Shown here piece after piece: positions 1-50,867 of a stretch of 50,867 nt of DNA. Position numbers and translations under genes: made by a program. Origin of the DNA: a virus; the IMG/VR virus record IMGVR_UViG_3300006865_000002, positions 1 to 50,867 of that record; one strand, written 5' to 3'. Under the pieces are notes generated by a model. The model had not been told where the DNA came from and did not search any database. It worked only from the letters and a program-made list of their open reading frames with translations. How positions within the stretch are numbered: position 1 is the stretch's first letter; each line of letters starts with the position of its first letter.

Positions 1-123
1 CACGAAGAAGGGGGAAAGCGCGTTCGATGCCTTGACCCGAAGGGTTTTGGAACTCCAACGGGAAGTCGAAAAGGTCGAACTCCGCAAGGTCAACGAAACC
101 GAGTTGCGGAAGATAGTAGACGG
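1..123. repeat. Terminal direct repeat, left copy
   Basis: These 123 bases are identical to the last 123 bases of the window. The repeat lies inside the tape-measure reading frame, and joining the ends keeps that frame open. It is therefore best read as the overlap left when a circular or circularly permuted molecule is assembled, giving a unit length of 50,744 bp. A physical terminal repeat is unlikely because it would cut an essential gene. Confidence 0.95.
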
Positions 124-1189
124 CTTCCGGCAAATCGGAACCGAAGCGGACAAGATCGGGCGTGACCTTGCGGCGGGGCTGATTACCCCGCTCCAAGCCG
201 TTGATTCCCGATTGAAGGCCGCGCAAGACAGCTTGCGGGCATTCTTGGACTCGACCCAAGACCAGCAAATCCAAATCGCCGTAGAAGTGTTGGGCGTCGA
301 TTCGGCGGAAGAAGCAATCCAACAGCTTACGGCCAGCTTGAAGGAAGCGCAGGAAGCCGCCGCCCAAATCAAGATCGAAGAACAGCAATCGGAAACGTTC
401 CGCAATTTCGAGCGGACCATACAGGCCGTCCCCGAAGCGTTCGCGGCAATCCAAACCCGTTTGGACAGGGGTTTTATCACGCCCCTTGAAGCCGCCCGGG
501 AACGCGCCCGCGCGCTGGAAGAATCAATCTTGCGGATCGACCAAGCCGCCGCCAAGGTCGAAGGCCCCCGGCTGACCGAAGCCTTGGAAACGGCGGCGGT
601 CGAAGTGGATCGTTTGCTTTCCGAACTGGAAAAGGACCGGGAGATTATAGCGGACGTGCAAATCCGCGAGGATTTCCAAAGGACTTTCGCGGAGCCCTTC
701 AGCCAAGCAATCGGGGACGCCGTGTCTCGCGGTATTCTGGAAGGCGAAGACGCCATGCAGATACTAGCGGGCGTCGGGGAAAACCTGTTCTCCAACTTCC
801 TGAAACAGTCAATTGACTTCTTCCAAAAGGGAATGACCGACGCCCTTACGTCCATCGCGGGCGCGGGCGGGGAAATCCTTGGCGGGCTGTTCTCTTCGCT
901 GGTCGGGCTGGCGGGATTCTTCCTTTCAGGAAGAGGGGACCAGCAAACCAGCCAGTCCTTTGAGTCCGTCCAAGGCCAAGTGGAGTCCACCCAAGCGGTA
1001 CGCGGGATCGTTGCGGGGCCGGAATCGGTTTCAATCGCGGCGGTCGGGGAGAACTTGCGCCGGGCCATGGTCGGGGTTGAAGCCCGGCTTGACGCCCTTA
1101 TCCGGGTCGCGGCTCAAATTCGAGACGGTCAAGGCGTGGGCGGCACGTCGGCGGGTACGCCGTTTGCCGGGACCGTGCCGACTTCATAG
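2..1189 (+). CDS. Tail tape measure protein, C-terminal part (gene continues from 49618 across the circle)
   Basis: This is the 3' part of the tape-measure gene whose start is at 49618. The frame is continuous across the 123-base overlap, giving one protein of 771 residues. Tape-measure proteins run through the tail tube and set its length. The part here is alpha-helical and rich in Gln, Glu and Ala. It contains two of three repeats marked by G[LF]ITP, spaced about 97 residues apart. Near full-length residues 605-640 a Gly-rich hydrophobic stretch (ALTSIAGAGGEILGGLFSSL) resembles the membrane-active segment seen in many such proteins. The next gene starts 12 bases after the stop. Role is firm from position and character; lytic activity is not seen. 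Confidence 0.9.
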   Translation, partial: TKKGESAFDALTRRVLELQREVEKVELRKVNETELRKIVDGFRQIGTEADKIGRDLAAGLITPLQAVDSRLKAAQDSLRAFLDSTQDQQIQIAVEVLGVDSAEEAIQQLTASLKEAQEAAAQIKIEEQQSETFRNFERTIQAVPEAFAAIQTRLDRGFITPLEAARERARALEESILRIDQAAAKVEGPRLTEALETAAVEVDRLLSELEKDREIIADVQIREDFQRTFAEPFSQAIGDAVSRGILEGEDAMQILAGVGENLFSNFLKQSIDFFQKGMTDALTSIAGAGGEILGGLFSSLVGLAGFFLSGRGDQQTSQSFESVQGQVESTQAVRGIVAGPESVSIAAVGENLRRAMVGVEARLDALIRVAAQIRDGQGVGGTSAGTPFAGTVPTS

Positions 1190-1201
1190 AAAGGAAAAGA
1201 C

Positions 1202-2011
1202 ATGTCCGACTATTCGCTTTCCCAACGCGGCCTAATCAGCGCGACCAGCGCGGACGGGGCCGGGCCGAAGGATGCAACCTTGGCGTCGGCGGTCAAGCTG
1301 TCGTCGGTCGTGGTCTTCGGATTCATCCGTGACCGACGCCGAAACGCTTTCGTTCAGCGCGGCCAAATCGCGGCGGCGAACCCGGACACGTCGCCCAAGG
1401 ATTCCGCCGCGTTCACGGCGGTTGACGTGGACGCTTCCCATATCGTTTCGAGTTGGCGGGAAAACCGGGCGGGCAACGCCCAGGGCGCGACTTTCAAGTT
1501 GCTTTCCCCTACCCAAGTCCGCATGGAATGGGACGGAACCCTTGGGGTGGGCGAGACGCTTACCGGGGAATTCGAAGTCGTGGAACACAAGCCCCGGCGC
1601 GCGGCCTTCCTCCGCATCCTGAACGCGACGACGGTTCGGTTGGAGTGGGACGGGTCGCTTGCCGCCGGGGAAACCATCGAAGCCCATTACGAAGTTTGGG
1701 ACATCGAAAATTTGGGCGACGACGTGAAGGAACTTCTTTTCCGGCTCCAAAGGATGTTGGCCTACTTGGGCGAAAACTTGTTGCAAGACAAGATCGTATA
1801 CGACGACGCGGGCAACATGGTTTCGTACCGTCTCCGGTTGTTCAACTCCAAGGTCAACGCCGAAGCCGCCACGGTGGACACGCCGGGCGCGTTCGAAACC
1901 GGGGAGTTGGCCCGACAGACGGTCACGCAAGATATCAACTTCGCCAAGAACGACCGCCTTTCGCTTATCCGAGTCCTTACCGACTTGCTGGCAACGCCGG
2001 GGGTCAACTAA
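1202..2011 (+). CDS. Tail protein downstream of the tape measure (distal tail or tip candidate)
   Basis: This 269-residue protein starts at ATG 1202 behind AAAGGAAAAG. It is soluble, with no signal or membrane segment. Two related stretches, VRMEWDGTLGVGETLTGEFE and VRLEWDGSLAAGETIEAHYE, form an internal repeat of a beta-rich unit at about residues 103-155. Its place directly after the tape measure is where siphoviruses encode the distal tail and baseplate parts, so a tail-tip role is inferred. I do not recognise a family by sequence. Confidence 0.7.
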   Translation: MSDYSLSQRGLISATSADGAGPKDATLASAVKLSSVVVFGFIRDRRRNAFVQRGQIAAANPDTSPKDSAAFTAVDVDASHIVSSWRENRAGNAQGATFKLLSPTQVRMEWDGTLGVGETLTGEFEVVEHKPRRAAFLRILNATTVRLEWDGSLAAGETIEAHYEVWDIENLGDDVKELLFRLQRMLAYLGENLLQDKIVYDDAGNMVSYRLRLFNSKVNAEAATVDTPGAFETGELARQTVTQDINFAKNDRLSLIRVLTDLLATPGVN

Positions 2012-2014
2012 CTT

Positions 2015-2170
2015 GTGCGGATCAATGAAAGGGACTTCCGAAGGGCCGTCCACCTATTCAAGTTGAAGTGGCGACGGGGCTACTTCAACCGATTGGAGGA
2101 ACGCGAGTTCGATAAGGAACTGGAACGGTTGCTAGAGTTGTACCTAGAACTTAAATCCAAAAAGGATTGA
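2015..2170 (+). CDS. Small charged protein of the tail cluster
   Basis: A 51-residue frame begins at GTG 2015, three bases after the preceding stop, and ends at TGA 2168-2170, just before the next start. It is very rich in Arg, Lys, Glu and Leu (for example LERLLELYLELKSKKD) and should form a helix. There is no clear ribosome site, so translation would rely on coupling to the gene before it. It fills an otherwise empty gap in a tightly packed operon. Function unknown. Confidence 0.6.
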   Translation: MRINERDFRRAVHLFKLKWRRGYFNRLEEREFDKELERLLELYLELKSKKD

Positions 2171-2172
2171 CG

Positions 2173-2766
2173 ATGGACGCCGCGACCCAAGGATACATGC
2201 CGACGTACTGGAATGCGCCCTTTGACTGGCCGGGGCCTTGGCATCGGGTCGCGGCTCATAAGAAGGACGCGCGCCTTTGCCCTTCGTTCGGCGGCGGTCG
2301 CCGGATGCGGCATCCGTTCTTGGACCCCATCGTTTACCCGAGGAACCCCGACCGGACCTTGAACTACGGCTATGACCGTTTGCGGAAGGTCCGCAGCGTG
2401 ATTATCAAGACGCTGGATTCGTCGGCGGTCGCCAAGTATCCCGAAGTGGCGGAAGACGTGGTTATCCGTGAAATCTGGTTGGCCGAAACCCTTTCGACCT
2501 TTACGGAACTCTTCCACCAATTCCATACGTACCTTCGGGAAATCCTGCCCCCGGGTCGATTCATCGGCTGGCAACCCAAAGACCTTTCGCCCAAAAACTA
2601 CTTCGTGGAATTGCTTGATGTCCAATGCGGGACGCCGGACGATTTCCAAATCGAAGAGTTGGGCGACGACCGACCGTACTACATGCGCGAACAACTGACC
2701 GTCTCGTTTAAGTTGGTCCGTGAAATCCAAGCCCCGGCGGGCGTGGTCAACGTGGTGGGGTTCTAA
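2173..2766 (+). CDS. Tail-associated protein, function unknown
   Basis: A 197-residue protein starts at ATG 2173 behind AAAAAGGA. It opens with an aromatic-rich, basic region (YWNAPFDWPGPWHR) and is soluble. Its neighbours are tail-tip genes with one or few bases between them, so it is probably co-translated as a minor tail or assembly component. No recognised catalytic motif is seen. A TTG six bases upstream is an unlikely alternative start. Confidence 0.65.
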   Translation: MDAATQGYMPTYWNAPFDWPGPWHRVAAHKKDARLCPSFGGGRRMRHPFLDPIVYPRNPDRTLNYGYDRLRKVRSVIIKTLDSSAVAKYPEVAEDVVIREIWLAETLSTFTELFHQFHTYLREILPPGRFIGWQPKDLSPKNYFVELLDVQCGTPDDFQIEELGDDRPYYMREQLTVSFKLVREIQAPAGVVNVVGF

Positions 2767-2767
2767 C

Positions 2768-4174
2768 ATGTCGCTTCAAAGCCATGGTCAAATCCCCGCG
2801 CTGGACTTCGATAGGGTCCACCGTGCGGACGAACCGCGTTTGCGCCAGCCGATCCCCGCTCTTAACGCGGCGTTGGAGAACGCGAACCAAACGCTTGACA
2901 AGGTAGTTGCCGCGCTGAACCGCGCGGGCTCCAACCCCCGGAACCCGATTCTTTCCGGCCTTGGCGGTCAATTCCAATTCTCGTTGGCCGTGGCCGACCA
3001 GTTGAAGGGCGTTTTCATCTTTCAGGATCGGGCCAACATCGGTTCGAACCTGAAGCCCGTTACGTCGATTCTTGCGCCCGGCGTCTACGGGATTAATCAC
3101 GTCTATGGAGCCGGGCAATCAATCGCGGGCTCCCCCGCCACGGGCGCGCGGAAGAACTTCCTTCGTGTCCAATCGGCTTTCGGCACGGTGGAAAAGGAAT
3201 TTTGGGTCAAGACCAAGGACGCGGACATTGTGGCCGTGGACGGGAAGCCCGTCCTTGATCCCGACACGCTGCTACCCGTGGTCTTGGATTTCTTCATCGA
3301 AGACCCGTCCCGGCCTTGGCTTCAACTCCCTATCGACTTCTTCGTTTCGTGGAACGATGAATTTCAAGTCCTGCACAACGCCAAGAATCCGTTTCTTGAC
3401 CCGGGCTTCCTGAAAGCCTACGGCGGGTCCAAGTTCGTTTCGTTCTTCGACAGCATCCCGGGAACCGAGGGGGTGGGCGTCAAGGTCAACCCGGTTACGC
3501 AAGCCCCCATCGAAGATCAACACTTGGTCGAAGTCCAAAACACCCCGGGGTTGAAGGAATTTACCGTCCGGTTCCGATCCAAACTGGGTTCGCCCTACTT
3601 CGTGGACTGCCCGGTTGTCCTGAACATCATTGCCCCGCCCGTCACGTCTTGCGACCCCCCGGTTATGGGACCGCCCGAGACGTGTACGGCGGTCTTGGTC
3701 CCGTTCGGAACCCCGATCCCGGCGGGAGCCCCGGACGTTCCTTCGGTCCCGGGCGTTCCGGTCGTGGTCGGAACTCCGGGCAACCCGGCGACGAAAGACC
3801 TTCTAATCGTCACCGTGCGGGGCGCGGTCACGTCGGCGGGCAAAACCCTTCTGGTCCGCCGCTGGAAGTACGTAACGTCGCCCGCCGATTTGTCCGGTAC
3901 GTATACGGACATCGTGTCGGAAGTGGGGAACTACATCCCGCTTGCGAACCCGTCCGCCAGCCCCGCGCCGGGCTCCCCGTACAACCCGGGCGAACGGCTT
4001 ACCATGGCGTTCGACGTGGGCCAAGACCGGGCGGACCTTGTGGCGTGGTATACGGTTCAAGTCGTGGACGCGGCAGGGCTTGGGGGTCCGCCTATGCTGA
4101 TCCCCGGCCCCCGAGCCCGGGATATCCAGTTCACGGCCCCCGGCGGAACGGGCGGGGAAGGACTCTGCTACTAA
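2768..4174 (+). CDS. Tail protein, Pro/Gly-rich central linker
   Basis: This 468-residue protein starts at ATG 2768, one base after the previous stop. The N-terminal third is mixed, followed by a beta-rich body. Around residues 300-340 there is a low-complexity Pro-Gly-Val-Ala linker (PIPAGAPDVPSVPGVPVVVG). The C-terminal domain again looks beta-sandwich-like. Such a two-domain plan with a flexible linker suits a tail-tip or side-fibre component. It overlaps the glycosyltransferase start (TAATG). The exact family is not recognised. Confidence 0.65.
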   Translation: MSLQSHGQIPALDFDRVHRADEPRLRQPIPALNAALENANQTLDKVVAALNRAGSNPRNPILSGLGGQFQFSLAVADQLKGVFIFQDRANIGSNLKPVTSILAPGVYGINHVYGAGQSIAGSPATGARKNFLRVQSAFGTVEKEFWVKTKDADIVAVDGKPVLDPDTLLPVVLDFFIEDPSRPWLQLPIDFFVSWNDEFQVLHNAKNPFLDPGFLKAYGGSKFVSFFDSIPGTEGVGVKVNPVTQAPIEDQHLVEVQNTPGLKEFTVRFRSKLGSPYFVDCPVVLNIIAPPVTSCDPPVMGPPETCTAVLVPFGTPIPAGAPDVPSVPGVPVVVGTPGNPATKDLLIVTVRGAVTSAGKTLLVRRWKYVTSPADLSGTYTDIVSEVGNYIPLANPSASPAPGSPYNPGERLTMAFDVGQDRADLVAWYTVQVVDAAGLGGPPMLIPGPRARDIQFTAPGGTGGEGLCY

Positions 4175-4875
4175 TGCCGACCAAGCAAGCCCAATTGGTT
4201 ACGGCGGTCATGCCGACCCGGAATCGTCCGGGCTTGGTTAAGTTCGCCGTCGAACTCTTTTTGGCACAAACCTACCCGTGCAAAGAACTGATCATCGTTG
4301 ACGATGGGACGTTGCCCGCCGAAATCCCTTCGGATTCGCGGGTCAAGTATATTCGCGTGGAGCCCATGACCATTGGGGCCAAGCACAACCTTGGTTGTGG
4401 GCTGGCGCAGGGCGAATACATGATCCATTGGGACGACGACGATTGGTTTGCCCCGCGACGTATTTCAATGCAACTTGAGCCTATCGCGCTTGGAAAAGTC
4501 GCCATTACCGGAATCCCCATGGGCCATCAACTTCGGTTTGCTGAAAAGCAATTCTTCTACTGGAAACGCGGATACCCGCGCGGAACTCGCCCGGTCAAGT
4601 TCAAGTTCCACGACAGTACGGCGGCGTTTTCCCGAAAGGTTTGGGACTTCGGAATCCGGTACACGGATTTGAACATGGGGGAGAAGGTCGATTTCATCGA
4701 AGCCGCCATGCTGCAAGGCTTCGCGGAAACCCCGATCCCCAATCATGGGTTGTTCGTGTACGGTCGGCATCGTCGCAACGCTTGGGTGTTCCCCGACTTC
4801 TGGTTGCGGCCCGTGGTCCGACCCGGCAACTTCCCCGAATCGCATTTGGACCGATACGCGGAGATTGTGGGCTAA
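4174..4875 (+). CDS. Family 2 glycosyltransferase (GT-A fold)
   Basis: The 233-residue protein has the hallmarks of GT2 enzymes: an N-terminal beta strand and loop (AVMPTRNRPG, residues 11-20), VDDG at 42-45 for nucleotide binding, and a metal-binding DXD-type run WDDDDW at 86-91. GT2 enzymes move a sugar from a nucleotide sugar to an acceptor. Length is close to a minimal catalytic domain, with no membrane anchor, so it is probably cytoplasmic. The start overlaps the stop of one tail gene (TAATG) and its stop overlaps the start of the next, so it is made with tail-tip proteins. This suggests, but does not prove, that a virion part is its acceptor. Confidence 0.88.
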   Translation: MPTKQAQLVTAVMPTRNRPGLVKFAVELFLAQTYPCKELIIVDDGTLPAEIPSDSRVKYIRVEPMTIGAKHNLGCGLAQGEYMIHWDDDDWFAPRRISMQLEPIALGKVAITGIPMGHQLRFAEKQFFYWKRGYPRGTRPVKFKFHDSTAAFSRKVWDFGIRYTDLNMGEKVDFIEAAMLQGFAETPIPNHGLFVYGRHRRNAWVFPDFWLRPVVRPGNFPESHLDRYAEIVG

Positions 4876-6536
4876 TGGCTAGGTTCATTCTTCCGGGGTC
4901 TAGGCTTAACGAAATCGCGGGCTCCCCGATTCGTTACCCCGCGTGGAAGGTCTACATTTGGAACCCGCGTTGCGTCACCATAAACCAAATCGCTTCGGGA
5001 GAAGTGACCGAGCCGCCGGAAGACCTTACGCCGTTCGTGGAGTCGGTCCAGTACCGGGAAAACATAGGTTTTGAAAATGGCAACGACCCCACGACGCCGC
5101 AAGCTACTTTCAATCTCAGAAGAAACCCCAACACGGGGAAGAACATCCGGCGCGGCTGGATCGAAGATGGGGTTATCGTCCAAATCCGACAAGGGGACTT
5201 GAGGGTTGACCCGAAGGACTGGATTCCGATTTTTACCGGAACGTTCCGGGGCCGACCCGGGGACAACCCGGGAATTCCTGCCGACTTGACCGAGGGTCTA
5301 CAGGCCACGGCCTACGGGCGGGAGGAACGTTACTTGAACCTGTCCGTTACGACGGACAAGTTTCCCAAGGACACGGACCTTGGGGATATGCTGGTTTCCA
5401 TTGCCCAACAGCATTTGGGCTTGGGTCAAAACGAAATCCTTATCGGAAGCCAAGGCTTCGAATCCAAGCATTTGACCAACCAAATTGTCGAACACCCCGC
5501 GCTTACGACCCTTTGGGAACTCCTGTTCCCGGTAGGGAAAAAGCCCAAGTTCGATTCGCTTGGACGGCTGGTTGCCGTGGACGTGAACCTTGATAAGCCC
5601 GCCGCCCGCGTGTATTCGGACGGCAATACGCTTATCATGTCCAAGATTGCGAATCCGAACGACGTTGAAGTAAACAACTCCATCGTCCTTCGCGGGCTGG
5701 AACACGACCTTAGCCGCATCATTCAAGAACAGCAATTGCTTACGGAGTTCGAAGTCACTACGGGATTTTTCGATTCCGAGTACGACGAACGGATTTACTA
5801 CAGCCAAGACCGTTCCCAACGCGCCCAAGAAACGTTCTTGGTCACGAAGAAGAAAATCCTTTGGTCGTCGGCGGATTGGGCGGAAGTTGACGAATTCTCC
5901 GGGCAAGTCACCATTGATACGCACTATCTTAGGGACGCCCGGGTAATCATCTTCTCTACCTACTTGGCTACCCAAGTATTCGTAGCGGCTTTGGATCTAA
6001 TCATGTTCGCCGGGGGTCAAGCCGCCGCCAATGCCATTATAATTCCCCCGGCTACGACCGTCGCCATTCTCCGAGAAATCCTATACGTGGTTTCGATTGT
6101 CGCGCTGGCGGGCTTGCTTTGGGCAATGCAATTCGTTGGGCGCGGTCGCTACGAAGTCCACGGCAAGCCCTTTGAGTACGTCTACCGTGAACTGGTTTCC
6201 CGGCATCAACTGGCGGGGCTGGCCCCGGAGCAAGTGAGGGAAACGGAATTCCGAAACGATTTCGTTTCGGACATGGTGACGTTGGACAGACTGGCGGAAG
6301 AACACTTGCGCCGGGAATTGGTCAAGGACCAGTTGTTCACGATTACCATTGTGGACGACCCCGTTTTGGAAGTGGACGACGTGATAGAGACGGCGGAAGG
6401 CGACCGTTTCTATATCGTTTCGGTCCAGAAGGAACTACAGCGGGAAGGCCGACCGACCATGACCTTGACTTGCTGGCAAATCGCCAGCGGCAAGACCGCG
6501 CCGATTGAAGCGTTGGAGTTGCACCATGGCGCGTAA
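4875..6536 (+). CDS. Tail-tip/baseplate hub-like protein with two hydrophobic segments
   Basis: This 553-residue protein starts at ATG 4875 in a TAATG overlap. The first 350 residues are mixed alpha/beta and resemble hub proteins of siphovirus tail tips in size and position. Residues about 358-379 and 401-421 are strongly hydrophobic, enough for two membrane spans, which is unusual for a tail structural protein. The C-terminal 130 residues are soluble again and include acidic VDDPVLEVDDVIE. It overlaps the next gene by 11 bases. The role is inferred from position; the hydrophobic pair might act at the host membrane during DNA entry. Confidence 0.65.
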   Translation: MARFILPGSRLNEIAGSPIRYPAWKVYIWNPRCVTINQIASGEVTEPPEDLTPFVESVQYRENIGFENGNDPTTPQATFNLRRNPNTGKNIRRGWIEDGVIVQIRQGDLRVDPKDWIPIFTGTFRGRPGDNPGIPADLTEGLQATAYGREERYLNLSVTTDKFPKDTDLGDMLVSIAQQHLGLGQNEILIGSQGFESKHLTNQIVEHPALTTLWELLFPVGKKPKFDSLGRLVAVDVNLDKPAARVYSDGNTLIMSKIANPNDVEVNNSIVLRGLEHDLSRIIQEQQLLTEFEVTTGFFDSEYDERIYYSQDRSQRAQETFLVTKKKILWSSADWAEVDEFSGQVTIDTHYLRDARVIIFSTYLATQVFVAALDLIMFAGGQAAANAIIIPPATTVAILREILYVVSIVALAGLLWAMQFVGRGRYEVHGKPFEYVYRELVSRHQLAGLAPEQVRETEFRNDFVSDMVTLDRLAEEHLRRELVKDQLFTITIVDDPVLEVDDVIETAEGDRFYIVSVQKELQREGRPTMTLTCWQIASGKTAPIEALELHHGA

Positions 6537-7221
6537 TATCGCGGTCTTCAGCCGCCGGGAACTTGAAGCCCATCGGCAGTTCGTTTCAGGGGTCACGGCC
6601 AGCGCGCCCCGTTACGAACCCGTGGACGGCGCGGGCAACAAGGAATGGATCGTTGATATCTACATCGGACCCTTGGAAGTCCAAGCCGCCGAAGGGCTGG
6701 CGAACATTGTTCGCAACGTCCCTATCGCCCCCTACGCCCGCCAGCGCGTGACGGACATTCGCCAGCCCGTCACCATGGAGCGGAGCAAGCAAGGCAAGTA
6801 CACCGTGGTTGGGCGGTCCAAGATTCTTCCTTCGGGAACCCAACTTCAAGGCGAATCCATTTTCGAGCCGACCTATCATGAAGTGAAACACAACTTGGCC
6901 GACTTGAAGTTGCTTTGGGTTGCCGATCTTGATTTCGAGTTGGAGCCCTTGCAGTCCAGCCCGACGACCCCGCTTCAGGCCAGCGCATCGGAGCCCCTTC
7001 AAGTGGTCAAGGCTTACGACGGGTTCGGGAAACAGGCTGTCGGCCCCGGGGCGTCGTGCGGCAACGAAGCAATCGACCCCGTGGCCGGGTCCACGACCAC
7101 GACCCGGCACGTTCGCATTACCCCGGCAAAGTTCGGGCCGAAGGGCGACCCCTTGGCTATGGATTGGGGCGTTGGCCCCCTGCAACCGTTCTTCCAAGAG
7201 ATTGTGGAACTAACCGTTTGA
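6526..7221 (+). CDS. Tail-tip protein, function unknown
   Basis: This 231-residue soluble protein starts at ATG 6526, inside the end of the preceding gene. The middle shows alternating beta-strand character, followed by a Ser/Thr/Pro-rich linker near residues 145-160. No enzyme motif was found. Tight overlap with the hub-like gene argues for a shared tail-tip complex. I do not recognise a family. Confidence 0.65.
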   Translation: MARNIAVFSRRELEAHRQFVSGVTASAPRYEPVDGAGNKEWIVDIYIGPLEVQAAEGLANIVRNVPIAPYARQRVTDIRQPVTMERSKQGKYTVVGRSKILPSGTQLQGESIFEPTYHEVKHNLADLKLLWVADLDFELEPLQSSPTTPLQASASEPLQVVKAYDGFGKQAVGPGASCGNEAIDPVAGSTTTTRHVRITPAKFGPKGDPLAMDWGVGPLQPFFQEIVELTV

Positions 7222-7234
7222 TGGAGGATTCGCT

Positions 7235-8260
7235 ATGCCCCCGCTTTCTCTAACCGATTTCAACGCTTCGGATTTGGATTATGTCCAAAAGCTGAACAAC
7301 AACAACACGGCGATTGAAGCGGCGGTCAACGCCCTTCAAGCGCAAGTGTTGGCGTCCGTGGGCGAAGGCGTGGACTTGATCCTTGATACCTTCGACCGGG
7401 ACGGGCTGGTTGGAGCCCATTCCTACGTACTCGATTTGGACAACTACCCGGGCGGTTCCCAAATCACTATCGGGCGTCGTCCGGCCCCGTTGTTCCCCGG
7501 CGAAGTGGACAAGTCGATTGCTTGGGGGACGTACTCCGGGGAACATTTCCGGGTTTCCATGACGGGCGACCTTGTGTTGAACGCCATTTCGATTGTGTCG
7601 GGCCTTCCGAAGACGATCTATGTTGGAATCCCTTCGGACGGAATCCCGCAATTGTTCGAAAGCGGCGCGGTCCCCAACGTCCTTTACGTCTACAGCATGA
7701 CGTGGGACGGGTACAGCTTGAAGGACTTCCGGCGGCTGGCCCCCATCCTGCCCCACTACTCCGCGCTTCAAGGCATCGCCGGGGCTCCGCGATTCTTCAC
7801 GCTGTTCGATTCCGAAACCGATTGGACTTCGGAAATCGTGGGCAGTTCGGAAATCACTCTCCCGGGCGCGCGGGACGACAACGAAATTGACGTGGACGGC
7901 GCGGTTGAAATCCTTGGCTTCTTCATGACCGCCGGGAAGCCGGGAACGGACGGGTTCGCGGCCACGGGCTCCACTCCTGAACACAATAAGGTTGGGGTCA
8001 AGGTCGTGTCCGCCGCCGAAGACTACACCGAAACGCCGTTCGAATTCGACGCTTCGAACGTGCCGGATACCATCTTCAGGAAGATCAACCCCGCTTTGCA
8101 GGACAAGCGGTTTGTGACCGAAGTTCAACGCTTCACGTTGGAGCGTACCGAGTTGGGGCCGTTCGTGATTTCGGCCCGCGCCTTTTCGTGGGGGATCATC
8201 TATCGTCCGATCATCGGGATTCCGATTCCGAAGGACCAAGGCGACGTTGTGTTGATCTAG
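7235..8260 (+). CDS. Tail structural protein, likely last virion gene
   Basis: The 341-residue protein starts at ATG 7235 behind GGAGG at the ideal distance. The N-terminus (NNNNTAIEAAVNALQAQV) reads as a short trimer-type coiled coil, like the attachment ends of tail fibres. The rest is beta-rich and soluble, with no transmembrane segment. It is the last gene of the tail run, before two small membrane-linked proteins. A receptor-binding or tip role is plausible; the evidence is position plus fold character only. Confidence 0.65.
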   Translation: MPPLSLTDFNASDLDYVQKLNNNNTAIEAAVNALQAQVLASVGEGVDLILDTFDRDGLVGAHSYVLDLDNYPGGSQITIGRRPAPLFPGEVDKSIAWGTYSGEHFRVSMTGDLVLNAISIVSGLPKTIYVGIPSDGIPQLFESGAVPNVLYVYSMTWDGYSLKDFRRLAPILPHYSALQGIAGAPRFFTLFDSETDWTSEIVGSSEITLPGARDDNEIDVDGAVEILGFFMTAGKPGTDGFAATGSTPEHNKVGVKVVSAAEDYTETPFEFDASNVPDTIFRKINPALQDKRFVTEVQRFTLERTELGPFVISARAFSWGIIYRPIIGIPIPKDQGDVVLI

Positions 8261-8320
8261 CGACCGGGGTTAGGACCGGGTAAGGGGTAACGAGTCGAAA
8301 TCAATTTGGAGGGTCTAACC

Positions 8321-8635
8321 TTGGAAGATGAACTTAGGGAAGTCCTGAACGAAATGAAGGACACGACCAACCGGGGATTCGCCCGGCTGGAAGGAAAGGT
8401 CGAAGGACTTAGCAGCGGGCTACAGGCCCATATGCTTGAGTCCGCGACCCGGCACGTTGAAGTTTCGTCCACGTCCAAGGCGGCGCATCGTCGGATGGAC
8501 GAACACTTAGACGACCACAAGACCGGATCGGGGCGGCGTTGGGAATTGATCGTTGCCCTTGCTATCGCGGCCTTGTCCGGCGTCGGAACCCTGATCATGG
8601 CGTTGGTCCAACTGTACGCGAAGAAAGGTCCGTAA
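8321..8635 (+). CDS. Small coiled-coil protein with C-terminal membrane segment (XhlA-like plan)
   Basis: A GGAGG at 8308-8312 lies 8 bases before TTG 8321, which I take as the start, giving 104 residues. The first 70 residues are charged and helical with heptad-like spacing. Residues about 75-98 (ELIVALAIAALSGVGTLIMA) form one membrane span, with a short basic tail. This coiled coil plus C-terminal span is the layout of XhlA-type lysis proteins. It sits between the tail genes and a lipoprotein gene, the usual place for lysis genes. A holin or accessory lysis role is inferred. Confidence 0.7.
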   Translation: MEDELREVLNEMKDTTNRGFARLEGKVEGLSSGLQAHMLESATRHVEVSSTSKAAHRRMDEHLDDHKTGSGRRWELIVALAIAALSGVGTLIMALVQLYAKKGP

Positions 8636-8658
8636 CCGTTTTGGAAAGGGGAACTATC

Positions 8659-9315
8659 ATGCGTTGGATTCTGGCGGTTTGGGTGCTGGTCGTGTTCACG
8701 GGCGCGGGGTGCGCGTCCAAGGATCGGGTCACGGAAGGGGACCGGGAATTGTCGCATCAAAACAAGGAAGCGGCAAAGGTCATTCAAGCCAAGACCGACA
8801 ACCCGGAAGTCGTGGCCCCGGCAAAGGACATCGAAGCCAATTCCCAACAGCAATTGGAGAATTGGGGCGCGCCCAAGGAACCCAAGCCCTACAGCGCGAC
8901 GGCTTCGAAGGAATCCCGGGACAAGTCCAAAGAGGAACACAAGGAAAGCCCGTTTTGGCCTGTCGCCATGGGCATACTTGGTACGGTCCTTGGTTGGGCG
9001 ACCCGAGCAACCCCGCTTGGGAACATTCCCTTTTTGGGGAAGCTGATTGAATCGGTTTCCCCCCGGCTGGCGAATGGGGCCAGCAAAAACGAAGCGGTCG
9101 CCCTTGGTCTTCAAGTGGCTTTGGACGTGGGCCGGGACGAACTGGACAAGCTGGCCGCGCGCCTTCGCCAAGAACTTTCGGACAAGCCCGCGTTGGCCGC
9201 GCTGGTTCCCGATGGGCATATGCTGGTTGACGTTGTTCGAAGGGTCATGGCCGACCGGGGCTTGCTGGACGCCAATACGAAGTTGTACGCGAAGAACGAC
9301 ACGGGCGTTGCCTAG
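8659..9315 (+). CDS. Predicted lipoprotein with internal hydrophobic segment (lysis candidate)
   Basis: The 218-residue protein starts at ATG 8659 behind GGAAAGGGG. A signal sequence (MRWILAVWVLVVFTGAGC) ends in Cys18, a likely lipid attachment site, although the lipobox GAG-C is not ideal. A charged linker follows, then a hydrophobic stretch at about residues 99-112 and a basic, helical C-terminus. It is the last gene before the terminator at 9383. Position next to the coiled-coil membrane gene suggests a spanin or other lysis function. No peptidoglycan hydrolase motif is visible. Confidence 0.65.
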   Translation: MRWILAVWVLVVFTGAGCASKDRVTEGDRELSHQNKEAAKVIQAKTDNPEVVAPAKDIEANSQQQLENWGAPKEPKPYSATASKESRDKSKEEHKESPFWPVAMGILGTVLGWATRATPLGNIPFLGKLIESVSPRLANGASKNEAVALGLQVALDVGRDELDKLAARLRQELSDKPALAALVPDGHMLVDVVRRVMADRGLLDANTKLYAKNDTGVA

Positions 9316-9382
9316 TCCGTTCGATACTACCCCCGAGCCCTGCCCGGGGAATAGTTAGGCCCGTACTCCATCCGGGCCGGGG

Positions 9383-9412
9383 AAGGCTCCCGCAAGGGGG
9401 CCTTTCTTTTTT
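9383..9412 (+). terminator. Rho-independent terminator of the late unit
   Basis: AAGGCTCCC (9383-9391) pairs with GGGGGCCTT (9396-9404) across a GCAA tetraloop, with one T-G wobble, followed directly by TCTTTTTT. It lies 67 bases after the last late gene and should end late transcription before the early control region. Confidence 0.9.
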
Positions 9413-9546
9413 GGTCTAGGTTCCTGCATGTCAACGGGAGTACCCCCCGGTATGGCCCTATTCATCGTGTAAGTAAAGTTTTTTTTATTAGTATATTAAT
9501 CAACCCTTCCCCTTCCCCTCCCCCTAGGGGGGTACCCCCGTGACAT
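9413..9546 (+). repeat. Intergenic control element, copy A
   Basis: This stretch shares two exact blocks with 31507-31662. Block 1 is 21 bases (9413-9433) and block 2 is 35 bases (9459-9493), the latter with a run of eight T. After AT-rich TTAGTATATTA comes a C-run, then overlapping palindromes CCCCCTAGGGGG (9520-9531) and GGGGGTACCCCC (9528-9539), then TGACAT. The same order of parts occurs in copy B. Neither copy has a coding frame that explains the identity. Copy A stands upstream of the early genes. Conservation of two separate non-coding blocks implies a cis-acting role, such as regulator binding, promoter or origin. Confidence 0.85.
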
Positions 9547-9583
9547 GGCGTATTTTTATTTTAATTGCGCGTGTCGATTTGTG

Positions 9584-9612
9584 TTGACAACTTGGGTTAA
9601 CCGTCGTATTAT
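9584..9612 (+). promoter_or_regulatory. Strong sigma70-type promoter for the early unit
   Basis: TTGACA (9584-9589) and TATTAT (9607-9612) are separated by exactly 17 bases. The region upstream is A/T-rich in a G+C-rich genome. It would start transcription near 9619, some 180 bases before the first early gene. This is the best sigma70 match I found in the window. Confidence 0.85.
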
Positions 9613-9615
9613 ACG

Positions 9616-9801
9616 AGTGTAGTAAACGATCTTTGAAAACGGGGCCGCGAGTGACGCGGGGCGGAACCAAGACCCCCCAACCGATATCGAGCCCGGATTG
9701 ACCGGGGCAGGGTTGGCGGGGTGCCGGGAGAAGGACGCGAAGAACCCGGACGCCAAAGGGAACGGTAGCCAAAACCGATAGAGATTGATGGAGGAAGAAC
9801 C
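9616..9801 (+). other. Structured early 5' leader (non-coding)
   Basis: Between the early promoter and ATG 9802 lie about 180 bases with no convincing gene. Two small hairpins share a similar five-base loop: CCGCG-AGTGA-CGCGG (9645-9659) and CCCGG-ATTGA-CCGGG (9692-9706). The long G+C-rich leader might be a regulatory RNA or simply a structured UTR. I do not recognise a riboswitch class. With copy A and the terminator it accounts for the 486-base gap after 9315. Confidence 0.5.
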
Positions 9802-10248
9802 ATGGCGGACAAGATGGACATTCGGCTTTCGATCTTCAACGGCAAGTACACGATTCAGAATCGGACCACGGGCGAACACCGAACCTTCATGGTCAAGACC
9901 CAAGCCGAAGACGCGAAGTTCGCGCCCGGAACGCGGGTCGTCGCGCTTCTGACGGGCTCCGACAACGATTCGGACGCCAGCTATCAGGGGTTCGGGTTCG
10001 TCAACTTGGACGGAATCCGGGTTTGGTCCAGCAAGCGCGGGACGCCGGACGGGAAGAAGTCGGCTTGGGAGTGGTACGCGGAAATGTTGTGGTCGCTGGC
10101 CGTGGACGCGGGGCATTCCGAATACGCCGACCGCTATACCCTTCTCATGGAAGGCCGTTGCGTCAAATGCAATCGGGTACTGACCGAGCCCGAAAGCATC
10201 CGAACGGGAATTGGCCCGGTTTGCGCCGGGCGGGAGGGAAAGGAGTAA
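9802..10248 (+). CDS. DUF6011-type zinc-binding protein, first early gene
   Basis: This 148-residue protein starts at ATG 9802 behind GGAGGAAG. The C-terminus carries GRCVKCNRVLTEPESIRTGI followed by GPVCAG, the signature of the DUF6011 family, a short zinc-knuckle domain common in phage and actinobacterial proteins. Residues 1-110 are a soluble domain with no known family match. As first gene after the strong early promoter it is probably expressed soon after infection. Binding of nucleic acid or protein is a guess from the zinc knuckle. Confidence 0.75.
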   Translation: MADKMDIRLSIFNGKYTIQNRTTGEHRTFMVKTQAEDAKFAPGTRVVALLTGSDNDSDASYQGFGFVNLDGIRVWSSKRGTPDGKKSAWEWYAEMLWSLAVDAGHSEYADRYTLLMEGRCVKCNRVLTEPESIRTGIGPVCAGREGKE

Positions 10249-10263
10249 CCGGGGGACGGACGC

Positions 10264-10288
10264 CCCCGGCCCCATGTCGGGGCCGGGG
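10264..10288 (+). other. Intergenic hairpin
   Basis: CCCCGGCCCC (10264-10273) pairs perfectly with GGGGCCGGGG (10279-10288) across ATGTC. No T-run follows, so it is not a standard terminator. A preceding CCGGGGG could pair with part of the left arm as an alternative. It may protect or separate mRNA segments. Confidence 0.6.
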
Positions 10289-10310
10289 AATCGAGTTTGG
10301 AGGAAAGGCC

Positions 10311-10529
10311 ATGCGCGTTATCACGTCGGGCCGGACGGGGACCAAGGGCTACCTTATCCGCATGTCGGCGGTCGTGGAGTCCAAGACCGAGCCCAAGCCC
10401 GAGGAAGTCGCGGCCAAGGCCGGGTATCATCCGGCGGGCTACGGCTGTTACGATGCGGTCGTGACCCGGGAGCCGGACCTTGTGGACGGTTGGCTTGTCT
10501 GTTGGTCGCGCGGTTCGACGTGCGACTAG
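10311..10529 (+). CDS. Small early protein, function unknown
   Basis: A 72-residue protein starts at ATG 10311 behind GGAGGAAAG. It is soluble with a C-terminal cluster of Cys, Trp and Tyr (YGCYDAVV, WLVCWSRGSTCD). It lies in the early operon between two zinc-type proteins. I do not recognise a family. The ribosome site and packing support it as real. Confidence 0.7.
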   Translation: MRVITSGRTGTKGYLIRMSAVVESKTEPKPEEVAAKAGYHPAGYGCYDAVVTREPDLVDGWLVCWSRGSTCD

Positions 10530-10541
10530 GGAGGAAGGACG

Positions 10542-10730
10542 ATGGAAGACGAAACCAAAGTGGAATTCCGAGTCCATACGGACTTGCCCGGCGTCCCGCT
10601 TTGCGGCGTCTTGGCGTGTCCGTGCGGCGGGCAGTTCTTCCGCAAGCGTTCGCGCGGCGCGGAGTTCACCACGGGCGTTTGGAAGTGTTCCGGTTGTAAG
10701 GTCGAAATCGAGTTGGTCGAAAAACAGTAA
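10542..10730 (+). CDS. Small zinc-ribbon protein
   Basis: A 62-residue protein starts at ATG 10542 behind GGAGGAAGG. CPC (about residues 27-29) and CSGC (about 49-52) form a plausible four-Cys zinc ribbon. Such small proteins often act as nucleic-acid or protein adaptors, but no specific role is visible. It is co-oriented and closely spaced with early genes on both sides. Confidence 0.75.
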   Translation: MEDETKVEFRVHTDLPGVPLCGVLACPCGGQFFRKRSRGAEFTTGVWKCSGCKVEIELVEKQ

Positions 10731-10757
10731 CCAAACTTTTTTGAAAGGACGGCAACC

Positions 10758-11528
10758 ATGTTCACGATTACGGAAGGCACGGCGATTTCCCGCAAGGCCC
10801 TTGTCGGTATCCCGGTCACGTCCCGCGCCAAGGGCGAAGTCACCGACCGTTGGAAGGGCCTTCGCCATTCGGAGTTGGCCGACACCGTGGTTGACCGCGT
10901 GGAAAACGCGGGGTTCAAGATCAAGGGGGAGCGTTGGGCTACGGCCATGGACAACGCGGCGTTGTACGGGTCGTTGGACCTTCTGCCCGCCCCCGAAATG
11001 AAGATCGAAGTTCCGAAGGGCGTTGGGCTTTCCCTTGGGCTTCGTCACTCCAACAACGGGCGGTACGCGCTTACGTTCTTCGCCGGGGCGCGCGTGTTCG
11101 TTTGCTCCAACGGGATGATTTCCGAGCAGTTCACCCCGGGGGACCGCAAGCGGCATACCATGAACCTGAACCTTCAGGACACCATTGACGCCGGGCTTGT
11201 CCAGTTCGCGGACGGCGCGCGGGATTCGCTGGCGAAGGAAATCAAGGCCCTTCAGGGCATGGACTATTCTTCGGAACTGAAGGTCCATCACGTCCTTTGC
11301 AGGACGGGCGCGCTTGGGCTGGTCCCGTGGTCACAGTTGGGCAAGGTCGAAGCGGCTTGGCGGACGCCCCCGCACCCCGAGTTCAAGCCGCGCAACGGCT
11401 GGTCGCTGTACAATGCGTTTACCGAAGTCGCCAAGTCCTTCAGCCCGGCGAATCAGGCCAAGAGCATTTCGGGGATTCGCACGGTCTTTCAGGAAGCGGC
11501 GCGGGACGCGCGGTTCCGGTCCAACTAG
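10758..11528 (+). CDS. DUF932 family protein
   Basis: This 256-residue protein starts at ATG 10758 behind GAAAGGA. The stretch around residues 88-118 (GLRHSNNGRYALTF, then VCSNGMI) matches the core of DUF932 proteins, found in many phages and plasmids. Biochemistry of the family is poorly known; it is usually near replication or recombination genes, as here. The gene ends just before a new promoter at 11542, so it closes the first early segment. Confidence 0.85.
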   Translation: MFTITEGTAISRKALVGIPVTSRAKGEVTDRWKGLRHSELADTVVDRVENAGFKIKGERWATAMDNAALYGSLDLLPAPEMKIEVPKGVGLSLGLRHSNNGRYALTFFAGARVFVCSNGMISEQFTPGDRKRHTMNLNLQDTIDAGLVQFADGARDSLAKEIKALQGMDYSSELKVHHVLCRTGALGLVPWSQLGKVEAAWRTPPHPEFKPRNGWSLYNAFTEVAKSFSPANQAKSISGIRTVFQEAARDARFRSN

Positions 11529-11541
11529 GGTCGGAATTCCC

Positions 11542-11569
11542 TTGACTAGACCCCCTGTCGGGGTATAGT
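11542..11569 (+). promoter_or_regulatory. Sigma70-type promoter with palindromic spacer
   Basis: TTGACT (11542-11547), a 16-base spacer and TATAGT (11564-11569) form a good promoter. The spacer contains ACCCC and GGGGT as inverted arms, which could be an operator site. Transcription would begin near 11576, just before a very strong leader hairpin, and read the recombination genes. Confidence 0.75.
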
Positions 11570-11586
11570 TGAAATCTCAAGCCAAG

Positions 11587-11632
11587 GCCCCGGGGGGAGC
11601 CCTACGCTATGCGTGGGGCGAACCCCCGGGGC
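11587..11632 (+). other. Two-stage leader hairpin in the recombination operon
   Basis: Outer arms GCCCCGGGGG (11587-11596) and CCCCCGGGGC (11623-11632) pair perfectly over 10 bp. Inside, GCCCTACGC (11599-11607) pairs with GCGTGGGGC (11611-11619) with one T-G wobble around a TAT loop. The whole would fold almost at the 5' end of the transcript from the 11542 promoter. It may stabilise the mRNA or serve as a protein-binding leader. No T-run follows. Confidence 0.75.
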
Positions 11633-11690
11633 GGCGGCGACCGCGACCGGACGGGGAATCCGGCGACTTGTCAATACAGGGAATGTAGCC

Positions 11691-12590
11691 ATGCCGAAAA
11701 TCGCGTATCTCGATAAGCGGTTCAACGCTTCTTCGCGCGAAATCATCCGAAAGGCCAACGCCATAATCGAAGAGTACGCCCAACAGGGTTTCGATTTGAC
11801 GTTGCGGCAGTTGTTCTACCAGTTCGTTAGCCGAGACTTCCTGAAGAACAGCCAGAAAGAATACAAGCGGCTAGGCCAAATCATTTCGGACGCGCGGCTT
11901 GCCGGGCTGGTCGATTGGGAAGCAATCACGGATCGGACCCGCAATCTTCGCGGCCTGTCCCATTGGGACAACCCGGAGGAAATCATCCGGTCGGCGTCGG
12001 AGTCCTTCCGGCTGGACAAATGGGCGGACCAGAAGTTCCGGCCCGAAGTCTGGATCGAAAAGGACGCGCTGGCCGGGGTCTTCGAAGGGGTTTGCCAATC
12101 TCTCGACGTGCCGTACTTCTCTTGCCGTGGTTACACGTCGCAATCCGAAATGTGGGCAGCGGCCCAACGGATGCTTCGTTGGAAGAAGGCCGGGCAAACG
12201 CCCGTCGTGTTCCACTTCGGGGACCATGACCCTTCGGGAAAGGACATGACCCGCGACATTGTGGACCGTCTCACGCTGTTCATGGGCGGAATCAAGTTGG
12301 AACGGCTGGCCCTGAACATGGATCAAATCGAGCAATACAACCCGCCGCCCAACCCGGCCAAGCTGACCGACACGCGGGCGGAAGCGTACATCGCGGAGTT
12401 TGGCGCGGAGTCGTGGGAGTTGGACGCGCTGGACCCGAAGGTTTTGGCCGCGCTGGTCCAAGCCGCCGTGAAGTCCGTTCGGGACGAAAAGGCTTGGAAG
12501 GCCAGCGTAGCCGAAGAGAACGAACAGCGCAAAGACCTTTCGGCTTGCTCCGACCGTTGGGAAGACGTGGTGGATTTCCTCAATGAGTAA
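11691..12590 (+). CDS. Stand-alone Spo11/topoisomerase VI subunit A-like protein (5Y-CAP plus Toprim)
   Basis: The 299-residue protein starts at ATG 11691. The N-terminal part has TLRQLFYQFV with Arg39 and Tyr43, matching the winged-helix block that carries the DNA-cleaving tyrosine in Spo11 and topoisomerase VI-A. The Toprim part has VWIEKDA (Glu123) and FGDHDPSG (Asp178, Asp180), the acidic metal site. This pairing of motifs is known for type IIB topoisomerase A subunits, which break both DNA strands. No B subunit (GHKL ATPase) gene is seen. Neighbouring SNF2, RuvC and nuclease genes suggest a role in recombination or DNA entry into replication. Family call is from motifs; activity is inferred. 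Confidence 0.75.
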   Translation: MPKIAYLDKRFNASSREIIRKANAIIEEYAQQGFDLTLRQLFYQFVSRDFLKNSQKEYKRLGQIISDARLAGLVDWEAITDRTRNLRGLSHWDNPEEIIRSASESFRLDKWADQKFRPEVWIEKDALAGVFEGVCQSLDVPYFSCRGYTSQSEMWAAAQRMLRWKKAGQTPVVFHFGDHDPSGKDMTRDIVDRLTLFMGGIKLERLALNMDQIEQYNPPPNPAKLTDTRAEAYIAEFGAESWELDALDPKVLAALVQAAVKSVRDEKAWKASVAEENEQRKDLSACSDRWEDVVDFLNE

Positions 12591-12840
12591 ACCCAAGTCG
12601 GTTCGGGAAGCATACGACGCCGGGTATTGCACGGCGAAGTATTGCCGCGACTTGGTAGGTTCAGGGGAAGGGGTCCAAGACCATACGGACCCGGACAACC
12701 CGCAACGCTATTGTTGGTCCTGCTATCAAAAGCTGGAAGCCAAGCGCGAAGCGGAATCCAAGTTCGTACCGGACTTGGAGCCCCAACCCGAGCCCGCCCC
12801 GAAGCCCCGGCGCGTGGTCGTCGTGCGGAGGAAGCACTAG
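12583..12840 (+). CDS. Small Cys-containing protein, function unknown
   Basis: An 85-residue protein starts at ATG 12583, eight bases inside the preceding gene, so it is translationally coupled. It has four Cys in two loose pairs (CTAKYC and CWSC), possibly a zinc site, and a Pro-rich basic tail. The gene after it starts two bases past its stop. Function unknown; it may be an adaptor for the DNA proteins on either side. Confidence 0.7.
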   Translation: MSKPKSVREAYDAGYCTAKYCRDLVGSGEGVQDHTDPDNPQRYCWSCYQKLEAKREAESKFVPDLEPQPEPAPKPRRVVVVRRKH

Positions 12841-12842
12841 CC

Positions 12843-14294
12843 ATGCGGCCCGCCCTTCCCCATCAAGTCAAAGGAATTGGCTACTGTTCCCGGTTCCATC
12901 ATCCCGCGTTGTTTATGGAAATGCGGCTAGGGAAAACCCTAGTCGCTATCCGCGCGTGTCGCAAATGGGGGGTCAAGGCCGTTTTGGTCTTGGCCCCCCT
13001 TTCCGTTTTGAAGTCTTGGGAAACCGAGTTGAAGGAAGAAGGGGAGTCTTGGATTTCGTCCCCGGACTCCGACCAACTCGATTTCGAATCCCCGCCGGAC
13101 GGAAAAATTGCTTGGGTCTTGGTCAACTTCGAAAGGTTGTTGGCGGGGTTCAAGGCTTGCGACAATCCCCAAGACCAGCCGGAAGACAAGTCCCAAGAAC
13201 GGCGGTTCCGTCGTTTACTCGCGCGGTTCAAGCGTTGCGATTACGACGACTCGCCCCGGCTGGCCGCGTGGTCCGCGTGGGAATCCCAATTCGATACGGT
13301 CATAGTGGACGAATCAACCCGCATCAAGAACCCGAAGGCCATGATTACGCGGTTGGTCACGACCGCCTTTCGGGGCGCGGACCATCGGGCGATTCTGTCG
13401 GGGCTACCGAACCCGGAAGGCCCGCTAGACTTCGTGGAGCAATTCCGGTTCCTGCACGGTCGGTTCATGCGGGCCAAAACCTATTGGTCCTTCCGGGCGC
13501 GCAACTTCGAACCTTTGGACTATCAATGGGTGCCTAAGCCCGGGGTCCGTCAAGGGATCAAGGCCGAAGTCGGTAGGTTGTCCTTCATCATGAGCCGCAA
13601 GGAAGCGGGGATCGGTTCGAAGAAGATTTATTCGCGTCGTTATATCCAACCGACTACGGAACAAACCGAGTTGTTCGACCAAGTGGAAGGCGAATACCGT
13701 TTGGGCGAACAGGAAACGAAATATTCCCTTGTAATCCATTCGTGGTTGGGTAGAATTGCCGGGGGTCACGGGGAGGATTGGAACGTTGTATCCGAGAGAA
13801 AGGGACGAGAAGTCGTGACGCTGCTAGAGGGGGAACTAAGGCGCGAACCCGCCTTGGTCCTGTTCCGCTTCAATGCGGAACTCCGCTTGGTCGCCGGGAT
13901 GCTTCGCCGGGCTCGAATCCCGTTCGTATGGATTACGGGCGAGACTTCGCCGGACGAACGCCACGCGCGGCGGCTTCTCTTTCAGAAAGGGCGTGCCCGG
14001 GTCGCCCTTCTGCAAATAAAGGTTTGCAAGTACGGGCTGGACTTCTCCCGCGCGTCCACGTCGATCTACTATTCCAATTCGTTTTCGCTGGACGAACGGC
14101 GGCAGTCCGAAGATCGTATCATCCATCCCATGAAGAAAGACCCGCTCTTGTATATCGACTTGTTGACGCGGGACTCCGTGGACGAATCGCTTTCGGAAGC
14201 GTTGCGGATCAAGGGCGCGGATTCGTCTTGGTTCCTCCGTAAGTTCTTCCAGCTTGAAAGGGAACGCATTGTCCGCCGTCTTCGTGTCTCTTGA
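12843..14294 (+). CDS. SNF2-type DNA helicase/translocase
   Basis: The 483-residue protein starts at ATG 12843 with GGAGG upstream. Motif I is MRLGKT (27-32). Motif II is VDES (155-158), in place of DEAH, followed by IKNP (161-164). Motif III is SGLP (186-189). Motif VI-like QSEDRIIH lies at 421-428. These are the marks of SNF2-like superfamily 2 ATPases, which move along double-stranded DNA. It is close to the minimal length for the two RecA-like lobes. In phages such proteins help replication restart or recombination, which fits the RuvC-like gene that overlaps its end. Confidence 0.9.
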   Translation: MRPALPHQVKGIGYCSRFHHPALFMEMRLGKTLVAIRACRKWGVKAVLVLAPLSVLKSWETELKEEGESWISSPDSDQLDFESPPDGKIAWVLVNFERLLAGFKACDNPQDQPEDKSQERRFRRLLARFKRCDYDDSPRLAAWSAWESQFDTVIVDESTRIKNPKAMITRLVTTAFRGADHRAILSGLPNPEGPLDFVEQFRFLHGRFMRAKTYWSFRARNFEPLDYQWVPKPGVRQGIKAEVGRLSFIMSRKEAGIGSKKIYSRRYIQPTTEQTELFDQVEGEYRLGEQETKYSLVIHSWLGRIAGGHGEDWNVVSERKGREVVTLLEGELRREPALVLFRFNAELRLVAGMLRRARIPFVWITGETSPDERHARRLLFQKGRARVALLQIKVCKYGLDFSRASTSIYYSNSFSLDERRQSEDRIIHPMKKDPLLYIDLLTRDSVDESLSEALRIKGADSSWFLRKFFQLERERIVRRLRVS

Positions 14295-14766
14295 CCCGGG
14301 CCAGCGCACGGGCGTTGCCGTTTGGTCCAACGACCAACGGCGGGCCTTGGTTCCGCCCTTGACCGTGGACTACTGGACGGCCACGGAAGGGGATTGGGCG
14401 TTGCGTTGCCGGGCCTTGGGCTTCAAGCTGCACGGCTTCCTAAGCACGAACCGTAACCGGGGCGTGTCCAACGTCATTTGTGAACTCCCGGCCTTCTTCG
14501 AAGGGGAGAAGGGCCACGCGGCAGCGGCCAAGGGCGACGTCGTGAAGCTGTCCTATTTGGTCGGGGTATATGCCGGAATGTGTCACGCCCAAGGGGTAGG
14601 CTTCACGCTAGTTCCGGTTCGGGAGTGGAAGGGCCAGCTTTCGAAGAAGATCGTAGCGGCAAGGATTCGAAAGCGGATCGGGGATCAAGCGTTGGACGAC
14701 ATGGAGTTTCACGGGGACATTTGGGACGCCGTGGGGATAGGTCTATACGTGAAGGGACATTTCTAA
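14269..14766 (+). CDS. RuvC-like Holliday junction resolvase
   Basis: I place the start at TTG 14269, behind GAAAGGGA, which overlaps the helicase gene by 26 bases and gives 165 residues. The RNase H-fold active site is visible: Asp9 in SLDPGQRTGVAVW, Glu72 in VICELPAFFEG, and Asp150 and Asp153 in FHGDIWDAVGIG. RuvC-type enzymes cut four-way DNA junctions made in recombination and in branched replication intermediates before packaging. Its stop overlaps the start of the next gene (TAATG). The family match is good; substrate specificity is not shown. Confidence 0.85.
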   Translation: MSAVFVSLDPGQRTGVAVWSNDQRRALVPPLTVDYWTATEGDWALRCRALGFKLHGFLSTNRNRGVSNVICELPAFFEGEKGHAAAAKGDVVKLSYLVGVYAGMCHAQGVGFTLVPVREWKGQLSKKIVAARIRKRIGDQALDDMEFHGDIWDAVGIGLYVKGHF

Positions 14767-15317
14767 TGGACATTCGAAAAGAGTTCGAAGAGTGGATCAA
14801 CTGCCGGAAGTGTCCCTTGGGGGAGCGGGCCAAGTTCCACGTCCTAGGCCGGGGCGAACTCCCGGCGCAAGTCCTGTTCGTGGGGGAAGGTCCGGGCAAG
14901 TCCGAAGACGTGTTGGGAGAAGCCTTCATCGGCCCCGCCGGGAAGCTGTTGGACAAGGCCGTTTCGTTCGCCAACAAGAAAAAGGCCCCGGTCTACTTCA
15001 CGAACTTGGTTGCTTGCCGACCGTGCGACCGGATCGGCGCGCCCAACCGCCAGCCGGAAGGCTCCGAAATCTTGGCGTGTTTGCCGCGTCTTCAGAAAGC
15101 CGTGAAAATCTCCGGGGCGCGCGGCATAGTGCTTTGTGGAAAACTGCCCCAACTCGTTTTCGCAAAGTTCATGCAATGGCCCGAACCCGTAGTCAAGCCG
15201 TCCATTCTGGAAATCCCCCATCCGGCTTGGGTGCTTCGACGGGGAGGGGATCAATCCGCCGATTGGCCTAACTACGTGTCCAAACTGGTTTCGTTTTTTG
15301 GAAAGGTAACGACATGA
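14766..15317 (+). CDS. Fe-S uracil-DNA glycosylase, family 4/5 type
   Basis: This 183-residue protein begins at ATG 14766. Cys13 and Cys16 (CRKC), Cys84 and Cys105 are placed like the four ligands of the 4Fe-4S cluster of thermophile-type UDGs. Motif 1 is GEGPGKSED (40-48) followed by GPAGKLLD. A C-terminal HPAWVLRR carries the expected His152. These enzymes remove uracil from DNA, and distant relatives serve other base or replication roles. In phage genomes members of this superfamily often sit near DNA polymerase, as here. The next gene overlaps by ATGA. Confidence 0.88.
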   Translation: MDIRKEFEEWINCRKCPLGERAKFHVLGRGELPAQVLFVGEGPGKSEDVLGEAFIGPAGKLLDKAVSFANKKKAPVYFTNLVACRPCDRIGAPNRQPEGSEILACLPRLQKAVKISGARGIVLCGKLPQLVFAKFMQWPEPVVKPSILEIPHPAWVLRRGGDQSADWPNYVSKLVSFFGKVTT

Positions 15318-16297
15318 AGAAGGCCGCGCCGCCCAAACCCTACGACATGGAGTCGGACGGAGTAACCCAAAGCCTGTTGGGGATGTTCTTCGAATGCCGC
15401 CAGAAGTCAAGCATCTACCTTGACCGATGGTCGCCGTTGAAGGTCGCCCAACCCTTGCTTCACGGCATCTTGACCCATCGGGTTTTGGAAGTCGTCCACG
15501 AACAGCAACGGAAGGCGAAAAAGACGCCGGGCCGGGAGTCCATCATCAAGACCGTTCAAGCCGTGTTGGACGAACACGAACGCAAGGACGGGTCGCGCTG
15601 GTCGGCGGAAGAAACGGAGAAGTTTGAAACGGTGGGCGCGCAAATGCTGGCGGTCCTGCCGGAATACTTCGCCTATTGGGACGTGAAGAAGCCCCTTGAT
15701 TGGGTGGACGTGGAAGGGGTCTTCCGGGTTCCCTTTTGTTTCGACACCGTGTCCATTCCCAACCGCCGGACTTGGCTTATGGGACGCTTCGACGGCGTGT
15801 ATACGTCCAAGACCAAATCCCTTTGGCTGTTCGACGCGAAGAACAAATCGCAAATCGTGGAAGAACAGCTTGGGGAAACCTTGCTCCGTGACTTCCAAAT
15901 CAACTTCTACTTGCTGGCCGTCCGCATTCTCACGGGCAAGATTCCGGCGGGCTTCCTGTACAACGTGATTCGCCGTCCCAACCTGAAAGTCGGCAAGGCC
16001 GAATCGTTGGACCAGTACCGCGCCCGCATCGTGGAGCATATCAAGGAAGAACCGGAACACTACTTCAAGCGGTACGAAGTATGCGTGTCCAAGTCCGACC
16101 TTGACCAATTCGAAAAGGAGTTGCGAGAAGTCCTTTCAGACTTCTACGCATGGTCCAAGGCCGGGCGTCCCGTGCGGCTGTTCGGCCAGCCGTGTATCAA
16201 CAAGTTCGGAATGTGTCCGAACATCCCGATTTGCTACAACGACAACCGGGCGACCTTCTACCAGCGTCCGGCGGTCTTCGCGGAATTGGAGGAATAA
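15314..16297 (+). CDS. PD-(D/E)XK exonuclease with Fe-S cysteines (AddB/Cas4-like)
   Basis: The 327-residue protein starts at ATG 15314 in an ATGA overlap. Nuclease motifs in order: Gly51 and His55, Asp160 in GRFDG, Asp174 and Lys176 in LFDAKNK, then Gln195 and Tyr199 in FQINFY. Cys28 plus Cys294, Cys301 and Cys307 match the split four-Cys cluster of AddB and Cas4 nucleases. Such enzymes resect DNA ends to give single strands. Directly upstream of a Sak4-type ATPase, it likely supplies the exonuclease half of a phage recombination pair. Confidence 0.9.
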   Translation: MKKAAPPKPYDMESDGVTQSLLGMFFECRQKSSIYLDRWSPLKVAQPLLHGILTHRVLEVVHEQQRKAKKTPGRESIIKTVQAVLDEHERKDGSRWSAEETEKFETVGAQMLAVLPEYFAYWDVKKPLDWVDVEGVFRVPFCFDTVSIPNRRTWLMGRFDGVYTSKTKSLWLFDAKNKSQIVEEQLGETLLRDFQINFYLLAVRILTGKIPAGFLYNVIRRPNLKVGKAESLDQYRARIVEHIKEEPEHYFKRYEVCVSKSDLDQFEKELREVLSDFYAWSKAGRPVRLFGQPCINKFGMCPNIPICYNDNRATFYQRPAVFAELEE

Positions 16298-16299
16298 CC

Positions 16300-17109
16300 A
16301 TGGTCCTGAAGAAGAAGGTTGCGCCCGCCGCGCCCGTGCTGACCCTGCCGGACGAACCTACGGTCCCCGTTGGGGAGTTGGGCCGCTATTCGATGCTTCT
16401 CTACGGGTTGGAGAAGATCGGCAAAACGTCCTTGGCCGCGCAGTTCCCCGAAGCGTTCTTCCTCTTGTGCGAACCCGGCGGCAAGGCTTTGTCGCTGTTC
16501 TCCCGGGAAGTGAAGAACTGGGGCCAGTTCAAGACCTACCTTGACCTTCTGGACAAGAACCCTACCCGGTTCGGAACCGTGGTCGTGGACACCGTGGACT
16601 TGGCGTTCAAGTATTGCGAAGAATACATGCTTCGCAAACTTGGGATCGTCCACGAATCGGACGAAGAATGGGGCAAGGGCTGGTCGCTGGTCCGAAACGA
16701 ATTCGCTATGACCATGGCCCGAATCATCAACGGGCCGCGCGGAACGATCTTCATTTCCCACGCGACCGAAAAGAAGCTGAAGCGGCGCGACGGTAGGTCG
16801 TCGGATAGGATCGTCCCGACGATGCCCAACCAAGCCCGGCAAGTCTTGGAGCCCATGGTTGACATTTGGGCTTACTATCAGTACAGCGACGGCGGGAAGC
16901 GAATCCTTACGATCCGGGGCGACGACTTCATAGCCGCCGGGCATCGGGTCAAGGAACACTTCGTCGGCGTGACCGATGTTTCCATGGGCGATTCGCCCGA
17001 AGAGGGATATAGAAACTACGTCGCGGCCTTCAACAAGACCGCGCCCGTTGCCCCGGCAGGGGAGAAAGGAGGGGAATCGAAGCGCGTTGTTCGCATCGTC
17101 CGGCGATAG
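16300..17109 (+). CDS. Sak4-like RecA-fold ATPase (AAA_24)
   Basis: The 269-residue protein begins at ATG 16300 behind GGAGG. Walker A is GLEKIGKTS (36-44) and Walker B is TVVVDTVD (93-100). The overall layout fits the phage AAA_24 (Sak4) family, RecA-like single-strand annealing or strand-exchange proteins. The preceding nuclease gene and following DUF669 gene form the usual trio around Sak4. It should coat resected single strands during recombination-dependent replication. Assignment is by motif and context. Confidence 0.85.
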   Translation: MVLKKKVAPAAPVLTLPDEPTVPVGELGRYSMLLYGLEKIGKTSLAAQFPEAFFLLCEPGGKALSLFSREVKNWGQFKTYLDLLDKNPTRFGTVVVDTVDLAFKYCEEYMLRKLGIVHESDEEWGKGWSLVRNEFAMTMARIINGPRGTIFISHATEKKLKRRDGRSSDRIVPTMPNQARQVLEPMVDIWAYYQYSDGGKRILTIRGDDFIAAGHRVKEHFVGVTDVSMGDSPEEGYRNYVAAFNKTAPVAPAGEKGGESKRVVRIVRR

Positions 17110-17158
17110 CAGTAAAGGGAAGTGGAACGACTTTGACTTAGAATGAAAGGGATTTGAA

Positions 17159-18037
17159 ATGGCATCCGAGTTTTCCAATCGGCTGAAGAAGTTGGGCGCG
17201 AACTGGAAGAAGGCCAGCAAGCGCGACCCTTCCGAGTTCGGCGGGTCTTCCGTCGAAGACGGAATCTACCGTCTCCGCATCACGGAATGCGAGTTGACGG
17301 AATCCGTTTCCTCCGGTCGGCTCCAAATCCATTGGGGCTTCACCGTGGAGGAAGGCGATTCCAAGGGCGAACAGGTTCACGACTACGACGGCTTGGAGTC
17401 GGAAGACAACTTGTTTTTCCTTCAGCGGAAACTTGCCCGGTTGGGCAAGGAAGTTCCCGAAGACATTTCGGCAATCGAACCCGTGTTGGCCGAAATCGTC
17501 AAGGAACGGCCCTTGATCCGTGGCCGGGTCAAGACCAAGGACGACTTCACGCACGTCTATATCAACAAGATGTTGGACGACAAGGGGCAGGACGTGGAGT
17601 TCGCGGAGCCGGACGGCGCGGAGCCCGAGCCCGAGGAAGAAGGCGGCGAGGAAGCCGCCCCGGAAGCGGAGCCCGAAGCCGCCCCGGAGGAAGTCCAGCC
17701 GGAAGCCGAAGCGGAGCCCGCCGCCGAAGCGGAACCCGAGGGGGTCGCGCTGGAAGAGGGAATGCGCGTGACCTTCAAGAGCAAGGGCGCGGACGTCGAA
17801 GGCGAAATCGTGGAGTTCGTGGAGAACGACACGAAAGCCCGGGTCAAGACCGACGCGGGCGTTTACAAGGTCGCCGTGGACGCCCTGTCCCCCGTGGAAG
17901 GCGAAGCGGAGCCCGAGCCCGAGCCCGAGCCGGAACCGGAGCCGAAGAAGAAGGCCCCGGCCAAGGCTCCCGCCAAGGCCCCGGCGAAGCCCGCCCCGAC
18001 CAAGACGACGGGGAAGGTTTCCAAGGTCAAGCGGTAG
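17159..18037 (+). CDS. DUF669-type single-strand-binding candidate with acidic linker
   Basis: This 292-residue protein starts at ATG 17159 behind GAAAGGGA. Residues 1-150 look like DUF669, a domain paired with Sak4-type ATPases and thought to bind single-stranded DNA. Then come a long Glu/Pro/Ala-rich linker, a small beta domain (VALEEGMRVTFKSKGADVEG, about residue 196 on) that reads like a KOW or Tudor unit, a second EPEPEP run and a basic PAKAPAK tail. The acidic and basic tails could recruit replication partners. Repeat codons GAGCCC make the DNA repetitive. Function is inferred from family and neighbours. Confidence 0.75.
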   Translation: MASEFSNRLKKLGANWKKASKRDPSEFGGSSVEDGIYRLRITECELTESVSSGRLQIHWGFTVEEGDSKGEQVHDYDGLESEDNLFFLQRKLARLGKEVPEDISAIEPVLAEIVKERPLIRGRVKTKDDFTHVYINKMLDDKGQDVEFAEPDGAEPEPEEEGGEEAAPEAEPEAAPEEVQPEAEAEPAAEAEPEGVALEEGMRVTFKSKGADVEGEIVEFVENDTKARVKTDAGVYKVAVDALSPVEGEAEPEPEPEPEPEPKKKAPAKAPAKAPAKPAPTKTTGKVSKVKR

Positions 18038-18055
18038 TCCACTACCTACCGGAGT

Positions 18056-18086
18056 CCGGGGGGCGGGCCTGTTGTCCGCTCCCCGG
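18056..18086 (+). other. Intergenic hairpin before tRNA-Gln
   Basis: CCGGGGGGCGG (18056-18066) pairs with CCGCTCCCCGG (18076-18086), with one G-T wobble and a nine-base loop. No T-run follows. It separates the DUF669 mRNA from the tRNA and may mark a processing point. Confidence 0.6.
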
Positions 18087-18095
18087 CCCGGTCCT

Positions 18096-18169
18096 TGGCC
18101 CGTCGTCTAATGGTAGGACAAGGGACTTTGAATCCCTTTATCTAGGTTCGAATCCTAGCGGGCCAGCCA
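18096..18169 (+). tRNA. tRNA-Gln (UUG)
   Basis: The 74-base gene folds as a cloverleaf: acceptor TGGCCCG with CGGGCCA, anticodon arm AGGGA-CTTTGAA-TCCCT with anticodon TTG, T arm CTAGG-TTCGAAT-CCTAG, G73 and an encoded CCA. The U1-A72 pair and G73 are typical glutamine identity features. It lies between the DUF669 and polymerase genes and reads CAA codons. Confidence 0.95.
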
Positions 18170-18195
18170 AAGGGCTTTGATGGAGACTACGGCCC

Positions 18196-20319
18196 ATGGG
18201 CGCGCTTCGGGAATATCTGGCGTCGTTGCCCCCGGCAGTCAAGAAAGTACAAGACATCGTAGGGGACCACGAAACCCTAGTTGCTTTGAAATCCCCGGTT
18301 GCTTGCGACACGGAAACGACCGGGCTTAACCCGTGGTTGGGCGACCGCCCTTATGCCTTCAGCTTTTGCGATTGCGAAGGCCGAAAGGCGTTCGTCCGTG
18401 GCCGGGTCGATCCGCTGACCCGCGAAGTTTCCATAGCCAAACCCGATTGGCGTTCCATGGTCAACTTCTTCGGGGACGCCAACGGCGTTCGGGTTTTCCA
18501 CCACGCCAAGTTCGATATCAGGATGTTGGAATCCACGGGCATTCAGGTTAGGGGCAAGATCGAAGAAACGATGTTCGCCCTTCACGCCCTGCACAACATG
18601 GAACCTAGCTTCAAGCTGAAGAAGTTGGGCGCGAAGTACCTTGACATTCCCGACGACGACGAAAAGGAATTGAGAAAGGCGACGGCCAAGGCCCGGCTTC
18701 AGGCTAAGAAGAAGGGTTGGAAGATTGCCGAAAAGGGTTCGCACGGCGACGACCCCATAGCCGCCGACTATTGGCTTGCGCCGGAAGAACTTTTGAAGCG
18801 GTACGCGCTGACGGATGCGGAGCGGACCATTCTTCTTTGGCTTATGGCCGATGGGGTCTTAGACGAAGAGGAAGTCCGAGACACTTACGAACGGGAAATG
18901 CGGTTGTTCCCCGTGACCTACGGCGCGGAGTCTCGCGGGGTCAAGATCGAAAAGGCCGTGGTGGATCGGGAAATCGTCAACCACGAATCCGCTTTGAAAA
19001 AGGCTTTGGACGAACTACAGAAGTGGAAGCCGGGGATCAATCTTAATTCCCCCATTCAGCTTCGGCGGTTCATGTACCAGCCCAAAGAGAAGGGCGGGCT
19101 TGGGATTCCCCCGGTCTACGACAAGGACACGGGCAACGAGACGACCGACGCGGAAGCGTTGCAGGGAATCCAACATCCTTTCGCGCGGCTTGTGTCAAGG
19201 GTCCGGGCGCATGAAAAGGCCCTGTCGTCCTTCTTCCTGAAGTATCGCGCCCTGTCGATTCCCGACCCGCTCAACCCCGGCGGGCTGGTCCTGCATCCCG
19301 ACTTTCAGCAAGTCGGTCCCGTCACGGGCCGCTACTCCTGCCGTCAACCCAACCTTCAAAACGTGGCCGACGCCAGCGGAGCGGGATTCACCACGGAGCC
19401 CATTCAAGCCCGAACCCCTTTCGGACCTAGGCCGGGATACGTTTGGTATCACTTCGACTTCAGCCAGCTTGAACTACGCATCTTCGCGGACGTGGCGCAA
19501 GAACCGACCATGTTAACCGCCATTCACGAAGGCGGCGACATTCACGGCAACACGGCCCGGAAGATTTGGGGACGCCAGCGGCCCGAAGCCGCAATCAAGG
19601 CGGCGGTATCCGCCCTTGGGCTGGACGGAAAGGAAGCGGAGAACACCCCGAAGGCAATCGAAACAGTCAAGGCCCTTCGAAGCAAGCGGCCCACGCTCAA
19701 AGAAGAAGGGTTGGCCGTGCTTTGGCTGGATCAATTCGATTGGGACATCAACAAGGCCGAAGCATCAATCGACAAAAAGAACAGCCGGAAGAAGGCGAAA
19801 ATCATCAACTTCCTAACCGTTTACGGCGGTTGGGCGGACGCCGTGGCGTCGAAGCTGGTTTGCACTAGGTCCGAAGCCGAAGAGTTGTTGGAAGAGTACC
19901 ACGCGACCTTCGACCGAATCCGGCCCTACTCCGAAGAACTTTCGTCGCTTGTATACCGGGATGGTTTTATCCGAAACCGTTTCAACCGGAAACTTTGGGT
20001 TGATCCCGATTACGCTTACCGTGCGGTAAACTACATGGTACAGGGATCGGCGGCGGACTTGCTAAAGGACCGGATGATTGCCGTTGCCGAATATCTTTCG
20101 AAGATGCGGGCGAGGGGGATAGATGCCCACTTGGTCCTTACCATTCACGACGAAATCGTTATCGAAATCAAATGGGGTCACGTCTTCCCTTGGTTCCTTC
20201 GGAGAGTCCGGCGGATCATGGAAGACCACGGCGGGCGGTTCGGGCTCCCGCTTCCCGTGGACGTGGCACGAACCGTTACCCGCTGGAACGAAAAGAAGGA
20301 ACTGAAAGACTTCCGATAG
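18196..20319 (+). CDS. polA-like: DNA polymerase, family A, with 3'-5' exonuclease
   Basis: The 707-residue protein starts at ATG 18196 with GGAG upstream. Exonuclease motifs: Asp38 and Glu40 (CDTETTG), Asp107 (FHHAKFD), Tyr203 and Asp207. Polymerase motif A is HFDFSQLELR with Asp421, motif B is RKKAKIINFLTVYGG (531-545) with Phe539, and motif C is TIHDE with Asp652. All catalytic residues are present, so it should be a proofreading replicase. No 5' nuclease domain is present, as in T7-like replicases. About 60 extra residues (roughly 460-525) separate DIH from motif B, an insertion into the fingers. Phe539 rather than Tyr predicts discrimination against dideoxynucleotides. Confidence 0.97.
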   Translation: MGALREYLASLPPAVKKVQDIVGDHETLVALKSPVACDTETTGLNPWLGDRPYAFSFCDCEGRKAFVRGRVDPLTREVSIAKPDWRSMVNFFGDANGVRVFHHAKFDIRMLESTGIQVRGKIEETMFALHALHNMEPSFKLKKLGAKYLDIPDDDEKELRKATAKARLQAKKKGWKIAEKGSHGDDPIAADYWLAPEELLKRYALTDAERTILLWLMADGVLDEEEVRDTYEREMRLFPVTYGAESRGVKIEKAVVDREIVNHESALKKALDELQKWKPGINLNSPIQLRRFMYQPKEKGGLGIPPVYDKDTGNETTDAEALQGIQHPFARLVSRVRAHEKALSSFFLKYRALSIPDPLNPGGLVLHPDFQQVGPVTGRYSCRQPNLQNVADASGAGFTTEPIQARTPFGPRPGYVWYHFDFSQLELRIFADVAQEPTMLTAIHEGGDIHGNTARKIWGRQRPEAAIKAAVSALGLDGKEAENTPKAIETVKALRSKRPTLKEEGLAVLWLDQFDWDINKAEASIDKKNSRKKAKIINFLTVYGGWADAVASKLVCTRSEAEELLEEYHATFDRIRPYSEELSSLVYRDGFIRNRFNRKLWVDPDYAYRAVNYMVQGSAADLLKDRMIAVAEYLSKMRARGIDAHLVLTIHDEIVIEIKWGHVFPWFLRRVRRIMEDHGGRFGLPLPVDVARTVTRWNEKKELKDFR

Positions 20320-20337
20320 AGGGGAGAAGGCGCGCGA

Positions 20338-22407
20338 ATGATTACGGAAGAAGCGGCGAAAGCCGTTCGGGGTTTCGTATCCCATGGGGTCGTGTTCCAC
20401 GACATGACCGGGGATCAAGTCATAGGAGATTGTCCGTTTTCCGGGTCCGCCAAAAAGTTCTATGTCAATTGGCGGAACAAACTTTGGGACTGTAAAGTTT
20501 GCGGGATGAAAGGGAACTTCGAATCCTTCCTAGCCCAAATCGGGAAGGAAAACACGGAGTTCTATAGGCAAACGCCAGAAGCCCAATCTACGTTGGCCGC
20601 GAACCGACAGCTTCCCAAGTCGGCCTTCGTGCGTTGGGAAGTCGGCTTCAACGGCGAGTCTTACACCATTCCGATTCGGAACGAAAAGGGCAAAATCGTT
20701 GATCTTCGCGGCTGGCGTCCGAAGCGGAAGTCCATGTCAACGCCCGGGGTCAATACCGGGTTGTTCGGCCACGACCAGCTACACGACCCCAAGCGCGCCA
20801 AGGAACCCGTCTACATTTGCGAAGGCGAATGGGACGCCATGGCCCTTGACTGGTTGCTCCGTCTTATTCAGAAACCCGGGGTTGTGGTCGGTCTCCCGGG
20901 GGCTAACACTCTGAAAACGGAATGGGTTCCTTCGTTCAAGGGCCGGGACGTTCGCGCCATGTACGACGCCGACGAAGCCGGGGCGCAAGGGGAAGCGCGC
21001 TGCTACGAACTCCTGTCCACGGCGGCTAAGTCCCTCCGGTTCGTGGAGTGGCCCGCCGACTCGCCGGACGGTTTCGATACTCGGGACTGGATCGTTGCCG
21101 GGGCGGTCAAGGGGAAGAAGCCCAAGGCTTGCTTCGCGGCCTTGGAAGCCATGATCCGGCGGACGAAGCCCCGGTCCAAGACCGCCGCCAAGGGAGAAGA
21201 GGAAGAAAAGGAAGCCGAGTCCAAGCCCGAGTTGAAACCGATTTCGCGCCAAGAACTGTTCGCGGAGTATAAGAAATGGCTTCATATGCGGGACGATGAA
21301 GCCTTGGCGGTCATGTTCGGAACGTGCTTCGCCAACCGTCTTCACGGCGACCCGCTTTGGCTTTTCTTCGTCGCGCCCCCGGGCGGCATGAAGTCCGAAC
21401 TTCTCATGTCCCTTTCGAATTGCGACGAAACCTATTCGGTTTCGACTCTAACGCCCCATGCTCTTGTGTCCGGCGCGTCTTGGGTCGGGGGCGAAGACCC
21501 GTCCTTGATTCCGAAGCTTGATAAAAAAGTCCTGATCATTAAGGACTTTACGACCACGCTTCAAATGAACCCCATGGCCCGGGACGAAATCTTCGGACAG
21601 CTTCGGGACGCTTACGACGGCAAATTCGAAAAGGTTTTCGGTAACGGGATAGTCCGCCGTTATAACTCCACGTTCGGCATTATCGCGGGCGTTACTCCCA
21701 ACATTGACGCTTTCAGTTCCCTTCACTCCGGGTTGGGCGAAAGGTTTTTGAAGTACAGGCTTGAAGGGAACACGGTTCACTTGGACGAACTGGAAAGGAT
21801 CATGCGCGCAATCGGGAACATCAACAAGGAAAACACGATGCGCGATTCGATCAAGGAAGCCGCCGCGCGCTTCCTTTCTCAGAAGATGCCGGACCCCGCC
21901 CCCGAACTGACTATGGACATGCGGTTGAAGGTCGGCAACCTTTCCATGCTGGCGGCTCGAATGCGCGGAGTCGTCAACCGGGACAAGTACGATTACCGCC
22001 TTATGACCAACAAGGCCAGCTTTGAAATCGGAACCCGATTGGGAAAGCAATTGTCCCGGCTTGCTATGGGGGTCGCAATCTACTACGGGGAGAAGACCCC
22101 TAGCGAAAGGACTTACAAGTTGGTTACGCGGGTCGCCATGTCCACGGTCCCCGACAAAATCGAGGAAGTGATACACGGACTTTGGAAGTTGTGTCCCAAC
22201 CCGAATAGCACGGCCCCCACCCCGGCGGTAAACAAGGCTTGCCCGATGCTGACCCCTTCAACCGTGTTCCGAACCTTGCAAGACTTGGCCGCTATCGGTA
22301 TGGTTAAACAAGTAGGGACGGGGGCCAAGTACCAATGGCAATTGGACGAATCCGTTAAGAACTTGATTAAGGGAGCGAATGCTTATGGCGTGGCACGGCT
22401 CGATTAG
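20338..22407 (+). CDS. Primase-helicase: zinc motif, Toprim and P-loop ATPase in one protein
   Basis: This 689-residue protein starts at ATG 20338. An N-terminal CPF plus CKVCG (Cys32, Cys52, Cys55) resembles a primase zinc motif, but the usual fourth ligand after CPF is Ser. Toprim residues are Glu162 (YICEGEWDA) and Asp210 and Asp212 (MYDADEAG). After an acidic linker (285-300), the helicase part has APPGGMKSEL (346-355) as Walker A and VLIIKDFTT as Walker B. The C-terminal 100 residues read like a winged helix. It would prime and unwind the fork ahead of the polymerase encoded just upstream. Bifunctional role is inferred from domain order. Confidence 0.85.
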   Translation: MITEEAAKAVRGFVSHGVVFHDMTGDQVIGDCPFSGSAKKFYVNWRNKLWDCKVCGMKGNFESFLAQIGKENTEFYRQTPEAQSTLAANRQLPKSAFVRWEVGFNGESYTIPIRNEKGKIVDLRGWRPKRKSMSTPGVNTGLFGHDQLHDPKRAKEPVYICEGEWDAMALDWLLRLIQKPGVVVGLPGANTLKTEWVPSFKGRDVRAMYDADEAGAQGEARCYELLSTAAKSLRFVEWPADSPDGFDTRDWIVAGAVKGKKPKACFAALEAMIRRTKPRSKTAAKGEEEEKEAESKPELKPISRQELFAEYKKWLHMRDDEALAVMFGTCFANRLHGDPLWLFFVAPPGGMKSELLMSLSNCDETYSVSTLTPHALVSGASWVGGEDPSLIPKLDKKVLIIKDFTTTLQMNPMARDEIFGQLRDAYDGKFEKVFGNGIVRRYNSTFGIIAGVTPNIDAFSSLHSGLGERFLKYRLEGNTVHLDELERIMRAIGNINKENTMRDSIKEAAARFLSQKMPDPAPELTMDMRLKVGNLSMLAARMRGVVNRDKYDYRLMTNKASFEIGTRLGKQLSRLAMGVAIYYGEKTPSERTYKLVTRVAMSTVPDKIEEVIHGLWKLCPNPNSTAPTPAVNKACPMLTPSTVFRTLQDLAAIGMVKQVGTGAKYQWQLDESVKNLIKGANAYGVARLD

Positions 22408-22711
22408 GATTGGGGAGTCCGAAGGCGGACACGTCTTGGTTTTGTACCGGGGCGAAGCCCGCGTCTACGACTTGCAGGACGCGGAGAACGTGGCGAAGTT
22501 GCGCCGGGTCGCCAGCACGAACCATGCCGCCGGGATGAAGTTCCTATCCCGTTTCGCCCGGGTTCCCGACGCGGAAAAGGCCCACGTCCAAGCCCTGAAG
22601 TCCGGCAACGCGGCAGAGTTCAAAGCCATTTTGGACGCTATCAAGGCGGCGACCAAGCGGACGGAACCGCCCCCGCCCGCTCCCCCGCCCAAGAAAGGCA
22701 AGGGAAAATGA
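22385..22711 (+). CDS. Small protein with Pro-rich basic tail
   Basis: I prefer ATG 22385, nine bases after GGGAG, giving 108 residues; ATG 22379 is too close to that site. The gene overlaps the end of the primase gene by 23 bases. The first 90 residues are soluble and helical; the tail is PPPPAPPPKKGKGK. It overlaps the following gene by ATGA. Function unknown. Confidence 0.7.
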   Translation: MAWHGSIRIGESEGGHVLVLYRGEARVYDLQDAENVAKLRRVASTNHAAGMKFLSRFARVPDAEKAHVQALKSGNAAEFKAILDAIKAATKRTEPPPPAPPPKKGKGK

Positions 22712-23055
22712 CGGACGAACTTCCCGACCGTCTCAACATGGACAAGGCTTCTTCCGCGTTCAAGAACCTTGCGGGGAAGACGACCTATAAGGAACTCCAA
22801 AAGGTCTTGGCCGAACGCGGGTCATCCGTGTTTCGTGGCAGTATCAAGAGGGACGCCCAACAGAAGTCGGAGCGGGAAGCCCGGGAACGAGCGCAGGAAA
22901 TCGCCCGGCTTCGCGCGGAAGAAGAGGAATGCGGACGGCTGGCGTCAGAGTCGGACAAGGCCGGAAACTTCAAACGGTTTGCGCGCTTCTGGAACAGGAT
23001 GGACGCGGCGCGTCAAGGACTGATCCGGCTTGGGGCGGCGGGGCCGGGAGCCTAG
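22708..23055 (+). CDS. Small coiled-coil protein
   Basis: A 115-residue protein starts at ATG 22708 in an ATGA overlap. Its middle is very rich in Glu, Arg, Ala and Gln (about residues 50-85), typical of a long charged helix. No catalytic motif is visible. It belongs to the chain of coupled accessory genes after the replisome. Confidence 0.7.
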   Translation: MTDELPDRLNMDKASSAFKNLAGKTTYKELQKVLAERGSSVFRGSIKRDAQQKSEREARERAQEIARLRAEEEECGRLASESDKAGNFKRFARFWNRMDAARQGLIRLGAAGPGA

Positions 23056-23058
23056 GAC

Positions 23059-23313
23059 GTGGCCCGCGCGGATAGAGAACGGGCCTATTTCAGAAGGTTG
23101 GAATTGGTCAAGAAACTTGGCGGGAAATGCGTCGATTGCGGGACGAAGGGGACGCCGAAGAACCCGCTTGAAATCGACCACGTTAACGGCAGGAATTACG
23201 ACTTGCGGAAAATGGACCCGTCTTGGCGCGTGTCTCGGTACTGGCAAGAGTTCCGAAACGGCGTTGAACTCGCCGTGCGTTGCAAGCGTTGTAACGCCAA
23301 CGCCCACAAGTAA
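23059..23313 (+). CDS. HNH-type nuclease domain protein
   Basis: An 84-residue protein starts at GTG 23059, three bases after the previous stop. Cys24 and Cys27 (CVDCG) and Cys75 and Cys78 (CKRC) would hold a structural zinc. Between them LEIDHVNG supplies the Asp-His of an HNH beta-beta-alpha metal site, and CNANAHK supplies the closing Asn and His. It is close to the minimal size for HNH proteins. It could be a nicking enzyme, a packaging partner or a homing-type element; no intron is apparent. Confidence 0.85.
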   Translation: MARADRERAYFRRLELVKKLGGKCVDCGTKGTPKNPLEIDHVNGRNYDLRKMDPSWRVSRYWQEFRNGVELAVRCKRCNANAHK

Positions 23314-23322
23314 GGGGGAGCA

Positions 23323-23631
23323 ATGGAAGAGAAGTTGATTCACAAGGAAGGGCCGTTCCACTTCATGTTGGACCGGGAAGGGAAAATCCGAATCGACTTG
23401 CCGGACGGTCACGGCCCCAAGCTGTCCAAGGATGAAGTCCGCCAGCTTTCCCGGGGCGCGCGGTTCGTAGCGGGGTCGTTGGAGAACGCCGCGCCCTACC
23501 CCGGCCCGGTATGCCGTCACCGTTGCCGGACGTGCGACGAAGTTTGGACGCACGACCCCGAGAAACTCGAATGCCGTTGGGCCTACGATGATCTTTGCGG
23601 CGATTGCGCCGGGATGGAAAGGACCAAATGA
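23323..23631 (+). CDS. Zinc-ribbon protein, function unknown
   Basis: A 102-residue protein starts at ATG 23323 behind AAGGGGGAG. The C-terminal half has C..C pairs CRHRCRTC and CGDC, a likely zinc ribbon. It overlaps the next gene by ATGA. Adjacent to the HNH gene, it may bind nucleic acid, but no family is recognised. Confidence 0.7.
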   Translation: MEEKLIHKEGPFHFMLDREGKIRIDLPDGHGPKLSKDEVRQLSRGARFVAGSLENAAPYPGPVCRHRCRTCDEVWTHDPEKLECRWAYDDLCGDCAGMERTK

Positions 23632-24062
23632 GAAAGCTAACCGACTTGGAAGCCTTGGACGCGGAAAGGGAATTCCAGCTATTCAACGAACCCCGGAAGG
23701 ATTCCCCGCCCAACGAACGGGAAGCGTTCATGGCCGGGCTACAATTCCAATTGGGCATGGCGGACAAGGCTAGGGCGCGGGAAGTGTTCGAGCAAGAACG
23801 GTTCAAGCGCGCTTGGATTCTCGCGCGCCAAATGTCCGCCGTGTCCGCCCAAACCATTTTGGTTTTGAACAACGTCCGAAAGCGGCTGATCATAGGGCCG
23901 GACCAAAAGCCCGTGGACACGCTGGGAATCGGCAAGACCATTGAGACGGTCGCCAGCGCGCTAAAGTCCGCCGAAAAGGTCTTGGAAATCCTGAAGGTCG
24001 TACAACCGGACGGCAACGGGAATCCCATCCTTCCCAAGTTGCCGGAAGCGGGGGGCAACTAA
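23628..24062 (+). CDS. Accessory protein, function unknown
   Basis: A 144-residue protein starts at ATG 23628 in an ATGA overlap with GGAAAGGA upstream. It is helical and soluble. No motif is recognised. Its stop overlaps the start of the sulfotransferase gene (TAATG), so it is translated as part of that segment and could assist it, though nothing in the sequence shows this. Confidence 0.65.
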   Translation: MRKLTDLEALDAEREFQLFNEPRKDSPPNEREAFMAGLQFQLGMADKARAREVFEQERFKRAWILARQMSAVSAQTILVLNNVRKRLIIGPDQKPVDTLGIGKTIETVASALKSAEKVLEILKVVQPDGNGNPILPKLPEAGGN

Positions 24063-24649
24063 TGGGGAAATGCTGCAAGGAACACAAGCCCATGGACAAG
24101 GCCCGCGTGTTCGGGGTCGGGCTTTCTAGGACGGGGACTTCCAGCTTGACCAAGGCCCTAAGCGTGTTGGGCTGGAAGGCCGTTCATTGGCCGCTGTCCA
24201 TCAAAGAGATTTGCGCGGCGGAAGCGGCCACGGACATAACCGTATCGGTACGTTTCCGCGAGTTGGACCAGTCCTTCCCCGGCTCCAAGTTCGTCTTGAC
24301 CGTTCGCGCGGTCGGGTCTTGGATGGAGTCCCTTCGATCCTACTTCGACCTTGCCCATGCCCGCTACGTGAAGCGGAGTCTTTATCCCGCCCAATGGGAT
24401 TTCGTCGCGGACGCCGAACGAAAGCTATACGGAAAACTGTTGGGCTTCTCCAAGTTCACGGACGAACAATTGTTCGACGCATACAACAACCACGAAAGGG
24501 CCGTCCGAAGATACTTCACGACCCGACCCGCTCAACTGCTGGTCTTTGACGTGTCGGAAGGATGGTCCCCGCTTTGCCGATTCTTGGGCGTTCCGATCCC
24601 GGCGGAACGATTCCCCCATTGGAACCGGGTAGAGGATAAGCCCCGATGA
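24062..24649 (+). CDS. PAPS-dependent sulfotransferase
   Basis: The 195-residue protein starts at ATG 24062. VFGVGLSRTGTSSLTKAL (residues 16-33) is the 5'-phosphosulfate loop, and FVLTVRAVGSW (77-87) carries the Arg82 and Ser86 expected to hold the 3' phosphate of PAPS. These place it in the sulfotransferase family 4 group (SRTGTSSL type). Such enzymes move sulfate from PAPS to a hydroxyl or amine on a small molecule, glycan or protein. There is no signal or membrane segment, so it acts in the cytoplasm. The stop overlaps the start of an adenylyl-sulfate kinase gene that would make its donor. Acceptor unknown. Confidence 0.9.
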   Translation: MGKCCKEHKPMDKARVFGVGLSRTGTSSLTKALSVLGWKAVHWPLSIKEICAAEAATDITVSVRFRELDQSFPGSKFVLTVRAVGSWMESLRSYFDLAHARYVKRSLYPAQWDFVADAERKLYGKLLGFSKFTDEQLFDAYNNHERAVRRYFTTRPAQLLVFDVSEGWSPLCRFLGVPIPAERFPHWNRVEDKPR

Positions 24650-25146
24650 TCGTTTGGATTACGGGCCTACCGTGTTCGGGAAAAACGACCTTGGCCTACG
24701 AACTCCACAAGCGGATTGCCCTTGGCCGCGCGGTCGTGCTGGACGCCGAAGACATGCGGTCGAACTTGTGGCCGGAAATCGGCTACAGCGACCAAGACCG
24801 CCGGGACAATATGCAGCGGTTGGGCTACCTTGCCCGGATGTTCTCCCAACTTGGTTTGGTCGCCATTGTCGCGGCGGTATCCCCCTTCAGAGATACCCGC
24901 AACACGATTCGGGCTTGCAACCCCGGGGTGTTCTTCGAAGTGTATTTGGAATGCCCGTTCGATGCGCGTTATGCGCGGGACAAGCGCGGCATACTTGGCC
25001 CGCCTACGTGGAGTCGGGACGAATCGTATTACGAACCCCCGGGTATGCCGGAAATCCACGGCCATACGGACACGGAATCCCCCGACGCGCTGGCCGACCG
25101 CGTTATACGGGCCATGGTCGAAAAGGGGCTGGTCCATGCCCATTGA
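24646..25146 (+). CDS. cysC-like: Adenylyl-sulfate (APS) kinase
   Basis: The 166-residue protein starts at ATG 24646, overlapping the sulfotransferase stop by ATGA. P-loop is GLPCSGKT (7-14). LDAEDMRSNLWPEIGYSDQD (32-51), followed by DRRDNMQRLG, is the APS kinase core, and SPFRDTR (79-85) matches the substrate lid motif. The C-terminal YYEPPGMPEIH also fits. The enzyme phosphorylates APS to PAPS. It is slightly shorter than usual and lacks the FTGI element before YE.P, so it is somewhat divergent. It relies on host ATP sulfurylase for APS, as no such gene is present. It overlaps the next gene by 11 bases. Confidence 0.9.
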   Translation: MIVWITGLPCSGKTTLAYELHKRIALGRAVVLDAEDMRSNLWPEIGYSDQDRRDNMQRLGYLARMFSQLGLVAIVAAVSPFRDTRNTIRACNPGVFFEVYLECPFDARYARDKRGILGPPTWSRDESYYEPPGMPEIHGHTDTESPDALADRVIRAMVEKGLVHAH

Positions 25147-25423
25147 TCCGACCGGACCCGCCGTCATGGTCGCGGCGCGCGGCGCGGTATGGTGGGGCTA
25201 TGCCGTCGAACGCCGGGGCAAGCGCGAAGCGTGGTTGATCCAGTCCCCGGACGGCGGTTTCCGGTACGCTTCCATTCATGCGACTTTGTATCACTACGAC
25301 CCCAAAGCGTTCGCGGCCTTGGCCGCGCTGCATCGGGACTTGGAGCCCCGCGACCCGGAGTTCGAAAAGGAATGGCGGGCCATAGTCGATAGGCTCGAAT
25401 TGTTTTCACCGAAATCTACTTGA
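25136..25423 (+). CDS. Small protein at the end of the sulfation segment
   Basis: A 95-residue protein starts at ATG 25136, inside the kinase gene. It has a short beta-like N-terminal part rich in Trp and Tyr and a helical acidic C-terminus. No family is recognised. Overlap with the kinase gene suggests joint translation and perhaps a helper role. Confidence 0.65.
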   Translation: MPIDPTGPAVMVAARGAVWWGYAVERRGKREAWLIQSPDGGFRYASIHATLYHYDPKAFAALAALHRDLEPRDPEFEKEWRAIVDRLELFSPKST

Positions 25424-25449
25424 CTTGACCCCGTGACTAGGTAAGACTT

Positions 25450-25737
25450 ATGGACGAAATGACTATCGAAGAGTACCGCGAGAACCTGAAGACGTGCGCG
25501 CTTGCTTCGATGTTCTTGGAGCGGGTCAACGTCCCCGACATGCTGGAACGGATCGAACGCGCCGACGCATTCGGCGGCATGATCGACCCCACGCTTTACA
25601 GGGAAAAGCGCGGGGCCATGATGGAAGACAAGGAACTTTTGGAAGCGGCCTTGCCCCTTTGGAGATACGCCCAAAAGGTCCGCGAGTCCATCAACCAAAA
25701 GGCTTTGGAGGAACGGAAGAAAGCGGAAACGGCATAA
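25450..25737 (+). CDS. Small helical protein, function unknown
   Basis: A 95-residue protein starts at ATG 25450. It is almost wholly helical and charged, ending in ALEERKKAETA. The ribosome site is weak. It stands alone between two short gaps, and a hairpin follows it. No family is recognised. Confidence 0.65.
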   Translation: MDEMTIEEYRENLKTCALASMFLERVNVPDMLERIERADAFGGMIDPTLYREKRGAMMEDKELLEAALPLWRYAQKVRESINQKALEERKKAETA

Positions 25738-25766
25738 CAAACCATCCCTCTTCGGATCTACTTAGG

Positions 25767-25786
25767 CCCCCAAAACGTCTTGGGGG
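25767..25786 (+). other. Short hairpin between small genes
   Basis: CCCCCAA (25767-25773) pairs with TTGGGGG (25780-25786) around AACGTC. There is no T-run. It could be a weak terminator or mRNA end protector. Confidence 0.4.
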
Positions 25787-25888
25787 AAGTTGGAACCGAT
25801 GGAGGGTTGGACCATGAAGGAAATCCCGGTTGCGTTCATGGACGGTTCGGGGCGGAAAGCCATTCTCATACTTGATGGAGGGTCCAAC

Positions 25889-26146
25889 ATGGCGCGCAAG
25901 TTCCCCGTGTTCGAAGTATTCCACTCCAACCGCGCGAAGGAATACCGTTGGCGGCTCCGTTCGACCAACGGCGAAATCGTCGCGGCGTCCGGCGACGGCT
26001 TCAAGCAGCGCGCGGGGGTCGTGAACGCCATTCGCGCGGTCAAGCTGGCGGCGGCGCGGGGCGTGGTCGAAGCGGTCAAGGTCGTTCCCAAGCGGCTGTT
26101 GCGGAAGCCCAAGGCCGCGAAGCCCAAGGCGAATAAGGCCAGCTAA
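25889..26146 (+). CDS. DUF1508 (YegP-like) protein
   Basis: From ATG 25889 the frame gives 85 residues beginning MARKFPVFEVFHSN. The pattern EYRWRLRSTNGEIVAASGDG followed by an Ala/Val-rich helix is typical of DUF1508, a small beta-alpha domain. A basic Lys/Ala/Pro tail is added. GGAGGG stands at the right distance. A second ATG in frame at 25814 has its own GGAGGG and would add 25 residues, so two start sites are possible. The family has no settled function. It is followed by a strong terminator. Confidence 0.75.
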   Translation: MARKFPVFEVFHSNRAKEYRWRLRSTNGEIVAASGDGFKQRAGVVNAIRAVKLAAARGVVEAVKVVPKRLLRKPKAAKPKANKAS

Positions 26147-26173
26147 CCAACCGCCTTTTCCTCCCTCTCTCGG

Positions 26174-26201
26174 GGCCGGGTAGCAATACCCGGCCTTTTT
26201 T
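26174..26201 (+). terminator. Rho-independent terminator
   Basis: GGCCGGGTA (26174-26182) pairs perfectly with TACCCGGCC (26187-26195) around GCAA, followed by six T and an AT-rich stretch. It ends the unit that includes the DUF1508 gene, eleven bases before a new promoter. Confidence 0.95.
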
Positions 26202-26211
26202 ATTTTGCCAC

Positions 26212-26239
26212 TTGACTTTATGGCATAAAGTTGTATAGT
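26212..26239 (+). promoter_or_regulatory. Sigma70-type promoter with operator palindrome in the spacer
   Basis: TTGACT (26212-26217), 16 bases, TATAGT (26234-26239). The perfect palindrome ACTTTATG-G-CATAAAGT (26215-26231) starts within the -35 hexamer and fills most of the spacer, so a protein bound there would block polymerase. The same core recurs at 26485-26499 and, as half-site CTTTATGG, at the 27349 promoter. A shared repressor is a fair inference. Confidence 0.85.
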
Positions 26240-26265
26240 TAGGCAGAGTGAAAGGAGGAACGACG

Positions 26266-26481
26266 ATGCTTACCCCGGAGGAAATGAAGGCCCGGCGCGC
26301 CCCGTGCGAGTTCCAGTCAAGGCCGTACTTCCCGATTGATCCCCGACCGGACGGCGACGACCTTTGGGACCGCTACTTCCGGCTGGTCCTTCGTCACCAC
26401 GTCGGAGCCGAAACCGAAGTCCGTTGGATCGACGAACCCAACGTGGTTTACGGTTGGGTAATCGGACTTGCCCCGCGTTGA
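26266..26481 (+). CDS. Small protein under the operator-bearing promoter
   Basis: A 71-residue protein starts at ATG 26266, seven bases after AAAGGAGG. It is soluble and acidic to aromatic in character (DDLWDRYFRLVLRHHVG). It is the only gene between the 26212 promoter and the palindrome cluster, so it might be the regulated product or even the regulator. It has no recognisable DNA-binding motif. Function unknown. Confidence 0.7.
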   Translation: MLTPEEMKARRAPCEFQSRPYFPIDPRPDGDDLWDRYFRLVLRHHVGAETEVRWIDEPNVVYGWVIGLAPR

Positions 26482-26484
26482 AAC

Positions 26485-26536
26485 CTTTATGGCATAAAGT
26501 CTTTTTATGACATAAAGTGTCAACACTTTACGTAAA
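26485..26536 (+). promoter_or_regulatory. Cluster of CTTTATGnCATAAAG-type palindromes
   Basis: Three related inverted repeats lie in 52 bases: CTTTATG-G-CATAAAG (26485-26499), TTTATG-A-CATAAA (26504-26516) and TTTACGTAAA (26527-26536). The first two share the core of the operator in the 26212 promoter. The cluster ends about 40 bases upstream of a sigma54-type promoter, a position where activator sites could act. The region is clearly A/T-rich against its surroundings. Confidence 0.75.
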
Positions 26537-26574
26537 TTGTCACAACGGAACCGCGAACGCGCTTCAAAAATCGC

Positions 26575-26591
26575 TTGGCACGAAACTTGCA
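26575..26591 (+). promoter_or_regulatory. Sigma54 (RpoN)-type promoter
   Basis: TTGGCACG (26575-26582), four bases, TTGCA (26587-26591) is a full match to the -24/-12 consensus TTGGCACG-N4-TTGCW. Transcription would start near 26602 and read the gene at 26658. Sigma54 promoters need an enhancer-binding activator with ATP hydrolysis; the palindrome cluster upstream may hold its sites. I saw no second such match in the window by eye. Confidence 0.7.
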
Positions 26592-26657
26592 GTAAGTAGG
26601 TAGTCGGGTCGGATGGTCCGGCCCAATGCTCTTTGGAAATCGGAAAGGAGGAACGGC

Positions 26658-27197
26658 TTGAACATTGAGCAAGCCTACGAACGGACCAACGCCGTTAAGC
26701 CCGAAGGCACGGTCACGCCACTTACCTTTGAGGAAGCGGAGAAGGCAATCCGAAAGATGTTCCGCCACTTGAAGGGGCGTCGGTTCCCTTACCGCATCGT
26801 GGAGACTTCCGGCAACCGCTACACTTGGCTAAGGGGATCGGAGTTCCGCGTCAACGTGGGCAACGGCTGGTCGGACTTGATCCACTTGTTTTCCCATTGG
26901 TTCCATAGGGAGTACGTCGGGGGTCGGCCCCACTCCAAGAAACACGCCCGGCTTGAAAAGAACCTTCGCAAGTGGGCCGTGGCGCGGGGCTGGTTCAACG
27001 GATCGTTGAAGCCCAAGCCCAAGGAACCGAAGCCGGAACCCGTGGCCGCGCCCGTGGACTTCGTGGCAAAGCGCGAAGCCAAGGCGCGTCGGATGCTGGC
27101 GAAGTGGGAACGCAAGTTGGAGTTGGCGAAGGGCCATCTTCAGAAGTGGCGGGCCAAGGTCCGCTACTACGACAGGAAGAAGACGGCCAGCGCGTAG
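26658..27197 (+). CDS. Basic protein of unknown function, first gene after the sigma54-type promoter
   Basis: TTG 26658 lies six bases after AAAGGAGG (26644-26651) and gives 179 residues. The first 100 residues form a mixed domain with aromatic and basic residues (RFPYRIVETSGNRYTW, LIHLFSHWFHREY). Then a Lys-Pro-Glu linker and a basic helical tail (KAEAKARRMLAKW-like) follow. The high charge suits nucleic-acid binding. Transcription is probably controlled by the palindromes and sigma54-type promoter just upstream. Confidence 0.75.
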   Translation: MNIEQAYERTNAVKPEGTVTPLTFEEAEKAIRKMFRHLKGRRFPYRIVETSGNRYTWLRGSEFRVNVGNGWSDLIHLFSHWFHREYVGGRPHSKKHARLEKNLRKWAVARGWFNGSLKPKPKEPKPEPVAAPVDFVAKREAKARRMLAKWERKLELAKGHLQKWRAKVRYYDRKKTASA

Positions 27198-27221
27198 GGC
27201 CTTGGAGTAGAGGGAAGGAAA

Positions 27222-27245
27222 GGGCGGGGCCGAAAGGCCCCGCCC
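27222..27245 (+). other. GAAA-capped hairpin after the 26658 gene
   Basis: GGGCGGGGCC (27222-27231) pairs perfectly with GGCCCCGCCC (27236-27245) around a GAAA tetraloop. No T-run follows. It lies four bases upstream of the tRNA-like sequence and may be an mRNA 3' end or processing structure. Confidence 0.75.
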
Positions 27246-27249
27246 GCAT

Positions 27250-27321
27250 GGGCCTACCAAGGACGGACCGCGTGTAGGTTGGATACTCGCGGCGGGGGTT
27301 CGATTCCCCATAGGTCCACCA
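27250..27321 (+). other. tRNA-like sequence with T arm and CCA but no normal anticodon arm
   Basis: The 3' part is fully tRNA-like: T arm GGGGG-TTCGATT-CCCCA, then TAGGTCC, A and CCA. A 5' partner for the acceptor exists either at 27250 (GGGCCTA, seven pairs with one wobble) or at 27265 (GGACC, five pairs). GTAGGTTGGATAC (27275-27287) looks like a D arm. The total of 72 or 57 bases is too short, and no 5-bp stem with a seven-base anticodon loop can be drawn. It is probably a decayed tRNA or a copy of a tRNA 3' end. Confidence 0.5.
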
Positions 27322-27348
27322 ATATTGATCGGACCAACAGGATTTCGG

Positions 27349-27376
27349 TTGACTTTATGGAATGCCCGGCTACGAT
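27349..27376 (+). promoter_or_regulatory. Sigma70-type promoter with half operator and palindrome
   Basis: TTGACT (27349-27354), 16 bases, TACGAT (27371-27376). The -35 runs into TTATGG, the half-site of the CTTTATGG palindromes. An inverted repeat CGGCTAC...GTAGCCG (27367-27386) overlaps the -10 and start region. It precedes the gene at 27405. Confidence 0.6.
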
Positions 27377-27404
27377 TGTGTAGCCGATTGATGGAGGAAT
27401 GGAC

Positions 27405-27791
27405 ATGGCTAAGGCTCGAATCGAGTACGCGGCGGTTGTCGGCACGGGACAGTTTCCTTTCGACATGCTCCGTTACGACTTCTGTTCCCCGGCGTCGGAG
27501 TCCAAGGACTGTTCGCAGTTGGGGCGGCTGACCGACCCGACCCTTTCGGACAAGGCCACGGCGGAAGAGTTCATCAAGATTCGGGTTGTCGTGGTCAAGC
27601 GCGTGTTCGCGGATTGCGTGGGCGGGGACTGGACGCCCGCGCGCTGGCAATCCTTCGGTTGGGAACTGGTCGCGGGCATGGGGCGGCGTCGATTCGAGTA
27701 CGAAGACGACGCGCGCCGGGCCGGGGAGAACTACGCCGCGTCCCTTCGGATGCACAACAACCATATGCGGAAGGGGACCAACAATGGTTAG
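27405..27791 (+). CDS. Accessory protein, function unknown
   Basis: ATG 27405 stands seven bases after GGAGG and gives 128 residues; ATG 27399 is too close. The protein is soluble, with two Cys near residue 26-35 and a helical C-terminus rich in Arg, Asn and His. It overlaps the next gene by eight bases. I do not recognise a family. Confidence 0.7.
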   Translation: MAKARIEYAAVVGTGQFPFDMLRYDFCSPASESKDCSQLGRLTDPTLSDKATAEEFIKIRVVVVKRVFADCVGGDWTPARWQSFGWELVAGMGRRRFEYEDDARRAGENYAASLRMHNNHMRKGTNNG

Positions 27792-28323
27792 CCGCCGCGT
27801 TTGGTGCATCAAACTAAAGCCGCGCGACTTGGACGGCAAAGCGGGCGGGTACTGGTCCGCCAAACCCGGCGACGACATGAAGGCCGGAACCTACGGCGAA
27901 GGGTTCGCGGGGGAAGCCTTGGTCGTGCTGCTGGACGACGATTCCGGGGACTGGTTCGCGGGCTTGGCCCATGCCGCCGGATGCGAAGGCGGGGCGGGTT
28001 GCCGACACGCGGCGGGGCTGGCGGTCAAGGCCCTGTTGGAGAAGGCGGGCGTTTCGCTGGAAGTGAAGACCAAACGGACCAAGCGAGTTTCGCGGGCCGC
28101 GCAATGGGCCGACGCATGTTCCCGGGCGTCCGATGCCCTTTCGACGCTGGCCGAACTCAAGTCCGAATACGAATCGTGGAGGGACAATCTTCCCGAGAAC
28201 TTGCAAACGTCGGCGGTCGGGGAAAAGCTGGATGCGGTTTGCGACCTTGACCTTGATTCGTGCGTGTCCACCATTGAGGAAGCGGAAGGCTTGGACCTTC
28301 CCCTTGGGTACGGAAAGGACTAG
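27784..28323 (+). CDS. Phage protein with C-terminal ELKSEYE/WRDNLPENL motif
   Basis: A 179-residue protein starts at ATG 27784 inside the previous gene. The N-terminal part contains Gly/Ala/Cys-rich GCEGGAGCRH, and the C-terminal part reads ELKSEYESWRDNLPENLQTS followed by GEKLDAV and a Leu/Asp-rich tail. I recall this C-terminal pattern from many uncharacterised phage proteins; its function is unknown. It heads a run of small overlapping genes. Confidence 0.75.
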   Translation: MVSRRVWCIKLKPRDLDGKAGGYWSAKPGDDMKAGTYGEGFAGEALVVLLDDDSGDWFAGLAHAAGCEGGAGCRHAAGLAVKALLEKAGVSLEVKTKRTKRVSRAAQWADACSRASDALSTLAELKSEYESWRDNLPENLQTSAVGEKLDAVCDLDLDSCVSTIEEAEGLDLPLGYGKD

Positions 28324-28328
28324 GGGCC

Positions 28329-28490
28329 ATGCTTTGCGCGAACGTGAATTGCGACCGGGGCAAGGGCAAGCGCAAGGGCCAGCGCGCTACCTTCCGCAAG
28401 GGGAAGAAGTGGTCCAAGTATTGTTCCCCGGCTTGCGGGTTCGCCGTTCGACAGCTTCGCTACTACCATCGGACGGCGGGGCGCAAGTGA
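28329..28490 (+). CDS. Very small zinc-finger-like protein
   Basis: A 53-residue frame starts at ATG 28329, five bases after the previous stop, and ends at TGA 28488-28490. Cysteine pairs CANVNC and CSPAC flank a basic helix-like stretch, followed by a basic tail. Short phage proteins of this plan are common. It overlaps the next start (GTGA). The role is probably nucleic-acid binding, by inference only. Confidence 0.7.
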   Translation: MLCANVNCDRGKGKRKGQRATFRKGKKWSKYCSPACGFAVRQLRYYHRTAGRK

Positions 28491-28645
28491 AACGGTTTTG
28501 GCTGGCGGTCTTGTTACTCGCATTCGTGGGGGGATGCGCCAATCGTCCCCGTGTCCCGCGCCCGGGGTACGACTTCCCCGTATGGCGGGCGGGTCATGAC
28601 TACATCCCGCCGACGTGGAAGCATTGCAAGGGCAGGGGCCGCTAA
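28487..28645 (+). CDS. Small predicted lipoprotein
   Basis: A 52-residue frame starts at GTG 28487, overlapping the previous stop. A basic n-region (KR), hydrophobic core WLAVLLLAFVGG and Cys17 make a clear lipoprotein signal. The mature part is only about 36 residues and rich in Pro, Arg and Trp. Small phage lipoproteins are often outer spanin parts or superinfection blockers. It lies far from the late genes, so a role in exclusion or envelope change is as likely as lysis. Confidence 0.7.
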   Translation: MKRFWLAVLLLAFVGGCANRPRVPRPGYDFPVWRAGHDYIPPTWKHCKGRGR

Positions 28646-29217
28646 TGGCTTTCGAACTCCCGACCAAGCCCCGAGCCCATGGGCATAAGTGGTACGAATG
28701 CCCGGGGAATCACGCTTACGCGAACTCTTGCCAGTTTTGCGACGGCGGGCTTGGTTGGTGCATCCGTTGTGACTGTTTCGAGGGGGAACTTACTTACACT
28801 TGCCCGGGAAGGAAAATGACCCGGGAGGAAAAGGCCCTTTCCTATGCGGGTTGGCTTAACTTCGTGAACGGGCGTTGGATCAAGAAACGTCCGGCCTTGA
28901 TCGTTGAAAAGTACCTTCATCCGGGGGCGCGTGGCGAAAAGGCAAACGCGGCGGTTTCAAAAACCGTTGGGGCAACCCTTGGGGGTTCGACTCCCCCCGC
29001 GCCCACTATTCACCGTTGCCATTGGCCCAACTGCATTCATGAAGTTCCGCCCCGGCTTTGGGGCTGTCGCTTCCATTGGTTCAAACTTCCCAAAGAACTT
29101 AGGGACGCCATTTGGCGGACCTACGTTCCCGGGCAGGAAGTGACCAAGACCCCTTCGCCCGCGTACATCAAGGCCGCGCAAGCCGTCCAAGAGTGGATCA
29201 AAGGGAACCGCGAATGA
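28645..29217 (+). CDS. Two-part Cys-rich protein whose frame runs through a tRNA-Leu gene
   Basis: The open frame from ATG 28645 (TAATG overlap) is 190 residues. Residues 1-90 form a Cys-rich unit (CQFC, CIRCDC, CPGRKM) like a known phage type. The last 65 residues (CHWPNCIHEVPPRLWGCRFH and on) look like a separate small phage protein with its own Cys set. Between them, 28925-29005 is a well-folded tRNA-Leu. The frame may be two genes joined by read-through of the tRNA region, or the tRNA may sit inside a real gene. No internal ATG in frame follows the tRNA closely. Confidence 0.6.
   Translation: MAFELPTKPRAHGHKWYECPGNHAYANSCQFCDGGLGWCIRCDCFEGELTYTCPGRKMTREEKALSYAGWLNFVNGRWIKKRPALIVEKYLHPGARGEKANAAVSKTVGATLGGSTPPAPTIHRCHWPNCIHEVPPRLWGCRFHWFKLPKELRDAIWRTYVPGQEVTKTPSPAYIKAAQAVQEWIKGNRE
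28925..29005 (+). tRNA. tRNA-Leu (CAA), CCA not encoded
   Basis: Acceptor GGGCGCG pairs with CGCGCCC; the D region TGGCGAAAAGGCAAACGC is leucine-like; anticodon arm GCGGT-TTCAAAA-ACCGT gives anticodon CAA; a long variable arm GGGG-CAA-CCC marks a class II tRNA; T arm GGGGG-TTCGACT-CCCCC is perfect; A73 follows. The next bases are CTA, not CCA. It lies wholly within an open reading frame on the same strand. Confidence 0.88.
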
Positions 29218-29369
29218 GCGGAGGGAGGAAGCGCGCGTCCCAAGTCTCGTTGCCCGGCGTGGCCGAAGCCGTGAGCCGGGGAGTCATGGGCCAAATCGAC
29301 TTCGAAGAAGTGGAAGATTTCCAATACGGATTCGGAGGAAAGGAAGACCATGGACAACCCGAACCCTGA
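29214..29369 (+). CDS. Small protein, function unknown
   Basis: A 51-residue frame starts at ATG 29214 in an ATGA overlap. The N-terminus is basic (GGRKRAS) and the C-terminus acidic. It overlaps the next gene by 20 bases. Packing and coupling support it, but nothing shows its role. Confidence 0.55.
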   Translation: MSGGRKRASQVSLPGVAEAVSRGVMGQIDFEEVEDFQYGFGGKEDHGQPEP

Positions 29370-29937
29370 TTGCCGCTGGAAGTTGTGGACGTGGATTGGA
29401 ACCCATGCGCCCGCTTGGGTCAAGAACGCGCTGGCCGACTCCGTGAAACACGCGGAGAAACGCGGAATCCGAATGGGGGCGGAAGTCGCTTCGGACTACG
29501 ACTACTTGTCCGGCCACGACCATTTGGTTTCGGACTGCATCCTTGGGAAACTGAACTTGCTTGGGAAGAGGAAGCCCCGGAGGAATCGGACGGCTTCTTC
29601 CGATGCCAAACGGCTTCGGGAGATTGCCGACATTCTGGAAGCTGTCGATAATCGCTGCATGGCGGTTGACGGCCCCGTTACGCCGACCAAGGACGAAATC
29701 AGGGCGGACGAACTCCGGACTATCTACAGGCTGGCGAAACGTCTTCGTCCCTTCCCCAAGGTCGCGCGCCGTTGCAAATGCGAATCCGGCGGGGCTCAAT
29801 GCGGGCGAACCACGGCCAACAAGAAAGGGGTTTGCTCCGAATGTTTGCGGCGTTGTTTCAGCCTTCAGAATTGCAGCATCAACCATTCGGAAGAAGCCCG
29901 TAGCCGAGTGGGGGACGCGCGGAGGGAAGTACATTGA
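29350..29937 (+). CDS. Cys-rich protein, possible zinc binder
   Basis: A 195-residue protein starts at ATG 29350 behind GGAGGAAAGG. The C-terminal third has many Cys (CKCESG, CGRTT, CSECLRRC, NCSIN), a likely zinc module. The middle is helical and charged (DAKRLREIADILEAVDN). It overlaps the next gene by TTGA. No family is recognised. Confidence 0.7.
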   Translation: MDNPNPDCRWKLWTWIGTHAPAWVKNALADSVKHAEKRGIRMGAEVASDYDYLSGHDHLVSDCILGKLNLLGKRKPRRNRTASSDAKRLREIADILEAVDNRCMAVDGPVTPTKDEIRADELRTIYRLAKRLRPFPKVARRCKCESGGAQCGRTTANKKGVCSECLRRCFSLQNCSINHSEEARSRVGDARREVH

Positions 29938-30245
29938 CCGGAGCCTACACTTTCCAGAAGTTCGAACCCGGGCCGGACCAAGACCATTGGGATTGCCCCA
30001 AGGGGCATTGGGTTTCGTGGGCCGGGACGCGGGACGGCAAGCCCTATCGGGCGGTCATGATCCGTTGCCCTGAATGCGGAACGTGCGGAATGCTACCGCA
30101 TCGGATCGACCCGGCGGGCGGGGTTCATCCTTCCATCGTTTGCACGGGGCCGGACCAGAAGCCGGGAACGTGCGCGTTCCATACCATGCCCAACACGCTT
30201 TCGGGTTGGACGCATGGAGAAAGGCCGGATACGAAGGACCAGTAG
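29934..30245 (+). CDS. Small zinc-ribbon-like protein
   Basis: TTG 29934, behind GGAGGGAAG and overlapping the previous stop, gives 103 residues. CPKGH and CPECGTC form a ribbon-like set. The C-terminus has one further Cys pair (CTGPDQKPGTC). The role is unknown; nucleic-acid binding is possible. Confidence 0.65.
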   Translation: MTGAYTFQKFEPGPDQDHWDCPKGHWVSWAGTRDGKPYRAVMIRCPECGTCGMLPHRIDPAGGVHPSIVCTGPDQKPGTCAFHTMPNTLSGWTHGERPDTKDQ

Positions 30246-30400
30246 TGGACCCAAACGAATCGTCTTGGAAAATTCCCGTAGTGGGCGCGGATAAGCCCCG
30301 CGCTTCACGGCTGGCATTGCTGGCGTTCGGTCTTGCGGTCGGGTTCGTGTACGGGTTCGCGGCGGGGTTGTTTATAGCATGGTTGGTTAGCAGGGATTAA
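30245..30400 (+). CDS. Small single-span membrane protein
   Basis: GTG 30245 overlaps the previous stop (TAGTG) and opens a 51-residue frame. Residues about 27-48 (LALLAFGLAVGFVYGFAAGL and on) are one membrane span, with little outside it. Short phage membrane proteins can act in exclusion or lysis control; nothing here decides between them. The tRNA-Glu starts four bases after the stop. Confidence 0.6.
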   Translation: MDPNESSWKIPVVGADKPRASRLALLAFGLAVGFVYGFAAGLFIAWLVSRD

Positions 30401-30403
30401 TGA

Positions 30404-30479
30404 GGCCCCATCGTCTAGTGGCCTAGGATGTCACCCTTTCAAGGTGAAGACACGGGTTCGAATCCCGTTGGGGCTACCA
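30404..30479 (+). tRNA. tRNA-Glu (UUC)
   Basis: The 76-base gene folds as a cloverleaf: acceptor GGCCCCA with TGGGGCT (G1-U72 wobble), anticodon arm TCACC-CTTTCAA-GGTGA with anticodon TTC, T arm ACGGG-TTCGAAT-CCCGT, A73 and an encoded CCA. It resembles bacterial tRNA-Glu and reads GAA codons. Confidence 0.95.
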
Positions 30480-30500
30480 AAATTGATTGGAGGAACGCGC

Positions 30501-30746
30501 ATGACCGACGAACAGTTCAAGCAGGAAGTCCTAGTCCGTTTGGATATGATCATCAACGGGTTTCGGGACGCCCTAGGGTATCTCCATTGCATTGACGCGA
30601 AACTCCACGGCGTCGTTGTTCCGACCCCGGAACACAAGGACCAAGCCCCGGCCATGGCCGTTCGCACGACGCCGGGCAAGGAAGACAAGTCGCGGAAGCT
30701 GGTCCCCCATGACTACGTGCCGCCGGGGGAGGGGAAAAAGTCATGA
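30501..30746 (+). CDS. Small protein, function unknown
   Basis: An 81-residue protein starts at ATG 30501 behind GGAGGAACG. The first half is a charged helix (DEQFKQEVLVRLDMIINGF), the second half basic and Pro-rich. It overlaps the next gene by ATGA. No family is recognised. Confidence 0.7.
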   Translation: MTDEQFKQEVLVRLDMIINGFRDALGYLHCIDAKLHGVVVPTPEHKDQAPAMAVRTTPGKEDKSRKLVPHDYVPPGEGKKS

Positions 30747-31009
30747 TCAACTTAGACGACTTGAAGGGGCCGGACGGGTTCGAAAGCCTTTCGCGTTACG
30801 TCAACGAGACGATCCGGGCGGAACTTGTACAGAAGGAACTAAAGATGCTCCGCGCCGTCGTTTGGATCGTCGCCCGGGAGAACGGAGGGGGCTTGACCAT
30901 CCCCCGAAGGCATTTGGAAATGGTCCCCGAAGAAGCGGTCCTTGACGCTTGGTTGGAAGCCAAGGACGGCACGGCCCATATCCGGGCCTTGGGAAAGCCC
31001 AAGGTATGA
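30743..31009 (+). CDS. Small helical protein, function unknown
   Basis: An 88-residue protein starts at ATG 30743 in an ATGA overlap with GGGGGAGGGG upstream. It is soluble, with helical segments around LVQKELKMLRAVVWIVARE. It overlaps the next gene again by ATGA, so four genes here are translated in chain. Confidence 0.7.
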   Translation: MINLDDLKGPDGFESLSRYVNETIRAELVQKELKMLRAVVWIVARENGGGLTIPRRHLEMVPEEAVLDAWLEAKDGTAHIRALGKPKV

Positions 31010-31236
31010 CCGCCGCGCAGTTGTGCGACCTAGGCGGGGTGTTAACCGCCGTCAAGGACATTGACGGTAAAAAGAACTCCGCTTGGTTGGCCCATGCCCC
31101 CGAGGGATTCCGATTCACGAACGGACGGCACGTCGTCCGAAGGGAGTTGGACCAGTCTTGGGAAACGGTCATGGGCTACCTAGGCTTGGAGCGTTGCGGC
31201 CCGGGTTGTTCGTGCCGGGAAGCGGAAAGGCTATGA
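31006..31236 (+). CDS. Small protein with C-terminal Cys cluster
   Basis: A 76-residue protein starts at ATG 31006. The N-terminal part is a small mixed domain; the end GLERCGPGCSCREAERL has three Cys in a knot-like group. Coupled by overlaps on both sides. Function unknown. Confidence 0.65.
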   Translation: MTAAQLCDLGGVLTAVKDIDGKKNSAWLAHAPEGFRFTNGRHVVRRELDQSWETVMGYLGLERCGPGCSCREAERL

Positions 31237-31487
31237 TGATTCCCGCGCTTAGGTGGACGTGCGACTTTTGCCCGGCGTCTTTTCTTCAGGAAGGCCCCCG
31301 GGCCGGGGCCATGCCCGCGATTCCCCCCGTGGGCTGGTTGCTTGTGGGCGTGTCTTGGTTCGTCCCGGCCCATTCGACCCAAACGGCTTCGGGAGAGAAG
31401 GTCAAGGTTGGGGACGCCCGAGAGACGGCCCGCCGTATGGTTTGCCCGGCCTGTCGGGACGCCGTGCTTGGCCCTTTGCGGTTGTAA
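31233..31487 (+). CDS. Small zinc-ribbon protein, last gene of the early region
   Basis: An 84-residue protein starts at ATG 31233 (ATG 31236 also possible). CDFC near the start and CPAC near the end make a zinc ribbon around a hydrophobic Trp-rich middle. It closes the small-gene region; the control element copy B follows after 19 bases. Confidence 0.7.
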   Translation: MMIPALRWTCDFCPASFLQEGPRAGAMPAIPPVGWLLVGVSWFVPAHSTQTASGEKVKVGDARETARRMVCPACRDAVLGPLRL

Positions 31488-31506
31488 CTTATGACCTACC
31501 AAATCG

Positions 31507-31662
31507 GGTCTAGGTTCCTGCATGTCACAAAGGGGGTAGGGGTAAGGGGGTCTGTATTCATCGTGTAAGTAAAGTTTTTTTTATTAGTAATAATATTAGT
31601 ATATTATTACTATAGGCTTAACCCTTGTACACCCCCCTATAGGGGGGATACCCCGTTGACAT
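31507..31662 (+). repeat. Intergenic control element, copy B
   Basis: Block 1 (31507-31527) and block 2 (31555-31589) are identical to 9413-9433 and 9459-9493. Next come an expanded TTAGTA/TATTA repeat, the perfect 16-base palindrome CCCCCCTATAGGGGGG (31632-31647), ATACCCC, and TTGACAT. The order of parts equals copy A, with more AT repeats in the middle. Copy B lies directly upstream of the late genes. It and the flanks account for the 222-base gap here. Confidence 0.85.
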
Positions 31663-31685
31663 ACGGAATAAAAATCAAGTAGACT
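31656..31685 (+). promoter_or_regulatory. Promoter candidate for the late unit
   Basis: TTGACA (31656-31661), 18 bases, TAGACT (31680-31685). The -35 overlaps the end of control element copy B and follows the C-G-C palindromes. Its spacer is A/T-rich. The -10 is only fair. It is well placed to read from 31710 into the terminase genes. Confidence 0.6.
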
Positions 31686-31709
31686 GGTCTTGAAGAAAGG
31701 AGCCTAGCC

Positions 31710-32015
31710 ATGCCCGGTCCCGGTCGTCCCAAGGGTTCAACGTCGGTCGCCCCGCTCCCTTGCGGCTGTCGCGCCGCCATTGGACCCAAAACGCATTGGA
31801 AGATAAGGAAGCTGAAACACGGCGTCCGCATTTGCGAAGCCCACAACCGGGCCTTTGTGCAGGAGTGGCGCGAAGTCGGGATGGACGAGGCGGTTAAGAT
31901 TGCCGAAAGGAAAGATCATGGCCCGGCGTCAACCCAAGTTCGAACCGCCCCCCGGCGGGTTTTTGTGCAGCGGCCCGTATCGGCTCGAATGGCTACGAAG
32001 GGAAGCGGAGCATAG
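31710..32015 (+). CDS. Small basic protein, first gene after control element B
   Basis: A 101-residue protein starts at ATG 31710 behind GAAAGGAG. It is basic, with CGC near residue 18 and one further Cys. The last 98 bases overlap the next gene in another frame, an unusually long overlap, so the C-terminus may be shorter in reality or a sequence error may exist. Position before the terminase genes hints at a packaging or late-control role. Confidence 0.6.
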   Translation: MPGPGRPKGSTSVAPLPCGCRAAIGPKTHWKIRKLKHGVRICEAHNRAFVQEWREVGMDEAVKIAERKDHGPASTQVRTAPRRVFVQRPVSARMATKGSGA

Positions 32016-32178
32016 ATACGGACTCTTCTTCCGCTGCATGGGCGGGGGTTGCCGCCAAACCATCGAAGTGAACTTGGACCAGCGCGAAACGCCCAAGTAT
32101 CCCCTTCCCCCCTTGGGGCGGTTTTATTTGCTCCGCTGTACGGACGGAACAAACTTCGAAGTACAGGAAGTTAGTTGA
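31918..32178 (+). CDS. Small protein upstream of the terminase genes
   Basis: An 86-residue protein starts at ATG 31918 behind GAAAGGAAAG. It has Cys at CSGPYR, CMGGGC and CTDG, perhaps a zinc site, and a beta-rich tail. It overlaps the preceding gene by 98 bases. No family is recognised. Confidence 0.6.
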   Translation: MARRQPKFEPPPGGFLCSGPYRLEWLRREAEHRYGLFFRCMGGGCRQTIEVNLDQRETPKYPLPPLGRFYLLRCTDGTNFEVQEVS

Positions 32179-32203
32179 CCCAATGTAGGAATGCAACTAG
32201 ATT
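32175..32203 (+). promoter_or_regulatory. Promoter candidate before the small terminase gene
   Basis: TTGACC (32175-32180), 17 bases, TAGATT (32198-32203). It overlaps the end of the preceding gene and lies about 80 bases upstream of ATG 32282. A GGGGCT-TGGG-AGCCCC hairpin (32213-32228) would sit at the 5' end of this transcript. Confidence 0.45.
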
Positions 32204-32281
32204 CGGCCCGAAGGGGCTTGGGAGCCCCAAAGCGGCGAAATTCCCTTGCTTTGACCCCGACGCGCGCGCCATACTTAGGGC

Positions 32282-32743
32282 ATGGCCGATGCCGCGAGGA
32301 AGCTACCTTCAGGGAAGCCGGGCCTTGATTTACAGGGCAAGGAACAGGCCCCCAAGAGTGTAGGTCATAGGTTCCAGCCCGGACAGTCCGGGAACCCCAA
32401 AGGGCGTCCGCCGGGCCAAACCCGGGAAGCAATCGTCCGATCCTTTTTCGAATTGCTTTCGAAGAAGGCCAAGGGCGAGGAAGTGACTTACCTTGAAGTC
32501 ATGATGGCCCGCGTACTCGCTTCGGAGCATTTGCTTTCGAAGTTCTTGGACAAGCTGTTGCCGAACATGTCCCAAGACCAAACCAATTTGGTCTTCAACA
32601 ACTTCGAAGCGATTTTGGCCCAAGTACAAGCCCAACGCGCCGCGCTTGCGTTCACGCAATCCCCCGGGCTTCCCCCGGTCGTCCCGGTCGTGTCCACGCC
32701 GGAACCGGAGTTGGAGCCCGTTAACCGTAAGAGTGGGGGATAG
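32282..32743 (+). CDS. DUF5681 protein, likely small terminase subunit
   Basis: A 153-residue protein starts at ATG 32282. FQPGQSGNPKGRPPG (about residues 31-45) is the signature of DUF5681, often encoded just before a large terminase. The rest is helical with a Pro-rich tail. Only six bases separate it from the large subunit gene, so it probably recognises phage DNA for packaging. The family link is sound; the terminase role is from position. Confidence 0.8.
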   Translation: MADAARKLPSGKPGLDLQGKEQAPKSVGHRFQPGQSGNPKGRPPGQTREAIVRSFFELLSKKAKGEEVTYLEVMMARVLASEHLLSKFLDKLLPNMSQDQTNLVFNNFEAILAQVQAQRAALAFTQSPGLPPVVPVVSTPEPELEPVNRKSGG

Positions 32744-32749
32744 CGGTAA

Positions 32750-34492
32750 ATGACCAAGGGGGGAACGGTCAAGCGGCGACGTATCATCGTGCGTAGGGGC
32801 GCAACGCCCCCCGTTCCTCCCGCCGTGGACCCTGGCTTCAACATCCCGCCCGAGTTCGTGGAACTCATGACGGACGAAAGCAAGTACATTCAAAACTTGC
32901 TCATGATCCGCGACAAGCGCGGAACCGTAGTGCCTTTCGCTCTTAACCCGGTCCAACAACGGATCATGGAAGTACGGCGTCAACTGCGGGCCGCTGGCAA
33001 ACGGATTAGGCTTCTAGTTCTCAAGTCCCGGCGACAAGGCGTAACGACTTTGGAACAGGGCCTTAGCTTCAAGGGCGTTGCGTCGGAGCCGAACTACCAA
33101 GCCTTGACCTTGGCCCACAACGACAAGTCCACCGAAAAGATTTTCCGAATCGCCAACCTGTTCTACGAACTCTTGGACGAACGCTTCAGGCCGCGCCGTC
33201 TCACGTCGTCCAACAAGCGAGACTTGAACTTTCCGGGGCTTCGTTCCCTGTACTCCATCGGCACGGCTGGCGGTCGCGGCGTCGGGCGTGGGGAAACGCT
33301 CAACCGCGCCCATTGGTCCGAAACCAGTTGGAGCCCGGGGAGCAAGGAAGAACAGCGGGAACTTTTGGCGGGCTTGACCGAAGCGGCTTCGGCGGGCGAA
33401 GTCGTTTTGGAAACCACGCCGAACGGCGTTGGCGATTTGTTCCACGAAAAGTTCGTTGAAGCCATGCGTGGCGGCAACGAGTGGTTGGGCCTGTTCTTCC
33501 CGTGGTGGGCCGATCCTACGTACCGGGAGCATTGCAAGGCCGAAGAAGCCGCGTACATCATGGCGAACTTGACCGAGGAAGAAGCATCCTTGGTTAATCG
33601 GCATGGCCTAGACGCGCAACAAATCAAGTGGCGTCGGGCTCAAATGCGCGAACTTGGGCGGCTGTTCCAACAGGAGTACCCCGAGGATTGGGAAACGTGC
33701 TTCCTTGTGTCCGGCCAATCCTTTTTCGAAAAGTCCATCATCAACGACCTTTTCCTTTCCACGGGCGAACCTATCGAAGAACGCTGGAACGGCGAACTTC
33801 GGATATGGAAGAAGGTCGAAGCGGGACGCCGCTACATCATCGCGGCGGACGTGGCCGAAGGCATCAAGGGCGGCAACTGGTCCACGGCTGGCGTACTGGA
33901 CGCCGAGTCGGGGGAGCAAGTCGCGGCCTTGCGCGGCCACTATCCCCCGGAAGAGTTCGCCCGGCGTCTTGTGTTAATCGCACAAGAGTACAAAGGCGAA
34001 AATCACGAATACCCGTTGTTGGCCGTCGAACGGAACAACCACGGCCATTCCTGCCTAAACACTTTGGCGAACGTCTACCAGTACCCCAACCTGTACTACC
34101 ATCGGGAGTACGACGCGAGGGGGAAGGAAGCCCCGGTCCTTGGCTGGCCGACCACGCCCAAGACGCGGCCTATCATGCTGGACGATCTACGCGAAGCCGT
34201 CGAAAAGCGGTACATGATCGTTCATGACCGCGTGTTCCTTGACGAATGCCGGACCTTCGGACCCAACGACCGGGGCAAGTACGAAGCGTTGAACGACGCC
34301 GACGACGACACCATTTTTGCGTGGGGCATCGGCTGGCAAATCCGGCAACAGTCCGTCCGGCGAGGGGAAGCCAGCCTTAGCGGGGGCTACGAAGCGGCGG
34401 TCCAAGCGGCGCAATCGGGAAAGGTCTTCACGGCCAGCCCCGAACCGATTTCGATTGGGTCGCTTAACCAAATGCCGGGGAGACTTTTCTAA
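32750..34492 (+). CDS. Terminase large subunit
   Basis: The 580-residue protein starts at ATG 32750. ATPase part: Walker A LKSRRQGVTT (91-100), Walker B region LNRAHWSETSW (184-194) and coupling motif VLETTPNG (219-226). Nuclease part: Asp366 in IIAADVAEG, Glu426 in LLAVERNNHG and the acidic run DADDD (515-519). All main motor and RNase H-fold nuclease residues are present. It pumps DNA into the prohead through the portal, whose gene overlaps its stop (TAATG). Length is normal. Packaging type (cos or headful) cannot be told from the sequence. Confidence 0.96.
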   Translation: MTKGGTVKRRRIIVRRGATPPVPPAVDPGFNIPPEFVELMTDESKYIQNLLMIRDKRGTVVPFALNPVQQRIMEVRRQLRAAGKRIRLLVLKSRRQGVTTLEQGLSFKGVASEPNYQALTLAHNDKSTEKIFRIANLFYELLDERFRPRRLTSSNKRDLNFPGLRSLYSIGTAGGRGVGRGETLNRAHWSETSWSPGSKEEQRELLAGLTEAASAGEVVLETTPNGVGDLFHEKFVEAMRGGNEWLGLFFPWWADPTYREHCKAEEAAYIMANLTEEEASLVNRHGLDAQQIKWRRAQMRELGRLFQQEYPEDWETCFLVSGQSFFEKSIINDLFLSTGEPIEERWNGELRIWKKVEAGRRYIIAADVAEGIKGGNWSTAGVLDAESGEQVAALRGHYPPEEFARRLVLIAQEYKGENHEYPLLAVERNNHGHSCLNTLANVYQYPNLYYHREYDARGKEAPVLGWPTTPKTRPIMLDDLREAVEKRYMIVHDRVFLDECRTFGPNDRGKYEALNDADDDTIFAWGIGWQIRQQSVRRGEASLSGGYEAAVQAAQSGKVFTASPEPISIGSLNQMPGRLF

Positions 34493-36012
34493 TGCTTTCG
34501 ATCCTTGGTCGCATCTTCGGGCGCAACGGCAACGGTCGACATGAAGCCTTGGCCCACGTACCGGACGATGGGACGCCGACGCCCCCGATTGGTTCGCTTC
34601 TCAACCAGTTCTTCGGGGATTCGAAGATCATGGGAGAAGCGGTCAAGCTGTTGGGCGTCTTCAACCCGCGCCAAGTCGGAACCCGTACCCGTCTCTTGAT
34701 GCGTTGCGACCCGGACGTTGCGTTCGGGCTGGCGATTCTCCGGGCTCCCATCATCAACATGAATTGGAGCGTGGAATCCAACGACCCCGAAATTGCGGCA
34801 TTCGTCAAGGCCGCGCTTCGTCCCGTCTATCGCAAGCTGGCGACGGGGCAAAGCATGGCCCTTCACTTCGGACGCCAGCTTTCCGAAAAGGTTTGGGAAA
34901 CCGGGCCCTTCACGGTCATTGACCAATCCGACGTGACCGGGGAGAAGACGACCAAGACCTACCCGGCGGCGTGGACCTATCACGACTTCAAGTCGATTGA
35001 CCCCCGGTCTTACGTGGTCCTGATCGACAAGGAAAACGACACGTTCGGGGGCGTGAAGCAAAACCTTTCGAAAACGGGCAACATCAACCCCGAGCCCGTG
35101 GGACCGGAAAAGGTCGTCTTGTGGGCCTTCCGCAAGGAAGAAGTTTGGGGCCACTTGGACGGCTTCCCGATTTCGGACCAATGCTATGAACCGTGGTGGG
35201 CCAAAGCCGCTACGAACCTGTTTGCCAACCGATACTTTGAACGGAAGGCCGACCCCGCGTACAAGGCCCTTGCGGATTCCCAAATCCAAGGCGCAAACGG
35301 CGTGAAGATGGACGGCTTCCAATTCATCATGTCGGCCATCTTGGGCTTGAAGGGCGGGGGCGTAATCGCGCTTCCCAACAAGCGTGACCAAATGGGCAAC
35401 CTGTTGTTTGACGTTGCTCCCCTTACCGACGACAAACGCGGGGACATGTTCCAACAGCGTTTGGACGCGCTGTCCCAACAAATCCTTCGGGGCCTTTGGA
35501 TTACGGACAAGGCCGGAACGTCGGACGGGACGGGTTCCCTTGCCATGGCCGAAGTCCACGCCGAAACCATGTCGTCCATGATGCAGGGCATTCTAAACGA
35601 ATGGCTTGACGACGTGGTTAACCCGCAAGTGGTCAACCCGCTGGTCCTGTATAACTTCGGCCCCGAAGCCCTGAAGAACAGCCAAACCCGTTTGGTTTCG
35701 GGCGGGCTGTCGGCCACGACCAAGGAACTTTTCAAAACCCTTCTGGTCCAACTCCTGCAAGCGGAGCAACTGACCGAAGGCGGCGGCGTCGTCACGCTGG
35801 CCGAACGAATCGACGGCGTGAACCTTCTTCAGCAATTGGGCATCGCGCTTCGTAGCCCGGAAGAGTTGGAAGAGATTTCGCGCCAGAAAGCGGCCCGTCG
35901 CCCCGAACTCCCGGGCGCGCCCCCGCGCGAAGACGGCGAGGAACCCAACGACGAAGAGATAGCGGACGAACTGGTTAAGACCGGAGTTATGGAGGGGGAC
36001 GAAGTGGAGTAG
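34492..36012 (+). CDS. Portal protein, Mu gp29/DUF935 type
   Basis: The 506-residue protein starts at ATG 34492. The pattern of an early beta region (INMNWSVESNDPEIAAFVK), a central stem region and an acidic C-terminal tail fits DUF935 portals. The order terminase then portal is standard. Twelve copies would form the ring through which DNA enters the head. The C-terminal 40 residues are Pro/Glu/Asp-rich, probably facing the connector. The 170-base gap after it holds no gene that I can support. Confidence 0.8.
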   Translation: MLSILGRIFGRNGNGRHEALAHVPDDGTPTPPIGSLLNQFFGDSKIMGEAVKLLGVFNPRQVGTRTRLLMRCDPDVAFGLAILRAPIINMNWSVESNDPEIAAFVKAALRPVYRKLATGQSMALHFGRQLSEKVWETGPFTVIDQSDVTGEKTTKTYPAAWTYHDFKSIDPRSYVVLIDKENDTFGGVKQNLSKTGNINPEPVGPEKVVLWAFRKEEVWGHLDGFPISDQCYEPWWAKAATNLFANRYFERKADPAYKALADSQIQGANGVKMDGFQFIMSAILGLKGGGVIALPNKRDQMGNLLFDVAPLTDDKRGDMFQQRLDALSQQILRGLWITDKAGTSDGTGSLAMAEVHAETMSSMMQGILNEWLDDVVNPQVVNPLVLYNFGPEALKNSQTRLVSGGLSATTKELFKTLLVQLLQAEQLTEGGGVVTLAERIDGVNLLQQLGIALRSPEELEEISRQKAARRPELPGAPPREDGEEPNDEEIADELVKTGVMEGDEVE

Positions 36013-36182
36013 GAATCGGCTTAATCCTCCGTCCCTGCATTCGCCCCCGAATTATCAAAGGGTTAAGGCGGAAGGCCGGACGGAGTGTTAAGCGGATTGG
36101 CCGTCCTTCGGCATGGTGCCGGAAAGAGACGGAGTGATTAGGGGCGTAATCCCCAACGATCCGCGAGGAAAGGAAGGCAACC

Positions 36183-36824
36183 ATGGGTCGCGTCAAGTTC
36201 TTGGGTCTTCGCAGCATCGGGGCCATTCGGCTTTCGGCCAACCCGGGCGACGGGGAAACGGCGCGCATCGGCCCCGTTCCGGCGGTCGGCGGCGTGACCG
36301 GAAAGCGTTTCGAGTTCGACAACAACGCGGCGGTCACGGCTGGAAACGTTTCCGTGACCGTCGGCGGTTCGGCGGCGGCCTCGGCCATCGCGCTTCGTGA
36401 CGCTATCAACGCCAACAAGCCGACGCCCGTTGGGGTCACGGCGGAAATCGACCCCGTGGACGCGCAAACCGTCCGGCTGTACGCGGACGCCCCGGGCGCG
36501 GGCGGCAATCTGGAACTGGCGGTCGTCGGCGCGAACCTTGCGGCTTCCGGCGCGGCCATGACCGGGGGCGAGGGTTCCGGCAACCAGACGTTGCACCGTG
36601 GGGAGTACGTCGTTACGGCCTTGGACGTGGCGGCGGGAAACATCATGATTGACACGGGGCTTTCCGGCCCCCGGTTCCCCCAAGTGGACGTGGTGGACGG
36701 CGCGGACGTGCCGAAGTACATCACGTCGAAAACCAAGGTCACGGGCTCCCGAATCCAAATCGACTTCGACGGCGCGACGAACCCGGCGGCGGGCGACCGG
36801 ATTTCGTGGGCGGCCTACGAATAG
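36183..36824 (+). CDS. Structural protein, function unknown
   Basis: A 213-residue protein starts at ATG 36183 behind GAGGAAAGGAAGG. It is rich in Ala, Gly, Val and Thr, beta-like, with no membrane segment. It may be a virion surface or fibre-linked protein. The following gap carries a two-way hairpin. No family is recognised. Confidence 0.65.
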   Translation: MGRVKFLGLRSIGAIRLSANPGDGETARIGPVPAVGGVTGKRFEFDNNAAVTAGNVSVTVGGSAAASAIALRDAINANKPTPVGVTAEIDPVDAQTVRLYADAPGAGGNLELAVVGANLAASGAAMTGGEGSGNQTLHRGEYVVTALDVAAGNIMIDTGLSGPRFPQVDVVDGADVPKYITSKTKVTGSRIQIDFDGATNPAAGDRISWAAYE

Positions 36825-36837
36825 CTTTGGGTGGCGC

Positions 36838-36898
36838 GGGGGGCTAACCGCCTAGGCTTGTTAAACCGAAAGCGGTTAGCCCCCTCTTGTGGGGGGCT
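36838..36898 (+). promoter_or_regulatory. Mutually exclusive hairpins before the 36905 gene
   Basis: Arm 1 GGGGGCTAACCGC (36839-36851) pairs perfectly with arm 2 GCGGTTAGCCCCC (36872-36884). Arm 2 can instead pair through AGCCCCC with arm 3 GGGGGGCT (36891-36898). Arm 3 lies just upstream of ATG 36905, where its G-run may serve as the ribosome site. The layout is that of a switch: pairing 1-2 frees arm 3. No T-run makes a terminator. Confidence 0.6.
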
Positions 36899-36904
36899 AT
36901 TCGA

Positions 36905-37366
36905 ATGGGCCTTGACCAATCGCTTGAACGCGCGGTCGAATCGGTCGCGGAGTTGCGGGAAGTCAATATCCCGAACCATCGGGATACGGTCTTCAACCAC
37001 GCCAACAACTTCATGTACCGATTCAACAAGTTTTCGAACGCTTCCGACGACGGGGATACGGTCGTCAAGCCGGATTCGACCCATCCCCTACAGCCGGGAC
37101 GGTGGGAAAAGACCCCGGTTGGTTCCTTCCCGGGAGGGGGCGGCGGAAACTTCATCGAAAACGAGTTCGTGGCGGCTTCCAACGGCCAAACCGTTTTCAA
37201 TCTCACGGCTACGTTTGCCGTGGGCGGCTTGTCCGTCCTGTTCGTCAATGGCGTGGGGTACGCGGAGGGTACGGACTACACGATTGCCGGGACTATCCTT
37301 ACTTGGCTGGACAACGATTTCCCGTTGGAAATCGGGGACGAACTGACCGTGAAATTCCAAATCTGA
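36905..37366 (+). CDS. Structural protein, fibre-module candidate
   Basis: A 153-residue protein starts at ATG 36905. The first 40 residues are helical (QSLERAVESVAELREVNI); the rest is beta-rich with a Gly linker (SFPGGGGGNF). This resembles an attachment domain followed by a small beta domain, as in fibre-linked proteins. It has no strong ribosome site except the G-run of the hairpin before it. Role inferred from neighbours. Confidence 0.65.
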   Translation: MGLDQSLERAVESVAELREVNIPNHRDTVFNHANNFMYRFNKFSNASDDGDTVVKPDSTHPLQPGRWEKTPVGSFPGGGGGNFIENEFVAASNGQTVFNLTATFAVGGLSVLFVNGVGYAEGTDYTIAGTILTWLDNDFPLEIGDELTVKFQI

Positions 37367-37384
37367 TAGGAAAGGGCAAGCATC

Positions 37385-38614
37385 ATGTCGCAAATCAAGG
37401 GCAAACAACTTGCGGACGCCCCGAACGGCGTTACCGCAGCGAAGATCAACACCGATGCCGTTACGACCCCGAAGATTCAGGATTCGGCGGTCACGACTTC
37501 GAAGTTGGCGAACGGCGTTCTTTCGGCGGACGCGGCGGGCCGTCTCAAAGTCGCGTCCGGTTTCTTCGACGCTTCCACCGTCAACGACAAGTTCGCGGCG
37601 GCGTCCATCGCGCTTTCGAAGCTGGCCGAAGCCGTTATCGAAGCGGACGGCGGAACGCCCTTCACGGCGAATCAGTCCATGGGCGGCTTCAAGCTGACCA
37701 ACGTTGGAACGCCCACGGTCGGCACGGACGCGGCCAACAAGGACTACGTGGACAACGCCGTTGCGGGCCTGTCGTGGAAGGATTCGGTTCGGGTCGCCAC
37801 GACCGCGAACACGGCCCTTTCCGGCCTTCTCACGATTGACGGCATTACGCTGGTCGCCAACGACCGCGTGTTGGTCAAGAACCAAACGGCCCCGGCGGAA
37901 AACGGCATCTATGTTGCCGCGTCCGGCGCGTGGACCCGTGCTACCGACTTCGATTCTCAATCCGAAGTCCTTGGGGGTACGGTCTTCGTGGAAGAGGGGA
38001 CCACGCAAGCGAACACGTCTTGGACCATGACCACGGACGCCCCGATTACGATTGGGACGACCGCGCTTACTTGGGTTCAGTTCGCGGCGTCCCTGTCGTT
38101 GGTCGCGGGCGCGGGCTTGCTTGCCACGGGCAATACGTGGTCGGTCGAACTTGGGGTGAACCCGGGCCTTGAATTCGACGCGGGCGGCGACGGCGGAAGA
38201 CTCCGCGCGCTGGTCGATCCGAACGGCGGTCTTGAACGTGTCGCGGCGGGCCTTGGTGTTCTTCTGAACGGGGATTCGCTTCAGAAGTCCGGCAGCGGTC
38301 TTCGTTCGGTCGTGCCGACGACGGGCAACAAGAACCAAAACCCTTCGGCCACGGCGGGCGACAACGCGACCACGGGCCTTACCATCGCGGCCACTCCGGG
38401 CGGGGATGGTAACGTGCGCGTGTTCGTGAACGGTCAAGCGCAACGCTTGGGGAACGGCGTCAAGACGCTGGATTGCTACTTCAGCGCGGACGGCGGGACC
38501 ACGGCGCGGGCCATTTCCGCCATTGCGTCGGGCGATACGCTGTACTGGAACGGCGTAATTTCCGGCTTCAATCTGGAAACGTCCGACGTGGTGGAAATGG
38601 ACTACGAAGCCTAA
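37385..38614 (+). CDS. Tail fibre-like protein
   Basis: The 409-residue protein starts at ATG 37385. It opens with short repeats (ITPKI/TTSKLANGVLSAD type) and contains ANDRVLVKNQTAPAENGIYV, a pattern I associate with phage tail fibre and collar-type proteins. It is rich in Ala, Thr and Gly and beta-like throughout. Its position between portal and minor head genes is uncommon for a fibre. A perfect 13-bp hairpin follows it. Host recognition is inferred. Confidence 0.75.
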   Translation: MSQIKGKQLADAPNGVTAAKINTDAVTTPKIQDSAVTTSKLANGVLSADAAGRLKVASGFFDASTVNDKFAAASIALSKLAEAVIEADGGTPFTANQSMGGFKLTNVGTPTVGTDAANKDYVDNAVAGLSWKDSVRVATTANTALSGLLTIDGITLVANDRVLVKNQTAPAENGIYVAASGAWTRATDFDSQSEVLGGTVFVEEGTTQANTSWTMTTDAPITIGTTALTWVQFAASLSLVAGAGLLATGNTWSVELGVNPGLEFDAGGDGGRLRALVDPNGGLERVAAGLGVLLNGDSLQKSGSGLRSVVPTTGNKNQNPSATAGDNATTGLTIAATPGGDGNVRVFVNGQAQRLGNGVKTLDCYFSADGGTTARAISAIASGDTLYWNGVISGFNLETSDVVEMDYEA

Positions 38615-38623
38615 GACCTTTTC

Positions 38624-38655
38624 GGGGGGCCTAGTCCTAATCGACTAGGCCCCCC
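38624..38655 (+). other. Perfect 13-bp hairpin after the fibre gene
   Basis: GGGGGGCCTAGTC (38624-38636) pairs with GACTAGGCCCCCC (38643-38655) around CTAATC. No T-run follows. It may limit read-through or protect the upstream mRNA. Confidence 0.8.
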
Positions 38656-38672
38656 ATGACGGGGAAAGCCGA

Positions 38673-39428
38673 ATGGCTAGAGTTAAAGTAAAGCAACTGG
38701 TCCCGGGCGCGGAAGGTCAAGTCCTCAAGACCGTTTCCGGCGTTCCGACGTGGGCCGCTGAAAGCGGAGGGTCGGGCGTTACTGCCGTGGGCTCCCCGTC
38801 TATCACGAAGATGGAACCCATATCGCTTTCGGGTCCGGCCAGCTACGCGGCGGGCGGGTTCGCGGCGACGTTCGGCAACCTAGTTGCCGTTCAGCGGGCG
38901 ATTATCTGCCTAGTCGCCGGGGCGTTCTATCTGTTCAAGGTCACGGCCAAATCGACCAACACCGTTACGATTCGGTGTTTCCGCGCGGTCAACGCCCATA
39001 CCCATGCGTTCACGGGAACTTCCCACGGCCATACGCTGACCATGAACGCGCATACCCATTCGTTGACGATGAACGCGCATACCCATTCGTTGACGATGAA
39101 CTCCCACGGCCATTCTTTCGTTGCCACGGCGGGTTCGGGGACGCTGGCCCTTGGCATGGCTACATCTTCTGTTCATATCCCTACGGGCAACCCCACGCGG
39201 ACGGTTCCGGCGGGGTCGGCTACGGGCGTCCAAAACACTACGGATACCGGGACGGTGGGGAGTACCACGTCAACGGGAACGGTCGGCAACACGACTTCGA
39301 CCGGGACCATTGGAAACACGGTCGCGGGCGGTACGAACGCGAATACCAACGTGGACACGTTGGAGGAAGTGGCGAACGGGACCAACCTTTCCGGGGTGAC
39401 GCTGGAACTTTTGGGCTTCGGAACTTAG
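38673..39428 (+). CDS. His-rich fibre-like protein with HxH repeats
   Basis: The 251-residue protein starts at ATG 38673. At about residues 108-149 five HxH motifs (HTH, HGH, HTH, HTH, HGH) recur every eight to ten residues, two of them from a perfect 27-base tandem repeat near 39042-39095. In T4 gp37 such HxH pairs bind iron along a trimeric needle, so a metal-bound trimer is plausible. A Thr/Gly repeat (STGTVGNTTSTGTIGNT) follows at about 205-230. Likely an adhesin or fibre tip; not shown. Confidence 0.75.
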   Translation: MARVKVKQLVPGAEGQVLKTVSGVPTWAAESGGSGVTAVGSPSITKMEPISLSGPASYAAGGFAATFGNLVAVQRAIICLVAGAFYLFKVTAKSTNTVTIRCFRAVNAHTHAFTGTSHGHTLTMNAHTHSLTMNAHTHSLTMNSHGHSFVATAGSGTLALGMATSSVHIPTGNPTRTVPAGSATGVQNTTDTGTVGSTTSTGTVGNTTSTGTIGNTVAGGTNANTNVDTLEEVANGTNLSGVTLELLGFGT

Positions 39429-39440
39429 GAAGGCGGGAAC

Positions 39441-40160
39441 ATGAGTGAAGAACACAAAGTAGCCGAAAGCCTTACGGAACTCCGTAAGGTTTCGGAACAC
39501 CACAACAACGACCGCGTGTTGATCCGGCCCACGCGGGACATGTACATTTTCGAAGCCGGAAACCTGTCGGCGGACGACGGAAACCTTGTCGTCAAGCCGG
39601 ACAACGTGCTTGTGGCCCAAGCCGGGCGTTGGGTCCGAGAAATCCAAGACCCTTCGGACTTGTCTTTGCCGCTGGCCCGCCACGTTCTTTCCGCCGACCA
39701 GTTGCTTGACGTGGGACCGGCCGATTGGGCCGTTGACGACCCCGCGCCGTTGTCGTCGGATTCCATCGTCCCGGCCCTGCCCGTTCGACGCTTTGACGAC
39801 ACGACCGAGGAAGGCGCGGGCTTCGTCACGTCGGTTCCCGTGGGCGCGGGAAGCGTTCGAATCAGTTTCAAGCATCGCGCCGAGTCCGCGCCCGGCGGGG
39901 CTACGACGGTCGCGCCCAAGGTCTACACGCGGCGGTTGCCCAACAACGCGGCCCCTGCCGCGTGGTCGGCTGGCGTGGCCCTTGCGACCCTACCCGTTCC
40001 GGCCAACGCCGAAATCCAGTACGGAGCCCCGGAGACGTTCACGCTTGCGGCCTTGGGGCTGGTTGCGGGGGAACTCGCCCTTATCGAGTTCACGCGCGTT
40101 GCCGGGGGACTTGTCGGGGACTGGACCGTTTCGGAAGTCCTGTTGGAGTTTCTGAACTAA
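39441..40160 (+). CDS. Structural protein of the fibre module
   Basis: A 239-residue protein starts at ATG 39441 behind GGAAGGCGGG. The N-terminal part is helical, followed by beta-rich segments and an Ala/Val-rich end. It overlaps the next gene (TAATG). No family is recognised; its neighbours suggest a virion surface role. Confidence 0.65.
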   Translation: MSEEHKVAESLTELRKVSEHHNNDRVLIRPTRDMYIFEAGNLSADDGNLVVKPDNVLVAQAGRWVREIQDPSDLSLPLARHVLSADQLLDVGPADWAVDDPAPLSSDSIVPALPVRRFDDTTEEGAGFVTSVPVGAGSVRISFKHRAESAPGGATTVAPKVYTRRLPNNAAPAAWSAGVALATLPVPANAEIQYGAPETFTLAALGLVAGELALIEFTRVAGGLVGDWTVSEVLLEFLN

Positions 40161-40852
40161 TGGCTATCGAGTTCAGCAACAACCCCAACAACGAACGGCT
40201 TGTTTCGGCGGCGACGTTCACGCCGGGGCTTGCCCATTCCGTTTCGCTTTGGCTTCGCTATACGTCGTTGGTAGCCAACATCCGGCGGTTGCTTGGGTCC
40301 GTGACCCAATTCGAGTTCCGGGGCGGCAACGGGGCGGGAACGCAACCCCCGGGCCAGTTGGTCAACGACATGTACAGCTTGTCGGATGGGGCTATGTCGG
40401 TCGCCCTGTTGACGGCGGGGCCGTGGTTCCATGTCGTGTTCACGGGCGAACGATCCGGCGGCAACTCGATTACGGATATCTACATCAACGGAGTCTTGGA
40501 CTCCGGGCCGTTCTCGATTGCCGAATCCATCCCCGGAGCCGCCCTTATGACGCTTGGGAACCGAACCGGGGTCGGCGTGACGGACGGACTTAACGGCTTG
40601 CTTGACGACGTGCGGATATACAACCGCCGTTTGTCGCCCGCCGAAGTCCAATCCATTTTCGCGGCGCGTGGCCGTGATTCCGTGCTTCAAGGGCTGTTGT
40701 CCCGAATCACTTTCAAAGGAGTACCCGGAACGTCCCCGGTCGGGGCGGATTCGGTCAAGGACGTGGGGCCTTCGGGCAACCATTACACCCCCACGGGCTC
40801 CCCCGTCTATCGGGAAAAGTTCATCGGTGGATTGCGTCGGAGGGTCGGCTAA
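40160..40852 (+). CDS. LamG/concanavalin-like domain protein
   Basis: The 230-residue protein starts at ATG 40160 in a TAATG overlap. The stretch ITDIYINGVLDSG and then LNGLLDDVRIYNRRLSPAEV is typical of laminin G/concanavalin-like jelly rolls, which bind sugars. The domain spans about residues 15-190. In a virion it would help contact with host glycans. It overlaps the next start (TAATG). Family call is good; binding partner unknown. Confidence 0.8.
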   Translation: MAIEFSNNPNNERLVSAATFTPGLAHSVSLWLRYTSLVANIRRLLGSVTQFEFRGGNGAGTQPPGQLVNDMYSLSDGAMSVALLTAGPWFHVVFTGERSGGNSITDIYINGVLDSGPFSIAESIPGAALMTLGNRTGVGVTDGLNGLLDDVRIYNRRLSPAEVQSIFAARGRDSVLQGLLSRITFKGVPGTSPVGADSVKDVGPSGNHYTPTGSPVYREKFIGGLRRRVG

Positions 40853-41376
40853 TGGGAAACGTCTTTAACAAGACCACGAAGGAATACCGTACCAGCGTCA
40901 ACACGCCGGACTATCCCGAATCGGATTGGGTCCGCAATCCGGCGGGAGCCGCCGCGCTGGTCGCGGCTGGCGTCCCGTCGTCGGAATGGAAGGAAGACCC
41001 GGCGGGCTCCGTCCGCGAAATGACGGCGGCGGAAAAGGACGCGTCGATTCTCTCTTCCAGAAAAGCGGCCAAGGTCGGAGCCTTGAAGAACGCCGTTACG
41101 GTCTACATCGGCGGGAAGTACGACCAAGGCCAGCAAACGACCGTCGCCGGGCTTTGGGCCGAAGCCCTTTCCAACAACTTGACCAACCGGAAGGCGTTGG
41201 CCCAAGGCATCATGGATTGGGTCAACTCCGTGTTGGCCGAATTCTACAACCGGAAGAACGCCGTTCTTGCGGCGTCCACGGTCGCGGCGGTTGCCGCCGT
41301 CTCCGAGTCCTTCGCGTCGTTCGATGCCACGGCCCCCGGAACCACGGTGGAGGAACTCAAGAACACGGTTGACTAG
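40852..41376 (+). CDS. Small protein after the LamG gene, possible fibre partner
   Basis: A 174-residue protein starts at ATG 40852. The first half is mixed (NTPDYPESDWVRNPAGAAAL), the second half helical with many Ala and Asn. Position after adhesin-like genes would suit a fibre assembly factor. No family is recognised. Confidence 0.6.
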   Translation: MGNVFNKTTKEYRTSVNTPDYPESDWVRNPAGAAALVAAGVPSSEWKEDPAGSVREMTAAEKDASILSSRKAAKVGALKNAVTVYIGGKYDQGQQTTVAGLWAEALSNNLTNRKALAQGIMDWVNSVLAEFYNRKNAVLAASTVAAVAAVSESFASFDATAPGTTVEELKNTVD

Positions 41377-41378
41377 GC

Positions 41379-41711
41379 ATGTACGAATACCGCGCGTTCG
41401 TCTTGCGGGTCGTGGACGGGGACACTATCGACGTTGAAACCGATTTGGGTTTCTCCGTCGTACTGGCCCAACGTCTTCGGCTGGCCGGGATCAACGCGCC
41501 GGAAGTCAAGGGGGCCGAACGGGAGAAGGGCCTTGAAACCGCCGCGTGGTTGCGGAACCGGATCGAAGGCCGGGAAGTAGTTATCCGCACGATTCAGGAC
41601 AAGCAAGAGAAGTACGGGCGTTACTTGGCCGAAGTGTTCTTGGTCGGCGTGGACGTGTCCTTGAATCAAGAAATGGTCCAATTGGGGTTGGCGAAACTGT
41701 ATGGCGGCTGA
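41379..41711 (+). CDS. Thermonuclease (SNase) family nuclease
   Basis: The 110-residue protein starts at ATG 41379. VVDGDTIDV (11-19), RLRLAGINAPE (32-42) and KYGRYLAEV (78-86) are the core staphylococcal-nuclease motifs, with active residues Asp15, Arg34, Glu42 and Arg81. It is a minimal SNase domain without a signal sequence, so it acts inside the cell or in the virion. Placed among head and fibre genes, it may trim DNA during packaging or degrade host DNA. It overlaps the next gene by 11 bases. Confidence 0.9.
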   Translation: MYEYRAFVLRVVDGDTIDVETDLGFSVVLAQRLRLAGINAPEVKGAEREKGLETAAWLRNRIEGREVVIRTIQDKQEKYGRYLAEVFLVGVDVSLNQEMVQLGLAKLYGG

Positions 41712-42792
41712 TAGGGAACTCCGGGGATTCCTGAATCAAGCGAACGTGGTAAGCGCGCTGGACGCGCATTATCAACGCATCCTTGACCGCATCTTGCGCG
41801 AACTCGCGGCGGGCGTGTCGCGTCCCGGGTCGGCGCGGACTGCGGAATTGATCCGCAACATTCGGGATTTGGTCCGGCAGTTGGACCCCAAACGGGATTC
41901 GTTCGTCCGTGACTGGATTCGGAAGAACATCCCGCGCGCCTTCGTGCTTGGGGATCGGGCCGCGACCCGCGACCTTCAACGCCAGCTTGAAGCCGTTTCT
42001 TCGGAGCGGGCGGCGGAAGTCGGGTCCGTTAATCGCACGTTTACCGCCGTCAATCAAACGGCCATGAAAGCGATTACCGCCGCCATGGAGGAGACGCTAG
42101 GCCGGGCGGCGGACGAAATGCGGGCCAACCTTGGGTTGTTCATCCGTCGAACCCAACAAGTTTTGGTTTCGGAGCCGTCAATCCGAAACGTCACGGTTCA
42201 AGGCATCATCCGGGGAAGCACGTTCCGCCAGCGCGCCGACGAAATCGCGGCGGTTTTGCTTGGGAAGAAAATAACGCCCCAAATCCGAAAGGACTTGTCC
42301 GAAATCGGATTCAGGGCCGAACACTTCAACGACTTTGAGCGAATCGCCCGGGGTGAAATGATTACCGCCGGGGCGCGTCGGTTCAACGTCCGCGACTACG
42401 CGAACTTGGTAGCGCGGACCCAAACGCGCGAAGCCCACAAGGTCGGAACGGTCGTGCGGCTCCAAACGAACAACATCAACCACGTTCGGGTTTCGATCCA
42501 CGTTCAAGACCCCGAAGACGCGCCGGACGAATGTACCCCGTTTGCCGGAAAGGTCTTCTACGTGGGGCCGCTGGACGTGGACCCGTTGGGATTCCCGCCC
42601 TTGAAGCGGCTCCCGAACGGCGGTCCCCCGTTCCATCCCAATTGCAAGCACGTACTCCAACCCTACGTGGCCGCGCTGAAGACCCAAGAGACGTTGCAGA
42701 AGGACCGCGCGGAATCCCAAGCCATACCCAAGGTCTTGTTTGGAAAGACCGGAAGCGAAGTTCGGAAGCTGGTCAACGCGGGAGCCGCATAG
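41701..42792 (+). CDS. Minor head protein (minor capsid 2/Mu F-like)
   Basis: The 363-residue protein starts at ATG 41701 inside the nuclease gene. The first 200 residues are helical and charged. The C-terminal part has RTQTREAHKVGTVVRL, PDECTPFAGKVFYVG and PPFHPNCKHVLQPY, the conserved Cys and His of phage minor head proteins. These sit near the portal and help early head assembly or DNA ejection. The head protease gene follows. Confidence 0.85.
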   Translation: MAADRELRGFLNQANVVSALDAHYQRILDRILRELAAGVSRPGSARTAELIRNIRDLVRQLDPKRDSFVRDWIRKNIPRAFVLGDRAATRDLQRQLEAVSSERAAEVGSVNRTFTAVNQTAMKAITAAMEETLGRAADEMRANLGLFIRRTQQVLVSEPSIRNVTVQGIIRGSTFRQRADEIAAVLLGKKITPQIRKDLSEIGFRAEHFNDFERIARGEMITAGARRFNVRDYANLVARTQTREAHKVGTVVRLQTNNINHVRVSIHVQDPEDAPDECTPFAGKVFYVGPLDVDPLGFPPLKRLPNGGPPFHPNCKHVLQPYVAALKTQETLQKDRAESQAIPKVLFGKTGSEVRKLVNAGAA

Positions 42793-42804
42793 AAAGGAAC
42801 CCAA

Positions 42805-43620
42805 ATGGCTACGGAAAAAAAGCGCGTGGCGTTCTCCCACAAGGGCGAAGCGTTCGCTTCGCAAGGCTTGGGCAAGTTCGCCAAGGACGTTGTACGGATC
42901 GGGCGTTGGGTCCATCCGGCCAACGGACGCGAAGTCGTTTTCGACGCGGCCCGGCTCCAACGTCTCGCGGAGAACACCCAAAAGTATTTGGCGAACGGCA
43001 ACAAAATACCGTTTCCCGATGGGCATTCGCTGAAGGCGAAGGACAACATGGGCTTTTGGCCCGGTCCCTTCATCGTCCATCGGGACGCGCTGGTTGCCGT
43101 GGTGGAGCCGACCGACGACGACGCCAAAAAGGGGATCATGGACGGTTCGATTGACGCCGTATCCGTCTTCATCGAACCCGAAGTCGTGGACCCCAAGGGC
43201 AACAAGTATCCCGAAGTGATTACGCACGTTTGCGCGACCAACTACCCCGTGTTGACGGGCCAAGGCGACTTCCTGAAGCTGTCCCGGGAAGCCGACGAAT
43301 TGGGGCTTGACTTGATGTTTCCCGACGCCGTAGCATCAACGATGCGCCACCCCAAGGGGGATTCTACGGATAACCCCGCATCCGGGGCCGCGCTATCTCA
43401 ACTCGCGGAAGCCGTTTCTTCCTTCAGGAAGACGGCCCCCGCTGTTTCCCTGTCCCGGGAAGAGAAAGTCGCGGTTGCGTTCCTTAGTCTTTCGGCCCAT
43501 GGGAAGCCCGGGGAAACCTTCGATGAATGCGTGTCCATCATCATGAGGAAGAACGGGGTTCCCGAAGAGAACGCCCGGAGAATTTGCGGGGCCTTGAAGC
43601 GAAAGGAGGGGGGAGCCTAA
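42805..43620 (+). CDS. Head maturation protease candidate
   Basis: The 271-residue protein starts at ATG 42805 behind AAAGG. Residues 60-150 (FPDGHSLKAKDNMGFW, then IDAVSVFIEPEV and ITHVCATNYPVLTG) match the pattern of prohead proteases: an early His, a later Ser in VS and a Pro-Val end. The last 70 residues are a separate helical domain. It lies just before the scaffold gene, as expected. Cleavage of scaffold and capsid is the inferred role. Confidence 0.75.
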   Translation: MATEKKRVAFSHKGEAFASQGLGKFAKDVVRIGRWVHPANGREVVFDAARLQRLAENTQKYLANGNKIPFPDGHSLKAKDNMGFWPGPFIVHRDALVAVVEPTDDDAKKGIMDGSIDAVSVFIEPEVVDPKGNKYPEVITHVCATNYPVLTGQGDFLKLSREADELGLDLMFPDAVASTMRHPKGDSTDNPASGAALSQLAEAVSSFRKTAPAVSLSREEKVAVAFLSLSAHGKPGETFDECVSIIMRKNGVPEENARRICGALKRKEGGA

Positions 43621-43670
43621 GCGTAAGGCGGTCCAATCGGTTTCGGATAAAGGTTTTTGGAGGAACGATC

Positions 43671-44291
43671 ATGGATCTTGCACAGTTGGCGGAAGCGTTG
43701 GGGCTTCCGAAGGACGCCAAGGCCGAAGACGTGTACAAGGCGGCGGCGTCGGTCGTGCTGGACGGGAAAAAGGCGAAGGACAGTCTTTCGGCCTTCTCCG
43801 AACAGCTTTCGGGCCACGGTCTGAAGCTGGACCAAGGGAAGTTGGTCAAGGTCGCGGCTTCGAACAACCCGCCCCCGGCGGACGAAACGCCCCGGGAAAA
43901 GGAACTGCGGGAGCGGCTGGCGAAGATCGAGACGGACGGCGCGAAGCAGCGTCTTTCCTTCGCCAAGGCCGAAGCGGAACGGCTGGTCAAGGAAGGCCGC
44001 GTCCCGGCGGCGTTCGCGGAAAAGCTGTCCAAGGTATTCGCGCTGGCGGACGGCGCGGAAGCCTTGGCCCTGTCCGGCGACGGTTCCGCCGTGGTCCGGC
44101 AAGCCGTGGATGTGGCGGGGACGGTCAAGGAACTTCTGGCGTCCATCCCCGGCATCAACGCGCGTGGGCTGTCGCAACTCGCGCCGATGTCGGACGACGT
44201 GAAGAAGAAGTCCGAAGCCCTTTCGAGCAAGGGGCGCGAAGTCGCGGCGCGCGTTCAGGGCCGGAAGCCCGAGCCCGCCGGAAAGGAGTAG
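43671..44291 (+). CDS. Scaffolding protein candidate
   Basis: A 206-residue protein starts at ATG 43671 behind GGAGG. It is highly charged and helical, with Ala/Lys/Glu-rich stretches (EKELRERLAKIETDGAKQRL) and a basic C-terminus. Position between protease and decoration genes fits a scaffold. No sequence family is recognised, so the call rests on place and character. Confidence 0.65.
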   Translation: MDLAQLAEALGLPKDAKAEDVYKAAASVVLDGKKAKDSLSAFSEQLSGHGLKLDQGKLVKVAASNNPPPADETPREKELRERLAKIETDGAKQRLSFAKAEAERLVKEGRVPAAFAEKLSKVFALADGAEALALSGDGSAVVRQAVDVAGTVKELLASIPGINARGLSQLAPMSDDVKKKSEALSSKGREVAARVQGRKPEPAGKE

Positions 44292-44366
44292 TTCCGGCGT
44301 CGTTCTTTGGCGTCATGTAGTACCTGAAGTGGTTTTGGGACCAAAGACATTCGGAGGAATCGAGCA

Positions 44367-44816
44367 ATGGACTTTCAAGCCGAAGCCAGCTTGCCCGGCC
44401 TTGGGCCGAAGCGCGACATGGAAACCGTGTCGTTCTTGCTGGACAACAACCATTTGATGCGGCGCGGAATCCGCATCCACAAGGACACGGACGACATTGT
44501 GAACGTCGGCAAGGAACACAAGTTGACGGCGGGCCTTGCGCTGGTCCGCGTGGAAGTCGGGGCCAACAAGGGCCGTTACGTTGACGCGGGCCACCCCGAC
44601 GCGCCCGTTGCGGCGTCGGTCGTGGAATCGGTCTTGCTCATGGAGTCGATTTCCCTGCACGACGCGGACGGGGTGCGGGAAGACAAGGTTGCTTCCGGGC
44701 TGATCCATGGTCGCGTGGACGAAACCAAGGTCCGCTTCGGGACCGCCGATCCTACGTACATCGCGGCCATCAAGTCGGCGTTGAAGCTGGTCGAATTCGA
44801 GAAGCCCGCCCCGTAG
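44367..44816 (+). CDS. Head decoration protein, lambda D-like
   Basis: A 149-residue protein starts at ATG 44367 behind GGAGG. The end of the protein (VRFGTADPTYIAAIKSALKL) and its beta-rich body fit the head decoration family, which clamps the expanded shell. It lies directly upstream of the lambda E-type major capsid gene, the standard order. Confidence 0.75.
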   Translation: MDFQAEASLPGLGPKRDMETVSFLLDNNHLMRRGIRIHKDTDDIVNVGKEHKLTAGLALVRVEVGANKGRYVDAGHPDAPVAASVVESVLLMESISLHDADGVREDKVASGLIHGRVDETKVRFGTADPTYIAAIKSALKLVEFEKPAP

Positions 44817-44877
44817 TTCGGCGGCGTTCCCCGGTTCGGTGGAGAGTGTCTAGGGCAGGAAGTAAACGAAACTGAAT

Positions 44878-44892
44878 TGGTCGGAGGGACCA
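44878..44892 (+). promoter_or_regulatory. Ribosome site of the capsid gene displayed in a hairpin loop
   Basis: TGGTC and GACCA flank GGAGG (44883-44887) as a five-base loop. The site is eight bases from ATG 44896. Holding the site in an open loop could favour ribosome binding in an otherwise structured mRNA. Confidence 0.55.
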
Positions 44893-44895
44893 GAA

Positions 44896-45900
44896 ATGAT
44901 CGACGTGGAACTTCTTCGGCTGGAATCGTTGATTGGGATGATCAACGATTTCCGCGAGTCGGCCCCCCGGCTGTCGGGCGTCCTGCCCGAGCAGTCCGGC
45001 CCGGGGCAAACCTTCAATTGGGACATCTTGGGCATTCAACGTGACGTGGACACGTTCGAAGGGCTCCGCTCCCCGGCGGGTCCGCGCAAGCTGACCGTCG
45101 TTGGCAACCGTTCCGCGACGTTGGCCCGGACGTTCAAATCCACGTTCGTTCCGGGCTCCGTGCTGATCGACCTTCGGAACCCCGGTTCCGAGTCGCGCCA
45201 GCGCATCGCGGAAGACACCGTGGGGCGGGAACTGCAACAGCTTTCGAAGCTGATCGACCGCCAAAACGAGTTCATGGCGTCCCAAGCCCTTCAGGGCTCC
45301 CTTGCCATGACGATTGACGGCGTGGCCCATACCGTCAACTACGGGTTCAGCGGTTCCCACGTCTTGACCGTGGGCGGCGGCATCCCGGCTTCGTGGGCCT
45401 TGCCCGCGTCCGACATCGTGGAAGACATCAAGAACATGAAGATTCGGATTGCGGAGGATTCCGGCTTCGTGCCGACGACCGTTTGGACGTCGGAGGAAGT
45501 TATCAACTTCCTGATCAAAAACGACTTCGTGAATTCCTACTTCGCTTCGACGCCCGCCGGGGTGCAAGCGTTGACGGAAGGAACCATCGGTCGTTTCATG
45601 GGGCTGAACTGGATTGCCTACAACGGCACGTACAAGGATTCGGCGGGGGCAATCAAGCGGTTCATCCCGGCCAACAAGCTGATCATGACCCCGACGCCCG
45701 ACGCCGAATGGGGCTTCTTCCGCAAGGGGTCGGACGTGGTTCCCACGGACGACAAGCGCGACATTCAGGAAGTCGTGGGGCGGTATGCCTACTCCACGAT
45801 TTCGGAGAACCCGGCCAGCATCGGCCTTTACGCGGGCGAAGTCCGCTTGCCGATCATTCGGATTCCCGACGCGCTGGTTGTCGCCACGGTGACGCCGTAG
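44896..45900 (+). CDS. Major capsid protein, lambda E family
   Basis: The 334-residue protein starts at ATG 44896. Its length, the N-terminal charged helix and the body with FKSTFVPGSVLIDLRNPGSE, VPTTVWTSEEVINFL and MTPTPDAEWGFFRKG fit the lambda gpE-like HK97-fold capsid family. It builds the icosahedral shell. Neighbours are a decoration gene and a connector gene. A very strong hairpin follows, which may set its mRNA level. Confidence 0.88.
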   Translation: MIDVELLRLESLIGMINDFRESAPRLSGVLPEQSGPGQTFNWDILGIQRDVDTFEGLRSPAGPRKLTVVGNRSATLARTFKSTFVPGSVLIDLRNPGSESRQRIAEDTVGRELQQLSKLIDRQNEFMASQALQGSLAMTIDGVAHTVNYGFSGSHVLTVGGGIPASWALPASDIVEDIKNMKIRIAEDSGFVPTTVWTSEEVINFLIKNDFVNSYFASTPAGVQALTEGTIGRFMGLNWIAYNGTYKDSAGAIKRFIPANKLIMTPTPDAEWGFFRKGSDVVPTDDKRDIQEVVGRYAYSTISENPASIGLYAGEVRLPIIRIPDALVVATVTP

Positions 45901-45921
45901 CCTAGAAGTTCCAACTTCCCC

Positions 45922-45955
45922 GGAGGGGGAAGGGTCGAAAGGCCCTTCCCCCTCC
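45922..45955 (+). other. Long GAAA-capped hairpin after the major capsid gene
   Basis: GGAGGGGGAAGGG (45922-45934) pairs perfectly with CCCTTCCCCCTCC (45943-45955). Two further pairs, one T-G and one C-G, close a GAAA tetraloop, giving 15 pairs. No T-run follows. It starts 21 bases after the capsid stop and is a good candidate for an mRNA 3'-end protector or partial terminator. Confidence 0.85.
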
Positions 45956-45973
45956 CCCTAGAAAGGAAAAGGC

Positions 45974-46468
45974 GTGGTGACGATCAACGCGACCCCTTCC
46001 GACCCGGCGGCGAATTCGTATTTGACGCTGGACGAAGCCGACGAACTGTTCGAAGGCTTTTCGGGCTTGGACGCTTGGGACGAACTGGACCCCGACGCCC
46101 AAACCCAATTGCTTTTGGAAGGTACGCGGCTGATCGACAGCTACCAACGGTGGGGTCCGGTTCGCGTCACGGGTCAACGTCTGGCGTTCCCCCGGGTCAT
46201 GGACGAAGCGGGCAAGATTCCCGAGAACGTCCGTCTTGCGCTGGTCGAATTCTGCAACTACATGGTGGACGGCCAGCTTGAACCCCTGAAGAAACTTCAG
46301 GCCGAAGGCGTGACTTCGGCTTCCATCTTGGGTCAATCGTCCAGCTTCGCGGCGGACCATTCCCGGCTTCCGGCCCCGGCTCGAAACCTGTTGGACGAAC
46401 TGTTCAAGTCCCATTGGCCCAACGCGGTTCAAAACCGCGACGGGTCGGATTGTTCCTTGTTTGGGTAG
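45974..46468 (+). CDS. Head-tail connector, first joining protein
   Basis: GTG 45974 (or the next GTG at 45977) follows GAAAGGAAA and gives 164 residues. ANSYLTLDEADELFEG and LLLEGTRLIDSYQRWGPVRV are typical of the helical connector proteins encoded after the major capsid gene. It would bind below the portal after packaging. A second GTG makes the exact start unsure by one residue. Confidence 0.75.
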   Translation: MVTINATPSDPAANSYLTLDEADELFEGFSGLDAWDELDPDAQTQLLLEGTRLIDSYQRWGPVRVTGQRLAFPRVMDEAGKIPENVRLALVEFCNYMVDGQLEPLKKLQAEGVTSASILGQSSSFAADHSRLPAPARNLLDELFKSHWPNAVQNRDGSDCSLFG

Positions 46469-46472
46469 ATGA

Positions 46473-46862
46473 ATGCTCGACGTTATTTTGACCGAAACCG
46501 TAACGGTTCGACGGGCCAAGCCCGGCCAACGATCCGTTACGAATTCGGTTCAGTACGAAGAGTTGAAGGACGAAGGCGGGTTCCCGCTTCCGATTCGTTG
46601 CAGGATCGAACGTCGGCGGCGGCGGGTTCATACGTCTTTGGAAGGCGTGGAACTGGACGCCGACGCCACGCTTGTTTATCGCGTGGATAAGGCCCCGGAG
46701 ATAAAGCCGGAAGACCTAATCTACTTGAGCCGGACCAAGGAAGTTTGGCGGGTCTTGACCCATGAAACGGCGGACCTTCTCTTCCAAGGGAAGGCCCATT
46801 ACGGGCGGCTGGCGTTGCAGTTGTCGCGTCAAGTCGTTCCGGGGGACTGGCCCAATGCCTAA
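46473..46862 (+). CDS. Head closure (stopper) protein candidate
   Basis: A 129-residue beta-rich protein starts at ATG 46473. Size, position as second joining gene and beginning LDVILTETVTVRRAK fit head closure proteins. It overlaps the next gene by eight bases. Role is mostly from gene order. Confidence 0.65.
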   Translation: MLDVILTETVTVRRAKPGQRSVTNSVQYEELKDEGGFPLPIRCRIERRRRRVHTSLEGVELDADATLVYRVDKAPEIKPEDLIYLSRTKEVWRVLTHETADLLFQGKAHYGRLALQLSRQVVPGDWPNA

Positions 46863-47382
46863 GAAGCCCTTTATTTCAATTGACATTGGCCGGATGCGCG
46901 CCGACTTGAAAAAGGTCGGCGTGGTGCTGGACGGTCTGGACGAATCCATTGACCGGGCCATGAAGCAAGCCATGGTCGAATACATGAACGACGTTCAGGC
47001 CGACGCCCAACAGAAAGCCCCCATCGGGGACACGGGCGACTTGCGCGCCAGCGCGACGACGACCGACGCCCTACAGGAAGGAAACGGGGTCGTGGTATTC
47101 ACGGCTTTCAACATCGTGTATGCGGCCCTTCGGGACCAAGGAACCAAGGGTCTTCCGGGGGGAGTTATTCGCCCGGTTAGGGCCAAGCGGCTTTTCATCC
47201 CTCTTCGAAAAGGGATTCGGCCCGGCCAACCCAACTTGATTCGCGGTCTTGACTTCATCTTGGCTAAGGAAGTCCGCCAAAGCGGGAACGGCTACCTTAC
47301 CGCGACCTTCAACGAACGCAAGGTAAGCGCGGGTCAGTTGATCGGCCAACGCATTTTCGAACTTGTTAGGGCCGGGGCATGA
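46855..47382 (+). CDS. Tail completion protein, HK97 gp10-like
   Basis: A 175-residue protein starts at ATG 46855. Residues 40-70 (VQADAQQKAPIGDTGDLRAS) are the hallmark of the HK97 gp10-type family, in which a helix ends in AP.DTG.L. It takes part in tail completion and joining. It overlaps the next gene by ATGA. Confidence 0.85.
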   Translation: MPKKPFISIDIGRMRADLKKVGVVLDGLDESIDRAMKQAMVEYMNDVQADAQQKAPIGDTGDLRASATTTDALQEGNGVVVFTAFNIVYAALRDQGTKGLPGGVIRPVRAKRLFIPLRKGIRPGQPNLIRGLDFILAKEVRQSGNGYLTATFNERKVSAGQLIGQRIFELVRAGA

Positions 47383-47858
47383 AGACGAATAGTCGCGTTA
47401 AGCTGGACGGGTTCGAAATCGCTTTGGCGGATTGGATTTCGTCAAATCTGATTTGCCATTGCGGTTCCCCTGCTATGGGTCGAAACCTTTTCGTTTCGGA
47501 CATGCCCGAAGTCGAAGACATCAAGGCTTCCCATTCGGACTTCGACCAAATCGAAGAATCCGTGTTCGCGGTCTACACGGACCCCGGGCTTGGCGTCCAG
47601 CCCGGCCCCGGAAGAGGGTCTAGGATGGAGTGGACCATCCGGCTTGTATGCCGTTTCGGGATCGTCCCCGAGGAAGCGAAGAAGGAACTTGAAGAAGTGG
47701 TCACGCAAATTCTGAAGAAAAGCCCCGGGACCAAGATGGGGGGCTTCATTTCAAAGGGGGTGAACATCGTTGCGCGTCCTACGGTCTTCGCGCGGCAGGG
47801 GGACGGTCACGCTTACGCGACTTGCGCTTTGCGGTTTTTCGTGGTGACGGTCGGTTAA
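47379..47858 (+). CDS. Tail terminator candidate
   Basis: A 159-residue protein starts at ATG 47379. It lies between the gp10-like and tail tube genes, the place of the tail terminator. The fold character (alpha/beta with VYTDPGLGVQPGPGRG and a beta-rich end) is compatible. No sharp motif is present, so the call is positional. Confidence 0.7.
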   Translation: MKTNSRVKLDGFEIALADWISSNLICHCGSPAMGRNLFVSDMPEVEDIKASHSDFDQIEESVFAVYTDPGLGVQPGPGRGSRMEWTIRLVCRFGIVPEEAKKELEEVVTQILKKSPGTKMGGFISKGVNIVARPTVFARQGDGHAYATCALRFFVVTVG

Positions 47859-47873
47859 TCAGGAGGAACAGTC

Positions 47874-48689
47874 ATGGCGGATCGGAACATCAAGCCTTCG
47901 GACCCGCGCAACTACCAGTTGCCCGGGTCGGTCTGTCTCTTCTTCAGGAAGAAGGGAAGCACGTCCTACGCGGATTGGAAGTCGTTGGGCAACATCATTG
48001 ACCCGGCGATTGCCGCCGAAATCGAACGGCTGGAACACTTCAGCCAGCGGCGCGGGCTCCGGGCCAAGGACCGGGAACTTGTGTCGGAGCGTTCGGCAAC
48101 GCTGAACTTCAGCATTGACGAAATCGCGCGCGACACGCTCGAATACATGTTCGGCACGGAAGACGCCCATTCGGATTCGACCGTGAACGTTCCGAACGAA
48201 GGCGTTTTCACGAACCCGGGCGGCGGCTTTTCGATTGACCTTGGGCCGAACGCGGACGGCTTGATTGCCGCGTCCGTGGTCGTGCGCGGGATCAACTTGG
48301 AGCCCGCCGCCGGGCCGACCGTGTACGCGACCCCCGCCGACTACACGGTTGACGCCCCCAACGGGGAAATCGACATCACGGTTGCGGGCGCGCTGGACCC
48401 CGGCCCGTCGGAAGTCCATGTCTTTTGGGAAAAGACCGTCAATACCCAAAAGTTCGAAATCTTCCCCGGGGACAACGTGGAAGGGGAAGCCAAGTTCGCG
48501 GTCATGACCCCGGGCGGAATCCAATACGTGTTGGAAATGAAAAACGTTTCCATCACGAACAACGGCGACATCACGATTGGCGACGGGACGGCGTTTCAGG
48601 AAGTCCCGCTTTCGCTCAACATCCTTGCGGACGTGAACGGCGAACTTGGAACGCTGCATATCGTGGACGATGCGGATTCCTTCGCCTAG
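47874..48689 (+). CDS. Major tail tube protein
   Basis: A 271-residue protein starts at ATG 47874 behind AGGAGG. It is beta-rich and soluble. Its second half (VFWEKTVNTQKFEIFPGDNV, then EGEAKFAVMTPGG) resembles tube proteins, and the chaperone pair and tape measure follow in order. It polymerises into the tail tube. Family level call from order plus character. Confidence 0.8.
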   Translation: MADRNIKPSDPRNYQLPGSVCLFFRKKGSTSYADWKSLGNIIDPAIAAEIERLEHFSQRRGLRAKDRELVSERSATLNFSIDEIARDTLEYMFGTEDAHSDSTVNVPNEGVFTNPGGGFSIDLGPNADGLIAASVVVRGINLEPAAGPTVYATPADYTVDAPNGEIDITVAGALDPGPSEVHVFWEKTVNTQKFEIFPGDNVEGEAKFAVMTPGGIQYVLEMKNVSITNNGDITIGDGTAFQEVPLSLNILADVNGELGTLHIVDDADSFA

Positions 48690-48746
48690 TCCCTAGTCGT
48701 TTTCGAGTTCCTTTAGGCAGGGCAGGATAGAAAGGAGGGGAGTAAG

Positions 48747-49223
48747 ATGGAGACTCCCGGCGGGGCGCAAGCCCCCATGCTCAAGAACGCCGACACGGAC
48801 AAGGGCTTCGGGTCGTTGCCCGAAGCCCTGTCCAATCGGCGGAAAGCGGTCACGGTTCAAGGCGGCGTCGTGGTAGTTGAAAAGTGGTCGGCCCAAAAGC
48901 TGATCCTGATTATCAACTACCTGTCCGGCGCAATCGCGGGGCTGTCGGACTCCACGTTGCGGGAAATGGGCAAGGACGCCCGAGCCGCCGCAACTAACAT
49001 GATCCAAGTTCTAGGCGAAAAGGTCTTGGGCTTGGTTGAACTTTGCGTCCGGCAGGAAGACCGACCCAAGATCAAGGACTTGGACGCGGAAGAGTTCGTG
49101 GACGTGTTGGAAGCCGTAATCGACTTGAACTTGTCGGACAGCTTCCTAAAAAAAGTAAAGGGGCTCATGGCAAGGTTAAAGCCGTTGTCAACGGGCAACG
49201 GGCAGAGTACCCCATCGAAGTAG
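48747..49223 (+). CDS. Tail assembly chaperone, short form (lambda G-like)
   Basis: A 158-residue protein starts at ATG 48747 behind AAAGGAGGGG. It is helical in its C-terminal half. A run of seven A at 49148-49154, read A-AAA-AAA, lies 23 codons before the stop and can shift ribosomes into the next frame. The short form ends normally at 49223. It should bind the tape measure with the long form during tail assembly. Confidence 0.85.
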   Translation: METPGGAQAPMLKNADTDKGFGSLPEALSNRRKAVTVQGGVVVVEKWSAQKLILIINYLSGAIAGLSDSTLREMGKDARAAATNMIQVLGEKVLGLVELCVRQEDRPKIKDLDAEEFVDVLEAVIDLNLSDSFLKKVKGLMARLKPLSTGNGQSTPSK

Positions 49224-49618
49224 CCATGGGCCTTTTGTGTAAGTCGGGTATTGCTTCGATGGGCGAGTTGTTGGACCTTGACGGAGTTTGGGACGAACAG
49301 TTGATAGGAACCATGCTTCCGGTCGCCATGGAACTTCAAGCGGACGAAGCCCAAATGCAGTTCGGGGCCGTGTCCGCCGCTGTCTCCCAAATTTCCGGCG
49401 GCAAGGCCGCACGGGAGTTCCGGGCGGGGCTCAACCGTGTTCGGGACCAAGCGCGAAAGGCCATGCGCGCGGCCCGGGGGCTGGACAATCAGGACGAACG
49501 GGTTACGACCGCCGCCGATACGTTCTTGGGGTTGGCAAAGAAGATCGGCATTAAGGTTCCGGGTTCGAAGTCCAAAAAGGTTTCGAGCCCGACCCGGATT
49601 CATGGGGGGCCTAAGTAA
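48747..49618 (+). CDS. Tail assembly chaperone, -1 frameshift long form (lambda GT-like)
   Basis: After 136 codons of the short form, a -1 slip at 49148-49154 moves into the frame that stays open to the stop at 49616-49618, adding 154 residues for about 290 in all. The joined protein reads on as SKGAHGKVKAVVNGQRAEYP. The extension is helical. This is the usual plan of siphovirus chaperone pairs placed between tail tube and tape measure. The stop overlaps the tape-measure start (TAATG). The slip is inferred, not measured. Confidence 0.85.
49148..49154 (+). other. Programmed -1 frameshift site
   Basis: A AAA AAA in the reading frame of the short chaperone, followed by G. Slipping back one base puts ribosomes in the frame of the 3' open region. 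Place and frame match the known tail chaperone frameshift of siphoviruses. No downstream pseudoknot was worked out. Confidence 0.85.
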
Positions 49619-50867
49619 TGGCTGGTCCGCCGTTTGAAGCGGGTTCGATCCTGATTGCGCTTCGCGCCAGCGCGGAAAATCTCCAAAAAGAGATTAGGAA
49701 AGCCAACGACACCCTTCAACAGTTCGGAACCCAAGTCCAAAACGTCGCCAAGACGACCGAACAGACTACGGCGAAGGTCGTTGACGGCTTCACGGCCATT
49801 GACCGGAAGACCCTTCAGCTTACGGCCAGAATTGCCAACTTCTCCCAAAGGCTGATCGGTCTTCAGTTCATCCTACAATCGTTCGGGAACATTTCGGGCC
49901 AAAGCGGGGAAGGGCTGGACAAGTTCAGGGACAAGACGCAAGGCGCGGTCGCGGCCTTGACCACGTTTTCGGGTATCGTCTCGTTGTTCCCTAACAAGAT
50001 CGGCTTGATTGTCGGGGCCATCGCCGGGCTTGCAATTCTGATAGCCGACTTGGTTAGACAGTTCAACCAAGCGAGTGAAGCCGTCAAGCGCGTGGAGCAA
50101 GCCGCCGCCGATATCGACAAGTTGCGCCAAGAACGGTTGAAGCGGCAGGAACAGGACGAAATCAGGTTTGCCCAACTCCGTTTGGCTGGCGTGAAGGACG
50201 CGGGCAACGCCGAAGACCGTCTTACTTCCATCATCGAAAGCCAAAAGTCTTTGGCTGAAGAAATCACGAAGTTGGAAGCGGCGCGCGTCCAAGCGGTCAA
50301 GGACCGAGCGGCGGCGGAAGCCGCCATCGCGGAAGACATCCGGCGCAATCCCGTTATCATCATCCCCCAAGGCGAGTTCGGAGCCGTGGAAGTCGCCCGG
50401 GATTTGCGCGAAGAACTGAGGGACAACAAAGAAATTTCCCGGTTGACTACGGAATCCACGAAGCTAGGCGCGGCCTTGGGCAAGGCCCGGGAAGAGTTCG
50501 CCAAGCTGTCGAAGGAAGCGGAAGACCTACAGAATAAGGTCAAGCTGGACGAACGCTTCCAAGACGCAATCAAGACCTTCTCCGAGTTCGGTACGCAAAC
50601 GGCCCGCGTCAAGGTCCAGTTGGAACAGGGCTTGATTACTCCGTCCGAAGCCCTTTCGCAACAACTTAGCATTGCCCGTGCGGAACTTGAAGCCTTCGTG
50701 AAACTTGGGGCCAACTCCGCAAAACGAATCGGAATCCTGATCGACACGAAGAAGGGGGAAAGCGCGTTCGATGCCTTGACCCGAAGGGTTTTGGAACTCC
50801 AACGGGAAGTCGAAAAGGTCGAACTCCGCAAGGTCAACGAAACCGAGTTGCGGAAGATAGTAGACGG
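49618..50867 (+). CDS. Tail tape measure protein, N-terminal part (continues at base 2)
   Basis: The gene starts at ATG 49618 in a TAATG overlap with the chaperone and stays open to the window end. Joined across the circle it ends at 1189, 771 residues. Residues 117-146 (FSGIVSLFPNKIGLIVGAIA and on) are hydrophobic, enough for a membrane span; the rest is long charged helix. The first of three ~97-residue repeats with GLITP is at 338-342. At about 1.5 angstrom per residue it would set a tail near 115 nm, a rough estimate. Role is firm from position and composition. Confidence 0.93.
   Translation, partial: MAGPPFEAGSILIALRASAENLQKEIRKANDTLQQFGTQVQNVAKTTEQTTAKVVDGFTAIDRKTLQLTARIANFSQRLIGLQFILQSFGNISGQSGEGLDKFRDKTQGAVAALTTFSGIVSLFPNKIGLIVGAIAGLAILIADLVRQFNQASEAVKRVEQAAADIDKLRQERLKRQEQDEIRFAQLRLAGVKDAGNAEDRLTSIIESQKSLAEEITKLEAARVQAVKDRAAAEAAIAEDIRRNPVIIIPQGEFGAVEVARDLREELRDNKEISRLTTESTKLGAALGKAREEFAKLSKEAEDLQNKVKLDERFQDAIKTFSEFGTQTARVKVQLEQGLITPSEALSQQLSIARAELEAFVKLGANSAKRIGILIDTKKGESAFDALTRRVLELQREVEKVELRKVNETELRKIVD
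50745..50867. repeat. Terminal direct repeat, right copy
   Basis: Identical to bases 1-123. See the left copy: it marks closure of a 50,744-bp circular map rather than a second element. Confidence 0.95.

What the first reader, a model, noticed from the sequence alone, without database searches (positions are those of the whole stretch)
24062..25146. Phage sulfation cassette: sulfotransferase translationally coupled to APS kinase
The sulfotransferase (PAPS loops at residues 18-28 and 77-87) and the APS kinase (GLPCSGKT, LDAEDMR, SPFRDTR) overlap by ATGA, so donor synthesis and donor use are made together. Phages rarely carry either. Together they form a compact module that needs only APS from the host. 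The acceptor could be a host surface glycan or lipid, a virion glycan, a small molecule or a host protein. Motifs and overlap are seen; the joint pathway follows from known family chemistry; the target is inference.
Basis: partly seen in the sequence, partly recalled or inferred. Interest (0 to 1): 0.88.

Follow-up and report, generated by a model that had tools for sequence, protein, structure and literature searches.

The report
Phage sulfate-donor kinase and sulfotransferase pair
A complete ~51 kb tailed-phage genome carries, as one insertable two-gene unit, an enzyme predicted to make the cell's activated sulfate (PAPS) and an enzyme predicted to attach that sulfate to something, and the same partnership recurs in unrelated phages, although what gets sulfated is unknown.

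Summary
A Sulfotransfer_4 protein (24062-24649, PF17784 E 9.6e-37) overlaps an APS-kinase protein (24646-25146, PF01583 E 6e-30) by ATGA. AlphaFold models match solved sulfotransferases (SgdX2, Cpz8) and APS kinases. A 123-bp terminal repeat suggests a complete circular genome; no PAPS reductase or ATP sulfurylase was found in it. (1) A close syntenic relative lacks exactly these two genes, so they came or went as one unit. (2) In other viruses sulfotransferases of several families sit beside APS kinases more often than random placement gives (9 of 19 within 5 kb, expected 2.4), sometimes frame-overlapped, once apparently fused. (3) The kinase's closest viral kin (two contigs, 37% identical) share its shortened lid without FTG, and both overlap an unrelated sulfotransferase. 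The acceptor is unknown; a glycan is my best guess. Known enzyme families in an apparently undescribed recurrent phage module.

The parts
24062..24649 (+). Sulfotransferase, Sulfotransfer_4 family (PF17784), 195 aa; PAPS loops at residues 18-28 and 77-90, near-invariant Asp58. ATG at 24092 is an alternative start (first 10 residues low confidence in the model).
24646..25146 (+). APS-kinase family protein (PF01583), 166 aa; P-loop GLPCSGKT, LDAEDMR (DGD signature altered), SPFRDTR, RD-x-RG, YEPPxxPEI; shortened lid without FTGID.
24646..24649 (+). ATGA overlap of the two reading frames; a GAGGA Shine-Dalgarno-like site lies just upstream inside the sulfotransferase gene.
   Evidence: read from sequence
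24028..25152 (+). Cassette boundaries: the stretch absent from the syntenic relative L198, where the flanks meet within about 18 bp.
23604..24062 (+). Upstream flanking gene (unknown function; also called from 23595), present in the relative; its stop overlaps the sulfotransferase start (TAATG).
25136..25423 (+). Downstream flanking gene (unknown function), present in the relative, where it directly follows the upstream gene; its start overlaps the kinase stop by 11 nt.
4174..4875 (+). Family 2 glycosyltransferase in the tail-gene block; possible maker of an acceptor, but also present (51% identical) in the relative that lacks the pair.
1..123 (.). Exact 123-bp direct terminal repeat (matches 50745-50867): the contig looks complete and circular.

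Best explanation
The pair is a mobile two-gene sulfation cassette of a tailed phage. The kinase phosphorylates host-made APS to PAPS; the adjoining sulfotransferase uses PAPS to sulfate an acceptor during infection. It is not a sulfur-assimilation gene set, since no PAPS reductase was found. Shown: family membership by sequence, predicted folds, gain or loss as a unit, recurrence of the partnership. Inferred: catalysis by each protein, joint expression, and the acceptor. My estimates: sulfotransferase uses PAPS 0.9; kinase makes PAPS 0.75; the two serve one pathway 0.75. Acceptor: a glycan on the host surface or virion 0.45; a small molecule or lipid 0.35; protein or other 0.2.
For: Sulfotransferase: PF17784 E 9.6e-37; model pLDDT 89.5 whose best PDB matches are SgdX2, Cpz8 and schistosome sulfotransferases, E 1e-11 to 1e-9. 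Kinase: PF01583 E 6e-30; model pLDDT 92.9, the 50 PDB matches listed all APS kinases or ATP sulfurylase/PAPS synthase proteins that carry the domain. Unit: a relative with an 83% identical primase is collinear up to window 24027 and again from 25153, with about 18 bp between, and neither family was found in its 51 kb. Recurrence: sulfotransferase within 5 kb in 9 of 19 viral APS-kinase contigs against 2.4 expected, within 1 kb in 5 against 0.7 (data); abutting or frame-overlapped pairs in L148, L325, L326, L330, L336 and L348 with different sulfotransferase families and both gene orders; an apparent fusion in L075. The kinase's closest viral kin, L325 and L326, alone among the intact ones of 45 compared share its short FTG-less lid, and both overlap a sulfotransferase with no detectable similarity to the window's. 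No PAPS reductase/CysD-type, ATP sulfurylase or cytidylyltransferase-like gene in the window.
Against: The kinase has DAE in place of DGD (unique among those compared), scores below the TIGR00455 cut-off (110.5 vs 138.7 bits), lacks the FTG lid, sits on a very long branch between true APS kinases and a lidless phage kinase family, and its N-terminal half is most like the lidless family (47%). Most viral Sulfotransfer_4 contigs have no APS kinase (3 of 50 do), and few bacterial ones have one nearby (2 of 80), so the sulfotransferase does not need a partner gene. No acceptor-making gene lies next to the pair.
Confidence: 0.72

Rival explanations
1. The kinase no longer acts on APS: like the lidless phage kinases often fused to a cytidylyltransferase-like domain, it phosphorylates another small substrate (for example a sugar or nucleoside), and the sulfotransferase uses host PAPS.
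For: DAE for DGD and loss of the FTG lid; N-terminal half 47% identical to a lidless member, long branch between the groups; lidless members carry a weak CTP_transf_like match.
Against: It keeps the APS-kinase C-terminal YEPPxxPEI...T stretch that the lidless group lacks, falls with the lid-bearing set at 100/99 support (long-branch caveat), and aligns over nearly the whole TIGR00455 model; its closest kin L325/L326 share the short lid but keep DGD and score 139-143 bits with PF01583.
Confidence: 0.2
2. The pair is a sulfur-metabolism auxiliary gene set that boosts host sulfate assimilation or PAP/PAPS balance, not a decorating cassette.
For: cysC is reported as a viral auxiliary gene in metagenome surveys (PMC12766990, PMC8066274).
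Against: No PAPS reductase, CysD-type or ATP sulfurylase gene in the window; the inserted partner is a sulfotransferase, which consumes PAPS.
Confidence: 0.06
3. The two genes are unrelated cargo placed side by side in a variable region, with no joint function.
For: The region 22-32 kb differs from the relative at several places; overlaps are common here.
Against: Recurrent adjacency with different sulfotransferase families, both orders and an apparent fusion; the pair fills one exact indel.
Confidence: 0.08
4. Same pair and same chemistry as the best explanation, but the acceptor is a small molecule or lipid rather than a glycan.
For: The nearest solved sulfotransferases are SgdX2, Cpz8 (caprazamycin synthesis) and drug-binding schistosome enzymes.
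Against: Viral Sulfotransfer_4 genes lie within 1 kb of a family 2 glycosyltransferase in 10 of 50 contigs against 2.1 expected; L148 and L059 have glycosyltransferases just upstream.
Confidence: 0.35

Closest known systems
Cellular APS kinase (CysC; APS-kinase domain of human PAPSS1/2)
   Same: Fold, P-loop, DRxxNxxR, SPxR, RDxxG and YEPPxxPEI regions; best structural matches.
   Different: Lid about 7 residues shorter, no FTGID; DAE for DGD; below the TIGR00455 equivalog cut-off.
Sulfotransfer_4 enzymes SgdX2, Cpz8 and schistosome sulfotransferases
   Same: Same kind of protein by sequence and fold: both PAPS loops and the conserved Asp region; best structural matches.
   Different: Phage protein is 22-29% identical to them in the structural alignments; acceptor unknown.
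Rhizobial NodPQ-NodH (from general knowledge, not tested here)
   Same: A dedicated PAPS-making enzyme supplied alongside a sulfotransferase that decorates a signalling glycolipid.
   Different: NodPQ also includes ATP sulfurylase; not phage-borne; no homology test made.
Viral sulfotransferase or cysC auxiliary genes seen singly
   Same: Both gene types have been reported in phage or viral genomes (PMC10580990, PMC8290583, PMC12766990, PMC8066274).
   Different: Reported apart; PMC10580990 states the function of phage sulfotransferases is unclear. No paper in the held library was found on the pair.

Membership tests
Sulfotransfer_4 sulfotransferase | Profile match over the curated cut-off | tested here: met
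   PF17784 127.3 bits vs 22.8
Sulfotransfer_4 sulfotransferase | 5'-PSB and 3'-PB PAPS loops with conserved Arg and Ser, and family Asp | tested here: met
   T24, T26, R82 invariant; D58, S90 nearly so in 54 viral sequences
Sulfotransfer_4 sulfotransferase | Fold | tested here: met
   SgdX2 E 8.6e-12, TM 0.68
Sulfotransfer_4 sulfotransferase | PAPS-dependent sulfation activity | not testable with these tools
   needs an assay
APS kinase | Pfam profile match over the curated cut-off | tested here: met
   PF01583 104.7 bits vs 21.1
APS kinase | NCBI equivalog cut-off for adenylyl-sulfate kinase | tested here: not met
   TIGR00455 110.5 bits vs 138.7; so I call it an APS-kinase family protein, not a proven CysC equivalog
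APS kinase | P-loop, DRxxNxxR, SPxR, RDxxG | tested here: met
APS kinase | DGD signature | tested here: not met
   DAE; first Asp kept
APS kinase | Substrate lid with FTG | tested here: not met
   absent in the window, L325 and L326; L344 is too truncated to judge; present in the rest
APS kinase | Fold | tested here: met
   PAPSS1, Penicillium and Archaeoglobus APS kinases at TM 0.85-0.90
APS kinase | PAPS formation | not testable with these tools
   needs an assay
Complete PAPS synthesis set | ATP sulfurylase on the same genome | tested here: not met
   no PF01747, PF01507 or PF01467 match

The most novel reading that the evidence does not exclude
Phages repeatedly assemble a self-supplying sulfation module: an APS kinase, in one subtype with a stripped-down lid, frame-coupled or fused to whichever sulfotransferase family is at hand, possibly passing PAPS directly; some phages add a small cytidylyltransferase-like protein that could be a minimal ATP sulfurylase, giving sulfate activation from sulfate itself. 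The module re-decorates host or virion surfaces with sulfate.
Probability: 0.3. Interest if true: 0.75.

Novelty: new variant of a known kind. Interest (0 to 1): 0.55.

Why it matters
The role of sulfotransferases in phage genomes is stated to be unclear (PMC10580990). A two-gene unit that supplies its own sulfate donor, has an empty-site relative for comparison, and recurs with different sulfotransferase families makes the question testable: what do phages sulfate, and does it block receptors, hide virions or alter the host? The short-lid kinase subtype also offers a minimal APS kinase for biochemistry.

Tried and rejected
Single-protein scans of IMG/VR and tblastn of the sulfotransferase against 50,697 phage records found nothing, and the five kinase hits there were mostly bacterial-looking or unannotated contigs; alignments were needed. 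Reading the ATGA overlap as proof of coupling: rejected, 24 of 70 junctions overlap. A host fragment or assembly error: rejected, the pair is embedded in phage genes, the flanks are collinear with a relative, and GC matches (59.2% vs 59.3%). Linkage to the window's glycosyltransferase: not supported, the relative without the pair has it too. An anti-phage defence module: no PADLOC match. The A2 alignment was too diverse for a genome-contig scan; a tighter one worked. Paper searches on the pair gave no report. Host not determined.

Full report
OBSERVATION. The first is a Sulfotransfer_4 protein (PF17784, E 9.6e-37), the second an APS-kinase family protein (PF01583, E 6e-30). Both fold confidently (mean pLDDT 89.5 and 92.9). 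The first resembles the bacterial sulfotransferases SgdX2 and Cpz8 and schistosome sulfotransferases; the best matches of the second are APS kinases, many with APS or PAPS bound. The PAPS-loop residues are conserved across 54 viral sequences.

THE GENOME. The window is a virus record with DNA polymerase A, primase, terminase-like, portal and head genes and a 123-bp exact terminal repeat; a relative aligns across the joined ends. It is therefore probably a complete circular genome of about 50.7 kb. It has no match to PAPS reductase/CysD-type, ATP sulfurylase or cytidylyltransferase-like families, so the kinase would depend on host APS, and sulfate reduction is not the purpose.

ONE UNIT. A relative with an 83% identical primase (L198, on a 51 kb contig) is collinear with the window up to 24027 and again from 25153, with about 18 bp between in the relative. 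Neither family was found on its whole contig (the PF17784 search had no positive control within that call, but the same profile did find members in other records). The flanking genes meet directly there. Whether the event was a gain or a loss is not decided, but both genes went together. This is stronger evidence than the overlap, because 24 of 70 neighbouring gene pairs in this genome overlap.

RECURRENCE. Among 19 viral contigs picked only for a full-length APS kinase, 9 have a sulfotransferase of some family within 5 kb (2.4 expected by random placement) and 5 within 1 kb (0.7 expected). The null ignores the tendency of accessory genes to cluster, so the excess is suggestive rather than exact. 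Abutting or frame-overlapped pairs were read in L148 (Sulfotransfer_4 then a lidless kinase), L325 and L326 (sulfotransferase then kinase), L330, L336 and L348 (kinase then Sulfotransfer_2-type). The sulfotransferase calls in L326 and L336 rest on weak or local profile matches and on similarity to L325. L075 encodes one protein with a weak sulfotransferase match in its N-terminal part and a clear APS kinase in its C-terminal part. The converse is weak: most viral and bacterial Sulfotransfer_4 genes have no kinase nearby.

THE KINASE IS UNUSUAL. Its signature reads LDAEDMR where the other full-length viral kinases compared have DGD, and the stretch between RDxxG and YEPP is about seven residues shorter, without the FTG motif that every other intact one has, apart from L325 and L326. 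Those two are its closest viral kin (37% identical), keep DGD, and each overlaps a sulfotransferase that shows no similarity to the window's. The tree puts the window kinase with the lid-bearing group, but on a very long branch next to a lidless phage kinase family to which its N-terminal half is most similar. Short-lid kinases thus pair with two unrelated sulfotransferases, which supports PAPS supply; the altered signature keeps a different substrate possible.

MECHANISM. Most likely the kinase converts host APS to PAPS and the sulfotransferase spends it. For the acceptor, the solved relatives are small-molecule enzymes (their substrates are from entry titles and general knowledge), while viral Sulfotransfer_4 genes lie next to family 2 glycosyltransferases more often than expected (10 of 50 within 1 kb, 2.1 expected), and L148 and L059 have glycosyltransferases just upstream. 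I favour a glycan, with low confidence. The window's own glycosyltransferase is far away and also present without the pair.

NOVELTY. Both gene types have been reported singly in viruses, and one paper says the function of phage sulfotransferases is unclear (PMC10580990). No report of the pair was found in the held open-access library, which does not cover most subscription journals. I rate it a new variant of a known kind: known enzymes in an apparently undescribed, recurrent phage module with an odd kinase subtype.

Noticed in passing
L016:5578-6540, L048:5965-6795, L330:3662-4507, L348:5127-5579, L148:6949-7356: Viral APS kinases are often fused to or beside a small cytidylyltransferase-like protein (GRWQPxHxGH type; PF01467, with weak ATP-sulfurylase matches in two). 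It could be a minimal ATP sulfurylase, giving phages a whole PAPS pathway.
   Followed up: partly
L033, L036, L027, L091 and about 60 of the loci: A large phage family of APS-kinase-like proteins lacks the lid entirely (LNADEVR signature) and is often fused to the same cytidylyltransferase-like domain; substrate unknown.
   Followed up: partly
L059:2284-2994, L021, L028, L024, L336, L006: Several APS kinases carry an N-terminal stretch of about 65-80 residues that looks membrane-bound (DUF2061 in L059), suggesting PAPS made at the membrane beside sulfotransferases.
   Followed up: no
L168 (IMGVR_UViG_3300005613_000001, 527 kb): A 527 kb viral contig with about ten sulfotransferase matches of three families and an APS kinase.
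   Followed up: no
L075:2651-3808: Apparent natural fusion of a sulfotransferase-like domain to an APS kinase in one viral protein.
   Followed up: partly
window 4174-4875: The glycosyltransferase in the tail block is only 51% identical to that of the relative, while flanking DNA is 77-79% identical: fast change or replacement.
   Followed up: partly
window 1-123 and 50745-50867: Exact 123-bp terminal repeat, so the contig is probably a complete circular genome.
   Followed up: yes
window 18096-18166, 28925-29005, 30404-30476: Three tRNA genes (Rfam).
   Followed up: no
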